Below are positions 1 through 41,276 of a DNA stretch of 41,276 nt, one piece after another. The stretch lies in contig JAUZOA010000043.1 of assembly GCA_030706685.1 (NCBI GenBank), forward strand, positions 1 through 41,276, read 5' to 3'. Position 1 is the first letter of the stretch, and each line of letters starts with the position of its first letter. Under the pieces are notes generated by a model. The model worked only from the letters and a program-made list of their open reading frames with translations, was not told the DNA's origin and did no database searches. Both the position numbers and the translations under genes were made by a program. This DNA is from Bacteroidota bacterium (GTDB lineage Bacteria; Bacteroidota; Bacteroidia; Chitinophagales; Chitinophagaceae).

Positions 1-89
1 CAGGATTATCAGAGCAACCAATATAATAAAGATCTAAAGCCTCTGAATACAGGATGTAAACAAAACAAGACATCCTTAAATAAATATTG

Positions 90-163
90 TGGACCCTGTT
101 GGGATCGAACCAACGACCCCCTGATTATGAGTCAGGTGCTCTAACCGTCTGAGCTAAGGGTCC
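90..163 (-). tRNA. tRNA with CAT anticodon, probably tRNA-Ile2 (lysidine type), possibly elongator Met
   Basis: The minus strand folds into a complete 74-nt cloverleaf: 7-bp acceptor GGACCCT/AGGGTCC, D arm GCTC/GAGC, anticodon arm CCTGA-CTCATAA-TCAGG (anticodon CAT), a 5-base variable loop, and T arm GTTGG-TTCGATC-CCAAC with discriminator A. The 3' CCA is not encoded. The body resembles E. coli ileX (CCCTTAGCTCAG, GACTCATAATC, GGTCG) more than metT, and it has the C4-G69 and C5-G68 pairs associated with TilS recognition. I therefore prefer the isoleucine tRNA whose C34 becomes lysidine and reads AUA. Methionine identity cannot be excluded by eye; initiator identity is unlikely because the acceptor end is fully paired. 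Confidence 0.9.
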
Positions 164-165
164 AG

Positions 166-183
166 TCCCGATATCAATCGGGA
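166..183. repeat. TCCCGAT-ATCGGGA palindrome, copy 1
   Basis: A perfect 7-bp inverted repeat with a 4-base loop sits 2 bases upstream (minus sense) of the intact tRNA. The same 18-base palindrome recurs at 275-292 in the same position relative to the tRNA relic, so it was part of the duplicated unit. A related TCCCGAC palindrome lies at 228-245. Confidence 0.8.
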
Positions 184-210
184 AAATATTTTTTATAAAA
201 AGAACTATAT

Positions 211-272
211 AATCGAGCCAACGACCCTCCCGACTTATGTCGGGATGCTCTAACCGTCTGAGCTAAGGGTCC
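211..272 (-). pseudogene. tRNA relic: partial duplicate of the adjacent CAT tRNA with palindromic anticodon arm
   Basis: Read on the minus strand, this copy matches the neighbouring tRNA exactly through the 5' acceptor strand, D arm and the GAGCA after it. It then diverges. The anticodon arm is replaced by a 7-bp palindrome (228-245, arms TCCCGAC and GTCGGGA, 4-base loop), leaving no normal 7-base anticodon loop. The 5' side of the T arm (GGGTCGTTGG) is retained, but its 3' side and the 3' acceptor strand are missing, so a functional tRNA cannot form. The upstream flank, including the TCCCGAT palindrome, is also duplicated at a 109-base offset. Confidence 0.8.
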
Positions 273-274
273 AG

Positions 275-292
275 TCCCGATATCAATCGGGA
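275..292. repeat. TCCCGAT-ATCGGGA palindrome, copy 2
   Basis: Identical to the palindrome at 166-183 and placed 2 bases upstream of the tRNA relic. It marks the outer edge of the local tandem duplication. Confidence 0.8.
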
Positions 293-335
293 TTGTAATG
301 AGGCGCAAAAATAGAAAAATATGATCAAGAAAGGA

Positions 336-563
336 CTATTTGATCTCTTCAAAATCAATATAATCTTCGGAAGCAGATCTTTGAGATGATTGAGTTTCGG
401 CTGAAGGCCGGCCAAATCCTTGTTGTTCTTCCTGCATATGAGCATGCATTTCCCTGAATTTCTTCTTTATGTGGCGGGTAGTATTATATACAGGTATAAT
501 GAAATGAAAGATCAGTTTATACAAAAACCAGATAAGCAACCCATATAATAAAATACGTATCAT
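336..563 (-). CDS. DUF4834 family small membrane protein
   Basis: A 75-residue protein when started at the ATG at 561-563; a TTG five codons upstream is possible but less likely. It has one N-terminal membrane segment (roughly residues 2-22, rich in Leu, Ile and Phe), then a basic stretch (HIKKKFREMHAHMQ) and a polar linker, ending in SEDYIDFEEIK. This length, single N-terminal helix and acidic Y(I/V)DFEE(I/V)K tail are typical of DUF4834 proteins of Bacteroidota. Function is unknown; it is probably anchored in the inner membrane with the tail in the cytoplasm. It lies upstream of the tRNA pair on the same strand and diverges from rimP. Confidence 0.75.
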   Translation of the reverse strand: MIRILLYGLLIWFLYKLIFHFIIPVYNTTRHIKKKFREMHAHMQEEQQGFGRPSAETQSSQRSASEDYIDFEEIK

Positions 564-758
564 AGCGAAGGATAACAAAATTACGGCCCAGGGGTAAATT
601 GGGAGATGAAGGTGATTGGGGAAATTGTGAAATTTTTGCCAAATAGACCATTTTCTAATGTCCCGGTTCTCAAGCTGGTTTGGAAGAATAATGTGCTTAC
701 GATTTTAAACAAATTTCCCTCCCGATGCAAGAGGGACCCCCTATCCCCTTCCAATTAT

Positions 759-790
759 TTGGATCGAATACCTATTTTGTCCTACTTTTG
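759..790 (+). promoter_or_regulatory. Bacteroidota promoter for the rimP-nusA-infB operon
   Basis: TTG at 759-761 and TACTTTTG at 783-790 match the -33 (TTG) and -7 (TAnnTTTG) consensus with a 21-base spacer. Predicted transcription starts a few bases after 790, upstream of the hairpin at 807-832. The position also argues that the open frame upstream of 846 is not translated. Confidence 0.7.
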
Positions 791-806
791 CAGCGGAACA
801 GATGTT

Positions 807-838
807 AGAAGGGAACGAGACCGTTCCCTTCTTCTTTT
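807..838 (+). promoter_or_regulatory. Terminator-like leader hairpin before rimP (candidate attenuator)
   Basis: A perfect 11-bp stem (807-817 with 822-832, arms AGAAGGGAACG and CGTTCCCTTCT, loop AGAC) is followed by TCTTTTAT and then, 13 bases after the stem, the rimP ATG. It lies between the promoter and the first gene of its own operon. It is shaped like an intrinsic terminator with an interrupted U-tract. Because the operon encodes NusA, which modulates pausing and termination at hairpins, autoregulatory attenuation is a reasonable inference. Confidence 0.55.
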
Positions 839-845
839 ATCTAAT

Positions 846-1337
846 ATGAACATGGAAGACCAGGTAAAAGCGCTCGAGCAAAAGGTTGGAGCCCTGATCC
901 GTGACGAACCGGGAGTCTTCCTGGTGGATATCCGGATCAAACCGACCAATAACGTAAAGATTTTTGTAGATGCTGATAACGGGGTGAATATTGATAAGTT
1001 GGTTCAATACAACCGGCGGCTGTATAAAGATCTTGAAGAAAGTAATTTTTTCCCGGGAAATGATTTTTCCCTCGAAATTTCTTCACCCGGTTTGGACGAA
1101 CCCCTGAAACTGCATCGCCAGTACCTGAAGAATATCGGCCGCTATGTGGAAGTGATAAAAAAGGATGGTACCAGGACAGAAGGAAAATTAGTCAGTGTCA
1201 CCGAAACGGAAATTACGGTAGAGGAAGAAAAAGGAAAGAACCTGCCTGGCCGGCAGGCAAGTAAAAAAAAGGAGATGATAACACATATCATTTCATTTGA
1301 TAACATAAAAACAACAAAAATTCAAATTAAGTTTTAA
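846..1337 (+). CDS. rimP: Ribosome maturation factor RimP
   Basis: RimP is a cytoplasmic factor that promotes late maturation of the 30S subunit. The 163-residue product starts at the ATG at 846 (MNMEDQVKALEQK); a second ATG two codons later is also possible. An open frame extends 80 codons further upstream, but it crosses the promoter and leader hairpin and has no RimP similarity, so I exclude it. The N-terminal alpha/beta domain covers about residues 1-90 (DEPGVFLVDIRI, VNIDKL, NDFSLEISSPGLDEPL) and the C-terminal SH3-like domain about 95-163 (RYVEVIKKDGTRTEGKL, ITHIISFDNIKTTKI). Residues 133-139 (LPGRQAS) are encoded by a palindrome inserted in a loop of the SH3 domain. It is the first gene of rimP-nusA-infB, 64 bases before nusA. 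Confidence 0.93.
   Translation: MNMEDQVKALEQKVGALIRDEPGVFLVDIRIKPTNNVKIFVDADNGVNIDKLVQYNRRLYKDLEESNFFPGNDFSLEISSPGLDEPLKLHRQYLKNIGRYVEVIKKDGTRTEGKLVSVTETEITVEEEKGKNLPGRQASKKKEMITHIISFDNIKTTKIQIKF
1241..1257. repeat. CCTGCC-GGCAGG palindrome inside rimP
   Basis: Inverted arms CCTGCC and GGCAGG around TGGCC, within a 20-base GC-rich block (1241-1260) surrounded by A-rich coding sequence. It is read in-frame as LPGRQAS between two lysine-rich segments of RimP. The composition contrast and perfect palindromy suggest an inserted repeat element rather than native coding sequence. Confidence 0.6.
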
Positions 1338-1344
1338 GAAAAGC

Positions 1345-1398
1345 CTTTAGCTGTTAGCTGTTAGCTAATAGCTAGAAGCTCACAGCTAAAAGCTAAAG
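1345..1398. repeat. AGCTGTT-word inverted repeat in the rimP-nusA gap
   Basis: The left arm at 1345-1360 (CTTTAGCTGTTAGCTG) pairs with 1383-1398 with a single mismatch. The arms and loop consist of repeated AGCT-containing words. It fills almost the whole 64-base gap and ends 3 bases before the nusA ATG. The same word reappears after infB at 5608-5622. Confidence 0.75.
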
Positions 1399-1401
1399 TC
1401 T

Positions 1402-2649
1402 ATGGCAAGTATTAATCTTATTGAAGCGTTCCAGGAATTTAAAGACGCGGAAAACATTGATCGTCCTACTATGATGAAAGTAGTAGAAGACGTATTCAAG
1501 ACCCTGCTGCGCAAAAAATATGGCAGCGATGAAAATTTCGATGTTATCGTCAACGCGGAAAAAGGCGACCTTGAGATTATCCGTCGCCGGATGATCGTGG
1601 AAGATGGCCAGGTAGAAGACCCGCTCGCCCAAATCGCATATTCCGATGCTACCCGGATCGAGCCCGACTTTGAAGTAGGAGAAGAATTATACCAGGAAAT
1701 AGACCTTTATGATTTTGGCCGCAGGGCTATCCTGGCCGCCAAACAAACATTGGCCAGCCGTATCAGCGACCTGAAGAAAAATGTACTGGCAAAAAAATAT
1801 GGCGACAGGACCGGTGAAATTATCAGCGCGGAGGTTTACCAGGTTTGGAAAAAAGAGATATTATTACTGGATGAAGAAGGAAATGAGCTGATCTTACCCA
1901 AAAGCGAACAGATACCCCAGGATTATTTCAAAAAAGGAGAGAATATCCGTGCCGTGGTGAAGAAAGTGGATATGAAGAATAATAACCCGGTTATCATTCT
2001 TTCAAGAACTTCACCGGATTTCCTGGCCAAATTATTGGAAATTGAAGTGCCTGAAATATTCGACGGCCTGATTGTTATTAAAAAAATAGTTCGTGATCCG
2101 GGAGAAAGAGCTAAAGTTGCTGTAGAATCGTATGATGATCGCATTGACCCTGTAGGCGCCTGCGTGGGTATGAAAGGCAGCCGCATTCATGGCATAGTCC
2201 GTGAACTGAAGAATGAAAATATTGATGTTATCAACTGGACAAGTAATACACAGTTGCTGCTTCAACGATCTTTAACACCCGCGAAGATTACCAGCATGGA
2301 GCTGGATAACGAGAATAAACATGCAAGTGTTTACCTGAAACCCGACCAGGTTTCCCTGGCGATTGGTCGCCGGGGTGTAAATATCAAACTGGCCTGCGAA
2401 TTGACAGGCTATGAAATAGACGTTTATCGTGACACGGAGGATGAAGTAGAGGAATTTGATATTGATTTGGAAGAATTCAGCGATGAGATCGAGCCATGGG
2501 TAATTGATGAATTGAAACGCGTAGGTTGCGATACGGGCAGAAGTGTATTAGCCCTGAGCCCTGAAGAACTGGAAAGAAGAACGGATCTTGAAAAAGAAAC
2601 CATCGCAGAAGTGAGAAAAGTGTTGCAGGAGGAATTTCAAAAGGAATGA
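1402..2649 (+). CDS. nusA: Transcription termination/antitermination factor NusA
   Basis: NusA binds RNA polymerase and nascent RNA and modulates pausing, intrinsic termination and antitermination. The 415-residue protein has the NusA N-terminal RNAP-binding domain (about 8-130), an S1 domain (about 135-200, GEIISAEVYQVWKKEILL), and two KH domains (about 235-365; GACVGMKGSRIHGIVREL and SLAIGRRGVNIKLACELTG carry the GxxG loops). A short acidic and helical C-terminus has a helix-hairpin-helix-like segment (IDELKRVGCDTGRSVL). It lacks the long acidic-repeat domains of E. coli NusA, as is usual in Bacteroidota. It is the second gene of the operon, with infB 76 bases downstream. Confidence 0.97.
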   Translation: MASINLIEAFQEFKDAENIDRPTMMKVVEDVFKTLLRKKYGSDENFDVIVNAEKGDLEIIRRRMIVEDGQVEDPLAQIAYSDATRIEPDFEVGEELYQEIDLYDFGRRAILAAKQTLASRISDLKKNVLAKKYGDRTGEIISAEVYQVWKKEILLLDEEGNELILPKSEQIPQDYFKKGENIRAVVKKVDMKNNNPVIILSRTSPDFLAKLLEIEVPEIFDGLIVIKKIVRDPGERAKVAVESYDDRIDPVGACVGMKGSRIHGIVRELKNENIDVINWTSNTQLLLQRSLTPAKITSMELDNENKHASVYLKPDQVSLAIGRRGVNIKLACELTGYEIDVYRDTEDEVEEFDIDLEEFSDEIEPWVIDELKRVGCDTGRSVLALSPEELERRTDLEKETIAEVRKVLQEEFQKE

Positions 2650-2663
2650 TAAAGTGAGTGCTG

Positions 2664-2706
2664 AATGGTGAGTGAAATTAAAACTCACCACTGACCACTC
2701 ACCATT
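2664..2706. repeat. GTGAGTG-word inverted repeat in the nusA-infB gap
   Basis: AATGGTGAGTG (2664-2674) and CACTCACCATT (2696-2706) form a perfect 11-bp stem. The surrounding bases are further variants of the GTGAGTG/ACTCACC word. It lies between two co-directional genes of one operon, so it probably does not act as a full terminator. Confidence 0.75.
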
Positions 2707-2725
2707 GACAATCTAAAAACATTGA

Positions 2726-5602
2726 ATGGCAGAATTAAAACTTCCAAGATTACTGGCCGCGGCCAAAGAGTTTAACATCGGGCAGGATACGCTTATTGAC
2801 TTCCTGATTGGTAAAGGATTTCCTAAGAATGATCTGAAACCAACGTCTAAGTTGACGGAGGAGATGTATCGTTCCCTGCAGATGGAATTCTCAAGCGATA
2901 AGGCGGCCAAGATGAAGAGCGACCAGGTAGATCTTCCCAAGGGCGCGCAGGCTGAGGCTAAAAAGAAAAAGGAAGAAGAAGAGATCAGTTTCAAAAAAGA
3001 AGAGAAAAAAGTAGTTCAGAAAAAAGAAGAGCCCGTAGTAGTAGAAGCTCCGGCAGCCAAAAAAGAAGAACCGAAGAAAGAAGAAGAAATAATTAAAATA
3101 GAAGCGCCTGAAATTGAAAAACCCAAAGTAGTTGACAAAATTGACCTTTCAGCGATAGATTCATCTACAAGACCTAAAAAGACGGTAAAGAAAAAAACGG
3201 AAGAAGCAGTTACACCTGCTGTCGCTAAAGAAGAAAAACCTGCGGAAGAGAAAAAGCAGCCCTCCAAGGAAGTTGCAACTGAAGGCGGAAAGAAAACGAA
3301 AAAAGAAGAAGCGGCTCCCAAAAAAGGGAAAAAAGAAGTTGCCAAAGCGGAAGAGAAAGAAGAAGTAGTTGCAAAAGAACAAGCGCCCGAAGTTGAAGCT
3401 ATCACTCATATTGAAAATATAAAGGCGGATAAATTAGAGGGCCCCAAGATCCTCGGTAAGATCGAGTTGCCTGTAGATAGTGATACAAGGCCCAAAAAAG
3501 AGGAGAAGCGAAAAAGAAAGCGCATCCCGATTGAGAAAAAAGAAGTCAGGAAAGAGGATACTGCGACTAAAGATAAAAGACCAGGCGGCGGAGGTTTCAA
3601 CAGGCCTGATCAGCGTGGCAGAACTGGTGGTGGCGGTGGACGAAGAGATGGCAGGGGTGGAGGCCGCCGGGAAGAAAAGCTGATTGATGAAAAAGAGATC
3701 CAGGAAAAGATAAGAGAAACACAGGCCAGGCTGGCCGGCGCCGGAGGCAGGGGTAAAAGCCTGAAGGCAAAGATCCGTCGTGAGAAAAGACATGGATTGG
3801 CCGAAGCCGCCGGTGAGGCAGCCGAGGACAACAAACTGCTGGTAACAGAATTTATCAGTGTGAGCGAGCTCGCTAACCTGATGAATGTAAGTTTTGCCGA
3901 TGTTATCAGCAAGTGTATGGGACTCGGTATCATGGTATCTATTAACCAGCGTCTTGATGCTGAAGTAATAGAACTGGTAGCCAGCGAATTTGGATTTGAT
4001 GTGGAGTTCATCGATATGGAAAAGCAGATGGAGATGGAGGAAGACGAAGATGATGAGGATAATGAAGAAGAATTAAAGTTCCGCTCTCCTATTGTTACGA
4101 TCATGGGTCACGTAGACCATGGTAAAACGTCTTTGCTGGATTATATACGCAGCGCGAATGTAGTGGCGGGAGAAGCCGGTGGCATTACCCAGCATATCGG
4201 GGCCTACCAGGTGGAATTGCCAAACGGAAAACAAATCACTTTCTTAGATACGCCCGGTCACGAAGCATTTACTGCCATGCGTGCAAGAGGCGCCAAAGTA
4301 ACCGATATCGCGGTGATCGTTATCGCTGCGGATGATGCAGTGATGCCTCAAACCCGTGAAGCGATCAGCCATGCGCAGGCCGCAGGGGTGCCCATGATAT
4401 TTGCTATTAATAAAATGGATAAGGATGGAGCCAACCCGCAAAAGATCTACGAACAGCTTTCACAAATGAACTTGCTCGTGGAAGAATGGGGAGGCAAATT
4501 CCAGAACCAGGAAATATCAGCGAAAAAAGGATTGAACGTTGACAAGCTACTGGAGAAAATATTACTGGAAGCGGAAATCCTTGACCTGAAAGCTAACCCT
4601 GACCGTGAAGCAACCGGTACCATTATTGAAGCTTCTCTCGATAAAGGCCGGGGATATGTAGCGACATTATTGGTAGAAAACGGAACATTGAGAATCAGCG
4701 ACCTGATTGTAAGCGGCCAGTACTATGGTCGTGTGAAAGCAATGTTCAATGAAAGAAATAAGAAACAGGACGAAGCCGGTCCATCAGCCCCTGCTGTGAT
4801 ATTGGGTTTGAATGGCGCTCCCCAGGCAGGTGAAAAATTCAAAGTATATGCCGACGAAGCTGAAGCCAAAGAAATCGCCAATCGCCGCGCACAGATATTG
4901 CGGGAACAGGGTATGCGGGCTAAAAAACATATTACCCTCGATGAGATCGGTCGTCGTTTGGCATTGGGTAATTTCAAAGAGCTCAAGATAATTATCAAGG
5001 GTGATGTGGATGGTTCAGTAGAAGCATTGAGTGATTCGTTGCAAAAACTTTCTACCCAGGAAATATTGGTAACTGTTATACATAAAGGCGTAGGACAGAT
5101 CAATGAAAGTGATATTGTGCTTGCGGAAGCTTCGGATGCTATTGTTATTGCCTTTAATGTACGTCCTTCCTTACAGGCAGCAAGACTTGCTGAAAACGCG
5201 GGTATCCAGATCAGGATGTATTCTATCATCTACAATGCGATCGAGGAAGTGAAGAGTGCGATGGAAGGTATGCTCGAGCCCACCATCCAGGAAAAAATCG
5301 TTGCGAATGTGGAAGTCAGGGAAGTGTTTAAGTTTGACAAAGCTATTGTAGCGGGTTGCTATGTAAGAGACGGGAAGATCAAACGCGATTCAAAAGTCCG
5401 TCTTATCCGCGACGGTATCGTGACCTACCCGACAGCAGAAGGCGCCAGCGCGGAACTCGCTTCCCTGAAACGTTTTAAAGATGATGTAAAGGAAGTGCAG
5501 GCCGGAATGGAATGCGGACTTACCATTAAAAACTATAGCGACCTGAAAGTAGGGGATGTGGTAGAGGCATTTGAAGAAGAAGAAGTGAAGAGAACGTTGT
5601 GA
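2726..5602 (+). CDS. infB: Translation initiation factor IF-2
   Basis: IF-2 is the GTPase that places initiator tRNA on the 30S subunit and promotes subunit joining. The 958-residue protein begins with an IF2_N-type module (about 3-57), followed by a long low-complexity linker (about 60-370) of Lys/Glu/Ala repeats and a Gly/Arg-rich stretch near 285-320. A second IF2_N module follows (about 375-430). The G domain has GHVDHGKT at 461-468, DTPGH at 508-512 and NKMD at 562-565; domains II to IV follow to the C-terminus ([21 protein letters not shown]). The length fits Bacteroidota IF-2, whose N-terminal linkers are long. The Lys/Glu bias creates long open frames on the opposite strand that are not genes. 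Last gene of the rimP operon. Confidence 0.98.
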
Positions 5603-5607
5603 GCTTT

Positions 5608-5622
5608 TTAGCTGTTAGCTAA
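5608..5622. repeat. Short AGCT-word palindrome after infB
   Basis: The 15-base sequence TTAGCTGTTAGCTAA has TTAGCT/AGCTAA arms around GTT. It repeats the word used in the rimP-nusA gap (1345-1398), so the same motif occurs on both sides of nusA-infB. There is no T-tract after it, so I do not call it a terminator. Confidence 0.55.
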
Positions 5623-5688
5623 CCGCTTTTCCCTCTCAAACTTTTGTTAAATACCCCTTAAAGTATTTCCCGGGTTGACAGGTAAAAC

Positions 5689-5696
5689 TATTTTTG
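5689..5696 (+). promoter_or_regulatory. TAnnTTTG box immediately before the SurA-like gene
   Basis: TATTTTTG ends 6 bases before the ATG at 5703. No TTG is seen at the usual -33 distance. If used, transcription would begin at or next to the start codon. Confidence 0.45.
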
Positions 5697-5702
5697 AATA
5701 AC

Positions 5703-7082
5703 ATGTTTCATACAAGAAAAATACTAACCGCTTTTTTCCTTTTTTTCACGGGCATTGTGGCCGCACAGGGACAACCCAAAAAAGCGGTAGCTGACAAAAT
5801 AATTGCAGTAGTAGGAGATCGTATCATTCTTTATTCAGATATAAAGAATTCCATCAGCGACCTTGCGCGCCAGGGAGTAGCTATCCCGGATAGCGCAGAA
5901 TGCCAGATCACGGAGCAGGCTATTGTTTCCAAAGTACTGATGTTGCAGGCGGAAAAAGATTCTTTACCGGTGACGGATGAAGAAATAGAAGCAGAACTTG
6001 ATCAAAAGGTACGTTATTACATTAACCAGATGGGATCACAGCAGGCATTGGAAGATGTAGCCGGGAAAACGGTATACCAGATCAAAGATGATGCGAGAGA
6101 ATCGGTGAGAGAAAGAAAGCTGGCGGAAGCCATGCAGCAAAAAATTGTCGGCGGAGTCAAGATCACACCTACTGAAGTAAGAAACTTTTTTGAACGTATT
6201 CCCAAAGACAGTCTTCCATTTTTTGAAACGGAACTGGAGATAGGGCAGGTGGTTATTTATCCCAAAGCTTCTCATGACCTGGAACAATATATTGTTTCAG
6301 AAATGAATAATTATAAAAGGCAGGTTGAAACAAAACTGGCCACCTTTGACCAACTGGCCAAGAGGTATTCCGAAGACCCGGGAAGTAAGGACCGCGGAGG
6401 CGATTACCAGATCAACCGCAATGAAAAGACCTGGGATCCTGCATTCCTCTCTGCTTCTTTCCGTTTGAAGAATGGTGAAATATCGGCGCCGGTAAAATCA
6501 GATAAGTTCGGGTATTTTCTTATCCAGATGGTGGAGCGTAAGGGAGATGATGCGCATGTGCGTCTAATTCTCCGTGTGCCGCCCGTAACGGATGCTGAAC
6601 TCAACCTGGCTATAAGTAAGCTTGATTCTGTACGTTCAAAGGTGGTAGCAGGTACATTAGGATTTAATGAAGCGGCATCAAAATATAGCAATGATGAAGC
6701 GGCTAAATTCAGCAGCGCATTTATTCTTAACCGGGAAGGGGCTCCCTATGTTACTATTGACCAGTTGGACAAAGATATGGTAGCTATGATCGGCAAAATG
6801 AAAGTAGGCGATGTTTCAGCGCCGGTAATCTTTACCAGCGACCAGGGTAAAAAAGGTGTTCGCATTGTTTATCTTAAATCCAGGTCTGAACCTCACCGGA
6901 TGAACCTGCGGGATGATTATAGTAAAATATCCCAGATGGCATTGGAAGAAAAGAAAGGGATAGTACTCGATAAATGGCTGAGAGAAAGAATTCCTACTTA
7001 CTATATTATGGTAGATAATGCGGCCGCAGCCGATTGCCCGAAGGTTCAGAAATTTGCGAGTAGTGATTCAAAAGGGTTTTAA
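5703..7082 (+). CDS. SurA-like periplasmic peptidyl-prolyl isomerase/chaperone
   Basis: Probably a periplasmic chaperone that escorts outer-membrane proteins. The 459-residue product starts at ATG 5703; a TTG three codons upstream is the only other option. It has a signal peptide (MFHTRKILTAFFLFFTG... cleaved near AAQGQ), a SurA_N-type helical domain (about 28-160, IIAVVGDRIILYSDIKNSI), a first parvulin domain (about 170-285, including YSEDPGSKDRGGDYQI and GYFLIQMVERK), and a second, more degenerate parvulin region (about 290-395, YSNDEAAKFSSAFI). This order matches SurA, and the length is slightly longer than E. coli SurA (428). It is followed by a strong terminator. Another parvulin protein of different layout is encoded at 28988-30931. 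Confidence 0.85.
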   Translation: MFHTRKILTAFFLFFTGIVAAQGQPKKAVADKIIAVVGDRIILYSDIKNSISDLARQGVAIPDSAECQITEQAIVSKVLMLQAEKDSLPVTDEEIEAELDQKVRYYINQMGSQQALEDVAGKTVYQIKDDARESVRERKLAEAMQQKIVGGVKITPTEVRNFFERIPKDSLPFFETELEIGQVVIYPKASHDLEQYIVSEMNNYKRQVETKLATFDQLAKRYSEDPGSKDRGGDYQINRNEKTWDPAFLSASFRLKNGEISAPVKSDKFGYFLIQMVERKGDDAHVRLILRVPPVTDAELNLAISKLDSVRSKVVAGTLGFNEAASKYSNDEAAKFSSAFILNREGAPYVTIDQLDKDMVAMIGKMKVGDVSAPVIFTSDQGKKGVRIVYLKSRSEPHRMNLRDDYSKISQMALEEKKGIVLDKWLRERIPTYYIMVDNAAAADCPKVQKFASSDSKGF

Positions 7083-7110
7083 TTAACGTAGTCTGCAATA
7101 AAGAACTATA

Positions 7111-7145
7111 AACTGTCCCGCTATTGGCGGGACAGTTTTATTTTA
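7111..7145 (+). terminator. Intrinsic terminator after the SurA-like gene
   Basis: A perfect 11-bp stem AACTGTCCCGC (7111-7121) / GCGGGACAGTT (7127-7137) with loop TATTG is followed by TTATTTT. It is the clearest intrinsic terminator in the window. Confidence 0.85.
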
Positions 7146-7264
7146 CACAAGTCTGACACGCTTTCAATTAAAAATTGTAATATAGCTTTTGAATAGCACA
7201 ACCAGACTGTCTTTACAGTGGCAAATCATGAAGGCTTTATTAGTAGCATGGATAAAACCTAACC

Positions 7265-9073
7265 ATGATGAAATCGCTGTTTGAGCAAAGTTTAATAGGC
7301 CTTTTCCGTCATTCCAGCCAGGTTTTTTTCATTATTACGGATATAAAAGGCCATCTCCTGTATGCCAACCCATTGTTTGGTAAAAGATCAGGATTTACTG
7401 TGGACCGGCTTCCGGCTTTATCCATTAGAGAAATTATTGCTAAGGACGACATCAATCAATGCTTTTCAGCGATCGAAAAATGCCTTGAAAAAGCCGGCCG
7501 TCCTGCCACCACGGGTCCTCTAGGCCTGCGGCACCCCGGATATCCTTCAAAGATTTGCTGGGAATTGTCTTTGGCAGGCAATGGAGCCGATGAGCCTGAA
7601 AGGATTCAATGGGTAGGGATCGAAGAACCTGCAGGGGATAAACTACGGCAAAGCGAATTATTTTATCGTAATCTTATTGCTGATTCCTTAGATGGTATTT
7701 TACTCACCAGCACGGAAGGCATCATCAGTTTTGCTTCAGCATCGGTAAAAAAAATAGTAGGATACGAGCCGGAAGAGTTGCTCACAAAAAACGCTTTTGA
7801 ATTTCTGCACCCTGACGATCGTGCTTCCGGCGCCGCTGCTTTTTTTGAAGAAGTAAAAAAAACACCGGGATCAAAATTTATCAATGCAAGGATAAAACAA
7901 AAATCAGGGGAATGGCTATGGTGCATGATCCGTGGTCATAATCTGCTTTCCAATCCTCATGTGGGAGCCATGCTCATTTATTTTTGTGATGATACTGCGC
8001 GTATAAATGCCGAGGCGGCCTTAGTGGAAAGCGAACAGAGATTTCGCCATCTCATTCACAACCTGAAACTGGGAGTTCTCCTCTTGAATGAAAAAGGACA
8101 GGTGCTTATTTGTAATGAGCCGGCCTACGAATTATTTGGTCTTACTGAAAAAGACCTGGTCGGGGTAGCTATCCTTGATTTGGACTGGGATATTATTCGT
8201 GATGATGGCACAGGATTTCCCCGGGATGATTACCCCATATCTATTGCCCTCCGAACCCGGAAAGCGGTCAGGGATATCGTAATGGGAGTTCATAAAGCAG
8301 GCACTACAGAAAGAGTATGGGTGCTGGTCAATGCTGAAGTGGTAACGGATAGCAATGATAATATTCTTCATGTTATCTGCTCCTTTACTGACATTACAGA
8401 GCAAAGACGTTTGGCCCAGCAACTGATAGACCAGGAAATTCAGAAGCAGAAAATGCTTTTAAGGGCTACTATTGACGGGCAGGAAAAAGAACGCAGCGAA
8501 ATCGGCCGGGAATTGCATGATAATATCAGCCAGCATCTTACTACTACCCGTCTTTATCTTGAAGTAGCCAAAGAAAAGGCAAGCGGGGAATTGCTCAAAA
8601 TGATCAACCAGGCGCATAAAGGGTTAATGGATATGGTGAATGAAATCCGGCAGTTATCCCAATCCCTGGTTCCTCCTTCATTAAATGATATCGGCCTCGT
8701 GGCTTCTGTCAAGGATCTGTGTAATCCTTTAAAAAATACACATGCTTTCGATATTGATTTTCAATACAGCGATTTTAATGATGCGCTGCTATCCGATAAT
8801 ATGAAACTGATGTTGTTCCGGATCATCCAGGAGCAGGTCAACAATATCATCCGTCATGCGCAGGCCAGTTCCATAAAAATTGATTTGCAAACAGGAGAAG
8901 GTAAAGTGATGCTTTCTATCACGGACAATGGCAAAGGCTTTGATCCAAAATCAATAAAAAAAGGACTTGGCTTTAACAATATGAATAACAGGGCGGGGCT
9001 ATTTGGCGGAACAATCAGGATTGACTCGGCCCCGGGAAAAGGTTGTACGGTACAGGTAACAATACCGTTGTAA
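7265..9073 (+). CDS. Cytoplasmic multi-PAS sensor histidine kinase (HisKA_3 type)
   Basis: A 602-residue soluble sensor kinase of the NarL/DesK type. No signal peptide or membrane helix is visible. Three PAS-like domains lie at about 8-120 (SQVFFIITDIKGHLLYANPL), 130-250 (DGILLTSTEGIISFASASV with a PAC-like end) and 258-380 (GVLLLNEKGQVLICNEPAYE). A dimerisation domain follows with phospho-acceptor His418 in GRELHDNISQHL, then an HATPase domain (about 505-602) with the N box QVNNIIRHAQ, G1 DNGKGFD and G2 GLGFNNMNNRAG. Start is ATG 7265; the next codon is also ATG. No response regulator is adjacent, so the partner is unknown. The preceding 190 bases contain the SurA-like gene's terminator and no clear TAnnTTTG box. 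Confidence 0.92.
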   Translation: MMKSLFEQSLIGLFRHSSQVFFIITDIKGHLLYANPLFGKRSGFTVDRLPALSIREIIAKDDINQCFSAIEKCLEKAGRPATTGPLGLRHPGYPSKICWELSLAGNGADEPERIQWVGIEEPAGDKLRQSELFYRNLIADSLDGILLTSTEGIISFASASVKKIVGYEPEELLTKNAFEFLHPDDRASGAAAFFEEVKKTPGSKFINARIKQKSGEWLWCMIRGHNLLSNPHVGAMLIYFCDDTARINAEAALVESEQRFRHLIHNLKLGVLLLNEKGQVLICNEPAYELFGLTEKDLVGVAILDLDWDIIRDDGTGFPRDDYPISIALRTRKAVRDIVMGVHKAGTTERVWVLVNAEVVTDSNDNILHVICSFTDITEQRRLAQQLIDQEIQKQKMLLRATIDGQEKERSEIGRELHDNISQHLTTTRLYLEVAKEKASGELLKMINQAHKGLMDMVNEIRQLSQSLVPPSLNDIGLVASVKDLCNPLKNTHAFDIDFQYSDFNDALLSDNMKLMLFRIIQEQVNNIIRHAQASSIKIDLQTGEGKVMLSITDNGKGFDPKSIKKGLGFNNMNNRAGLFGGTIRIDSAPGKGCTVQVTIPL

Positions 9074-9166
9074 AAATTTCTCACACTACGAACCCGTTCG
9101 GATAAATTTCGGTACTGTCCTGTTTTGAAAGGTGGGATTCCAATCATTGCTGCGCAGGTCATTCCC

Positions 9167-9345
9167 GGCCTCAGAAAAAAGGCGTTAAGAAAATTGAATC
9201 GGCAGGCGTTAAAAGAAAAACACCATGTTCTGAAGCCGGGCTTTGTAAGTAGTCGAAAAGTCGCACTATTGCCGGGCTTTATTCTATTGCCCGGACTTGT
9301 TTTTCTTAGCCGGCCGATTCAATTTTTAGCCTTTTTTCTGAAGCC
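9167..9345. repeat. Long imperfect inverted repeat (possible MITE-like or structured RNA element)
   Basis: The left arm (9167-9240) and right arm (9290-9345) are reverse complements over more than 50 bases with small indels. Matching blocks include TCAGAAAAAAGGC, AAATTGAATCGGC, TAAAAGAAAAACA/TAAGAAAAACA and CCGGG. The 49-base interior has further GCCGGGC/GCCCGG pairs. It would form a hairpin about 180 nt long. A 75-codon open frame crosses it, but it has the composition of the repeat and no protein-like features. The gap 9074-9671 holds no convincing gene. Confidence 0.75.
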
Positions 9346-9357
9346 TTGATTTTTTGC

Positions 9358-9385
9358 TCCACTTTTTTATCAAGAAAAAAGTGGA
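9358..9385. repeat. Perfect A/T-rich hairpin next to the long inverted repeat
   Basis: TCCACTTTTTT (9358-9368) and AAAAAAGTGGA (9375-9385) form an 11-bp stem with a 6-base loop. It lies 12 bases after the right arm of the long inverted repeat and may be part of the same element. It could also work as a terminator in either direction. Confidence 0.6.
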
Positions 9386-9575
9386 ACGGAAAACTTCATG
9401 GGGTAGGAGATTCAGCATCATTCGAAACTTGCCATATTGCTAACTTTAAACCGTCAAAACCTAATTTTTCCCTGACAGTAATGATTTCCCTCCTGTCTGA
9501 GGGGGGATCAAAATTCCAGAATGGACAATGCATAAATCTTACCCGAATTAATACAGCCATTTTACTGCAATCGCC

Positions 9576-9583
9576 TACCTTTG
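9576..9583 (+). promoter_or_regulatory. TAnnTTTG box upstream of the PurF-like gene
   Basis: TACCTTTG matches the -7 consensus, 88 bases before the ATG at 9672. No TTG is found at the usual upstream distance. The implied leader is about 80-85 nt. Confidence 0.5.
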
Positions 9584-9671
9584 CGGCTCGCCTGCTGAAG
9601 CTTTTTGTCTGCCGAAACTTACGTGTAGCCGGATAGCGGAGGCATGGCCTCGTTAATATGCAGGAGATTTC

Positions 9672-11519
9672 ATGAGTGATCCGATTAAACACGAATGCGG
9701 GTTAGCATTCATCCGGCTGAGAAAACCTTTCTCGTATTACCAGCAACAATACGGTACCGTGATGTGGGGGCTGAATAAGCTGTACCTGCTGATGGAAAAA
9801 CAACACAACCGTGGCCAGGATGGCGCAGGAGTTGCGGCGGTCAAATTGGATGTTGAACCCGGTTATCCGTTCCTGCACCGTATCCGTAGCAATGCTCCCC
9901 AGGCTATTTCAGATATTTTTCAGCAAATAGGTAAAGAAATTGAGGAACTGGAAAAATATAACCCTCATATTAAGAGCCACCCGGGTTTAATGAAGGGGAA
10001 TGTGAGTTTTCTTGGTGAGCTTTTGCTTGGGCATCTCCGTTATGGCACGCAGGGAAAAAATAAATTAGAATATTGCCATCCATTCATTAACCGCGATATT
10101 ATTCCTGCAAGGAATCTTGCCCTGGCAGGCAATTTCAACCTTGTAAATTCCGATGAATTATTTGAACTGATCGGGAAAGAACCGCATCCCACAGTACGCT
10201 TCAGCGACCTTGCAGCGATGATCGAACTCATGCATACTTTTTTATGCAAGGAGGACGAAATATCGCCCCAGCAGATGGATATTAAAAAAGTGCTGAAAAA
10301 AGCGCTCCCACTTTTTGATGGGGGCTTTCATGTTGGGGGAATAACAGGAAATGGTATTGGCTTTGTATTCCGCGACGCAAATGGTATCCGGCCGTCTTAT
10401 TATTTTATCAATGATGAAGTAGTGGTGGCGGCTTCAGAGAGAGCCGCTATCAGAACGGCATTCAATGTTGGTGAAAATGAGGTGAAAGAACTGATGCCCG
10501 GCCAGGCCCTGATAGTAAATGAAAAAGGAGAAATTGAAATTGCGCAAATCCTTGAGCCGAAGGAAAGGAAGGCTTGTAGTTTCGAACGCATTTATTTCTC
10601 ACGGGGAAGCGATGAAAAAATATATAAAGAGAGGTCGGCTTTGGGTTATCATCTCAGCGACCAGGTATTGAATGCTATTAATCATGATCTCCGGAATACT
10701 ATTTTTTCTTTTATTCCGAATACGGCTGAAGTCGCTTTTTATGGCCTGGTGAAAGGATTGGAAGATTACCTGGCAAAGGTGAAAATCGAAAGGATACTGA
10801 GCTGGAATAAAGATTTTGATGAAGAAAAGCTTGGCGAGATGATCAATCGCCGGGTGCGCATTGAGAAGATTGCCATTAAAGATGTGAAGATGCGGACATT
10901 TATTACGGAAGATGCAGGCCGTAATGAAATGGTACAGCACGTTTATGATATTACCTATGGAACCGTGAAGTCCGGGGAGGATACCCTGGTAGTGATTGAC
11001 GATTCTATTGTAAGAGGCACAACCCTGAAAGAAAGTATCATCCGTATGTTGTCAAGGCTGAAGCCGAAACGCATAGTTGTTGTTTCTTCGTCGCCACAGA
11101 TACGTTATCCCGATTGTTATGGGATCGACATGAGCAAGATGGGTGATTTTATTGCCTTTAACGCGGCGGTACAGTTGATGAAAGAAAGAAAAAAAGAAAA
11201 TTGCCTGAAAGAGCTATGGGAAAAATGCAAGGACCTGCAAAGAAATAATCAATTGCATACTGAAAATATCGTCAAACAATTATATGACCAGTTTACTACG
11301 GATGAAATATCCCAGAAGGTCGCGCAGCTGATTACCCCGCCTGAAGTTACTATTCCTGTCGATGTGATCTTTCAAAGCATTGAGAACCTTCACCGGTCCT
11401 GCCCGAGTAACCTGGGCGACTGGTATTTTACCGGCGACTATCCTACTCCCGGGGGGAATAAAGTAGTGAATAAAGCTTTCATGAATTATATGGAAGGGAA
11501 GAATGTGAGAGGGTACTAA
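9672..11519 (+). CDS. Amidophosphoribosyltransferase-like protein (divergent, C-terminally extended PurF paralogue)
   Basis: PurF makes 5-phosphoribosylamine from PRPP and glutamine, the first step of purine synthesis. This 615-residue protein has the same two domains: an N-terminal class II glutaminase with Cys9 (KHECGLAF), which would need removal of an 8-residue propeptide, plus HNRGQDGAG and HLRYGTQG. A phosphoribosyltransferase domain carries the PRPP loop VVIDDSIVRGTT (about 440-451). It is about 100 residues longer than ordinary PurF, with a C-terminal extension from about 505. The oxyanion-hole segment reads AGNFNLVN, where PurF normally has HNGNLxN, so the usual Gly appears replaced. 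It may be a PurF-related enzyme of modified function; a canonical PurF elsewhere in the genome is expected. The stop is followed directly by a palindromic repeat. Confidence 0.85.
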   Translation: MSDPIKHECGLAFIRLRKPFSYYQQQYGTVMWGLNKLYLLMEKQHNRGQDGAGVAAVKLDVEPGYPFLHRIRSNAPQAISDIFQQIGKEIEELEKYNPHIKSHPGLMKGNVSFLGELLLGHLRYGTQGKNKLEYCHPFINRDIIPARNLALAGNFNLVNSDELFELIGKEPHPTVRFSDLAAMIELMHTFLCKEDEISPQQMDIKKVLKKALPLFDGGFHVGGITGNGIGFVFRDANGIRPSYYFINDEVVVAASERAAIRTAFNVGENEVKELMPGQALIVNEKGEIEIAQILEPKERKACSFERIYFSRGSDEKIYKERSALGYHLSDQVLNAINHDLRNTIFSFIPNTAEVAFYGLVKGLEDYLAKVKIERILSWNKDFDEEKLGEMINRRVRIEKIAIKDVKMRTFITEDAGRNEMVQHVYDITYGTVKSGEDTLVVIDDSIVRGTTLKESIIRMLSRLKPKRIVVVSSSPQIRYPDCYGIDMSKMGDFIAFNAAVQLMKERKKENCLKELWEKCKDLQRNNQLHTENIVKQLYDQFTTDEISQKVAQLITPPEVTIPVDVIFQSIENLHRSCPSNLGDWYFTGDYPTPGGNKVVNKAFMNYMEGKNVRGY

Positions 11520-11543
11520 TCCCCCGCCCCTAAAGGGGCCTGG
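11520..11543. repeat. CCCCCGCCCCTAAAGGGG repeat, left half
   Basis: It starts at the base after the PurF-like stop codon. Its reverse-complement partner, with about three mismatches, is at 11622-11641 inside the next gene, so the pair brackets the start of that gene. It contains an internal CCCCTAAAGGGG palindrome. Confidence 0.65.
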
Positions 11544-11588
11544 TACAAGCGGTATATATTTCAATGATCTTTCAATAGTTTTGATAAG

Positions 11589-12137
11589 ATGAAAAATCCT
11601 GGTAGCGGAAAATCTCATAGCTCCCCTTCAGGGGTTGGGGGTAAAATCCTCCTGCTTATCCGCCATGCCAAGAGCGACTGGAACGGAGCATCTTTAAGTG
11701 ATTTTGACCGTCCGTTGAATGAAAGAGGCAAAAGAGATGCCCCGGTAATGGCGCACCGGTTACTGGATAAGAAGATCAATATTGATGCTTTCATTACAAG
11801 CCCGGCCAAACGGGCAAAGAAGACCGCCACTATTTTTGCGAATGAATTTAAAAGAGATAAAGATGAAGTAATCCTCCGGCAGGAATTATATGAAGCTCCT
11901 GCTGAAATATTTTATAAAGTGATCAGTGCAATAGATGATCAATTCAATTCTGTCGCGATATTTTCTCATAATCCCGGGATTACTGATTTTGCCAACAGCC
12001 TTACGAATGTAAGAATAGACAATATTCCTACCTGCGGCATCTTTGCCCTGAAGATAAATACCCGGCATTGGAAGAATTTTAAAGAAGCCGGAAAAGAGTT
12101 TTGGTTTGCCGATTATCCGAAGGCGGAACACAAATGA
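11589..12137 (+). CDS. SixA-type histidine phosphatase family protein
   Basis: A 182-residue member of the histidine phosphatase (phosphoglycerate mutase-like) branch 1. The catalytic motif is LLIRHAKSDWNG (RHAK at about 25-28), followed by DFDRPLNERGKRDAP, ITSPAKRAKKTA and a later FSHNPGITDFAN that supplies the second catalytic His. This pattern matches SixA-like phosphohistidine phosphatases; the substrate is unknown here. The first 18 residues (KNPGSGKSHSSPSGVGG) precede the usual family start. Codons 11-18 are encoded by a GC-rich palindromic repeat, so the N-terminus looks acquired. No alternative in-frame ATG, GTG or TTG is found closer to the RHAK motif. Confidence 0.9.
   Translation: MKNPGSGKSHSSPSGVGGKILLLIRHAKSDWNGASLSDFDRPLNERGKRDAPVMAHRLLDKKINIDAFITSPAKRAKKTATIFANEFKRDKDEVILRQELYEAPAEIFYKVISAIDDQFNSVAIFSHNPGITDFANSLTNVRIDNIPTCGIFALKINTRHWKNFKEAGKEFWFADYPKAEHK
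11622..11641. repeat. CCCCTTCAGGGG repeat, right half, within the sixA-like N-terminus
   Basis: TCCCCTTCAGGGGTTGGGGG is the inverted partner of 11520-11543. It is translated as part of SSPSGVGG at the start of the phosphatase. Confidence 0.65.
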
Positions 12138-12179
12138 CAGGGGTCAAACGAATTATCATAGATAATTTCCCTGTTCTCT

Positions 12180-13070
12180 TTATCCCCGGGGCTTTTTTAA
12201 ACTTACTAAATATACTCCGCCAAGGATCATAGTACCCGCGAAGATCTTTGGTAAAGTAAGCTGTTCATCAAAAAACAAAACAGCGATGGTGACAGCAAAT
12301 ACCAATTGTATATAAATATAGGCGCTCGTAACCCCCGGCCCTAATATCCGGATACCATAGGCATTAAACAAGTAGGCAAGGAATGTACCTGCTAATATTA
12401 CAAATAATAAAACGCCTGTTTGGGTCAAAGTAAATTGTTGCCATTGAATTTCGCCAAACTGCAGCCATCCTACCGGTAACATCATAATGAACCCGAAAGT
12501 AAAAACCCATCTTATTACCTGCAGGGGCGTATATCTTTCCATGAGTGGTCTTACCAGTACAAAATAAAAAGCATAGGAGATACCATTAAGAAGAATAAAT
12601 ACGTCGCCGGTAAGATAATCTTTTGGCTGGCTGGCGCTTTGCCTGCCTGTTATCAGTAAAACAGAACCAGTAATGCCAATGGCCAACCCTGTTATGTTTA
12701 CAATAGTTATTCTTTCTTTTAACATCCAGAAAGCAAGGAGTGTAATCAATATCGGGGAACAGAGCATAAGCAAGGAGGCATGTATGGCAGTGGTCATGGT
12801 GAGGCCTTTGATAAAGAGCATCTGGTTGATGGCTACTCCAAACAGGCCGCACAGGATAAGCCGCATCCTGTCTTTCCTATTGACGGCAACTTTGTTTTTC
12901 GCAAAAAACCAGGAAGCCCAGAATAATAAAAGGCTTCCTCCCACACGGAGAAGGTTTAGGGCATAAGGTCCTACGGGCGATGGCGAGATATACTTTACAA
13001 AACTGTAATTGATAGCAAAGAACAGGTTAGTGGCTAAAACTGCGATATGAGCTTTGACAGCGGGTTTCAG
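12180..13070 (-). CDS. EamA/DMT-family transporter with probable CTG start
   Basis: An inner-membrane drug/metabolite exporter family protein with about ten hydrophobic helices and two EamA repeats; substrate unknown. The first GTG is at 12944 and would give 254 residues without the first helix. The same frame continues upstream without a stop to CTG at 13068-13070, adding 42 residues (KPAVKAHIAVLATNLFFAI, then VKYISPSPVGPYALNLLR) that are clearly the missing first helix. The total of 296 matches the family. A well-formed promoter (13088-13118) places transcription start just before CTG, and no ATG, GTG or TTG lies between. The start is therefore a non-standard CTG, or an ATG altered by mutation or sequencing error. 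It lies 36 bases after the glycosyltransferase, in the same direction. Confidence 0.85.
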   Translation of the reverse strand: MKPAVKAHIAVLATNLFFAINYSFVKYISPSPVGPYALNLLRVGGSLLLFWASWFFAKNKVAVNRKDRMRLILCGLFGVAINQMLFIKGLTMTTAIHASLLMLCSPILITLLAFWMLKERITIVNITGLAIGITGSVLLITGRQSASQPKDYLTGDVFILLNGISYAFYFVLVRPLMERYTPLQVIRWVFTFGFIMMLPVGWLQFGEIQWQQFTLTQTGVLLFVILAGTFLAYLFNAYGIRILGPGVTSAYIYIQLVFAVTIAVLFFDEQLTLPKIFAGTMILGGVYLVSLKKPRG

Positions 13071-13087
13071 AAAATAAAAATAAGACG

Positions 13088-13118
13088 CAAAGGTAAACGG
13101 GGATGATCAATGTTTCAA
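13088..13118 (-). promoter_or_regulatory. Promoter of the DMT transporter
   Basis: On the minus strand, TTG (13116-13118) and TACCTTTG (13088-13095) are separated by 20 bases. The -33 element overlaps the end of the glycosyltransferase gene. The predicted start lies close to 13083, which supports translation from the CTG at 13070. Confidence 0.65.
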
Positions 13119-14255
13119 TACCGATTGTACAAATCGTGAAACAACCTGTTGCAGATTGTTTTCTTTTTCAATACCTGTTGTGGTATAAGGAAATAATTTT
13201 GCTGATTGCAATGCTGATAAAAGGGAAAAAGAATTTTGAGAAATACTTGCCAGGATCTTTTTTCCCTGCAAGTATTTGGCAAGGTATTCCTGTTCTGTCT
13301 GTCCGGGAGTGGGTACCAATATACTTTTCTTCTGCAATTTTATTATATCCATGATGGTACTATACCCGCTCCGGCCGATGATATATTCCGCCTGGTTCAT
13401 TTCATTATTTAATTCTTCGGCGGTAAGATGATTGTAAAACTTAATGGAGTTGGAAGAAGGCACGAGATTAAGAGCGCCGGGAAGGCCTCTTACAATTGTG
13501 GCCGTAGCCGGATAATGCGCGATCTCTTTAATGATCTTATTTTCAAAAATACTTCGTTGGGGTTCCGGCCCGGACAACAGTATCAATAGATGATCTTTTA
13601 TTCCTGGTATTCCTGTTTTAATGAATCGCGACAAGGGGCCGGTATAATGAACCGGGATTAGAGGTTCTTTTGACGGATGGGAGAGATCTCCCGCCAGGTT
13701 AAGTTCCCCTGCCGCATCCGGTACCCAGCATTCGGTAAAGCGATTGATATAGCTATAATTTCTTTTTTGTATCCATCTCTCGGGCCATTTGCCCCAGGGG
13801 CTTTTAATGGTGAGCTGGTGAGTGATGAAAACACATGGGAGATTTTCATGATATAACCCATAGCGATTATCGGAAATGACTGCATCAAACTCCTGTTCTT
13901 TAACTATTTTTTTCAGCCACTTATTTTCATAGCGGATAGCCCTGAGTATTTTAGGAGATTGAATGAAAATATTCCATAGCATACCCATTGCTGACCGGCC
14001 ATATTTTACATTGTATCCGGGCAAGTGCAGGAAGGGAAGCCCCGGAAATTCCTGCTTTAGAAGGGTTTCCTGCGCTCCTGCTGCGGCCAACCACACTTCG
14101 CAATTCAGGCGCAGTAATTCAAAAATAATGGGGATGCAGCGGGTGGCATGACCAAGCCCCCAGTCGAGCGGAGCCACGAGAATTCGTAGTTTACGCTCTG
14201 AAGGCAAGTATTTTTCCGTTTCAGGGAGGCTAGTATAAAAATTTCCTGAATTCAA
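13107..14255 (-). CDS. GT-B glycosyltransferase (MurG/UGT-like)
   Basis: A 382-residue soluble or peripheral glycosyltransferase. The N-terminal Rossmann domain opens with RKLRILVAPLDWGLGHATR, where GLGHATR resembles the glycine-rich acceptor-side loop of GT28-type enzymes. The C-terminal half has HYTGPLSRF, LLILLSGPEPQRS and AEYIIGRSGYSTIMDII, the last resembling the donor-nucleotide binding region. The sugar donor and acceptor are unknown. No ATG is available in frame near the N-terminus: TTG at 14255 gives MNSGNF..., while a TTG 16 codons later (LPSERKLRIL) is equally plausible. The family fold begins only at about residue 22. Confidence 0.8.
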   Translation of the reverse strand: MNSGNFYTSLPETEKYLPSERKLRILVAPLDWGLGHATRCIPIIFELLRLNCEVWLAAAGAQETLLKQEFPGLPFLHLPGYNVKYGRSAMGMLWNIFIQSPKILRAIRYENKWLKKIVKEQEFDAVISDNRYGLYHENLPCVFITHQLTIKSPWGKWPERWIQKRNYSYINRFTECWVPDAAGELNLAGDLSHPSKEPLIPVHYTGPLSRFIKTGIPGIKDHLLILLSGPEPQRSIFENKIIKEIAHYPATATIVRGLPGALNLVPSSNSIKFYNHLTAEELNNEMNQAEYIIGRSGYSTIMDIIKLQKKSILVPTPGQTEQEYLAKYLQGKKILASISQNSFSLLSALQSAKLFPYTTTGIEKENNLQQVVSRFVQSVLKH

Positions 14256-14265
14256 ACCCGTTGCA

Positions 14266-14287
14266 TACTATTTTGTTTGTAAAATAG
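14266..14287. repeat. ACTATTTT-AAAATAGT palindrome upstream of the glycosyltransferase
   Basis: A perfect 8-bp inverted repeat with a 6-base loop, between the glycosyltransferase start and the divergent small lipoprotein. It could be an operator for either gene; there is no further support. Confidence 0.35.
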
Positions 14288-14358
14288 TTTAATTTAGAAA
14301 CACCAATCAATCTGTCTCTGTCAAATACGAAGATTTTATTCCGGATTAAATTCAAATT

Positions 14359-14502
14359 ATGAAGACAATCAACAAAATAGCATTAATACTGTTACTGGCG
14401 GGTATGGTTGTTGTTTCGGCTTGTAGCAGGAACTATTATTCCGGTACGGGTAAAGGCAGCAACTGCGGCTGCCCCAGCCATAAAGGAATGTCAGGGTATT
14501 AA
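14359..14502 (+). CDS. Small Cys-rich lipoprotein (47 aa)
   Basis: ATG 14359 to TAA 14500-14502 encodes 47 residues. Residues 1-21 form a lipoprotein signal (MKTINKIALILLLAGMVV...) and VSAC at 19-22 is a good lipobox, so Cys22 would be lipidated. The mature part is only about 26 residues: a Ser/Gly/Tyr-rich spacer (SRNYYSGTGKGS) and a tail NCGCPSHKGMSGY with two Cys and one His. I recognise the style from other Bacteroidota envelope proteins but know no function. The CxC...H tail could bind a metal, which is inference. It is followed 36 bases later by a small soluble protein on the same strand. Confidence 0.75.
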   Translation: MKTINKIALILLLAGMVVVSACSRNYYSGTGKGSNCGCPSHKGMSGY

Positions 14503-14538
14503 AAGAATGTCAGGGGTAATAAAAAATAAACGGCAGTG

Positions 14539-14781
14539 ATGAAAACTCCCAATCGAGATCTGTTGGTTCTCCTTAAAAATGAATTTGCCAGCGAGCGTTC
14601 AATTGAGCAGGAAGTAGAATCTATCAATCATATATTGGTACAGGCTGAATCATTGGAGCAATTTTGCCTGTCACATGAACTGGTAGACCGCAACTGCATT
14701 ACCTCCAGGCCTAAAAAAATCCTCCGGGCCATCCGTTTTGCTGAATTGAAGCCTTTCCGGTTTTTGATTAACAAGAATTAA
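14539..14781 (+). CDS. Small hypothetical protein following the lipoprotein
   Basis: An 80-residue product from ATG 14539; the GTG one codon before is less likely. It has no signal peptide or membrane segment. The sequence is mostly helical and charged (NRDLLVLLKNEFASERS, then EQEVESINHILVQAE) with two Cys (QFCLSHELVDRNCITS) and a basic C-terminus (RAIRFAELKPFRFLI). I do not recognise the family. It probably shares a transcript with the 47-residue lipoprotein. It converges on the aminotransferase gene, whose stop is 14 bases away. Confidence 0.65.
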   Translation: MKTPNRDLLVLLKNEFASERSIEQEVESINHILVQAESLEQFCLSHELVDRNCITSRPKKILRAIRFAELKPFRFLINKN

Positions 14782-14795
14782 GGGGAATTTTTTAA

Positions 14796-16052
14796 CTACT
14801 TCAATTTTTTCAGGGCTTCTGCCAGTTTCCCGATCATTTCATTTATTTCTTCTTTTTTACAGGTACCTACGCTCAAACGATACCAGGGTGAACTACGGTC
14901 AGTTCCAAAAGCATAGAAGGGAACAACTGCCAGCTTTGCCTCATTCAATACATAGGCTGTTACATCGCTTTGGTTTTCCAGTATCCTTCCTTCCGGAGTT
15001 TCCTTCCCGGCAAGGTCAATCTTTATAGTAAGGTAGATGGCTGCTTCAGGACTAATAGCATCAACAGGAAGTCCTTCTTTTTTCAACTGCATAAAACCAC
15101 TGTAGATGCCATGCAATCTGTCTTCTATTTCTTTTTTGAAGCGGGATAAATATTTTTTAATCCCGTCGCTGTTGTGGAGATAACGGGCTACTGCTTTCTG
15201 CTCTGCCATGGGCGCCCAGGCACCAAGATGCGTGAGGATCGCTTTCATTTTACCGATGACTGCCGGGGGCCCAAGACTCCAGCCTACCCTTACACCGGTA
15301 GCGGCAAACACTTTACTGATCGCATCTATGAAGATTGTGTAATTGCGCATTGCGGGTCTCAACGACACCGGGTTGTAGTGCTGAATATTTCCGTAGGTAA
15401 GATGCCAGTACATCTGGTCATACATGATGTATAATTTCTTTTCATTGTCGCCCCTTCGTTTATTTTCTTCCAGCACCAGGTCGCAGATGGCTTCAAGGTC
15501 ATGTTTTTTGAAAGTAGTGCCGGTAGGGTTTTGCGGTGAACATAAAGAAATCAGCGCGGCCTCTTTGATATGAGGCAGGATATCGGCGGCAGTCGGCATA
15601 AAATTATTTTCAGCTTTAGCCTCGATAACGATATGTTCGCCTCCGACAAAATGAGTATAATGATTATTATTCCAGCTTGGCACGGCATAAATGATCTTAT
15701 CGCCTTTATCACATATAGCACGAAATACGGCATAGATCAAAGGACGTCCGCCGGAGGCTACTAATATTTCATTAGTGCCATAATCCAGCGCTTCATTGTC
15801 TTTAATAAAAGAAAGAATAGCTTCACGGAGGTCAAGATTACCTTCTGCTGCCGGGTAATTAGTAAAATGCCTGCGGTAGGCTTCCACTATTTCATCTTCC
15901 AGGTCCTTGGGTATGGGAAAAATGGAAGGGTCAAAGTCGCCCACGGTAAAGTTATAGATGCGTTCACCCTGGCGGATTTTTTCCCTTATTTCCCCTCCCA
16001 GTTTTACGATTTCAGAACCAATCAATGTTTCAGATAGGTGTGACAGTTTCAT
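14796..16052 (-). CDS. PLP-dependent aminotransferase, class I/II
   Basis: A fold-type I aminotransferase of 418 residues, starting at the ATG at 16052 (MKLSHLSETLIGSEIVKL). An upstream ATG at 16097 would span the promoter. Family features in order: YNFTVGDFDPSIFP near the N-terminus, NYPAAEGNLDLREAI, VASGGRPLIYAVFRAI, SLCSPQNPTGTTFK (PLP-binding Asn/Pro region), MYDQMYWHLTYG, the PLP lysine in IDAISKVFAATGVRVGW, and a C-terminal YRLSVGTCKKEEI with the carboxylate-binding Arg. The substrate is uncertain; aspartate or a broad-specificity aminotransferase is likely. It is transcribed alone from its own promoter (16068-16097). Confidence 0.9.
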   Translation of the reverse strand: MKLSHLSETLIGSEIVKLGGEIREKIRQGERIYNFTVGDFDPSIFPIPKDLEDEIVEAYRRHFTNYPAAEGNLDLREAILSFIKDNEALDYGTNEILVASGGRPLIYAVFRAICDKGDKIIYAVPSWNNNHYTHFVGGEHIVIEAKAENNFMPTAADILPHIKEAALISLCSPQNPTGTTFKKHDLEAICDLVLEENKRRGDNEKKLYIMYDQMYWHLTYGNIQHYNPVSLRPAMRNYTIFIDAISKVFAATGVRVGWSLGPPAVIGKMKAILTHLGAWAPMAEQKAVARYLHNSDGIKKYLSRFKKEIEDRLHGIYSGFMQLKKEGLPVDAISPEAAIYLTIKIDLAGKETPEGRILENQSDVTAYVLNEAKLAVVPFYAFGTDRSSPWYRLSVGTCKKEEINEMIGKLAEALKKLK

Positions 16053-16067
16053 TGCCGGTTTTTGGGA

Positions 16068-16097
16068 CAAAAATAAATGGATTAAAGCAGACAACAA
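16068..16097 (-). promoter_or_regulatory. Promoter of the aminotransferase
   Basis: On the minus strand, TTG (16095-16097) and TATTTTTG (16068-16075) are separated by 19 bases. The box ends 15 bases before the chosen ATG at 16052 and argues against the longer upstream start. Confidence 0.65.
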
Positions 16098-16135
16098 GAG
16101 GTGCAGCTATAGCAAAACACTTTTATTACATGAAA

Positions 16136-16171
16136 TAAAAAAATAGCCACCCAAATGGTGACCATTTTTTT
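16136..16171 (-). terminator. Bidirectional A/T-flanked hairpin after the His-rich protein gene
   Basis: CACC pairs with GGTG around a 5-base loop. The stem is extended by wobble and A-T pairs, with A-runs and T-runs on either side. It lies between the stop of the His-rich gene and the aminotransferase promoter on the same strand, a natural place for termination. Confidence 0.55.
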
Positions 16172-16197
16172 GTTTCTATCCTGGTGTTAGTAAGCTA

Positions 16198-16701
16198 TTA
16201 ATGGTGATGATGGCCGTGATCCCTGTCAATATCGTGCCGATCGTGATCTCTGCCTTTTCCATTATCATGGCCGGCATTATATCCCGGATGACCCCTGACA
16301 ACATAATATTTTGGGTCATCGCTGTTACGGATTATTGCCTGAGAATGATTACCTCTGTACCCGGCATATCTTTCCCTATCGGCTCTGAAATGCCGGTAAG
16401 GCCTGGGTTCATTAACAACAACTTTATAGCCGTTGTACAGGTCATAATTCCTGCACCTGGGCGGTAATGAGCTGGAATATATCCACCTGCCATCGGACAG
16501 ATAAATAAACTGGCGGGTAGGAACATAATAATAGGTTTCAATGTCAGGCAGGTAATAATATTCCGCATAATCGTACCCTGCAGGTCCCCATACTGGTTGT
16601 GATCCGATATTAAAATTGACATGCACACGAACCTGCGACTTCGCATCATTAAATACTATTGCGGACAAAAATACTCCTGCGCAAATGATCATCTTTTTCA
16701 T
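16198..16701 (-). CDS. Secreted aromatic- and His-rich protein of unknown function
   Basis: A 167-residue exported protein with a signal peptide (MKKMIICAGVFLSAIVF, cleaved near AKSQ). The middle is rich in Tyr and Trp (PVWGPAGYDYAEYYYLPD, then YYYVPTRQFIYLSDGRWIY and CRNYDLYNGYKVVVNEP), a pattern I have seen in uncharacterised Bacteroidota periplasmic or surface proteins. The C-terminus from about 140 is an unusual run of His, Asp, Gly and Arg ending DHGHHHH. Metal binding (Ni, Zn or Cu) by this tail is a reasonable inference. No partner gene is obvious. A near-consensus box TATACTTG lies shortly upstream. Confidence 0.75.
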   Translation of the reverse strand: MKKMIICAGVFLSAIVFNDAKSQVRVHVNFNIGSQPVWGPAGYDYAEYYYLPDIETYYYVPTRQFIYLSDGRWIYSSSLPPRCRNYDLYNGYKVVVNEPRPYRHFRADRERYAGYRGNHSQAIIRNSDDPKYYVVRGHPGYNAGHDNGKGRDHDRHDIDRDHGHHHH

Positions 16702-16927
16702 ACACTTAAAATTTGATTCAAGTATACTTTTTCAAAGACGGTGCCAAAAGGGGCGAATACGCTGAATAGTGTTTTTCCACATTCAGTAATAACCGAAAAG
16801 AGGCAAAGTGAAAGGGGTGAATAAAAGAGATGTTAAAATGGTAGAATGGGGATATCGCTGCGAATAGTTATATCATGTCAAATATATTTTATTCAATACT
16901 TTTCTTATCGGGGGTATGTACGAGAAA

Positions 16928-17557
16928 TTAATTATCCTTTTTTATTTTACCCTCTTCAGTATATTTTTTTTCGATATCCTTTGCTTTTTCAAAATCCAGG
17001 ATCACACCATTGATACAATACCGCAATCCCGTTGGCGGAGGGCCATCATTAAAGACATGTCCGAGGTGAGCTTTGCATCTGCCACATTGCACTTCGGTTC
17101 TTATCATGCCGTGAGAGTGATCGGGGGTATTAATAATACTTGTTTCACTGATGGGTTTATAGAAGCTTGGCCAACCGCAACCGCTTTCAAATTTTGTGTC
17201 ACTTTGAAAAAGAGGGTTGCCGCAGGCGGCACAATAATAGGTTCCTCTTTCATGAAAATTTTCAAATTGGCTGGTCCAGGGTCTTTCAGTTCCTTTTTGT
17301 CTTGCTATGTAATAAACGTCTTTTGGCAAAAGCTTTTTCCATTCTTCTTCACTAATATTCACTTTTGATGTATCGGTGGTAGAATAGATGAGATTGCCTT
17401 TTTTGGACTGGTCAGAGCCCTCTTTTGCAGGGCTATGCTCTTTTTGTTTGTTGTCCATATTTATTGAATTATTTTTTAATGAACTGCTTTGCGAATTAGT
17501 GCATTGTTGCAATATAGCTGCCAATAATAGTACCGGGATAGTACGGATCATTCTCAT
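16928..17557 (-). CDS. msrB: Peptide-methionine (R)-S-oxide reductase, exported lipoprotein form
   Basis: MsrB reduces methionine-R-sulfoxide in proteins. The 209-residue product has an N-terminal hydrophobic signal ending in ILQQC (Cys19), a possible lipidation site although QQ at -2/-1 is atypical for a lipobox. A polar linker runs to about residue 65. The MsrB domain (about 68-195) has both zinc CxxC pairs (YYCAACG and QCGRCKAHLGH), the substrate loop SGCGWPSFYKPI and the catalytic Cys in RYCINGVILDF. Export implies repair of oxidised envelope proteins, supplied with electrons by an unknown periplasmic system. It is divergent from adk, with a TAnnTTTG box at 17572-17579. Confidence 0.93.
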   Translation of the reverse strand: MRMIRTIPVLLLAAILQQCTNSQSSSLKNNSINMDNKQKEHSPAKEGSDQSKKGNLIYSTTDTSKVNISEEEWKKLLPKDVYYIARQKGTERPWTSQFENFHERGTYYCAACGNPLFQSDTKFESGCGWPSFYKPISETSIINTPDHSHGMIRTEVQCGRCKAHLGHVFNDGPPPTGLRYCINGVILDFEKAKDIEKKYTEEGKIKKDN

Positions 17558-17571
17558 CTTGTTTAGATTAA

Positions 17572-17579
17572 CAAATTTA
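17572..17579 (-). promoter_or_regulatory. TAnnTTTG box of msrB
   Basis: TAAATTTG on the minus strand, 14 bases before the ATG at 17557. No TTG is found at the usual spacing. Confidence 0.5.
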
Positions 17580-17717
17580 CGGTAACAAGGTTTGGCCGGT
17601 TTGTCGCGCAGTTGTCAGTCCTGTTTCTTTAACATTTTGGCTAAAGCCCGCCGGGACTGTATGTCAGGAATTCCAATTAAAAGTCAATTCGGCAAAGATT
17701 ATTTAAGGTCTGTACGT

Positions 17718-17725
17718 TATATTTG
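17718..17725 (+). promoter_or_regulatory. TAnnTTTG box of adk
   Basis: TATATTTG on the plus strand, 26 bases before the adk ATG at 17752. No TTG is found at the usual spacing. Confidence 0.5.
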
Positions 17726-17751
17726 TTTTTCACCAAGGTTAGCCAGCATTT

Positions 17752-18330
17752 ATGTTTAACTTGATCCTTTTTGGTCCCCCGGGAAGCGGCAAAGGAACCC
17801 AATCCGAAAAATTAGTAGAGAAATACGGACTGGTTCATCTTTCTACCGGCAACTTATTGCGGGAAGAAATTGCCAATAAAACTCCTTTGGGCATGGAAGC
17901 CAAAAATTTTATGGACAAGGGGCAGCTTGTGCCTGACGAAGTGGTCATTGGCATGATTGACAATTGCCTCGATCATCATAAAGATGCCAAAGGTTTTTTG
18001 TTTGATGGTTTTCCCAGGACCGCGGCACAGGCGGAGGCATTGGATAAATTACTCCTGTTAAAAAATACTTCGATAGCCGCTGTATTGGCATTGGAGGTAA
18101 CTGAAGAGGAATTGGTAAAAAGATTACTTAACCGGGGCAAAACATCCGGGAGAAGTGACGACACCGATGAATCGGTGATCAGGAAACGGTTTGCTGTTTA
18201 TATCAACGAGACCGAGCCCGTTGCCGGGCATTATAAAAAAGAAAAGAAATTTCAAACAATAAAGGGGGAGGGATCGGTAGATGATATTTTCGATTCCCTC
18301 AGCGCCGTGATTGATAAAAAAATGAAATAA
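17752..18330 (+). CDS. adk: Adenylate kinase
   Basis: Adenylate kinase interconverts AMP + ATP and 2 ADP. The 192-residue cytoplasmic enzyme has the P-loop GPPGSGKGT (8-16), the AMP-binding region LSTGNLLREEI, VPDEVVIGMI and FLFDGFPRTAAQAE. A short LID (RLLNRGKTSGRSDDTDE) has no zinc-binding cysteines, as in other short-form adenylate kinases. Length and motif order are normal. A hairpin followed by T4 (18349-18366) lies just after the stop. Confidence 0.97.
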   Translation: MFNLILFGPPGSGKGTQSEKLVEKYGLVHLSTGNLLREEIANKTPLGMEAKNFMDKGQLVPDEVVIGMIDNCLDHHKDAKGFLFDGFPRTAAQAEALDKLLLLKNTSIAAVLALEVTEEELVKRLLNRGKTSGRSDDTDESVIRKRFAVYINETEPVAGHYKKEKKFQTIKGEGSVDDIFDSLSAVIDKKMK

Positions 18331-18348
18331 GAGGCGAAAGCCGCTTGC

Positions 18349-18366
18349 CGGGAGTCTTCCCGTTTT
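18349..18366 (+). terminator. Short intrinsic terminator after adk
   Basis: CGGGA (18349-18353) and TCCCG (18358-18362), loop GTCT, followed by TTTT. The stem is short, but its position 19 bases after the adk stop and before DUF1569 fits termination. Confidence 0.5.
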
Positions 18367-18395
18367 CGTAAACTTGCAAAACTTTTGCTTCCCGG

Positions 18396-18875
18396 ATGAA
18401 TTTTGAAAAAGAAAATTTTCTTCGCACTAAGTTAATACGCTATATGCAGCAATTGAACCCGTCCACTCCTCCCAGGTGGGGTAAGATGAGCGTACAGCAA
18501 ATGATAGAACATTATTCGGGAGATGCTGTTCGCACTGCAAGCGGTCGTTTGAAAATAGAGAAGATCATTACTCCGCCGGAAAAACTGGGACTGATGAGAG
18601 AGTTTATGATGAGCGATAAGCCATTTAAGGAAAATACCAAAAACGCTTTGCTGGGAGAAGAGCCGTCCCCGGTACGGTTTAATACCGTGCAAGCAGCTAT
18701 TGGCGCCCTTCAACAGGAACTAATATATTTCTTCGGAGCTTTTGCCAGGGATCCGGAACTGGTTACACGCAACCCCTTTTTTGGCGATTTGAACTTTGAA
18801 CAAAATGTCCAGCTTTTATACAAACATGCCCTTCATCATTTGCGGCAATTTGGAGTAGAACCAATGAATACCTAG
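18396..18875 (+). CDS. DUF1569 family protein (DinB-like helical fold)
   Basis: A 159-residue cytoplasmic protein. Motifs fit DUF1569: PRWGKMSVQQMIEHYSGDAV near residues 26-45 (a conserved histidine in MxxH), a central TPPEKLGLMREFMM, and a C-terminal LLYKHALHHLRQFGV with further histidines. DUF1569 is related to DinB/DfsB four-helix proteins that often bind metal through three histidines; the activity is unknown. Its TAG stop shares the bases CTAG with the stop of the convergent lipoprotein gene, so there is no terminator space between them. Confidence 0.8.
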   Translation: MNFEKENFLRTKLIRYMQQLNPSTPPRWGKMSVQQMIEHYSGDAVRTASGRLKIEKIITPPEKLGLMREFMMSDKPFKENTKNALLGEEPSPVRFNTVQAAIGALQQELIYFFGAFARDPELVTRNPFFGDLNFEQNVQLLYKHALHHLRQFGVEPMNT

Positions 18876-19342
18876 AATTTTGATTTTATTACTGAGTCGG
18901 CTTTTTGCAAACTTCCAAGGATCGCTTCTTTTACTTTGCCCACCTTTATTTTTTCTTCCGTAAGATATTTTATCCTTTGTTCCAGGTTGTTTTTCGCGGA
19001 ATCGAAATTGAATTCTTCCATCCATTTATCCATGGCAAGAGAAGCATTATCAAGATGGCTTATGAGCGAGTCTAATTTTATTTTATAAGGCTTTGCGGCT
19101 TCCCGGGCTTTTGCCGGCAATTTGTTGATAGAATCAATTAATCGTTCTGCTTCTTTTTTTGCTCTTGAGATCAGTCTCGTTTTGGCCATTCCGGCATCAT
19201 GTCCTGCTATTACCTGGTCCTGGAGGCTATCCGCCATTGCTTTTTGACTATCGCTGCCTTCTTTTGGTTTAATACCCGAATTATTGCACGCGCCAAGCGC
19301 CATCAATAAAAATGCCGGTAGAATGAGATAAATGGGTTTCAT
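18872..19342 (-). CDS. Helical lipoprotein of unknown function
   Basis: A 156-residue product starting at ATG 19342 (MKPIYLILPAFLLMALGAC). A start ten codons upstream is possible but adds a polar stretch before the signal. The lipobox ALGAC places lipidated Cys at 19. The mature region is almost wholly helical and charged, with coiled-coil character (AKKEAERLIDSINKLPAKA, then LEQRIKYLTEEKIKVGKVK). Similar Bacteroidota lipoproteins are often labelled viral A-type inclusion protein, which is not a functional assignment. It follows the 130-residue exported protein by 13 bases and probably shares its transcript. Its stop overlaps that of DUF1569. Confidence 0.75.
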   Translation of the reverse strand: MKPIYLILPAFLLMALGACNNSGIKPKEGSDSQKAMADSLQDQVIAGHDAGMAKTRLISRAKKEAERLIDSINKLPAKAREAAKPYKIKLDSLISHLDNASLAMDKWMEEFNFDSAKNNLEQRIKYLTEEKIKVGKVKEAILGSLQKADSVIKSKF

Positions 19343-19355
19343 TGAAACTGTTTTA

Positions 19356-19748
19356 TTAGTGATGCTCTTCATTTTCGCATTTTTCCATTATTTCATGAAA
19401 AATGCTGTGAAGGCCGGATAGTTTTTCTTTGATGATTTTATCGGCAGCCTTTGCTTTTACCAAATCATTCAATTCCCTTGTTCCCCTGACTAATTTTTTC
19501 AGGGAAGCGCTTACTATTTTTTTATCATACCCTTCCGGGGCAGTGGATTTTTCCCAGGTAATGGCCTTTTCCATCATTTCCCGGCTTCGGCTCTTGATCG
19601 GGTCAAGTTTTCCTTCTTCGGAAGGATGAAAGGTCTCCTGCATTATGGTATGAAAATCATTCATTTCTTTCCAGGCCTTTTTCTCTTGCGTGTGACCAGA
19701 AGCGATAAGGGCAAATGTGGCAATAAAGAGGCAAGCGATTCTTTTCAT
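19356..19748 (-). CDS. Small exported helical protein
   Basis: A 130-residue protein with start ATG 19748 (MKRIACLFIATFALIASG), chosen because a typical signal peptide begins there and a TAnnTTTG box lies 20 bases upstream. The longer frame to 19850 has no start support. After cleavage near HTQ, the mature part is helical and rich in Lys, Glu and Met (EMNDFHTIMQETFHPSEEG, KSREMMEKAITW-like segment, ending ENEEHH). Conserved-looking His residues around FHTIMQETFHP and the HH terminus might bind metal, but this is speculation. I do not recognise a named family. It forms a two-gene unit with the lipoprotein downstream. Confidence 0.7.
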   Translation of the reverse strand: MKRIACLFIATFALIASGHTQEKKAWKEMNDFHTIMQETFHPSEEGKLDPIKSRSREMMEKAITWEKSTAPEGYDKKIVSASLKKLVRGTRELNDLVKAKAADKIIKEKLSGLHSIFHEIMEKCENEEHH

Positions 19749-19768
19749 ATAAATCTTATTGATCGTTG

Positions 19769-19776
19769 CAAAGATA
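19769..19776 (-). promoter_or_regulatory. TAnnTTTG box of the two-gene envelope protein unit
   Basis: TATCTTTG on the minus strand, 20 bases before the ATG at 19748. It supports the shorter start. Confidence 0.5.
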
Positions 19777-19984
19777 ACTACCGGGAAAGTATTAACAGGT
19801 AACAAAAATCGAAGTCGGCCGCCGGGTATTTCAAATACATTTTCCCGCAACGCAAAGAACGAATACCGGACCTATACGTTGCACTTTTGGGTCGTTGCGG
19901 GATTTATTTGACTTTTGGAATCAGCTCCTGTTCTTTTCTTGGTTTTTCAGGTAATTTCGCTCATTCCAAATAAGACTTGCTATT

Positions 19985-22036
19985 ATGAACAAACTAGAGA
20001 ATTATGTTACAGGGAAGTGGATTCAGGGTGATGGCGACGGGCAGGTATTATACAATGCAGTAACAGGTGAACCGATAGCTGCAGCCACATCGAAGGGACT
20101 CGACTTTAAAGGTATCCTGGACTATGCAAGAACGACCGGCAATCCCGCTTTGCGTAAAATGACCTTTCATGAAAGAGGCAATATGCTTAAAGCATTGGCG
20201 ATACATTTAAGAAAACATCTTGATGAATTCTACCGGGTCAGTTACCAGACAGGAGCTACCAAAGCAGATAGTTGGATAGATATAGAAGGCGGAATCGGCA
20301 ATCTTTTTGCCAATGCATCTCTCCGAAGAAAATTCCCTGATGAATCATTTTGTATAGACGGTGAATCGCACAACCTGGGAAAAGCGAATAGTTTCATGGC
20401 AACGCATATTCTTGTACCGAAAGAGGGGGTGGCCATTCATATTAATGCATATAATTTCCCGGTTTGGGGAATGCTGGAAAAAATCGCGGTGAACCTGCTT
20501 GCCGGTGTTCCCGCGGTTGTAAAACCTGCTACGGTTACTTCCTATTTAACGGAAGCAGTAGTGAAAGAAATAGCAGCCAGCGGAATTTTACCAGGTGGGG
20601 CTTTGCAATTAATCTGCGGCAGTGCGGGCGATATACTGGATCATGTTACTTCGCAGGATGTGATAACTTTTACAGGATCGGCTTCTACCGGCCTGAAATT
20701 AAAATCTCACCCGGTGATATTAAAAGAATCGGTCCCTTTTAATATGGAAGCAGATTCATTAAACTGTATTGTATTGGGGGAAGATACAAGACCAGGCCAA
20801 CCCGCGTGGGATATTTTTATTAAAGAGGTCAGAAAAGAGATGACTGTAAAGGCGGGACAGAAATGTACAGCTATTCGCCGCATATTTGTTCCTGTGAATA
20901 AAATGGAGGATGTATGGAAGGCAATTGCCACGTCTCTTTCACAAACAACAATCGGTAATCCACTGAATGAAAAAGTAAGAATGGGTTCATTGGCGGGAGA
21001 AGAACAGAGGTCGGAGGTCAGAAGCCAGGTACAAAAACTCCTTGCTTCTTCACAAATCATTTATGGTTCGCTGGAAAGTGTAGAGGTAGTAGATGCAGAT
21101 TCAAAGAAAGGAGCATTTATGTCGCCCGTTTTGCTGATGAATGATAAACCATTTTCATCAACAGCGGTGCATGAAATAGAAGCCTTTGGTCCTGTCAGTA
21201 CTATTATGCCTTATAAGAATATGGATGAGGCCATTGAGTTGAGTAAGAAAGGGAAGGGAAGTTTATGTTCCTCTATTGTGACGGGGGATAATAAAATAGC
21301 GAAGCAATATGTACTTGGCGCTGCTACCCATCACGGTAGGATATTAGTGTTGAATGAAGAGTGTGCCAAAGAAAGTACAGGGCACGGTTCACCCCTGCCA
21401 TTGCTGGTACATGGTGGTCCCGGGCGGGCAGGCGGGGGAGAAGAAATGGGTGGTATCCGCGGAGTGAAACATTATATGCAAAGAGTAGCTGTTCAAAGTT
21501 CGCCAACAACCATAACAGCGATTACCAATGTTTACCAGCAAAATGCAAGGGGAAGGGATCCCGGTAAGCATCCTTTCAAAAAATATTTTGAAGAACTGGA
21601 AATTGGCGACCAGATCATCACGGAAAAGAGAGTGATTACTTCAGAAGATATAGACAGGTTTGCCGACCTGAGCGGGGATCATTTTTATGCACATCTCAGG
21701 AATACTGATTTTGCAGGTACTATGTTTGAGCGGCAAGTAGCGCATGGTTATTTTATTATCAGCGCTGCTGCCGGGTTGTTTGTAGACAGCTATGAAAAGA
21801 ATCCCGTCCTGCTAAACTATGGTATAGACGAACTTCGTTTTACCAAACCCGTATACCCGGGCGCTGAAATCTATATCCGTTTTACCTGTAAAGAAAAGCT
21901 GCCGCAAGACCCGAAAGATGAAAATGATATTCCGAAAGGAATTGTAAAATGGCTGGTAGAAATATTGGATGGAACAGAAGAACCGGTAGTAGGGGTAGCG
22001 ACAATATTAACAATGGTAAAAAAAAGAAAAAATTAA
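19985..22036 (+). CDS. paaZ: Bifunctional oxepin-CoA hydrolase / semialdehyde dehydrogenase PaaZ
   Basis: PaaZ opens the oxepin-CoA ring and oxidises the resulting aldehyde in aerobic phenylacetate breakdown. The 683-residue protein has an ALDH domain (1 to about 520) with Glu255 in FNMEADSLN and Cys294 in [10 protein letters not shown], matching the catalytic pair of E. coli PaaZ within one residue. A C-terminal MaoC-like hydratase domain (about 535-680) has SGDHFYAH, with Asp565 and His570 as the expected catalytic dyad. Length equals the family norm. No paaABCDE, paaK or paaJ genes are nearby; only an enoyl-CoA hydratase follows, 5 bases downstream. The rest of the pathway must be elsewhere, or PaaZ serves another route. 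Confidence 0.93.
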
Positions 22037-22041
22037 ATATC

Positions 22042-22812
22042 ATGCTAACAGAAGTTAAAGAGGGGTATGTAAAATCTGAATTTCATAATGGTATCACGAC
22101 TATTGAATTTTTCCATCCTCAAAGCAATTCATTGCCTGCCAGGATACTGGAAGAATTAATGACTGTGATTCATGGCGCGGGGAATGATGCGGATACAAAA
22201 GTTATCATTCTTCGCTCTGCAGGCGAAAAAACGTTTTGTGCCGGCGCCTCGTTTGATGAATTGATAGCTATTAAAAATGAAGAGCAGGGCTTACAATTCT
22301 TCAGCGGGTTTGCTCATGTGATCAATGCCATGCGGGTATCACCCAAATTCATTATCGGGCGTATACAGGGGAAATGTGTAGGTGGAGGTGTAGGCCTGGC
22401 TGCTGCGGTTGATTATGCCATTGCAACAGAGGGGGCGGAAATAAAATTAAGTGAATTAGCTATGGGAATCGGTCCCTTTGTAGTGGGCCCGGCCGTGGAA
22501 AGAAAGATTGGGAACTCTGCATATTCACAGTTAGCCATTGATGCTACCATGTGGCGCAACGCTGATTGGGCGAGAAAGAGAGGATTATTTGCTGAAGTCC
22601 ATTCTCATGTGGATGGTATGGATGAGTCGGTGGCCAGGCTTTCAGAGTTGCTCGCTCAGTCAAGTCCCGTCGCCATGGCAGAAATGAAAAAAATATTCTG
22701 GAAAGGAACAGAACATTGGGATAAACTGCTGATCGAAAGAGCAGCCATCAGCGGAAGATTGGTGCTGAGTGATTTTACAAGAAAAGCCATTGAAAAATTT
22801 AAGAAGAAATGA
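22042..22812 (+). CDS. Enoyl-CoA hydratase/isomerase family protein
   Basis: A 256-residue crotonase-fold protein; the start is ATG 22042, five bases after the paaZ stop. The frame is open further upstream but overlaps paaZ. The oxyanion-hole segment is TFCAGASFDELIAIK and the second is IQGKCVGGGVGLAAAVDYAI. A catalytic-type Glu follows in IKLSELAMGIGPFVVGPA. Tight coupling to paaZ suggests a role in phenylacetyl-CoA breakdown, such as PaaF-like hydration or PaaG-like isomerisation, but the sequence alone does not say which. Its stop overlaps the next start (ATGA at 22809-22812). Confidence 0.88.
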   Translation: MLTEVKEGYVKSEFHNGITTIEFFHPQSNSLPARILEELMTVIHGAGNDADTKVIILRSAGEKTFCAGASFDELIAIKNEEQGLQFFSGFAHVINAMRVSPKFIIGRIQGKCVGGGVGLAAAVDYAIATEGAEIKLSELAMGIGPFVVGPAVERKIGNSAYSQLAIDATMWRNADWARKRGLFAEVHSHVDGMDESVARLSELLAQSSPVAMAEMKKIFWKGTEHWDKLLIERAAISGRLVLSDFTRKAIEKFKKK

Positions 22813-23447
22813 TCCGGCAATTCAGTGAGAAAGATTTTAAGAGCATCTGTGATAAGCTTTCTAAGATAGACAAGGATCTAAGGCTGATTATAAAAACTCA
22901 TGGGCACCCGCCAATGTGGACCCGGCCTGCGACCTTTCAAACATTAGTACTTTTCATTCTTGAACAACAGGTTTCGCTGGCTTCCGCCTATGCGGCATTT
23001 AAAAAATTAAAGCAGAAGGTTGGATTTGTAACACCAGGCAAAATTCTTAAGTTGACGGATGAAGAATTACGATCATGCTATTTCAGCCGGCAAAAGATTG
23101 TGTATGCCAGATGCCTGGCTAACGCCGTTCAATCCAAACAACTTAGTCTAAGAAAACTATCTTCCGCCACCGAGGATGAAATAAGAATTGAATTAAAAAA
23201 AATAAAAGGTATCGGCGACTGGACGGTAGATGTCTACCTTATGCATGCTCTGCAACGTACCGATCTTTTTCCTTTAGGTGATATTGCCCTGGTAAATAGT
23301 TTGAAAGAAGTAAAACAATTGCCCCATCATATTACCAAAGAAGAAATGCTGGCTATTGCCGAATCCTGGAGACCTTACCGAACCATCGCATCTATGATAC
23401 TATGGCATGCTTATATTCAGAAAAGGGGAATAAAGCTGCAGGGCTAA
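22809..23447 (+). CDS. AlkA-like DNA-3-methyladenine glycosylase (HhH-GPD)
   Basis: A 212-residue base-excision repair glycosylase. The helix-hairpin-helix is LKKIKGIGDWTVDVYLMHAL (about 127-146) and the catalytic Asp lies in FPLGDIALVNSLKEV, as in AlkA. There is no C-terminal Cys4 iron-sulfur motif, which separates it from MutY/Nth. It lacks the N-terminal domain of E. coli AlkA, as do many short AlkA proteins. It overlaps the enoyl-CoA hydratase by 4 bases (ATGA) and is therefore probably translationally coupled, although the metabolic link to PaaZ is unclear. It converges on fabG, with a bidirectional terminator between. Confidence 0.88.
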   Translation: MIRQFSEKDFKSICDKLSKIDKDLRLIIKTHGHPPMWTRPATFQTLVLFILEQQVSLASAYAAFKKLKQKVGFVTPGKILKLTDEELRSCYFSRQKIVYARCLANAVQSKQLSLRKLSSATEDEIRIELKKIKGIGDWTVDVYLMHALQRTDLFPLGDIALVNSLKEVKQLPHHITKEEMLAIAESWRPYRTIASMILWHAYIQKRGIKLQG

Positions 23448-23466
23448 GAGAATAAGCTAAGAGGGC

Positions 23467-23516
23467 AAAGAGAAAAGGAGATGAAAGAGACAATTCTTTT
23501 TCCTCCTTTTCTCTTT
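23467..23516. terminator. Bidirectional terminator between the glycosylase and fabG
   Basis: A perfect 14-bp stem AAAGAGAAAAGGAG (23467-23480) / CTCCTTTTCTCTTT (23503-23516) with a 22-base loop. T-rich sequence lies on the plus side and A-rich sequence upstream, serving both converging genes. The preceding bases repeat the word CTAAGAG/GCTAAGAGGG, as in the other locus-specific word repeats. Confidence 0.75.
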
Positions 23517-23526
23517 TTATCTCTAA

Positions 23527-24282
23527 CTATATATTCAATCCTCCACAAACACTAATCGTTTGCCCGGTAATATAAGACCCCATATCGCTTGCCAGGAACA
23601 AAGTAACATTCGCGATATCTTCCGCGGAAGCAAACCGTCCGAGAGGAATACCCGCTTTATATTTCTCACCTGCATCGCCTTCTTTTAAATAGCTGGTCAT
23701 ATCTGTTTCCACAAAACCGGGGGCAATAGCATTGCAGCGGATATTACGGCTTCCCAATTCTTTGGCCACACTTTTGGTAAAACCAATGATACCGGCTTTG
23801 GAAGCAGCATAGCTGCTTTGTCCCGCATTACCCATTTCACCAATGATTGAACTCATATTGATGATTGTGCCGTTTCTCGATTTCATCATCGGTTTGATTA
23901 CCTGCTTGGTCATATAGAATACGCTGTTCAGGTTTGTCTTTATTACCTCGTCCCATTGTTCCGGCGACATGCGGAGAAGAAGATTATCTTTTGATATGCC
24001 GGCATTATTTACACAGATATCTACGGTGCTGAACTCTTTTAATACATTACCCACAAAAGCTTCGCATTGCGCAAAATCACCGGCATTGCTTTTCCAGGCT
24101 TTGGCTTTGACACCCGATTCCTGTATTTTTTTTTCTAAGGCAGCTGCTTTTTCAGCACTGCTATCACTAACGTAAGTAAAAGCAATATTGGCTCCGTGTG
24201 CGGCAAATTTTAGGGCAATACCTTCGCCGATACCGCGGGCCGCACCCGTAATGATCGCGACTTTCCCTTCTAATAATTTCAT
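23527..24282 (-). CDS. fabG: 3-oxoacyl-[acyl-carrier-protein] reductase FabG
   Basis: An NADPH-dependent reductase of fatty-acid elongation. The 251-residue short-chain dehydrogenase has the cofactor motif TGAARGIG (12-19), NNAG (92-95), and catalytic Ser145, Tyr158 and Lys162 in YAASK, followed by IAPGFVETDMT. The Ser-Tyr spacing of 13 and the length match FabG. Other SDR substrates remain possible because no acyl-carrier or fabF gene is adjacent. Start ATG 24282 follows an A/T-rich region with only a near-consensus promoter (TATATTTA). Confidence 0.88.
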   Translation of the reverse strand: MKLLEGKVAIITGAARGIGEGIALKFAAHGANIAFTYVSDSSAEKAAALEKKIQESGVKAKAWKSNAGDFAQCEAFVGNVLKEFSTVDICVNNAGISKDNLLLRMSPEQWDEVIKTNLNSVFYMTKQVIKPMMKSRNGTIINMSSIIGEMGNAGQSSYAASKAGIIGFTKSVAKELGSRNIRCNAIAPGFVETDMTSYLKEGDAGEKYKAGIPLGRFASAEDIANVTLFLASDMGSYITGQTISVCGGLNI

Positions 24283-24461
24283 ATGCTAATTGAGTTGATG
24301 AATTACAATGAAATAAAATGAATTTGTAAATATATTGTACGATAATTAAATGTGCTACCCAAAATAAAATGGCAAAACCCATGCTTTACATTGATTGCAA
24401 TAGTTGCCGGTAAAACGATTATCGCAGTTTTTACAAATTGGGGAGGCTGGTTGCATAAAAA

Positions 24462-25970
24462 CTATGTTGTGAAAGTAAGGATTTCTTCCACAAATTTTCT
24501 TTCATTGCTCAGCCTTGGTACTTTATGCTGGCCACCCAGTTTCCCTTTACTGCGAAGCCAGCCGGTAAAGACTCCTTTTTTTAATGAATGTATAATTGGC
24601 ATTCGCAGGGCAATATCCTTGTATCGCTTGGCTTCATAATCGCTGTTGATGCTTTTTAATGCAGTATCTAATTCTTTGGTAAACCCATAAATCGTTTCCG
24701 GCTCTTTTTCAAATTCAATCAGCCACTCATGGGCGCCATTGGATGTATCCGAGAAATAAACCGGGGCCGCCGTATAATCATTGACTACCGCGCCGGTTTT
24801 TTGAGAAGCGATAGCAATGGCTTTGTCGGTATTGTCAACAATCACTTCTTCACCAAAAGCATTCATAAAATGTTTCAGCCTGCCGGAAACTTTTATGCGA
24901 AAAGGATGCAGTGACGTAAACTGGATCGTATCGCCAACGATATATCTCCATAGTCCGCCGTTGGTAGAAATCACCTGCGCATAGTTTTTCCCTATCTCCA
25001 CTTCCTGCAGCCCGATAGTAGATGGATTCTTTTTACCATATTCACTTACCGGCATGAATTCCATAAAAATCCCGTGGTCGGTAAATAATAACATGCCGTT
25101 ATCGCCGGGTCTTTCCTGTGCAGCAAAAAAACCTTCACTCGCATTATACATTTCGAGATAATTGATCTTCTTACCGATCAGTCTTTCAAACTGTTCTTTA
25201 TACGGAGTAAAGGAAACACCGCCATGCATGAATAATTCCAGTGATGGCCATACTTCCGCCATTGTTTTTTTCCCCGTGATCTGCAAAATGCGTTTAAATA
25301 ATACCAATGTCCAGGGAGGTACCCCGGAAACAGAAGTGACATTTTCCCTGATCGTACTGGCTGCCAGTTTTTCAATCTTGCTCTCCCATTCATCCATCAA
25401 AGCGATACTAAGGTCAGGTGTTCTCAGCCAGTGGCCCCAGAAGGGAGTATTTTGCAGCAATACCGCACTCAGGTCGCCATATTGCGCTTCATTGTTCATG
25501 GGATTGATATTGTGACTACCACCGATCACCAGGCCCTTGCCCGTCAATAATTCTGATTCGGGATTGAACTGGTAATACATCGTCAGCACGTCTTTGGCTG
25601 CTTTGAAATGGCAATCTTCGAGGCTTTCATCACTGATCGGTATGAATTTGCTCTTATCACTCGTGGTGCCGCTGCTTTTGGCAAACCAGTAAACGGGAGT
25701 GTTCCAGAGAATATTTTGTTCGCCATTCATAATCCTTTCGATATAAGGCTTCATGTCATCATATTCATGAACAGGGACAGCTTGTTTAAATGAATGGATG
25801 TTGAACAGCTCATGAAACCGGTATTTTCTTCCAAATTCCGTGTATTGAGCCGAGGTAACGAGATCCTGCAATACTTCACGCTGGGCTTCCTCCGGGTTAT
25901 TTTTCCATCCTTCAATGCGCCAGAGACGCATACGGGCAAGCGATGATATGGCAGGGCTAAGAAGACTCAT
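24462..25970 (-). CDS. GH3 family acyl-adenylating protein
   Basis: A 502-residue bacterial homologue of plant GH3 acyl-acid amido synthetases, which belong to the ANL adenylating superfamily. Signature segments are the ATP-binding loop WFAKSSGTTSDKSKFIPI (about 94-111), YNASEGFFAAQ in the middle, and WRYIVGDTIQFTSLHPFRI with the C-terminal hinge ISGR-like VSGRLKHFMNAFGEE. It probably adenylates a carboxylic acid; the acid and any amine acceptor are unknown in Bacteroidota. It has no signal peptide and is a single gene located between fabG and the DUF2490 gene on the same strand. Confidence 0.9.
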   Translation of the reverse strand: MSLLSPAISSLARMRLWRIEGWKNNPEEAQREVLQDLVTSAQYTEFGRKYRFHELFNIHSFKQAVPVHEYDDMKPYIERIMNGEQNILWNTPVYWFAKSSGTTSDKSKFIPISDESLEDCHFKAAKDVLTMYYQFNPESELLTGKGLVIGGSHNINPMNNEAQYGDLSAVLLQNTPFWGHWLRTPDLSIALMDEWESKIEKLAASTIRENVTSVSGVPPWTLVLFKRILQITGKKTMAEVWPSLELFMHGGVSFTPYKEQFERLIGKKINYLEMYNASEGFFAAQERPGDNGMLLFTDHGIFMEFMPVSEYGKKNPSTIGLQEVEIGKNYAQVISTNGGLWRYIVGDTIQFTSLHPFRIKVSGRLKHFMNAFGEEVIVDNTDKAIAIASQKTGAVVNDYTAAPVYFSDTSNGAHEWLIEFEKEPETIYGFTKELDTALKSINSDYEAKRYKDIALRMPIIHSLKKGVFTGWLRSKGKLGGQHKVPRLSNERKFVEEILTFTT

Positions 25971-26045
25971 AGCTGCGGCAAGATAAAATTATTACCTGAA
26001 TATAGGGCAGAGTATCATAATAGCTTTCTTTTCCACAAAAGGAAG

Positions 26046-26819
26046 CTATGCTTTATGTTTTTTATATAAGGTCGGGGTATAATAAAAGAACAACCGGTAA
26101 GTATTGTTGAGATCATATTGGTAGCCGGAATATTTTTGCTGGTAGACGACCATATAACCTGTATCAAAATTCAGGTCCTTTGTCAGTTTTTGGCGGATAC
26201 CGGCAAAAAAACGGTTTTGATCAAATGGATTGAACATTACTTCCTTACCTGCCTGTAAGAGTATTTCGTCCGACAGGCTGAAGGCGGGAAGTTTATCATT
26301 TTTAAAAACCGGGATAGTAAAACTCAGGAGGTAACGAAAGCGGTCAGTAAAACGATGACCCCCCGTAAATTTATCCCCCGAAATTTTTTGCTGCCAGCGT
26401 TGCTCATTGCGGAAGCGCTGCAGGATACTTACTTTATGAAATTCTGAAAGAAGTAGTAGCTGCTGGTATATCCTGTCTTCATTGGAAATGGTGCTCCAGC
26501 CCGGGGTGGAGGGATGCAACCACATGTGTCCATAACCAAGCGCCACTGAAAGATTCTTATCAACATTGTATTGAATAGCCGTGCGGACAAATTCGAAACT
26601 GCTTTGCGCCAGGAAATTATTCTTCCGTATATGCGCATCGGCTATAATAGCCCAATGATAGCTGACCTGGCTGGTTGTGTTTACTGAAAACCAGGTTTGA
26701 GTTTGGTAATTGACCTGGCGGCTTGTTTGCGCTGTTATAGGGAGCGTACAGATTAAGCCCATAACGACCATAGAACAAATTTTTTGCAACGGTACGGATG
26801 CGGCTAAGAAATTTTTCAT
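26046..26819 (-). CDS. DUF2490 family outer-membrane beta-barrel protein
   Basis: A 257-residue exported protein with signal peptide (MKNFLAASVPLQKICSMVV... cleaved near ITAQT). The mature region alternates polar and hydrophobic residues with frequent Trp/Tyr/Phe (QTQTWFSVNTT, RFRNEQRWQQK, DRFRYLLSFTIPVFKN, FFAGIRQKL, TYRLFFYYTP), as in small outer-membrane barrels of the DUF2490 family. Function unknown. A TAATTTTG box ends 4 bases before the ATG at 26819, so the mRNA may be leaderless. Confidence 0.82.
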   Translation of the reverse strand: MKNFLAASVPLQKICSMVVMGLICTLPITAQTSRQVNYQTQTWFSVNTTSQVSYHWAIIADAHIRKNNFLAQSSFEFVRTAIQYNVDKNLSVALGYGHMWLHPSTPGWSTISNEDRIYQQLLLLSEFHKVSILQRFRNEQRWQQKISGDKFTGGHRFTDRFRYLLSFTIPVFKNDKLPAFSLSDEILLQAGKEVMFNPFDQNRFFAGIRQKLTKDLNFDTGYMVVYQQKYSGYQYDLNNTYRLFFYYTPTLYKKHKA

Positions 26820-26823
26820 ACCA

Positions 26824-26831
26824 CAAAATTA
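26824..26831 (-). promoter_or_regulatory. TAnnTTTG box abutting the DUF2490 start
   Basis: TAATTTTG on the minus strand, with only TGGT between the box and ATG. No TTG is seen at the usual spacing. Confidence 0.4.
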
Positions 26832-27035
26832 TCCTGCCGCTACTGCGGTAAAGATGATTTGGGTTAGGCTTTTGGAATGAAAAAGATGATTAAAATTAGC
26901 CGGTAAATTTTGAAAAATACAAATAGCTGTATTGTAGGACGTCCCTTACAAACGAGGCGCGGAACTTACCCGGCACTTCAAAAAATCAACCAGGAAATCT
27001 ATAATGTATTTCCGGCAGGAAGGTCTTCCTTATTA

Positions 27036-27797
27036 TTATTTTTTGGCTTCTTCGTGCAGCCAGTCTTTTCGTTTTAGTTCAAAATTTCTCCCGAGATATA
27101 ATTTCCTTACCTGTTCGTTAGCCGCCAACTCTTCCGATGTGCCATGCTCGAAAATCTTTCCTTCTATCAGCAAATACGCCCTGTCGCAGATGGAGAGGGT
27201 TTCCGTTACATTATGATCCGTGATCAGGATGCCTATATTCTTATATTTCAACCGGGCTACGATGGCCTGAATGTCTTCTACAGCGATGGGGTCAATGCCG
27301 GCAAAGGGCTCATCCAGCAAGATAAATTTAGGGTCAACAGCCAATGCCCTTGCTATCTCAGTTCTTCTTCTTTCGCCACCGCTGAGTACATCGCCGTTGC
27401 TTTTGCGCACATGCTGCAGGCGAAACTCATTGAGCAAGGATTCCAGCTTATCCTTTTGTTCCTGCCGGGAAAGACCGGACATTTCCAGTATAGCAGAAAT
27501 ATTATCTTCCACGGTCAATTTGCGGAATATAGATGCTTCCTGCGGCAAGTAACCGATCCCCATTTTGGCCCGCTTATACATGGCGAGCCTGGTAATGTCC
27601 TGGTCAGTAAGATATACTTCGCCCTCATCAGGCTTTATCAGGCCCACCACCATATAGAAGGTAGTGGTTTTGCCCGCACCATTGGGACCAAGCAACCCGA
27701 CGATCTCACCCTGCCTGACGTCAATACTGACATGGTTGACGACCATTCTTCCGCTATAGGTTTTAACAAGATTTTTGGTATGTATGCTGACCGACAT
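27036..27797 (-). CDS. lptB: LPS export ABC transporter ATP-binding protein LptB
   Basis: The cytoplasmic ATPase of the LptBFG complex that extracts LPS from the inner membrane. The 253-residue product starts at ATG 27797 ([16 protein letters not shown]); the frame extends 19 codons further, but the family begins here and a promoter box lies in that stretch. Walker A is GPNGAGKTT (37-45), the Q loop is at [10 protein letters not shown], the signature is [17 protein letters not shown] and Walker [14 protein letters not shown], followed by the switch His in ITDHNVTE. Identity as LptB rather than a general ABC ATPase rests on the high match of these segments. lptF/lptG are not in the window. Confidence 0.93.
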
Positions 27798-27803
27798 AAG
27801 GAG

Positions 27804-27811
27804 CAAAAATA
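27804..27811 (-). promoter_or_regulatory. TAnnTTTG box abutting the lptB start
   Basis: TATTTTTG on the minus strand ends 6 bases before the ATG at 27797, separated by CTCCTT. No TTG is seen at the usual spacing. Confidence 0.45.
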
Positions 27812-27891
27812 AGCTATGGACATAAAAGGAAGCTTTAATATTTTGATTTAACAAGGCTTTGGACTAATGCCCCTTCATCGTTAGCTTTGCA

Positions 27892-27899
27892 CCACTTTA
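27892..27899 (+). promoter_or_regulatory. TAnnTTTG box of metF
   Basis: TAGCTTTG, 38 bases before the metF ATG at 27938. The leader contains CCCGCAAACAGGG but no recognised riboswitch. Confidence 0.45.
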
Positions 27900-27937
27900 T
27901 TATTACCCCGCAAACAGGGTAAAGTAACAATATACTA

Positions 27938-28888
27938 ATGAAAGTTACCGATCATATTGCACAAGCGAAAGGAACGCTTATCTCATTTGAAGTATTACCA
28001 CCCCTGAAGGGAAAAGGAATTGATGCTTTGTATAAGCATCTTGATCCTTTAATGGAGTTTAAGCCTTCCTATATCAATGTGACTTATCATCGCAGCGAAC
28101 ATGTCTTTAAGAAAAAAGCGGATGGTAGTTTTGAAAAAGTGGTGACCCGCAAACGACCGGGTACCGAAAGTATCTGTGCGGCCATTATGAATAAGTATAA
28201 CGTGGATACAGTTCCTCATCTTATCTGCGGCGGTTTTAGCGTCAATGAAACAGAAGACGCGCTGATCAATTTGCATTATCTCGGGATTGACAATGTGCTG
28301 GTGATCCGGGGAGACGCGGCTAAAAATGAAACCAATTTTGAACCAGAGCCCGGGGGTCATAAATATGCGATTGACCTGATGAAACAAGTAACCAATCTCA
28401 ATGCGGGAATTTACCTGGAAGAAGACCTCAAAAATTCCCATAATACGAGGTTTTGTATCGGTGTAGCCGGTTACCCGGAAAAACATTTTGAAGCACCGAA
28501 TATGGAGTCAGATCTCCGTTACCTGAAAGCCAAAGTAGACAGCGGGGCTGATTATATCGTCACCCAGATGTTTTTTGACAACGCGAAATATTACGCCTTT
28601 GTGAAAGCTTGCCGGGATATAGGCATCACTGTCCCGATTGTGCCGGGTATTAAACCCATTTATTCCAAAAAGCAATTGACCGTTCTGCCAAAGACTTTTC
28701 ATATTGACCTGCCTACCGATCTATCCAATGAAATCTTAAAATGTAAAACAGAAGAAGATGTTGAACAAGTAGGAACGGAATGGTTGTTAAATCAATCAAG
28801 GGACCTGAAAAAAAGCGGGGTACCCGTACTTCATTATTATACGTTGGGCAAACCGCACATGGTGGCGAATGTGGTGAAGGAGTTATAG
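27938..28888 (+). CDS. metF: 5,10-methylenetetrahydrofolate reductase
   Basis: A flavoprotein that reduces methylene-THF to methyl-THF for methionine synthesis. The 316-residue TIM-barrel protein has the N-terminal SFEVLPP with the catalytic-type Glu18, VTYHRSE, VPHLICGGFSVNETEDAL, NVLVIRGDAAK (FAD region), GVAGYPEKHFEAPN, ADYIVTQMFFDNAKY and VPIVPGIKPI. All are in the normal MetF order and length. It is a single gene on the plus strand, divergent from lptB, and it converges on the PPIase gene across an inverted repeat (28889-28986). Confidence 0.96.
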   Translation: MKVTDHIAQAKGTLISFEVLPPLKGKGIDALYKHLDPLMEFKPSYINVTYHRSEHVFKKKADGSFEKVVTRKRPGTESICAAIMNKYNVDTVPHLICGGFSVNETEDALINLHYLGIDNVLVIRGDAAKNETNFEPEPGGHKYAIDLMKQVTNLNAGIYLEEDLKNSHNTRFCIGVAGYPEKHFEAPNMESDLRYLKAKVDSGADYIVTQMFFDNAKYYAFVKACRDIGITVPIVPGIKPIYSKKQLTVLPKTFHIDLPTDLSNEILKCKTEEDVEQVGTEWLLNQSRDLKKSGVPVLHYYTLGKPHMVANVVKEL

Positions 28889-28986
28889 GTACGATGTACG
28901 GGATATGAGGTACGAAGTACGTCAGTCCACGCACCGGAGATATCTTCTATTGCGGAAAAGGCGTACTTCATACTTCGTAGATCGTA
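28889..28986. repeat. GTACGAA-word inverted repeat between metF and the PPIase gene
   Basis: TACGAT...GTACGAAGTACG on the left is answered by CGTACTTC...TACTTCGTA...ATCGTA on the right, with small indels. The full gap between the two converging genes consists of this structure, so it may act as a bidirectional terminator. Confidence 0.65.
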
Positions 28987-28987
28987 T

Positions 28988-30931
28988 TTACTTAGAGATT
29001 TGCGCCAATACTTTCTGATCAATCACTACCGGGTATTTCTTATGCAAGTCTTGTATCCACTGTTCTTCCAGCCATGCCTGGTAATCGTTCATCACGAGCC
29101 CTTTGGCTTCAGTAAATGATCTTGGGGATGATTCCGTATATACTTTTAATATATAGGCAAAAGAAGCCGTATTGTCTGATGGGTTGGGCGTTTCCGGGGT
29201 CAATAAGCCGGGTTTGGGAACCATTTTTCCAAGACCAGGCACCTGTTCCCACTCATACCGGGATGAATCGGTTACCACTTTCTCGCTGAAAGATTCCACC
29301 GCTTTTTTCCATCCGGATGGATCTTTTTTTAACTGGTCATGTAAGGTTTTGGACACAGTTGCGTCGGAACAAAAGAATATGATAGCATCGGCGCTTGGTT
29401 TCCAGTTGTATTTATTTTTATTTTTTTCATACATGGCAACTAATGCCAGGGAATCATTTTGTGTCCTGTTCCATATTTCCTGTTGCATGATCTCAAAGAA
29501 AAGATTGCCGTCCCTGAATTCATTCATCTGGATACGGAACTCATCACTGAAATCTTCCAAATGGGAGCGGTAGTAATCATACATGGCCGATTTGGAAAAG
29601 TCTTCCATCAGGTCGGGGTAAGTTTTCAGTCCGCTCCTGTCGGCTTTGTAACGATAAGCCTGCGCAAAAGCGATCCATTGCGTCACGGTAATGGTGGTAT
29701 CTCCTATTTTGAATAATGGTGATTTCATATTCATGGCTCTGCCGGCGCCAGCGGGCTTGAAATCAAGGAGACTGTCACTAAGCGCCCATAATGCCGCATC
29801 ATTATAAGGAAGTTTTTGAAGCCCCGGTTTCTTCTTCACCCGTTCGTAAATAAAATTCTTGGCGGTTTTCCAGCGATCATCAGCCGTTATCTTTTGTTTC
29901 AGGTCATCCATATTTTCCTTGTTCTTCGGATCAGTGACGACAGGTTTGGCCTGGACCCTTTTTACAATATGGTAGCCATAAGAAGTTAAAAATGGTTTGC
30001 TGACCGCGCCATCCTTTGGTAGCGACCAGATGAAGTTTTCAAAACCGGTGTCGTATTGACCAACAGAAATATCCGGGATATTGCCGCCCGTAGCAGCGCT
30101 GATATAATCATTGCTGAACTGGCTGGCTAATTTGCCAAAATCATCACCGGCCATAATCCGGGCATATAATGAGTCGGCAAGTAATCCCGCTCTTTTTTTG
30201 GTCGCTTCATCTGCGCCGGGAGGAAAAGCGATTAATATTTGCTGGATCTTCACCTTGCCAATCGCTTTTCTTTCTCCAAGATTTTTAAAAATATGGTAGC
30301 CGATCTTTGAAGTAAAAGGCTTTGCTATTTTACCGGGCGCTGTATTGTAAACAATGTTTTCAAAAGTATACGGCAGGGTCAGCACAGTAATATAGCCCAG
30401 GTCACCTTTATTGGTTTTGGCCGAAGGTTCATCGGAAAATTGTGCGGCCACTTTCAGGAAATCTTCATTGTTGTTAAGCTTTGTGAGCACATCATTCAAC
30501 TTTTGTTTGGCCCGCATCGTATCCACAACTCCTGCAGCATTGGTAAATGAAATGAAAATATGACCGGTATGAATGTCCTTTAAACTCCGCTGGAAAGCTT
30601 CTCTGGTAAGGCGGTCTATCGCGTCGGGATCGCTCATGTAATTTTCAATGATCTGTGCCCGGAGATTTTCTACTTCGCTTTTTATTTGCGGCAATGTATC
30701 ATAGCTCCTGTCGTGGGCTTCCTGGATCTTCAATCTTGAATTAATATACAGGTCAAGATAGTCCCGGATAGCTTTTGCCTTATTAGCAACAGGCTGGGAA
30801 TTGTTTTTATTGTAGGCCCTCAGGAAATCTTTGGCATCAGCAGCATATTTTCCGTAAGTAAAAATAGTTTGGGAGGAGGCGGTGGAGAAAAGGCCAAATG
30901 CAAGGAGAGCAGTAAGCCATTTTTTATTCAT
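28988..30931 (-). CDS. Exported PPIase with two parvulin domains
   Basis: A 647-residue periplasmic peptidyl-prolyl isomerase, started at ATG 30931 (MNKKWLTALLAFGLFSTAS); the frame is open 11 codons further without a signal peptide. After the signal comes a helical N-terminal region (about 30-115), two consecutive parvulin domains (about 118-220, FSDEPSAKTNKGDLGYI, GYHIFKNL; and about 228-340, FSNDYISAATGGNIPDI, GYHIVKRVQ), and a long C-terminal region (about 345-647) with charged helices of unknown fold. This layout is common in Bacteroidota and differs from the SurA-like protein at 5703. It is probably co-transcribed after the thioredoxin-like gene 49 bases upstream; both act in the periplasm on protein folding or redox state. 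Confidence 0.88.
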   Translation of the reverse strand: MNKKWLTALLAFGLFSTASSQTIFTYGKYAADAKDFLRAYNKNNSQPVANKAKAIRDYLDLYINSRLKIQEAHDRSYDTLPQIKSEVENLRAQIIENYMSDPDAIDRLTREAFQRSLKDIHTGHIFISFTNAAGVVDTMRAKQKLNDVLTKLNNNEDFLKVAAQFSDEPSAKTNKGDLGYITVLTLPYTFENIVYNTAPGKIAKPFTSKIGYHIFKNLGERKAIGKVKIQQILIAFPPGADEATKKRAGLLADSLYARIMAGDDFGKLASQFSNDYISAATGGNIPDISVGQYDTGFENFIWSLPKDGAVSKPFLTSYGYHIVKRVQAKPVVTDPKNKENMDDLKQKITADDRWKTAKNFIYERVKKKPGLQKLPYNDAALWALSDSLLDFKPAGAGRAMNMKSPLFKIGDTTITVTQWIAFAQAYRYKADRSGLKTYPDLMEDFSKSAMYDYYRSHLEDFSDEFRIQMNEFRDGNLFFEIMQQEIWNRTQNDSLALVAMYEKNKNKYNWKPSADAIIFFCSDATVSKTLHDQLKKDPSGWKKAVESFSEKVVTDSSRYEWEQVPGLGKMVPKPGLLTPETPNPSDNTASFAYILKVYTESSPRSFTEAKGLVMNDYQAWLEEQWIQDLHKKYPVVIDQKVLAQISK

Positions 30932-30980
30932 GGTATTGAATTTTCTTTGATTTTCTGATTGCAAATAAAATAACCGGTCG

Positions 30981-32420
30981 TTATTGGTTTTTCAGTTTTA
31001 ATTGCAATATATCATCGGTTTGTTGCCATGTCAGTTTTTTGGCAACGATCCGTTTGTCTTTGTCAAGCAAATATACTGTAGGTAAAGTCTGTACATCGTA
31101 CAACTGCGAATAGCCGGGAATATTGGCATCCACTCTTGTTTTTTCATCTGCTTTGGAATAATACACGTTTGTCCAATCCTGCAAGTGATGGTCATTGATA
31201 AAACTCAGCCAGTCTTTTTTTGTGCCGCTGGTTTCTTTGGCAATAGCAAACATTTTTACCCCCGCCGCTTTCCATTTGGCCCGGTACATTGAGTCCAATA
31301 CAGGCAAAGCTTCCTGGCAATGACTGCAAGTAGGGTCCCAGAAACAAACGATGGTAAACCTTGATGTGTCAGTATACAGGGAAGTTATCTTTCCGGCTGT
31401 ATCGGGCAGGGCAATATTTTCTGCCGGATTGCCCATGATATTTGCCATCAGGCTGTAAGCCCTGTCCCTGATTACTTTCTCGCCTTGTGGTGTAAGCCAG
31501 CTATATTCCTTTTGAGAAAAATATTTTTGATATAAATGCACAAAGACCGCGTCTTCCCACATGTATTTTTGATTAAGATAGCGGTTCACGAATTTTACCA
31601 GCAGGAATTTTGTCATTTCTTCACTGATGCTGGCATAACCAAGCATCCAGTCCAGTTCGCTAATCACGGAATCCGGTTGCGGGTACACAAGGGTGTTAAA
31701 ATATTTATCCAGTCTTTCATCAAACAAAGAAGCAGGCGTGCGGGTAATACGGTCATCCCAGAAATTAATGCCATCCCAGTAATGGCTTTTAAAATAATGA
31801 TAAGCAAAGGCCGAATCATATTTTCCGCCGGGTTGTTTAGTGGCCGGGGGTACTTCCGGTTCTTCCATTAAATGAAGTAAAGTGCTTAGAATAGAAGTGG
31901 GGTTTTTGGCAATGATATTCTTCCGGTATGCGGCGATGATTGAATCTGTTTTTTTCAACTGGTTATTCCAGCGGGCGGAATCCCTGGACGTGGTGGACAT
32001 CGAAAGATTAGTCCTGGCAACGTCTATTTCCTTGCCCTTTTCCGCCATATATGACTGGTAAGTATTAAAAAGAAGATTGTCGGGAGAATTAATAAAGCTC
32101 TTTTCTTTCTTTACAGTGGCTGTATCGGCTACAACAGAAAAGTGTTGCTGTTTATCCAGCAGGATCTCGAAAAAATTATTTTTGGCAGGATAGACGATAA
32201 GATAAATGCCGCCGCCTAACTTTTTAGCGCCTTTGAATACGCCTTCGCTTTTATCATTCAGCTTTACCGAATCATCGATCGGGTACTGTTTGCCAGAATA
32301 ATGGCCAAGAAAGATATACTGATTCTTAAAAGGCTTGAGCGTGACCTTTATTTCGTAACCATTTTGGGCAAAAACGATAACAACCGCCAGTAAGAAGGGG
32401 ATCAATAACAATTTTTTCAT
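30981..32420 (-). CDS. Periplasmic thioredoxin-like protein with DUF4369-type N-terminus
   Basis: A 479-residue exported protein with signal peptide (MKKLLLIPFLLAVVIVFAQ). An N-terminal beta-rich domain of DUF4369 type (about 20-120, YEIKVTLKPFKNQYIFLGH) is followed by a helical middle (about 125-320) resembling DUF5106. A C-terminal AhpC-TSA/TlpA-like thioredoxin domain (about 335-475) has redox CxxC in DPTCSHCQEALPVLD and the cis-Pro in VQTLPTVYLLDKD. It is likely a disulfide reductase of the periplasm; the substrate is unknown. A near-consensus promoter TATCTTTA lies upstream, and the PPIase gene follows on the same strand. Confidence 0.88.
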   Translation of the reverse strand: MKKLLLIPFLLAVVIVFAQNGYEIKVTLKPFKNQYIFLGHYSGKQYPIDDSVKLNDKSEGVFKGAKKLGGGIYLIVYPAKNNFFEILLDKQQHFSVVADTATVKKEKSFINSPDNLLFNTYQSYMAEKGKEIDVARTNLSMSTTSRDSARWNNQLKKTDSIIAAYRKNIIAKNPTSILSTLLHLMEEPEVPPATKQPGGKYDSAFAYHYFKSHYWDGINFWDDRITRTPASLFDERLDKYFNTLVYPQPDSVISELDWMLGYASISEEMTKFLLVKFVNRYLNQKYMWEDAVFVHLYQKYFSQKEYSWLTPQGEKVIRDRAYSLMANIMGNPAENIALPDTAGKITSLYTDTSRFTIVCFWDPTCSHCQEALPVLDSMYRAKWKAAGVKMFAIAKETSGTKKDWLSFINDHHLQDWTNVYYSKADEKTRVDANIPGYSQLYDVQTLPTVYLLDKDKRIVAKKLTWQQTDDILQLKLKNQ

Positions 32421-32451
32421 GAGCCAGAATAATCAGGTAAAGATATTTAAA

Positions 32452-32603
32452 AGGTTGAAAAGGTTTAAGGGTTTAAGGTTTAAAGTTTTTTTAGTTCAAA
32501 AGACCTTTTTTCAGGGAAATTGGTTGCCAGGCCAGAGGTTAATCTTGCTATTTCCCCGTCTTTAGGATATTATGCCTGCCAGCAACCTTCAACCGTTAAA
32601 CCC
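32452..32603. repeat. GGTTTAA-word repeats and inverted partner before rlmD
   Basis: Tandem variants of GGTTTAA/GGTTGAA occupy 32452-32485, and an inverted counterpart CCTTCAACCGTTAAACCC lies at 32586-32603, next to the rlmD promoter box. The pairing is imperfect. The gap 32421-32616 contains nothing else recognisable. Confidence 0.5.
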
Positions 32604-32604
32604 A

Positions 32605-32612
32605 TAGCTTTG
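32605..32612 (+). promoter_or_regulatory. TAnnTTTG box abutting the rlmD start
   Basis: TAGCTTTG is separated from the GTG start at 32617 by only CGCC. No TTG is found at the usual spacing. It implies a leaderless message with a GTG start. Confidence 0.45.
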
Positions 32613-32616
32613 CGCC

Positions 32617-34137
32617 GTGAGAAGAAAAAAGAAAAACATAGTATTGGAAAAGCTGCTAATCGAGGATTATGCAGCCGAAGGAAGGTCACTGGCCCGGTGG
32701 CAGGGAAAGGTCGTATTCGTCGAAAGAACGGTTCCCGGGGATGTGGTGGATGTTTTTTTGTATAAAAATAAAAAAGACTGGGCCGAAGGCTACCCGCTTA
32801 CCTTTCATCAATTATCACCTGTAAGGGTTACCCCTTTTTGTAAGCACTTTGGCGATTGCGGCGGTTGCCAGTGGCAAATGGTGCCTTATGAGCAGCAACT
32901 ACAGTTCAAGCAAAAACAGGTGCAGGATGCTCTGCACCGTATTGGTAAGATTCCGCTCCCGGAACTGCTTCCCATCATAGGCGGCAGGAACGATCGCTAT
33001 TATCGTAACAAACTGGAATATACATTCGGTACCTACCGGTATGTTCCTGAAACTGAATTCAAAAAAGCCCCCCTAAATTCCCCCAAAGGGGGGACTTCCG
33101 GAGCCTCGGATAAGGCAGAATCCTTCGAATTATTGGAGTCTTCTGAAACCTCCTCCTTTGCAGGAGGTTTGGAGGAGGCCCGTGGGGCTGTCGGTTTTCA
33201 CGCCAAAGGACTTTTCGACAAAGTGGTCGATATCAAGCATTGTTATCTGCAGCCTGAACCATCTAACCAGATACGGGAAACTATCCGGGAATATGCGCTT
33301 GCCCATGGTTTGTCGTTTTATGATGTACGCCATCATACAGGGTTCCTGAGAAATGTACAATTAAGGATTTGTACCACGGGTGAAGTAATGGTGAATGTTA
33401 TCGTGGCGGAAGATGATACTAAAAAGACAGCACAATTGTTAGAGCACCTAAAGCAAACGGTACCTTCCATTACCGCTTTGCTTTATACTCTGAACACGAA
33501 AAAAAACGACAGCCTCTACGATCTGGAACCGGTTTTATATTCCGGCAAAAATTATGTTATTGAAAAACTGTCTCCTGGTCCCGGCGAAGAAGATTTTCAA
33601 TTCAAGATCGGGCCGAAATCTTTTTTTCAAACCAATACATACCAGGGAGAGCAATTGTATAAAATAGCCAGGGATTTTGCAGAACTTACCGGCAATGAAA
33701 TTGTATATGATCTTTATTGCGGTACAGGCAGCATTGGCATTTTTGTGAGTAAAAAAGCGAGGAAGGTTATTGGTGTGGAAATGATAGAAGCGGCGATCGG
33801 GGACGCCAGGGAAAATGCGGCTATGAATAACCTGCACACCGCCGAATTTTATGCCGGTGATGTGATTGATATATGCAATAATGAATTCTTTGCCGTACAC
33901 GGTCGGCCAGACGTGATCATTACTGATCCGCCAAGAGCCGGAATGCATGAAAAACTGGTGAGAAAGATATTGGAAATAGCCGCACCGGTGATAGTGTATG
34001 TAAGCTGCAACCCTGCGACACAGGCCCGTGACCTGAACTGGCTCGGTGAGAAATATGCCGTCACAAAAATTCAGCCGGTGGATATGTTTCCCCATACATT
34101 GCACATTGAAAATGTAGTGCAGTTGAAATTGAAATAA
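32617..34137 (+). CDS. rlmD: 23S rRNA (uracil-C5)-methyltransferase RlmD-type, with palindromic insertion
   Basis: A 506-residue TrmA/RlmD-family RNA m5U methyltransferase. It has an N-terminal TRAM domain (about 5-60), a 4Fe-4S cluster with Cys75, Cys81, Cys84 and Cys209 (CKHFGDCGGC; DIKHCYLQ), a SAM site VYDLYCGTGSIGIFVS, the DPPRAG motif, and nucleophile Cys464 in VSCNPATQARDL. RlmD (23S U1939) is the most likely target; RlmC-like specificity cannot be excluded. Residues about 149-189 are an insertion in the family's central domain, encoded by two GC-rich palindromes (33065-33097 and 33146-33178) and the stretch between. The start is GTG 32617, four bases after a TAnnTTTG box. Confidence 0.92.
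   Translation: MRRKKKNIVLEKLLIEDYAAEGRSLARWQGKVVFVERTVPGDVVDVFLYKNKKDWAEGYPLTFHQLSPVRVTPFCKHFGDCGGCQWQMVPYEQQLQFKQKQVQDALHRIGKIPLPELLPIIGGRNDRYYRNKLEYTFGTYRYVPETEFKKAPLNSPKGGTSGASDKAESFELLESSETSSFAGGLEEARGAVGFHAKGLFDKVVDIKHCYLQPEPSNQIRETIREYALAHGLSFYDVRHHTGFLRNVQLRICTTGEVMVNVIVAEDDTKKTAQLLEHLKQTVPSITALLYTLNTKKNDSLYDLEPVLYSGKNYVIEKLSPGPGEEDFQFKIGPKSFFQTNTYQGEQLYKIARDFAELTGNEIVYDLYCGTGSIGIFVSKKARKVIGVEMIEAAIGDARENAAMNNLHTAEFYAGDVIDICNNEFFAVHGRPDVIITDPPRAGMHEKLVRKILEIAAPVIVYVSCNPATQARDLNWLGEKYAVTKIQPVDMFPHTLHIENVVQLKLK
33065..33097. repeat. CCCCC-palindromic element inside rlmD, first half
   Basis: Nested inverted repeats: CCCCC(AAA)GGGGG in the centre-right and outer AAGCCCCCC / GGGGGGACTT. 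It is read in-frame as KAPLNSPKGGTS. Its composition contrasts sharply with the flanking coding sequence. Confidence 0.7.
33146..33178. repeat. AAACCTCCT-AGGAGGTTT palindromic element inside rlmD, second half
   Basis: A perfect 9-bp inverted repeat (33146-33154 and 33162-33170) followed by GGAGGAGG. It is read in-frame as ETSSFAGGLEEA. With 33065-33097 it brackets a 48-base spacer. Confidence 0.7.
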
Positions 34138-34191
34138 TGTCTTAACAAAAGTTATAATTCCTCCGGTTATATTAGTTTATATCATAACGGT

Positions 34192-34199
34192 TAAATTTG
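34192..34199 (+). promoter_or_regulatory. TAnnTTTG box abutting the first rhomboid gene
   Basis: TAAATTTG is separated from the ATG at 34204 by CAAA. No TTG is found at the usual spacing. Suggests a leaderless message. Confidence 0.5.
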
Positions 34200-34203
34200 C
34201 AAA

Positions 34204-34908
34204 ATGAGCATTTACCAGTATCAGCGTCCGCAATTGTTTCCACCTGTGGTAAAAAACCTGCTTATTATAAATGGGTTGGTTTTTGTGGCGCAAGTAACTT
34301 TTGGCAGCAGCCACCCTTACACGATTGAAAACCTTTTCGCGCTGCACGATGTACATTCTGTTTTTTTTCAGCCTTTCCAGCTTATTACTTATATGTTCCT
34401 GCATGGAAGCTTTGATCATATATTTGGGAATATGCTGGCCGTATGGGTTTTTGGAGGCATGCTTGAAAATTACTGGGGTGGGAAAAAATTCTTAACGTAC
34501 TACCTGGTAACCGGCGTGGGCGCTGGTTTGTTACACCTGGGCGTTTTGTATCTCGAAATGAATCCCATCATGGAAATTTTCAGGACCATTCCCGAAGAAG
34601 AACAATTAAACCTCCTGAGATCGCCCCAATTTAAAATAAACGTTCCTACTTTGGGAGCGTCTGGCGCCGTCTTCGGCTGCCTGGCCGGGGCCGGCATCTT
34701 ATTTCCCAATGATATTATACGTATTAATTTTATATTCCCCGTAAAGATCAAATGGTTGGTTATTGTATATACCGGTATTGAGCTTTTACTGGCGATTCGG
34801 AATTCAGCCGGTGATGCAGTAGCTCATTTTGCCCATCTTGGGGGAGCTATTACAGGGCTTATTCTTCTTTTTATCTGGAACAAAACCAAGCGTAAAACGT
34901 TGTATTGA
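34204..34908 (+). CDS. Rhomboid family intramembrane serine protease
   Basis: A 234-residue six-helix inner-membrane protease. The family HGSFDHIFGNMLAVWVFGG loop is present, with catalytic Ser153 in LGASGAVFG (GxSG) and His211 in AHFAHLGGAITG. All expected active-site residues are present, so it should be active. Substrates are unknown. A second rhomboid follows 97 bases downstream and an EEP-family gene after that; I have the impression this trio is conserved in Bacteroidota, but cannot check it here. Confidence 0.94.
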   Translation: MSIYQYQRPQLFPPVVKNLLIINGLVFVAQVTFGSSHPYTIENLFALHDVHSVFFQPFQLITYMFLHGSFDHIFGNMLAVWVFGGMLENYWGGKKFLTYYLVTGVGAGLLHLGVLYLEMNPIMEIFRTIPEEEQLNLLRSPQFKINVPTLGASGAVFGCLAGAGILFPNDIIRINFIFPVKIKWLVIVYTGIELLLAIRNSAGDAVAHFAHLGGAITGLILLFIWNKTKRKTLY

Positions 34909-35005
34909 GGGATGAAAAACAGGCAATACAAGGAAAATTATAATCAGGTATGTTCTTTTTAAACTCCTTTTTTCTTTCATGCTTTTAGTATAACGAACAG
35001 AATCT

Positions 35006-35932
35006 ATGGCCTACCGGGAAAAAGAATATAAGCGGCGTTTATTAACAGGGCAGGACAATAATGCACTGATCATACTTATTGCCATCCACCTCGTCGTATT
35101 CGTTATCTTCTTCTTTATAAAAACGATGATGAACCTGCAGCATGAAAAAGAGCAGGAGCTGACACAGGTATTTAACGAAAGAATATTGAGTTGGGCTGTT
35201 CTACCGGCAAGTATTCATAAGATCGGATCAAGACCCTGGACCATTCTTACGTATATGTTTACGCACGATGGTTTTTGGAACCTGCTGACCAATATGCTTT
35301 GGTTGTGGGGGTTTGGCCGCATTCTGCAGGACCTTACAGGTAACCGTAAAATATTCCCGGTCTTTTTGTATGGAGCACTGGCCGGGGCCATCGCATTCGT
35401 TCTTACTTATAATCTTTTGGATTCGCTGAGAGATCAATTGCCTGTGGCATTCCTGCCAGGTGCATCCGCCGGTGTAATGGCTATAGCGATAGCTACCACG
35501 GCTGTAGCACCCGGTTATCGTCTCTTTCCTATGCTCAATGGGGGCATACCACTATGGATACTTACAGCGATCTATGTCATTATTGACCTGTCCGCAATCC
35601 CGGGCAGGAATCCCGCTTTCTATGCCGCTCATCTTGCGGGAGGATTCACCGGTTTTTTATTTATGTATTCTTACCGGCGGGGACACGACTGGGGCAACTG
35701 GATTAATAATTTTTTTGACTGGGTCACTAATCTTTTTAATCCTGACAAACCCCGTAAAGGAAAAGATATCAAACAGGAACTATTCTACCGTTCGCCGGGC
35801 CAGCCTTATAAAAAAACACCCAATGTAACGGAGCAACGGATTGATGAGATCTTGGATAAGATCAGTCAAAAAGGATTTAACTCCCTCAGTGAAGAAGAAA
35901 AGGATCTGCTAAAACGGGCCAGCCAGAAATAG
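35006..35932 (+). CDS. Second rhomboid protease with DUF6576-like cytoplasmic tail
   Basis: A 308-residue membrane protein. A short basic N-terminus (YREKEYKRRLLTG) precedes the first helix (about 20-37). The rhomboid core has FTHDGFWNLLTNMLWLWGFG, Ser154 in PGASAGVMA and His209 in AAHLAGGFTG. The motif is GASA rather than the standard GxSG: the final Gly is Ala, but Ser and His are intact. After the last helix, about 80 polar residues end with RIDEILDKISQKGFNSLSEEE, a short helical module that resembles DUF6576 at the C-termini of Bacteroidota rhomboids. It is probably a paralogue with a different substrate range from the upstream rhomboid. Confidence 0.9.
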   Translation: MAYREKEYKRRLLTGQDNNALIILIAIHLVVFVIFFFIKTMMNLQHEKEQELTQVFNERILSWAVLPASIHKIGSRPWTILTYMFTHDGFWNLLTNMLWLWGFGRILQDLTGNRKIFPVFLYGALAGAIAFVLTYNLLDSLRDQLPVAFLPGASAGVMAIAIATTAVAPGYRLFPMLNGGIPLWILTAIYVIIDLSAIPGRNPAFYAAHLAGGFTGFLFMYSYRRGHDWGNWINNFFDWVTNLFNPDKPRKGKDIKQELFYRSPGQPYKKTPNVTEQRIDEILDKISQKGFNSLSEEEKDLLKRASQK

Positions 35933-36147
35933 AACACTGATGACAGGGTCAAAATAATTTTTACGGATTTTTGCTCACAACAGTAAACTTAATAATCGGT
36001 TTGTATTATCTGTGAAATCGTATGAAAACACTTGCGGTGCAAAAAAGAAAAATCAATATTTATCCGCCCAATCCTTGTTCCAATCAACACTTCTATCCAA
36101 AAGGACTACATATTGGGTTAATTCGGTCTAATTAATGAAATTCGTGT

Positions 36148-37269
36148 ATGGCTACAAGGATCCGCCTTCTTACCAAACGATTTCTTATTTTACTCAATGC
36201 AGGGATCGTATTCTTTTTTTTACTGGCCTGCCTGGCTCCTTATCTCAATCCTCAAAGATGGTGGTTCATCTCTTTCCTGGGCATCGGATTCCCTTTTTTA
36301 TTGATAGCGGTGATCCTGTTTATGGGGTGGTGGCTGTTTATAAAAAGAAAATTCGCTTTCATATCCGCAATCGCGCTGTTGCTTGGTATTAAAAGTATCA
36401 GCGTTCTCTTTGCTTTTCATATTCCCCAACGCTTTGACTATAAAAAGAAACCCGGCTCTATCCGGGTCGCCAGCTGGAACGTGGCAAGGTTTATCGAAAT
36501 GAAACGAAATAATAATAAAGGAAGCCAGATCCGGCTGAAGATGATGGAACTGATAGGGCAACAGGATGCCGATATATTTTGCATGCAGGAATTTTTTCAT
36601 TCATTGGATTCGGCCTGGTACCCGAATCTCGATTATATCCGCAATAAATTTAATTATCCCTATTACTATTATTCCCACGACAATGATGGCGATAAACATT
36701 TTATTGGTAATGTAATTTTTTCCCGTTATCCTATCATTGACAGTGGCATGATACGTTACCCGAGGCCTGCCTTACCCGAATCGCTGATGCATGCTGACAT
36801 AAAAGTGAATGATGATACGATCCGGGTCTATACTACTCACCTGCAATCACTGCAGTTCCAGAAAAGCGATTATGAAAAAATAGAAAAGATAGAAGAGGCC
36901 GATAAAGACCTGGTTTCTGATTCAAAAACAATTTTTTCCAAACTCAGAATGGGTATCGCCTATCGGAAAATCCAGACAGGGATTGTAAGGCAGTTGCTGG
37001 ACGACAGCCCCTATCCCTATTTATTTTGCGGCGACCTGAACGATGTACCTAATTCCTATACTTATTTTACGATCAAAGGAAACCTGCAGGATGCTTTCCT
37101 GAAAAAGGGATTTGGCGTTGGCAGAACTTTCTCTGCGTTGTCCCCCACTCTTCGTATAGATTACATATTCGCGGATAAAAATTTCAGGATCGAACAGTTC
37201 AACCGGATCGTAAAAAATTATTCTGACCATTACATGATCCTTTCGGATATACACCTGGAAAAACCATAG
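36148..37269 (+). CDS. Membrane-anchored endonuclease/exonuclease/phosphatase family protein
   Basis: A 373-residue protein with three hydrophobic helices at the N-terminus (about 10-32, 38-62 and 68-90), then an EEP domain (about 105-370). Catalytic landmarks are RVASWNVARF (metal-binding Asn), CMQEFF (metal-binding Glu), CGDLNDVPNS (Asp and Asn), RIDYIFADKNF and the terminal YSDHYMILSDI (Asp-His). The domain therefore looks active and would face the periplasm or the cytoplasmic membrane surface. The substrate might be a phosphodiester lipid or nucleic acid. It lies 215 bases after the second rhomboid; that gap shows no clear promoter or structure. Confidence 0.9.
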   Translation: MATRIRLLTKRFLILLNAGIVFFFLLACLAPYLNPQRWWFISFLGIGFPFLLIAVILFMGWWLFIKRKFAFISAIALLLGIKSISVLFAFHIPQRFDYKKKPGSIRVASWNVARFIEMKRNNNKGSQIRLKMMELIGQQDADIFCMQEFFHSLDSAWYPNLDYIRNKFNYPYYYYSHDNDGDKHFIGNVIFSRYPIIDSGMIRYPRPALPESLMHADIKVNDDTIRVYTTHLQSLQFQKSDYEKIEKIEEADKDLVSDSKTIFSKLRMGIAYRKIQTGIVRQLLDDSPYPYLFCGDLNDVPNSYTYFTIKGNLQDAFLKKGFGVGRTFSALSPTLRIDYIFADKNFRIEQFNRIVKNYSDHYMILSDIHLEKP

Positions 37270-37270
37270 T

Positions 37271-37367
37271 CTTTCCAACGGAAAGGGTTTCTCACAAAGA
37301 TGCTAAGATCACAAAGTATTTATGTTCAGTTGAAATTACTTTGTGTGCTTTGTGTCTTAGTGGGAAA
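37271..37367. repeat. CACAAAG-word inverted repeat after the EEP gene
   Basis: A small hairpin CTTTCC-AAC-GGAAAG (37271-37285) is followed by TTTCTCACAAAG...CACAAAGTA (37288-37318) and its inverted partner TACTTTGTG...CTTAGTGGGAAA (37337-37367). It fills the gap before cysS and probably ends the upstream transcript. Confidence 0.7.
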
Positions 37368-37430
37368 TAAACATTCCGGCTATGATAATCTTTGGACGGA
37401 ATTAATTGCTTTACCAGCCCGGAGAAATGT

Positions 37431-37438
37431 TATTTTTG
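37431..37438 (+). promoter_or_regulatory. TAnnTTTG box of cysS
   Basis: TATTTTTG ends 9 bases before the ATG at 37448. A TTG at 37406-37408 lies 22 bases upstream. It supports ATG 37448 over the upstream ATG at 37406, which precedes the box. Confidence 0.55.
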
Positions 37439-37447
37439 CCACATTGT

Positions 37448-38947
37448 ATGAGCGATCTGAAAGTTTATAATTCCCTGACACGAACAAAAGAAGTTTTTAT
37501 ACCCCTTATTCCGGGACATGTGGGCATGTACGTATGCGGACCCACCGTTTACAGTGATGTGCACCTGGGAAACTGCCGTACTTTTATTTCTTTTGATATC
37601 ATTTATCGTTACCTCCGGTACCTGGGATATAAGGTGAGGTATGTGAGAAATATTACCGATGCCGGTCATTTAGAAGGCGACAGGGATGAAGGGGATGATA
37701 AGTTTTCAAAAAAAGCGCGGTTGGAACAACTGGAACCCATGGAAATTGTACAAAAGTATACTCTGGGTTTTCATAAAGTAATGCAGCTGTTCAATACGCT
37801 GCCGCCTACTATTGAGCCCACTGCTACCGGTCATATTACGGAACAAATCAGGATGACGCAACAAATTATTGACAATGGGTATGGCTATGTGGTGAATGGC
37901 ACGGTCTATTTTGACGTAGAAAAATATAATAAAGAAAAACCTTATGGCATACTTACCAACCGGAAACTGGAAGACCTGCTGGAAGGAACAAGGGAATTGG
38001 GAGGGCAGGATGAAAAAAGGGGGCGGCTCGATTTTGCTCTTTGGATAAAAGCGGGCCCTGAACACCTGATGCAATGGCCATCACCGTGGGGCATGGGTTT
38101 TCCGGGCTGGCATATTGAATGTTCAGCAATGAGTGAAAAATACCTGGGCAAACAATTCGATATACATGGCGGAGGTATGGATCTGGCGGCTACACATCAT
38201 ACTAACGAAATCGCGCAATCGGAGGCCTGTTATCATACTTCGCCGGTACGATATTGGCTGCATACCAATATGCTTACAGTAAACGGTGTGCGGATGAGTA
38301 AAAGCGCCGGCAACGGATTTTTACCGGAAGAATTATTCAGTGGCTCGCACCGGTTGCTGGAAAAAGCGTATTCGCCAATGAATGTCCGGTTTTTTATGCT
38401 GCAAACACATTATCGCAGCACATTGGATTTTAGTAATGAAGCTTTACAGGCTGCTGAAAAAGGTTTGAAAAGATTGTGGGAGGCTTATGAGTTGTTGGTT
38501 GGATTCAAATGGACGGAGCCTGCTCACGGGAAGAGCATTGATAAGGAGCTTGATGCGAGGGTGCGAAAGTTAGTGAACGAATTTGATGAAAACATGAATG
38601 ATGATTTTAATACGGCAAAAGTATTGGCCAGCATGTTTGAACTGGTGCCGGTCATCAATTCTATTAAAGATAAGACTATCACAGTATCAAACTTGTCAAA
38701 AGAAACACTGGAGCTATTGCAGGCCAAATTTAAAAGTTACCTGGAAGATGTATTTGGCTTAAAATCAGTGAATGAAACTGATAATAACAAGCTGCAGGGG
38801 GTGATGCAGTTGTTAATTGATATCCGTAAAGAAGCCAAAAGCAAAAAAGATTTTGTTACCTCCGATAAGATCAGGAACCAGCTTTCTAAACTTGGTATCA
38901 TGGTCAAGGATGAAAAAGACGGGAGTATTAATTGGACGATAGAATAA
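37448..38947 (+). CDS. cysS: Cysteine--tRNA ligase
   Basis: A class I aminoacyl-tRNA synthetase of 499 residues from ATG 37448 (MSDLKVYNSLTRTKEVF). The upstream ATG at 37406 adds 14 residues with no family match and would contain the promoter box. Motifs: Cys30 in YVCGPTVYSDVHLGN (zinc ligand and HIGH motif HLGN 39-42), WHIECSAM, HHTNEIAQSEACY (zinc-ligand region), RMSKSAGN (KMSKS), and a C-terminal helical anticodon-binding domain. Length and order are normal. It is the only aminoacyl-tRNA synthetase in the window. Confidence 0.97.
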   Translation: MSDLKVYNSLTRTKEVFIPLIPGHVGMYVCGPTVYSDVHLGNCRTFISFDIIYRYLRYLGYKVRYVRNITDAGHLEGDRDEGDDKFSKKARLEQLEPMEIVQKYTLGFHKVMQLFNTLPPTIEPTATGHITEQIRMTQQIIDNGYGYVVNGTVYFDVEKYNKEKPYGILTNRKLEDLLEGTRELGGQDEKRGRLDFALWIKAGPEHLMQWPSPWGMGFPGWHIECSAMSEKYLGKQFDIHGGGMDLAATHHTNEIAQSEACYHTSPVRYWLHTNMLTVNGVRMSKSAGNGFLPEELFSGSHRLLEKAYSPMNVRFFMLQTHYRSTLDFSNEALQAAEKGLKRLWEAYELLVGFKWTEPAHGKSIDKELDARVRKLVNEFDENMNDDFNTAKVLASMFELVPVINSIKDKTITVSNLSKETLELLQAKFKSYLEDVFGLKSVNETDNNKLQGVMQLLIDIRKEAKSKKDFVTSDKIRNQLSKLGIMVKDEKDGSINWTIE

Positions 38948-38949
38948 GC

Positions 38950-39001
38950 CGGATTATTAATTATCCGGAGCCAGTTCAATACGGGGGAATAATTAATAAT
39001 C
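38950..39001. repeat. ATTATTAAT-word inverted repeat between cysS and the amidohydrolase
   Basis: GATTATTAATTAT (38952-38964) and ATAATTAATAATC (38989-39001) are perfect 13-bp inverted partners. The left part is also inside a CCGGAT/ATCCGG hairpin. It fills most of the 73-base gap between co-directional genes. Confidence 0.75.
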
Positions 39002-39020
39002 AATAATAAATAATCTGCTC

Positions 39021-40598
39021 ATGCGATCTCTTCTGTTGCTTGTTCTGTTTATTTTCCCTCTTCTCGTTTTTTCACAGATCAAAAAAGCACCTGAGCATAA
39101 TGACGGTGAAGGCCCCTGGCCGCAATTGATCATTCGCGGAGTTATATTGATCAACGGAACCGGCGCTCCTCCCATTGGCCCGGTTGATATAGTCGTGGAG
39201 AAGAATCGTATCAAAGAAATAAGTGTTGTCGGCTCTCCGGGTGCTGCTGTTGATATTTCCCGGCGGCCTAAATTGGCAGAAGGAGGCAAAGAGCTGAATT
39301 GTGAAGGAATGTACCTGTTGCCGGGTTTTATAGATATGCATGGCCATATTGGAGGTGATCAGCAGGGTACGCCGGCTGAGTATGTATTTAAATTGTGGAT
39401 GGCGCATGGTATTACCACCGTCCGGGATCCCGGATCAATGAACGGATTGGATTGGACATTGGATGAAAAAAGGCTGAGTGCTACTAATAAAATTACCGCG
39501 CCGCGTCTTTTTGCCTATACGGTTTTTGGGCAAGGAAATAAAGATGCGATCACGACTCCGGAGCAGGCAATAACCTGGGTAAGAGACAATGCTAAAAGGG
39601 GGGCCGATGGCATAAAATTTTTCGGTGCGCCACCGGAAATTATGAAAGCGGCCCTGGAAGAAAATAAAAAACTGGGTTTACGTTCGGCTTGTCATCACGC
39701 ACAGATGGATGTAGCAAGATGGAATGTATTGAACAGCGCAAGGGCCGGGCTGACAAGTATGGAACATTGGTATGGCTTGCCCGAAGCTTTGTTCACTGAT
39801 AAAACGATACAGAATTACCCGCTCAATTATAATTATGCTAATGAGCAGGATCGTTTTGAAGAAGCAGGCAAATTATGGAAACAGGCGGCGCCACCCTTCA
39901 GTGACCACTGGAATAAAGTAATGAATGAACTGATCTCTCTTGATTTCACGATTGACCCCACCTTTGAAATTTACGAAGCCAATCGCGACCTGATGCGGGC
40001 CAGGAGAGCCGAATGGCATGAAGATTACACATTGCCTTCATTATGGAACTTCTATGAACCGAGTCGTATATCGCATGGTTCTTACTGGCATAGCTGGGGA
40101 ACTGAACAGGAGATTTCCTGGAAGGAGAATTACCGGTTATGGATGACTTTTGTGAACGAATACAAGAATCGCGGAGGCAGGGTAACGGTTGGAACGGATG
40201 CGGGTTATATTTATGAGCTGTATGGCTTTTCCTATGTGAGGGAATTGGAATTGCTGCGGGAAGCAGGTTTTCACCCCCTCGAAGTAATACGTTCCGCTAC
40301 CTTATATGGAGCGCAGGCATTGGGTATGGACAAAGAGATCGGGAGCGTTGAAGCAGGAAAGCTGGCCGATTTTGTTATTGTGGATGCCAACCCCCTCGAA
40401 AACCTGCAAGTGTTGTATGGTACGGGTGCTGTTACATTGAATGAAAAGAATGAAGTAGTGAGAAAAGGAGGCGTCAAATACACAATCAAGGACGGGATAG
40501 TCTATGACGCGAAAAAACTATTGGCGGATGTGAAAAAAATGGTGGATGAAGAAAAAGCGAAGACAGGATTTAAGATTGTGCAACCGGGGATGAAATAG
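39021..40598 (+). CDS. Exported amidohydrolase family protein
   Basis: A 525-residue metal-dependent hydrolase with signal peptide (MRSLLLLVLFIFPLLVFSQ). The amidohydrolase core has the metal-binding HxH at 107/109 (FIDMHGHIGG), a lysine in RGADGIKFFGAP that could be carbamylated, further metal His in SACHHAQMD and MEHWYG, and Asp in VTVGTDAGY. The C-terminus shows the typical small beta-sandwich (GSVEAGKLADFVIVDANPL). Related exported imidazolonepropionase-like or prolidase-like enzymes act on dipeptides or cyclic amides; the substrate here is unknown. A long insertion (about 255-355, aromatic rich) lies between the His and Asp motifs. Confidence 0.88.
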   Translation: MRSLLLLVLFIFPLLVFSQIKKAPEHNDGEGPWPQLIIRGVILINGTGAPPIGPVDIVVEKNRIKEISVVGSPGAAVDISRRPKLAEGGKELNCEGMYLLPGFIDMHGHIGGDQQGTPAEYVFKLWMAHGITTVRDPGSMNGLDWTLDEKRLSATNKITAPRLFAYTVFGQGNKDAITTPEQAITWVRDNAKRGADGIKFFGAPPEIMKAALEENKKLGLRSACHHAQMDVARWNVLNSARAGLTSMEHWYGLPEALFTDKTIQNYPLNYNYANEQDRFEEAGKLWKQAAPPFSDHWNKVMNELISLDFTIDPTFEIYEANRDLMRARRAEWHEDYTLPSLWNFYEPSRISHGSYWHSWGTEQEISWKENYRLWMTFVNEYKNRGGRVTVGTDAGYIYELYGFSYVRELELLREAGFHPLEVIRSATLYGAQALGMDKEIGSVEAGKLADFVIVDANPLENLQVLYGTGAVTLNEKNEVVRKGGVKYTIKDGIVYDAKKLLADVKKMVDEEKAKTGFKIVQPGMK

Positions 40599-41060
40599 AG
40601 AATGATCAGTTGTCAGCGGTGAGTTGAGAGTAACCAGTAGCGTATATAAGTAATTTTCGAGATCAGTATCATTAAGTGTAAAACTCAGTATTTAATCGGA
40701 CAAATAGCGTCAGTTGAAAAGGGGTGCCGGCGTCTTAGTGCAGCGGTATCATTGCCCTTGCCTATCGTGAAGCAAGCAGGAATTTTTCCTGTGTTTCCTC
40801 CCGTGCAGTCCATCCCTGCTTTTAGGTCGCTTTAGCTACTATTGTTTTGCCTTCCCACTTGCGAAATACGGCTGTCTGCCGGGAGCCCTTTTGAATTTAT
40901 CCGCTATGCTACTATGGTTGGCATGTGCTGTCCAATAATTTTTCATATGTCAAAGAGCTGAAGCCATCCTATGATATCCTTTATTCCATTGTGTCGCTGC
41001 CAGGGAGAGGGTTTCCGGGTTCGCTCTTCCCGGTAATCCTGGGCGAAAACTCCCTTAGCG
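40599..41060. other. Gene-free region with small hairpins
   Basis: I find no convincing reading frame here. Visible structures are two adjacent hairpins at 40757-40791 (CTTGC/GCAAG, then CAGGAA-TTT-TTCCTG) and a nested inverted repeat at 41000-41042 (outer CCAGG/CCTGG, inner CCGGG/CCCGG). The first 20 bases after the amidohydrolase repeat a GTGAGTTGAGAG word. The sequence could be a structured RNA, a leader, or the edge of a repeated element continuing beyond the window. Confidence 0.4.
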
Positions 41061-41276
41061 ATGAAACAAATCTACGATCAACTCCTACCTGGTTTCTCAA
41101 AAAAGGGACGGGATTCTCCAAAACCTGGGACGAAGTCGTATCAATCCTGGCACGAACGTCATTTTTGCCTCGACGGAGCCTCGAACGAGCCTCGAAGAAG
41201 CCTCACAGAAGCCTCAAAGAAGCCTCAAAGAATCCTCGATGGAGCCACGATTTTCTATCGAAATCTGAGGCAACAC
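41061..41276 (+). CDS. Possible partial reading frame running off the window
   Basis: ATG 41061 opens a frame of 72 codons without a stop to the window end (MKQIYDQLLPGFSKKGRDSP...). Its second half is translated 11-bp tandem repeat, which has no stop in any of the three forward frames, so openness is weak evidence. There is no promoter box and no recognisable domain. I list it only because the far side is unseen; it may well be non-coding. Confidence 0.2.
   Translation, partial: MKQIYDQLLPGFSKKGRDSPKPGTKSYQSWHERHFCLDGASNEPRRSLTEASKKPQRILDGATIFYRNLRQH
41167..41243. repeat. 11-bp tandem repeat GCCTCRAAGAA, seven units
   Basis: Seven consecutive 11-base units (GCCTCGACGGA, GCCTCGAACGA, GCCTCGAAGAA, GCCTCACAGAA, GCCTCAAAGAA twice, TCCTCGATGGA) and the beginning of an eighth. 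There are no indels, so the period is strictly 11. Substitutions are at the fourth to tenth bases mostly. Confidence 0.9.

Follow-up and report, generated by a model that had tools for sequence, protein, structure and literature searches.

We studied a palindromic insert in the rlmD gene of a Bacteroidota bacterium of the family Chitinophagaceae. The gene lies in a 41,276-nt stretch of DNA, called here the window; the genome it belongs to is designated G000 and the related genomes bear other G numbers. The insert is probably a nuclease-less, MITE-like copy belonging to a family of non-splicing, homing-like elements that sit in frame in their host genes, carry a DUF559 endonuclease, and would cleave DNA and move. 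The full element, found in this bacterial family, is organized as a palindrome, a DUF559 endonuclease and an inverted palindrome. The relevant features of the window are:

32617-34137, plus strand: rlmD, 23S rRNA (uracil-5-)-methyltransferase, host of the insert (GTG start, 506 aa, Pfam tRNA_U5-meth_tr)
33064-33106, minus strand: left palindromic unit, head inward (R1, 43.3 bits)
33080-33092: inner hairpin of the left unit (CCCCC-AAA-GGGGG), read from the sequence and partially matched by R1 on the other strand
33107-33136: spacer between the units, 30 nt, with no detectable DUF559-derived sequence
33137-33181, plus strand: right palindromic unit, encoding ESSETSSFAGGLEEA in the phase favoured genome-wide (R1, 54.2 bits)
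33146-33170: main hairpin of the right unit (AAACCTCCTCCTTTGCAGGAGGTTT), from the hairpin scan (RNA fold z -2.48)
33082-33174, plus strand: RlmD residues 156-186, predicted by AlphaFold2 to be a disordered loop that links helix 145-150 to strand 189-196

The rlmD reading frame was open throughout (32617-34137), with no internal stops. The in-frame insert, at about 33064-33181, measured about 118 bp and comprised two palindromic units of ~45 nt, inverted relative to each other and 30 nt apart; an earlier note made from the letters of this DNA had described a palindrome pair here. R1 is a covariance model of the unit built from 16 copies, both rlmD units included. From the alignments, the plan of the unit is roughly a head GAnTCTTCGAAAG, a stem CCTCCCCC-nnn-GGGGGAGG and a tail TTTGGAGGGGGCC. 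Stem pairs were kept in 89.8% of the cells over the 16 copies. Covariation in the stem was mixed: cells changed on both sides numbered 11 vs 3.4 in shuffled alignments (0 of 500 as high), and neither the number of covarying pairs (reached in 194 of 500 shuffles) nor the pair types (500 of 500) showed a rise.

Locally the insert stood out little. Folded as DNA, the whole of it was only moderately unusual (z -1.77), and as RNA the right and left units gave z values of -2.48 and -1.01. The composition break that the earlier note had reported was present and slight, with a GC content of 0.44-0.54 across the insert vs 0.39-0.52 in the 250 bases on each side. A default repeat search of 32400-34200 did not list the rlmD hairpins, and over 32900-33400 no Rfam family reached its gathering score, the one CRISPR-repeat match staying at 18.6 bits, below its gathering score of 50. 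What persuades is that copies are dispersed and that most homologues lack the segment (see below), rather than the local composition.

A phmmer search matched RlmD to RNA methyltransferases of known structure, RumA among them, and the best match fell into two stretches, one on each side of the insert. The AlphaFold2 model, made from the window protein and 38 relatives, had a mean pLDDT of 89, and the only segments of three or more residues below 50 were residues 1-3 and 156-186; judging from this model, the insert very probably forms a flexible surface loop. Its peptide gave no match to PDB sequences at E<=10.

Comparison of 110 RlmD loci, which include the window's own and represent 106 different proteins, showed that segment 149-189 is absent from most of them. 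Measured between fixed anchors at query residues 149 and 190, the loop had 13 residues in 44 loci and 8 in 29; it spanned 6-19 residues in 101 of the 110 and 25 or more in nine, and 40 in the window's RlmD, which bears out the view of the earlier note that the segment was inserted rather than native. We judged the palindromic insert to be present in eight of the 110 loci, five in addition to the window's by R1 and two more, degenerate, by eye (L039 and L128). Carriers were patchy on the RlmD tree, which required at least six changes, four of them made unavoidable by well-supported branches (95 or more). Within the genus of the window's bacterium, the rlmD doublet was present in G005 and G006 and absent in G003, and G004 had a longer loop with no clear palindrome. 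The insert of a further genome, G018, had a spacer resembling that of the window and different arms (by eye). The nearest empty sites were, by eye, too diverged to fix the insert boundaries or a target-site duplication.

Copies of the unit were dispersed through the window's genome, mostly inside genes. The R1 search of G000 gave 61 rows at E<=1, corresponding to at least 52 distinct places after nine partial rows were dropped, eight of them antisense to a better match; the true number may be higher, as 150 of 983 candidates were scored in the first look. ORFs of at least 120 aa contained 45 of the 52 copies, and 42 of these ORF copies were supported by Pfam. Nineteen of the 42 fell within the residues covered by one Pfam match; others were located between two domains or close to the N-terminus, and for the latter the real start codon may lie further downstream. 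One reading phase was common to 30 of the 33 copies on the same strand as their host (binomial p 8e-12), giving a peptide like ESSKASPxGGGLEGA, and the three off-phase copies were all within 30 residues of the first codon of the ORF. The nine opposite-strand copies were distributed 3/4/2 among the phases, with no clear bias. This strong frame bias argues that the inserts are translated, not spliced or bypassed. G, S, P and charged residues abound in the favoured peptide, and the unit consensus is, by eye, open in all reading frames.

Hosts with several copies in G000 were PurH (two), LeuRS (two), MetRS (two) and an alpha-2-macroglobulin-like gene (three matches); others were an MgsA-type ATPase (a doublet), an RsmF-type methyltransferase, a RibD-type protein and NADH dehydrogenase subunits. 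Five further pairs of units had the same -,+ order as in rlmD, with spacers of 27, 30, 30, 53 and 56 nt. Under stricter filters (E<=0.01), R1 matched 22 of 99 related genomes, all of them among the 60 of the same family, and none of the 39 outside it. The PurH unit at residue 117 recurred in G081 and was absent from most other PurH rows. Palindrome-type peptides other than R1 units were also seen, IPNPSPGGKGVG in the LeuRS of G000 (L355) and PLPSSPGGGRDG and SPISPSTGGGAP in its IcmF (L150), which suggests other unit families missed by R1.

The earlier note had likened the insert to Rickettsia palindromic elements (RPE), and the comparison proved apt as regards behaviour. In the available text of PMC2229807, RPE are palindromic inserts of ~105-146 bp fused in frame inside conserved protein genes; the rlmD insert, of about 118 bp, is likewise in frame and open in a conserved gene, and its unit has one favoured phase genome-wide. 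The likeness is one of behaviour, with no claim of descent: the rlmD insert comes from another phylum, is a doublet of inverted units, and belongs with a DUF559 endonuclease, an association that the same available text does not report for RPE.

DUF559 is a domain of Vsr-like PD-(D/E)XK nucleases, according to the accessible part of PMC12907096. A PF04480 search gave 111 matches in 46 of the 99 genomes; we analysed 86, the other 25 being nearly all weaker. Hairpins with a score of at least 11 were found within the 160-nt flanks on the left in 30 of the 86 loci, on the right in 36 (one of these a run of N) and on both sides in 20, and 2.4% of 494 shifted control windows reached this score. R1 gave 99 rows at the DUF559 loci, corresponding to 72 distinct places. 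Of the 49 distinct places within 120 nt of the domain, 39 had the head of the unit pointing inward (p 2e-5), and at 16 bits or more all 24 did so; at low scores, ten of the 49 pointed the opposite way, which counts against the reading preferred here. The domain adjoins a unit in the IcmF of G000 (Pfam) and lies between palindromes in the metG of a relative. Genomes of the family with R1 units had DUF559 in 19 of 22 cases vs 10 of 38 for those with none (Fisher p 9e-6), and the three remaining unit-bearing genomes gave no DUF559 match.

Roughly half of the DUF559 domains analysed (44 of 86) were in ORFs of at least 250 aa. Pfam was run on 43 DUF559-bearing ORFs at E<=1e-5, L273 sharing its ORF with L306. 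The in-frame hosts were LeuRS (14 domains), AroC, i.e., chorismate synthase (6), CinA (4, one cut by the end of a contig), IcmF (4, plus one elsewhere in an ORF with a MeaB domain), HsdR (3), MetRS (2), MetH (2), homocysteine methyltransferase (2), adenine deaminase (1) and an Eco57I-type methylase (1). A single Pfam match was interrupted by DUF559 in 14 cases, in AroC, MetRS, MetH, homocysteine methyltransferase, adenine deaminase and Eco57I. Four domains, those with an AA kinase, URO-D, M23 and an AAA protein, were N-terminal, C-terminal or unclear in position; instead of insertions, these may be fusions. The E, D, E-x-D and H positions of DUF559 were kept in 42-43 of the 43 in-frame copies and in all 42 stand-alone copies; from the PD-(D/E)XK assignment in the accessible part of PMC12907096, they would be the catalytic residues. 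Two of the HsdR ORFs, L298 (G090) and L270 (G081), carried DUF559 and GIY-YIG nuclease domains together.

Elements of this kind resemble inteins and intron-borne homing endonucleases in that the endonuclease frame is continuous with that of a conserved gene, the sites coincide between orthologues and the distribution is patchy. They differ from inteins in that no Hint or intein family was among the Pfam matches of the 43 ORFs scanned (E<=1e-5). Protein splicing is not expected, given this result and the lengths of the segments at LeuRS site 1, which between fixed anchors measured 161-249 residues with DUF559 and 29-61 with none. The EDxHD nucleases are a recognised homing family, according to the portion of PMC3943268 at hand; with DUF559 and the Vsr-like nucleases, they rank among the nearest described counterparts of these elements.

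On the DUF559 tree, which was built from a short alignment and left many forks unresolved, copies were grouped by host gene: ten groups required 14 changes vs 35.5 after shuffling (0 of 200 as low). IcmF and MetH copies formed single groups and those of AroC and CinA nearly so; copies in MetRS (metG), LeuRS site 2 (leuS2) and HsdR (hsdR) were not grouped by host. Site-specific homing lineages would produce this clustering, but so does vertical inheritance, which counts against the preferred reading.

The same site was found full, nuclease-less or empty in different genomes. The LeuRS comparison had 26 rows, corresponding to 21 of the 22 genomes searched (the fragment of G002 was omitted) and five more picked for carrying DUF559; some of the 22 had also been picked for DUF559. 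At LeuRS site 1 a DUF559-sized segment was present in 11 of the 26 rows and a palindrome-type peptide alone just in G000, the rest having no clear palindrome. Site 2 was full in G013 and G019 and held a palindrome-type peptide alone in G000, G005, G006 and G073. One LeuRS ORF of 1315 aa (L306/L360, contig C90 of G019) carried two DUF559 domains, at sites 1 and 2. In MetRS, site 246 was full in G006 (alignment) and G030 (Pfam ranges) and held a lone unit in G000; site 495 had units in either orientation in several genomes. LeuRS sites 1 and 2 and MetRS site 246 thus show the pattern typical of homing, i.e., an insertion at the same position in some orthologues and an empty site elsewhere; so does the nuclease-less rlmD insert, present in eight of 110 loci.

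The left end of the rlmD insert is shared with a full element. Its first 20 nt were identical to L305:1110-1129, the start of the full DUF559 element in cinA of the sister genome G003, and were read there in the same frame (KAPLNSP); in addition, 16 nt of the rlmD left end matched the right end of that cinA element, inverted. Ends in common with an autonomous element are a feature of MITEs, seen here in this exact 20-nt match and in the bracketing of DUF559 by R1 units. Internal sequence derived from the autonomous element, another such feature, was not found in the rlmD spacer: against the 86 DUF559 loci it gave just 11-12 nt matches (E 0.2-0.9), which counts against a DUF559 origin. We therefore call the insert MITE-like rather than a MITE.

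Under the reading preferred here, DUF559 would cleave alleles of its host gene that lack the element, and repair would then copy the element into the cut allele, i.e., homing. The palindromes may take part in movement or excision. Loss of the nuclease would leave a palindrome pair or a single palindrome, and such nuclease-less copies may also spread by means of a nuclease from another source; for nuclease-less doublets to spread, either a trans-acting nuclease or some other enzyme would be required. The host protein would be made with an extra domain from a full element or an extra flexible loop from a remnant, and a peptide rich in G, S, P and charged residues would let hosts tolerate the units at surface loops.

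We hold more tentatively, with belief and doubt nearly in balance, that these elements could represent a new class of selfish DNA. Such an element would consist of a Vsr-like endonuclease bounded by palindromes; it would home in frame and stay on as a translated domain of the host, with neither intron nor intein to excise it. The ends, open in every frame, would serve as built-in linkers, and the nuclease-less relics would keep supplying essential proteins with new peptide loops. Essential enzymes appear to tolerate endonuclease domains as insertions, the palindromic ends doubling as linkers. In the literature covered, consisting mostly of papers outside subscription, we recognised no report of palindrome-bounded or in-frame DUF559, or of such palindromes inside Bacteroidota genes. 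If the proposal is true, in-frame palindromic inserts gain a candidate driving enzyme, an explanation would be at hand for many unusual loops in the proteins of this family, and alleles of one gene that are full, nuclease-less or empty form natural sets for comparison and testing.

A different reading is that the units form a free palindromic family, RPE-like and unrelated to DUF559, both kinds of insert merely favouring the same permissive surface loops. The loops at the LeuRS, MetRS and RlmD sites do vary in length even when palindromes are absent, and DUF559 was seen neither in the rlmD spacer nor in rlmD itself among the matches listed: 378 of 394 genomes of the family were matched, and the longest ORF among the ~150 matches listed was 561 aa, with no DUF559-sized insert, which also counts against a DUF559 origin. 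Against this reading stand the fixed orientation of the palindromes around DUF559 (24 of 24 at 16 bits or more), the identity over 20 nt between the rlmD end and the end of a full element, and the co-occurrence of units and DUF559 across genomes, and we regard a free family as unlikely. The earlier note had proposed a distinct repeat of the Bacteroidota; such a repeat is indeed dispersed in this genome, and the rlmD insert is better read as a nuclease-less derivative of the DUF559 family than as a free-standing palindrome.

About as improbable is that the insert is a REPIN moved by a RAYT (TnpA_REP), its two inverted units being REP sequences mobilised by a Y1 HUH transposase. Two inverted palindromes with a short spacer fit the REPIN plan, and RAYT subclass 2.6 of the Bacteroidetes has on its flanks atypical secondary structures that recur at other places in the genome, both according to the consulted sections of PMC6006769. 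The rlmD pair and the five other G000 pairs in -,+ order resemble REPINs in being short, inverted, dispersed and separated by a small spacer. G000 also has two PF01797 matches, one over the cut-off. However, R1 found no unit at E<=10 beside either PF01797 gene (loci of ~3.2 kb, G000 alone), and the Y1 gene of L146 is bracketed by an inverted hairpin pair of its own, different in sequence; a RAYT as the driver is thereby weakened for this genome alone. R1 units bracket DUF559 instead and are mostly inside genes, whereas REPs are extragenic. The unit consensus also lacks, by eye, the GTAG or CGTC tags given for REPs in the part of PMC3733652 available.

That the segment is an old, native loop which RlmD has retained for some role in structure or at the mRNA level is very improbable and largely refuted, for although the doublet is not brand new (two members of the genus, G005 and G006, carry it, as does G018 with a related spacer) and the stem pairs are largely kept, the segment is absent in G003 of the same genus and from most of the 110 loci, has copies dispersed in dozens of unrelated genes, is disordered in the AlphaFold2 model and reaches no Rfam gathering score.

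Further palindromes were seen in the window and elsewhere in G000. The strongest in the window, at 7110-7138 (AAACTGTCCCGC...GCGGGACAGTTT), resembles L145:718-743, a palindrome adjoining a Y1 transposase-like gene at another place in G000, and possibly belongs to a separate, RAYT-linked repeat family. A second strong palindrome of the window is located at 807-832 (AGAAGGGAACG...CGTTCCCTTCT). On contig C180, the hairpin pair at L146:1189-1211 and 1982-2004 (CTCCTTAGTTTGTAACTAAGGAG) is inverted around a Y1_Tnp-like gene below the Pfam cut-off. On contig C154, a hairpin-bearing repeat is present in two copies 80 nt apart, at 46499 and 46579 (L031 and L032), near-identical where read.
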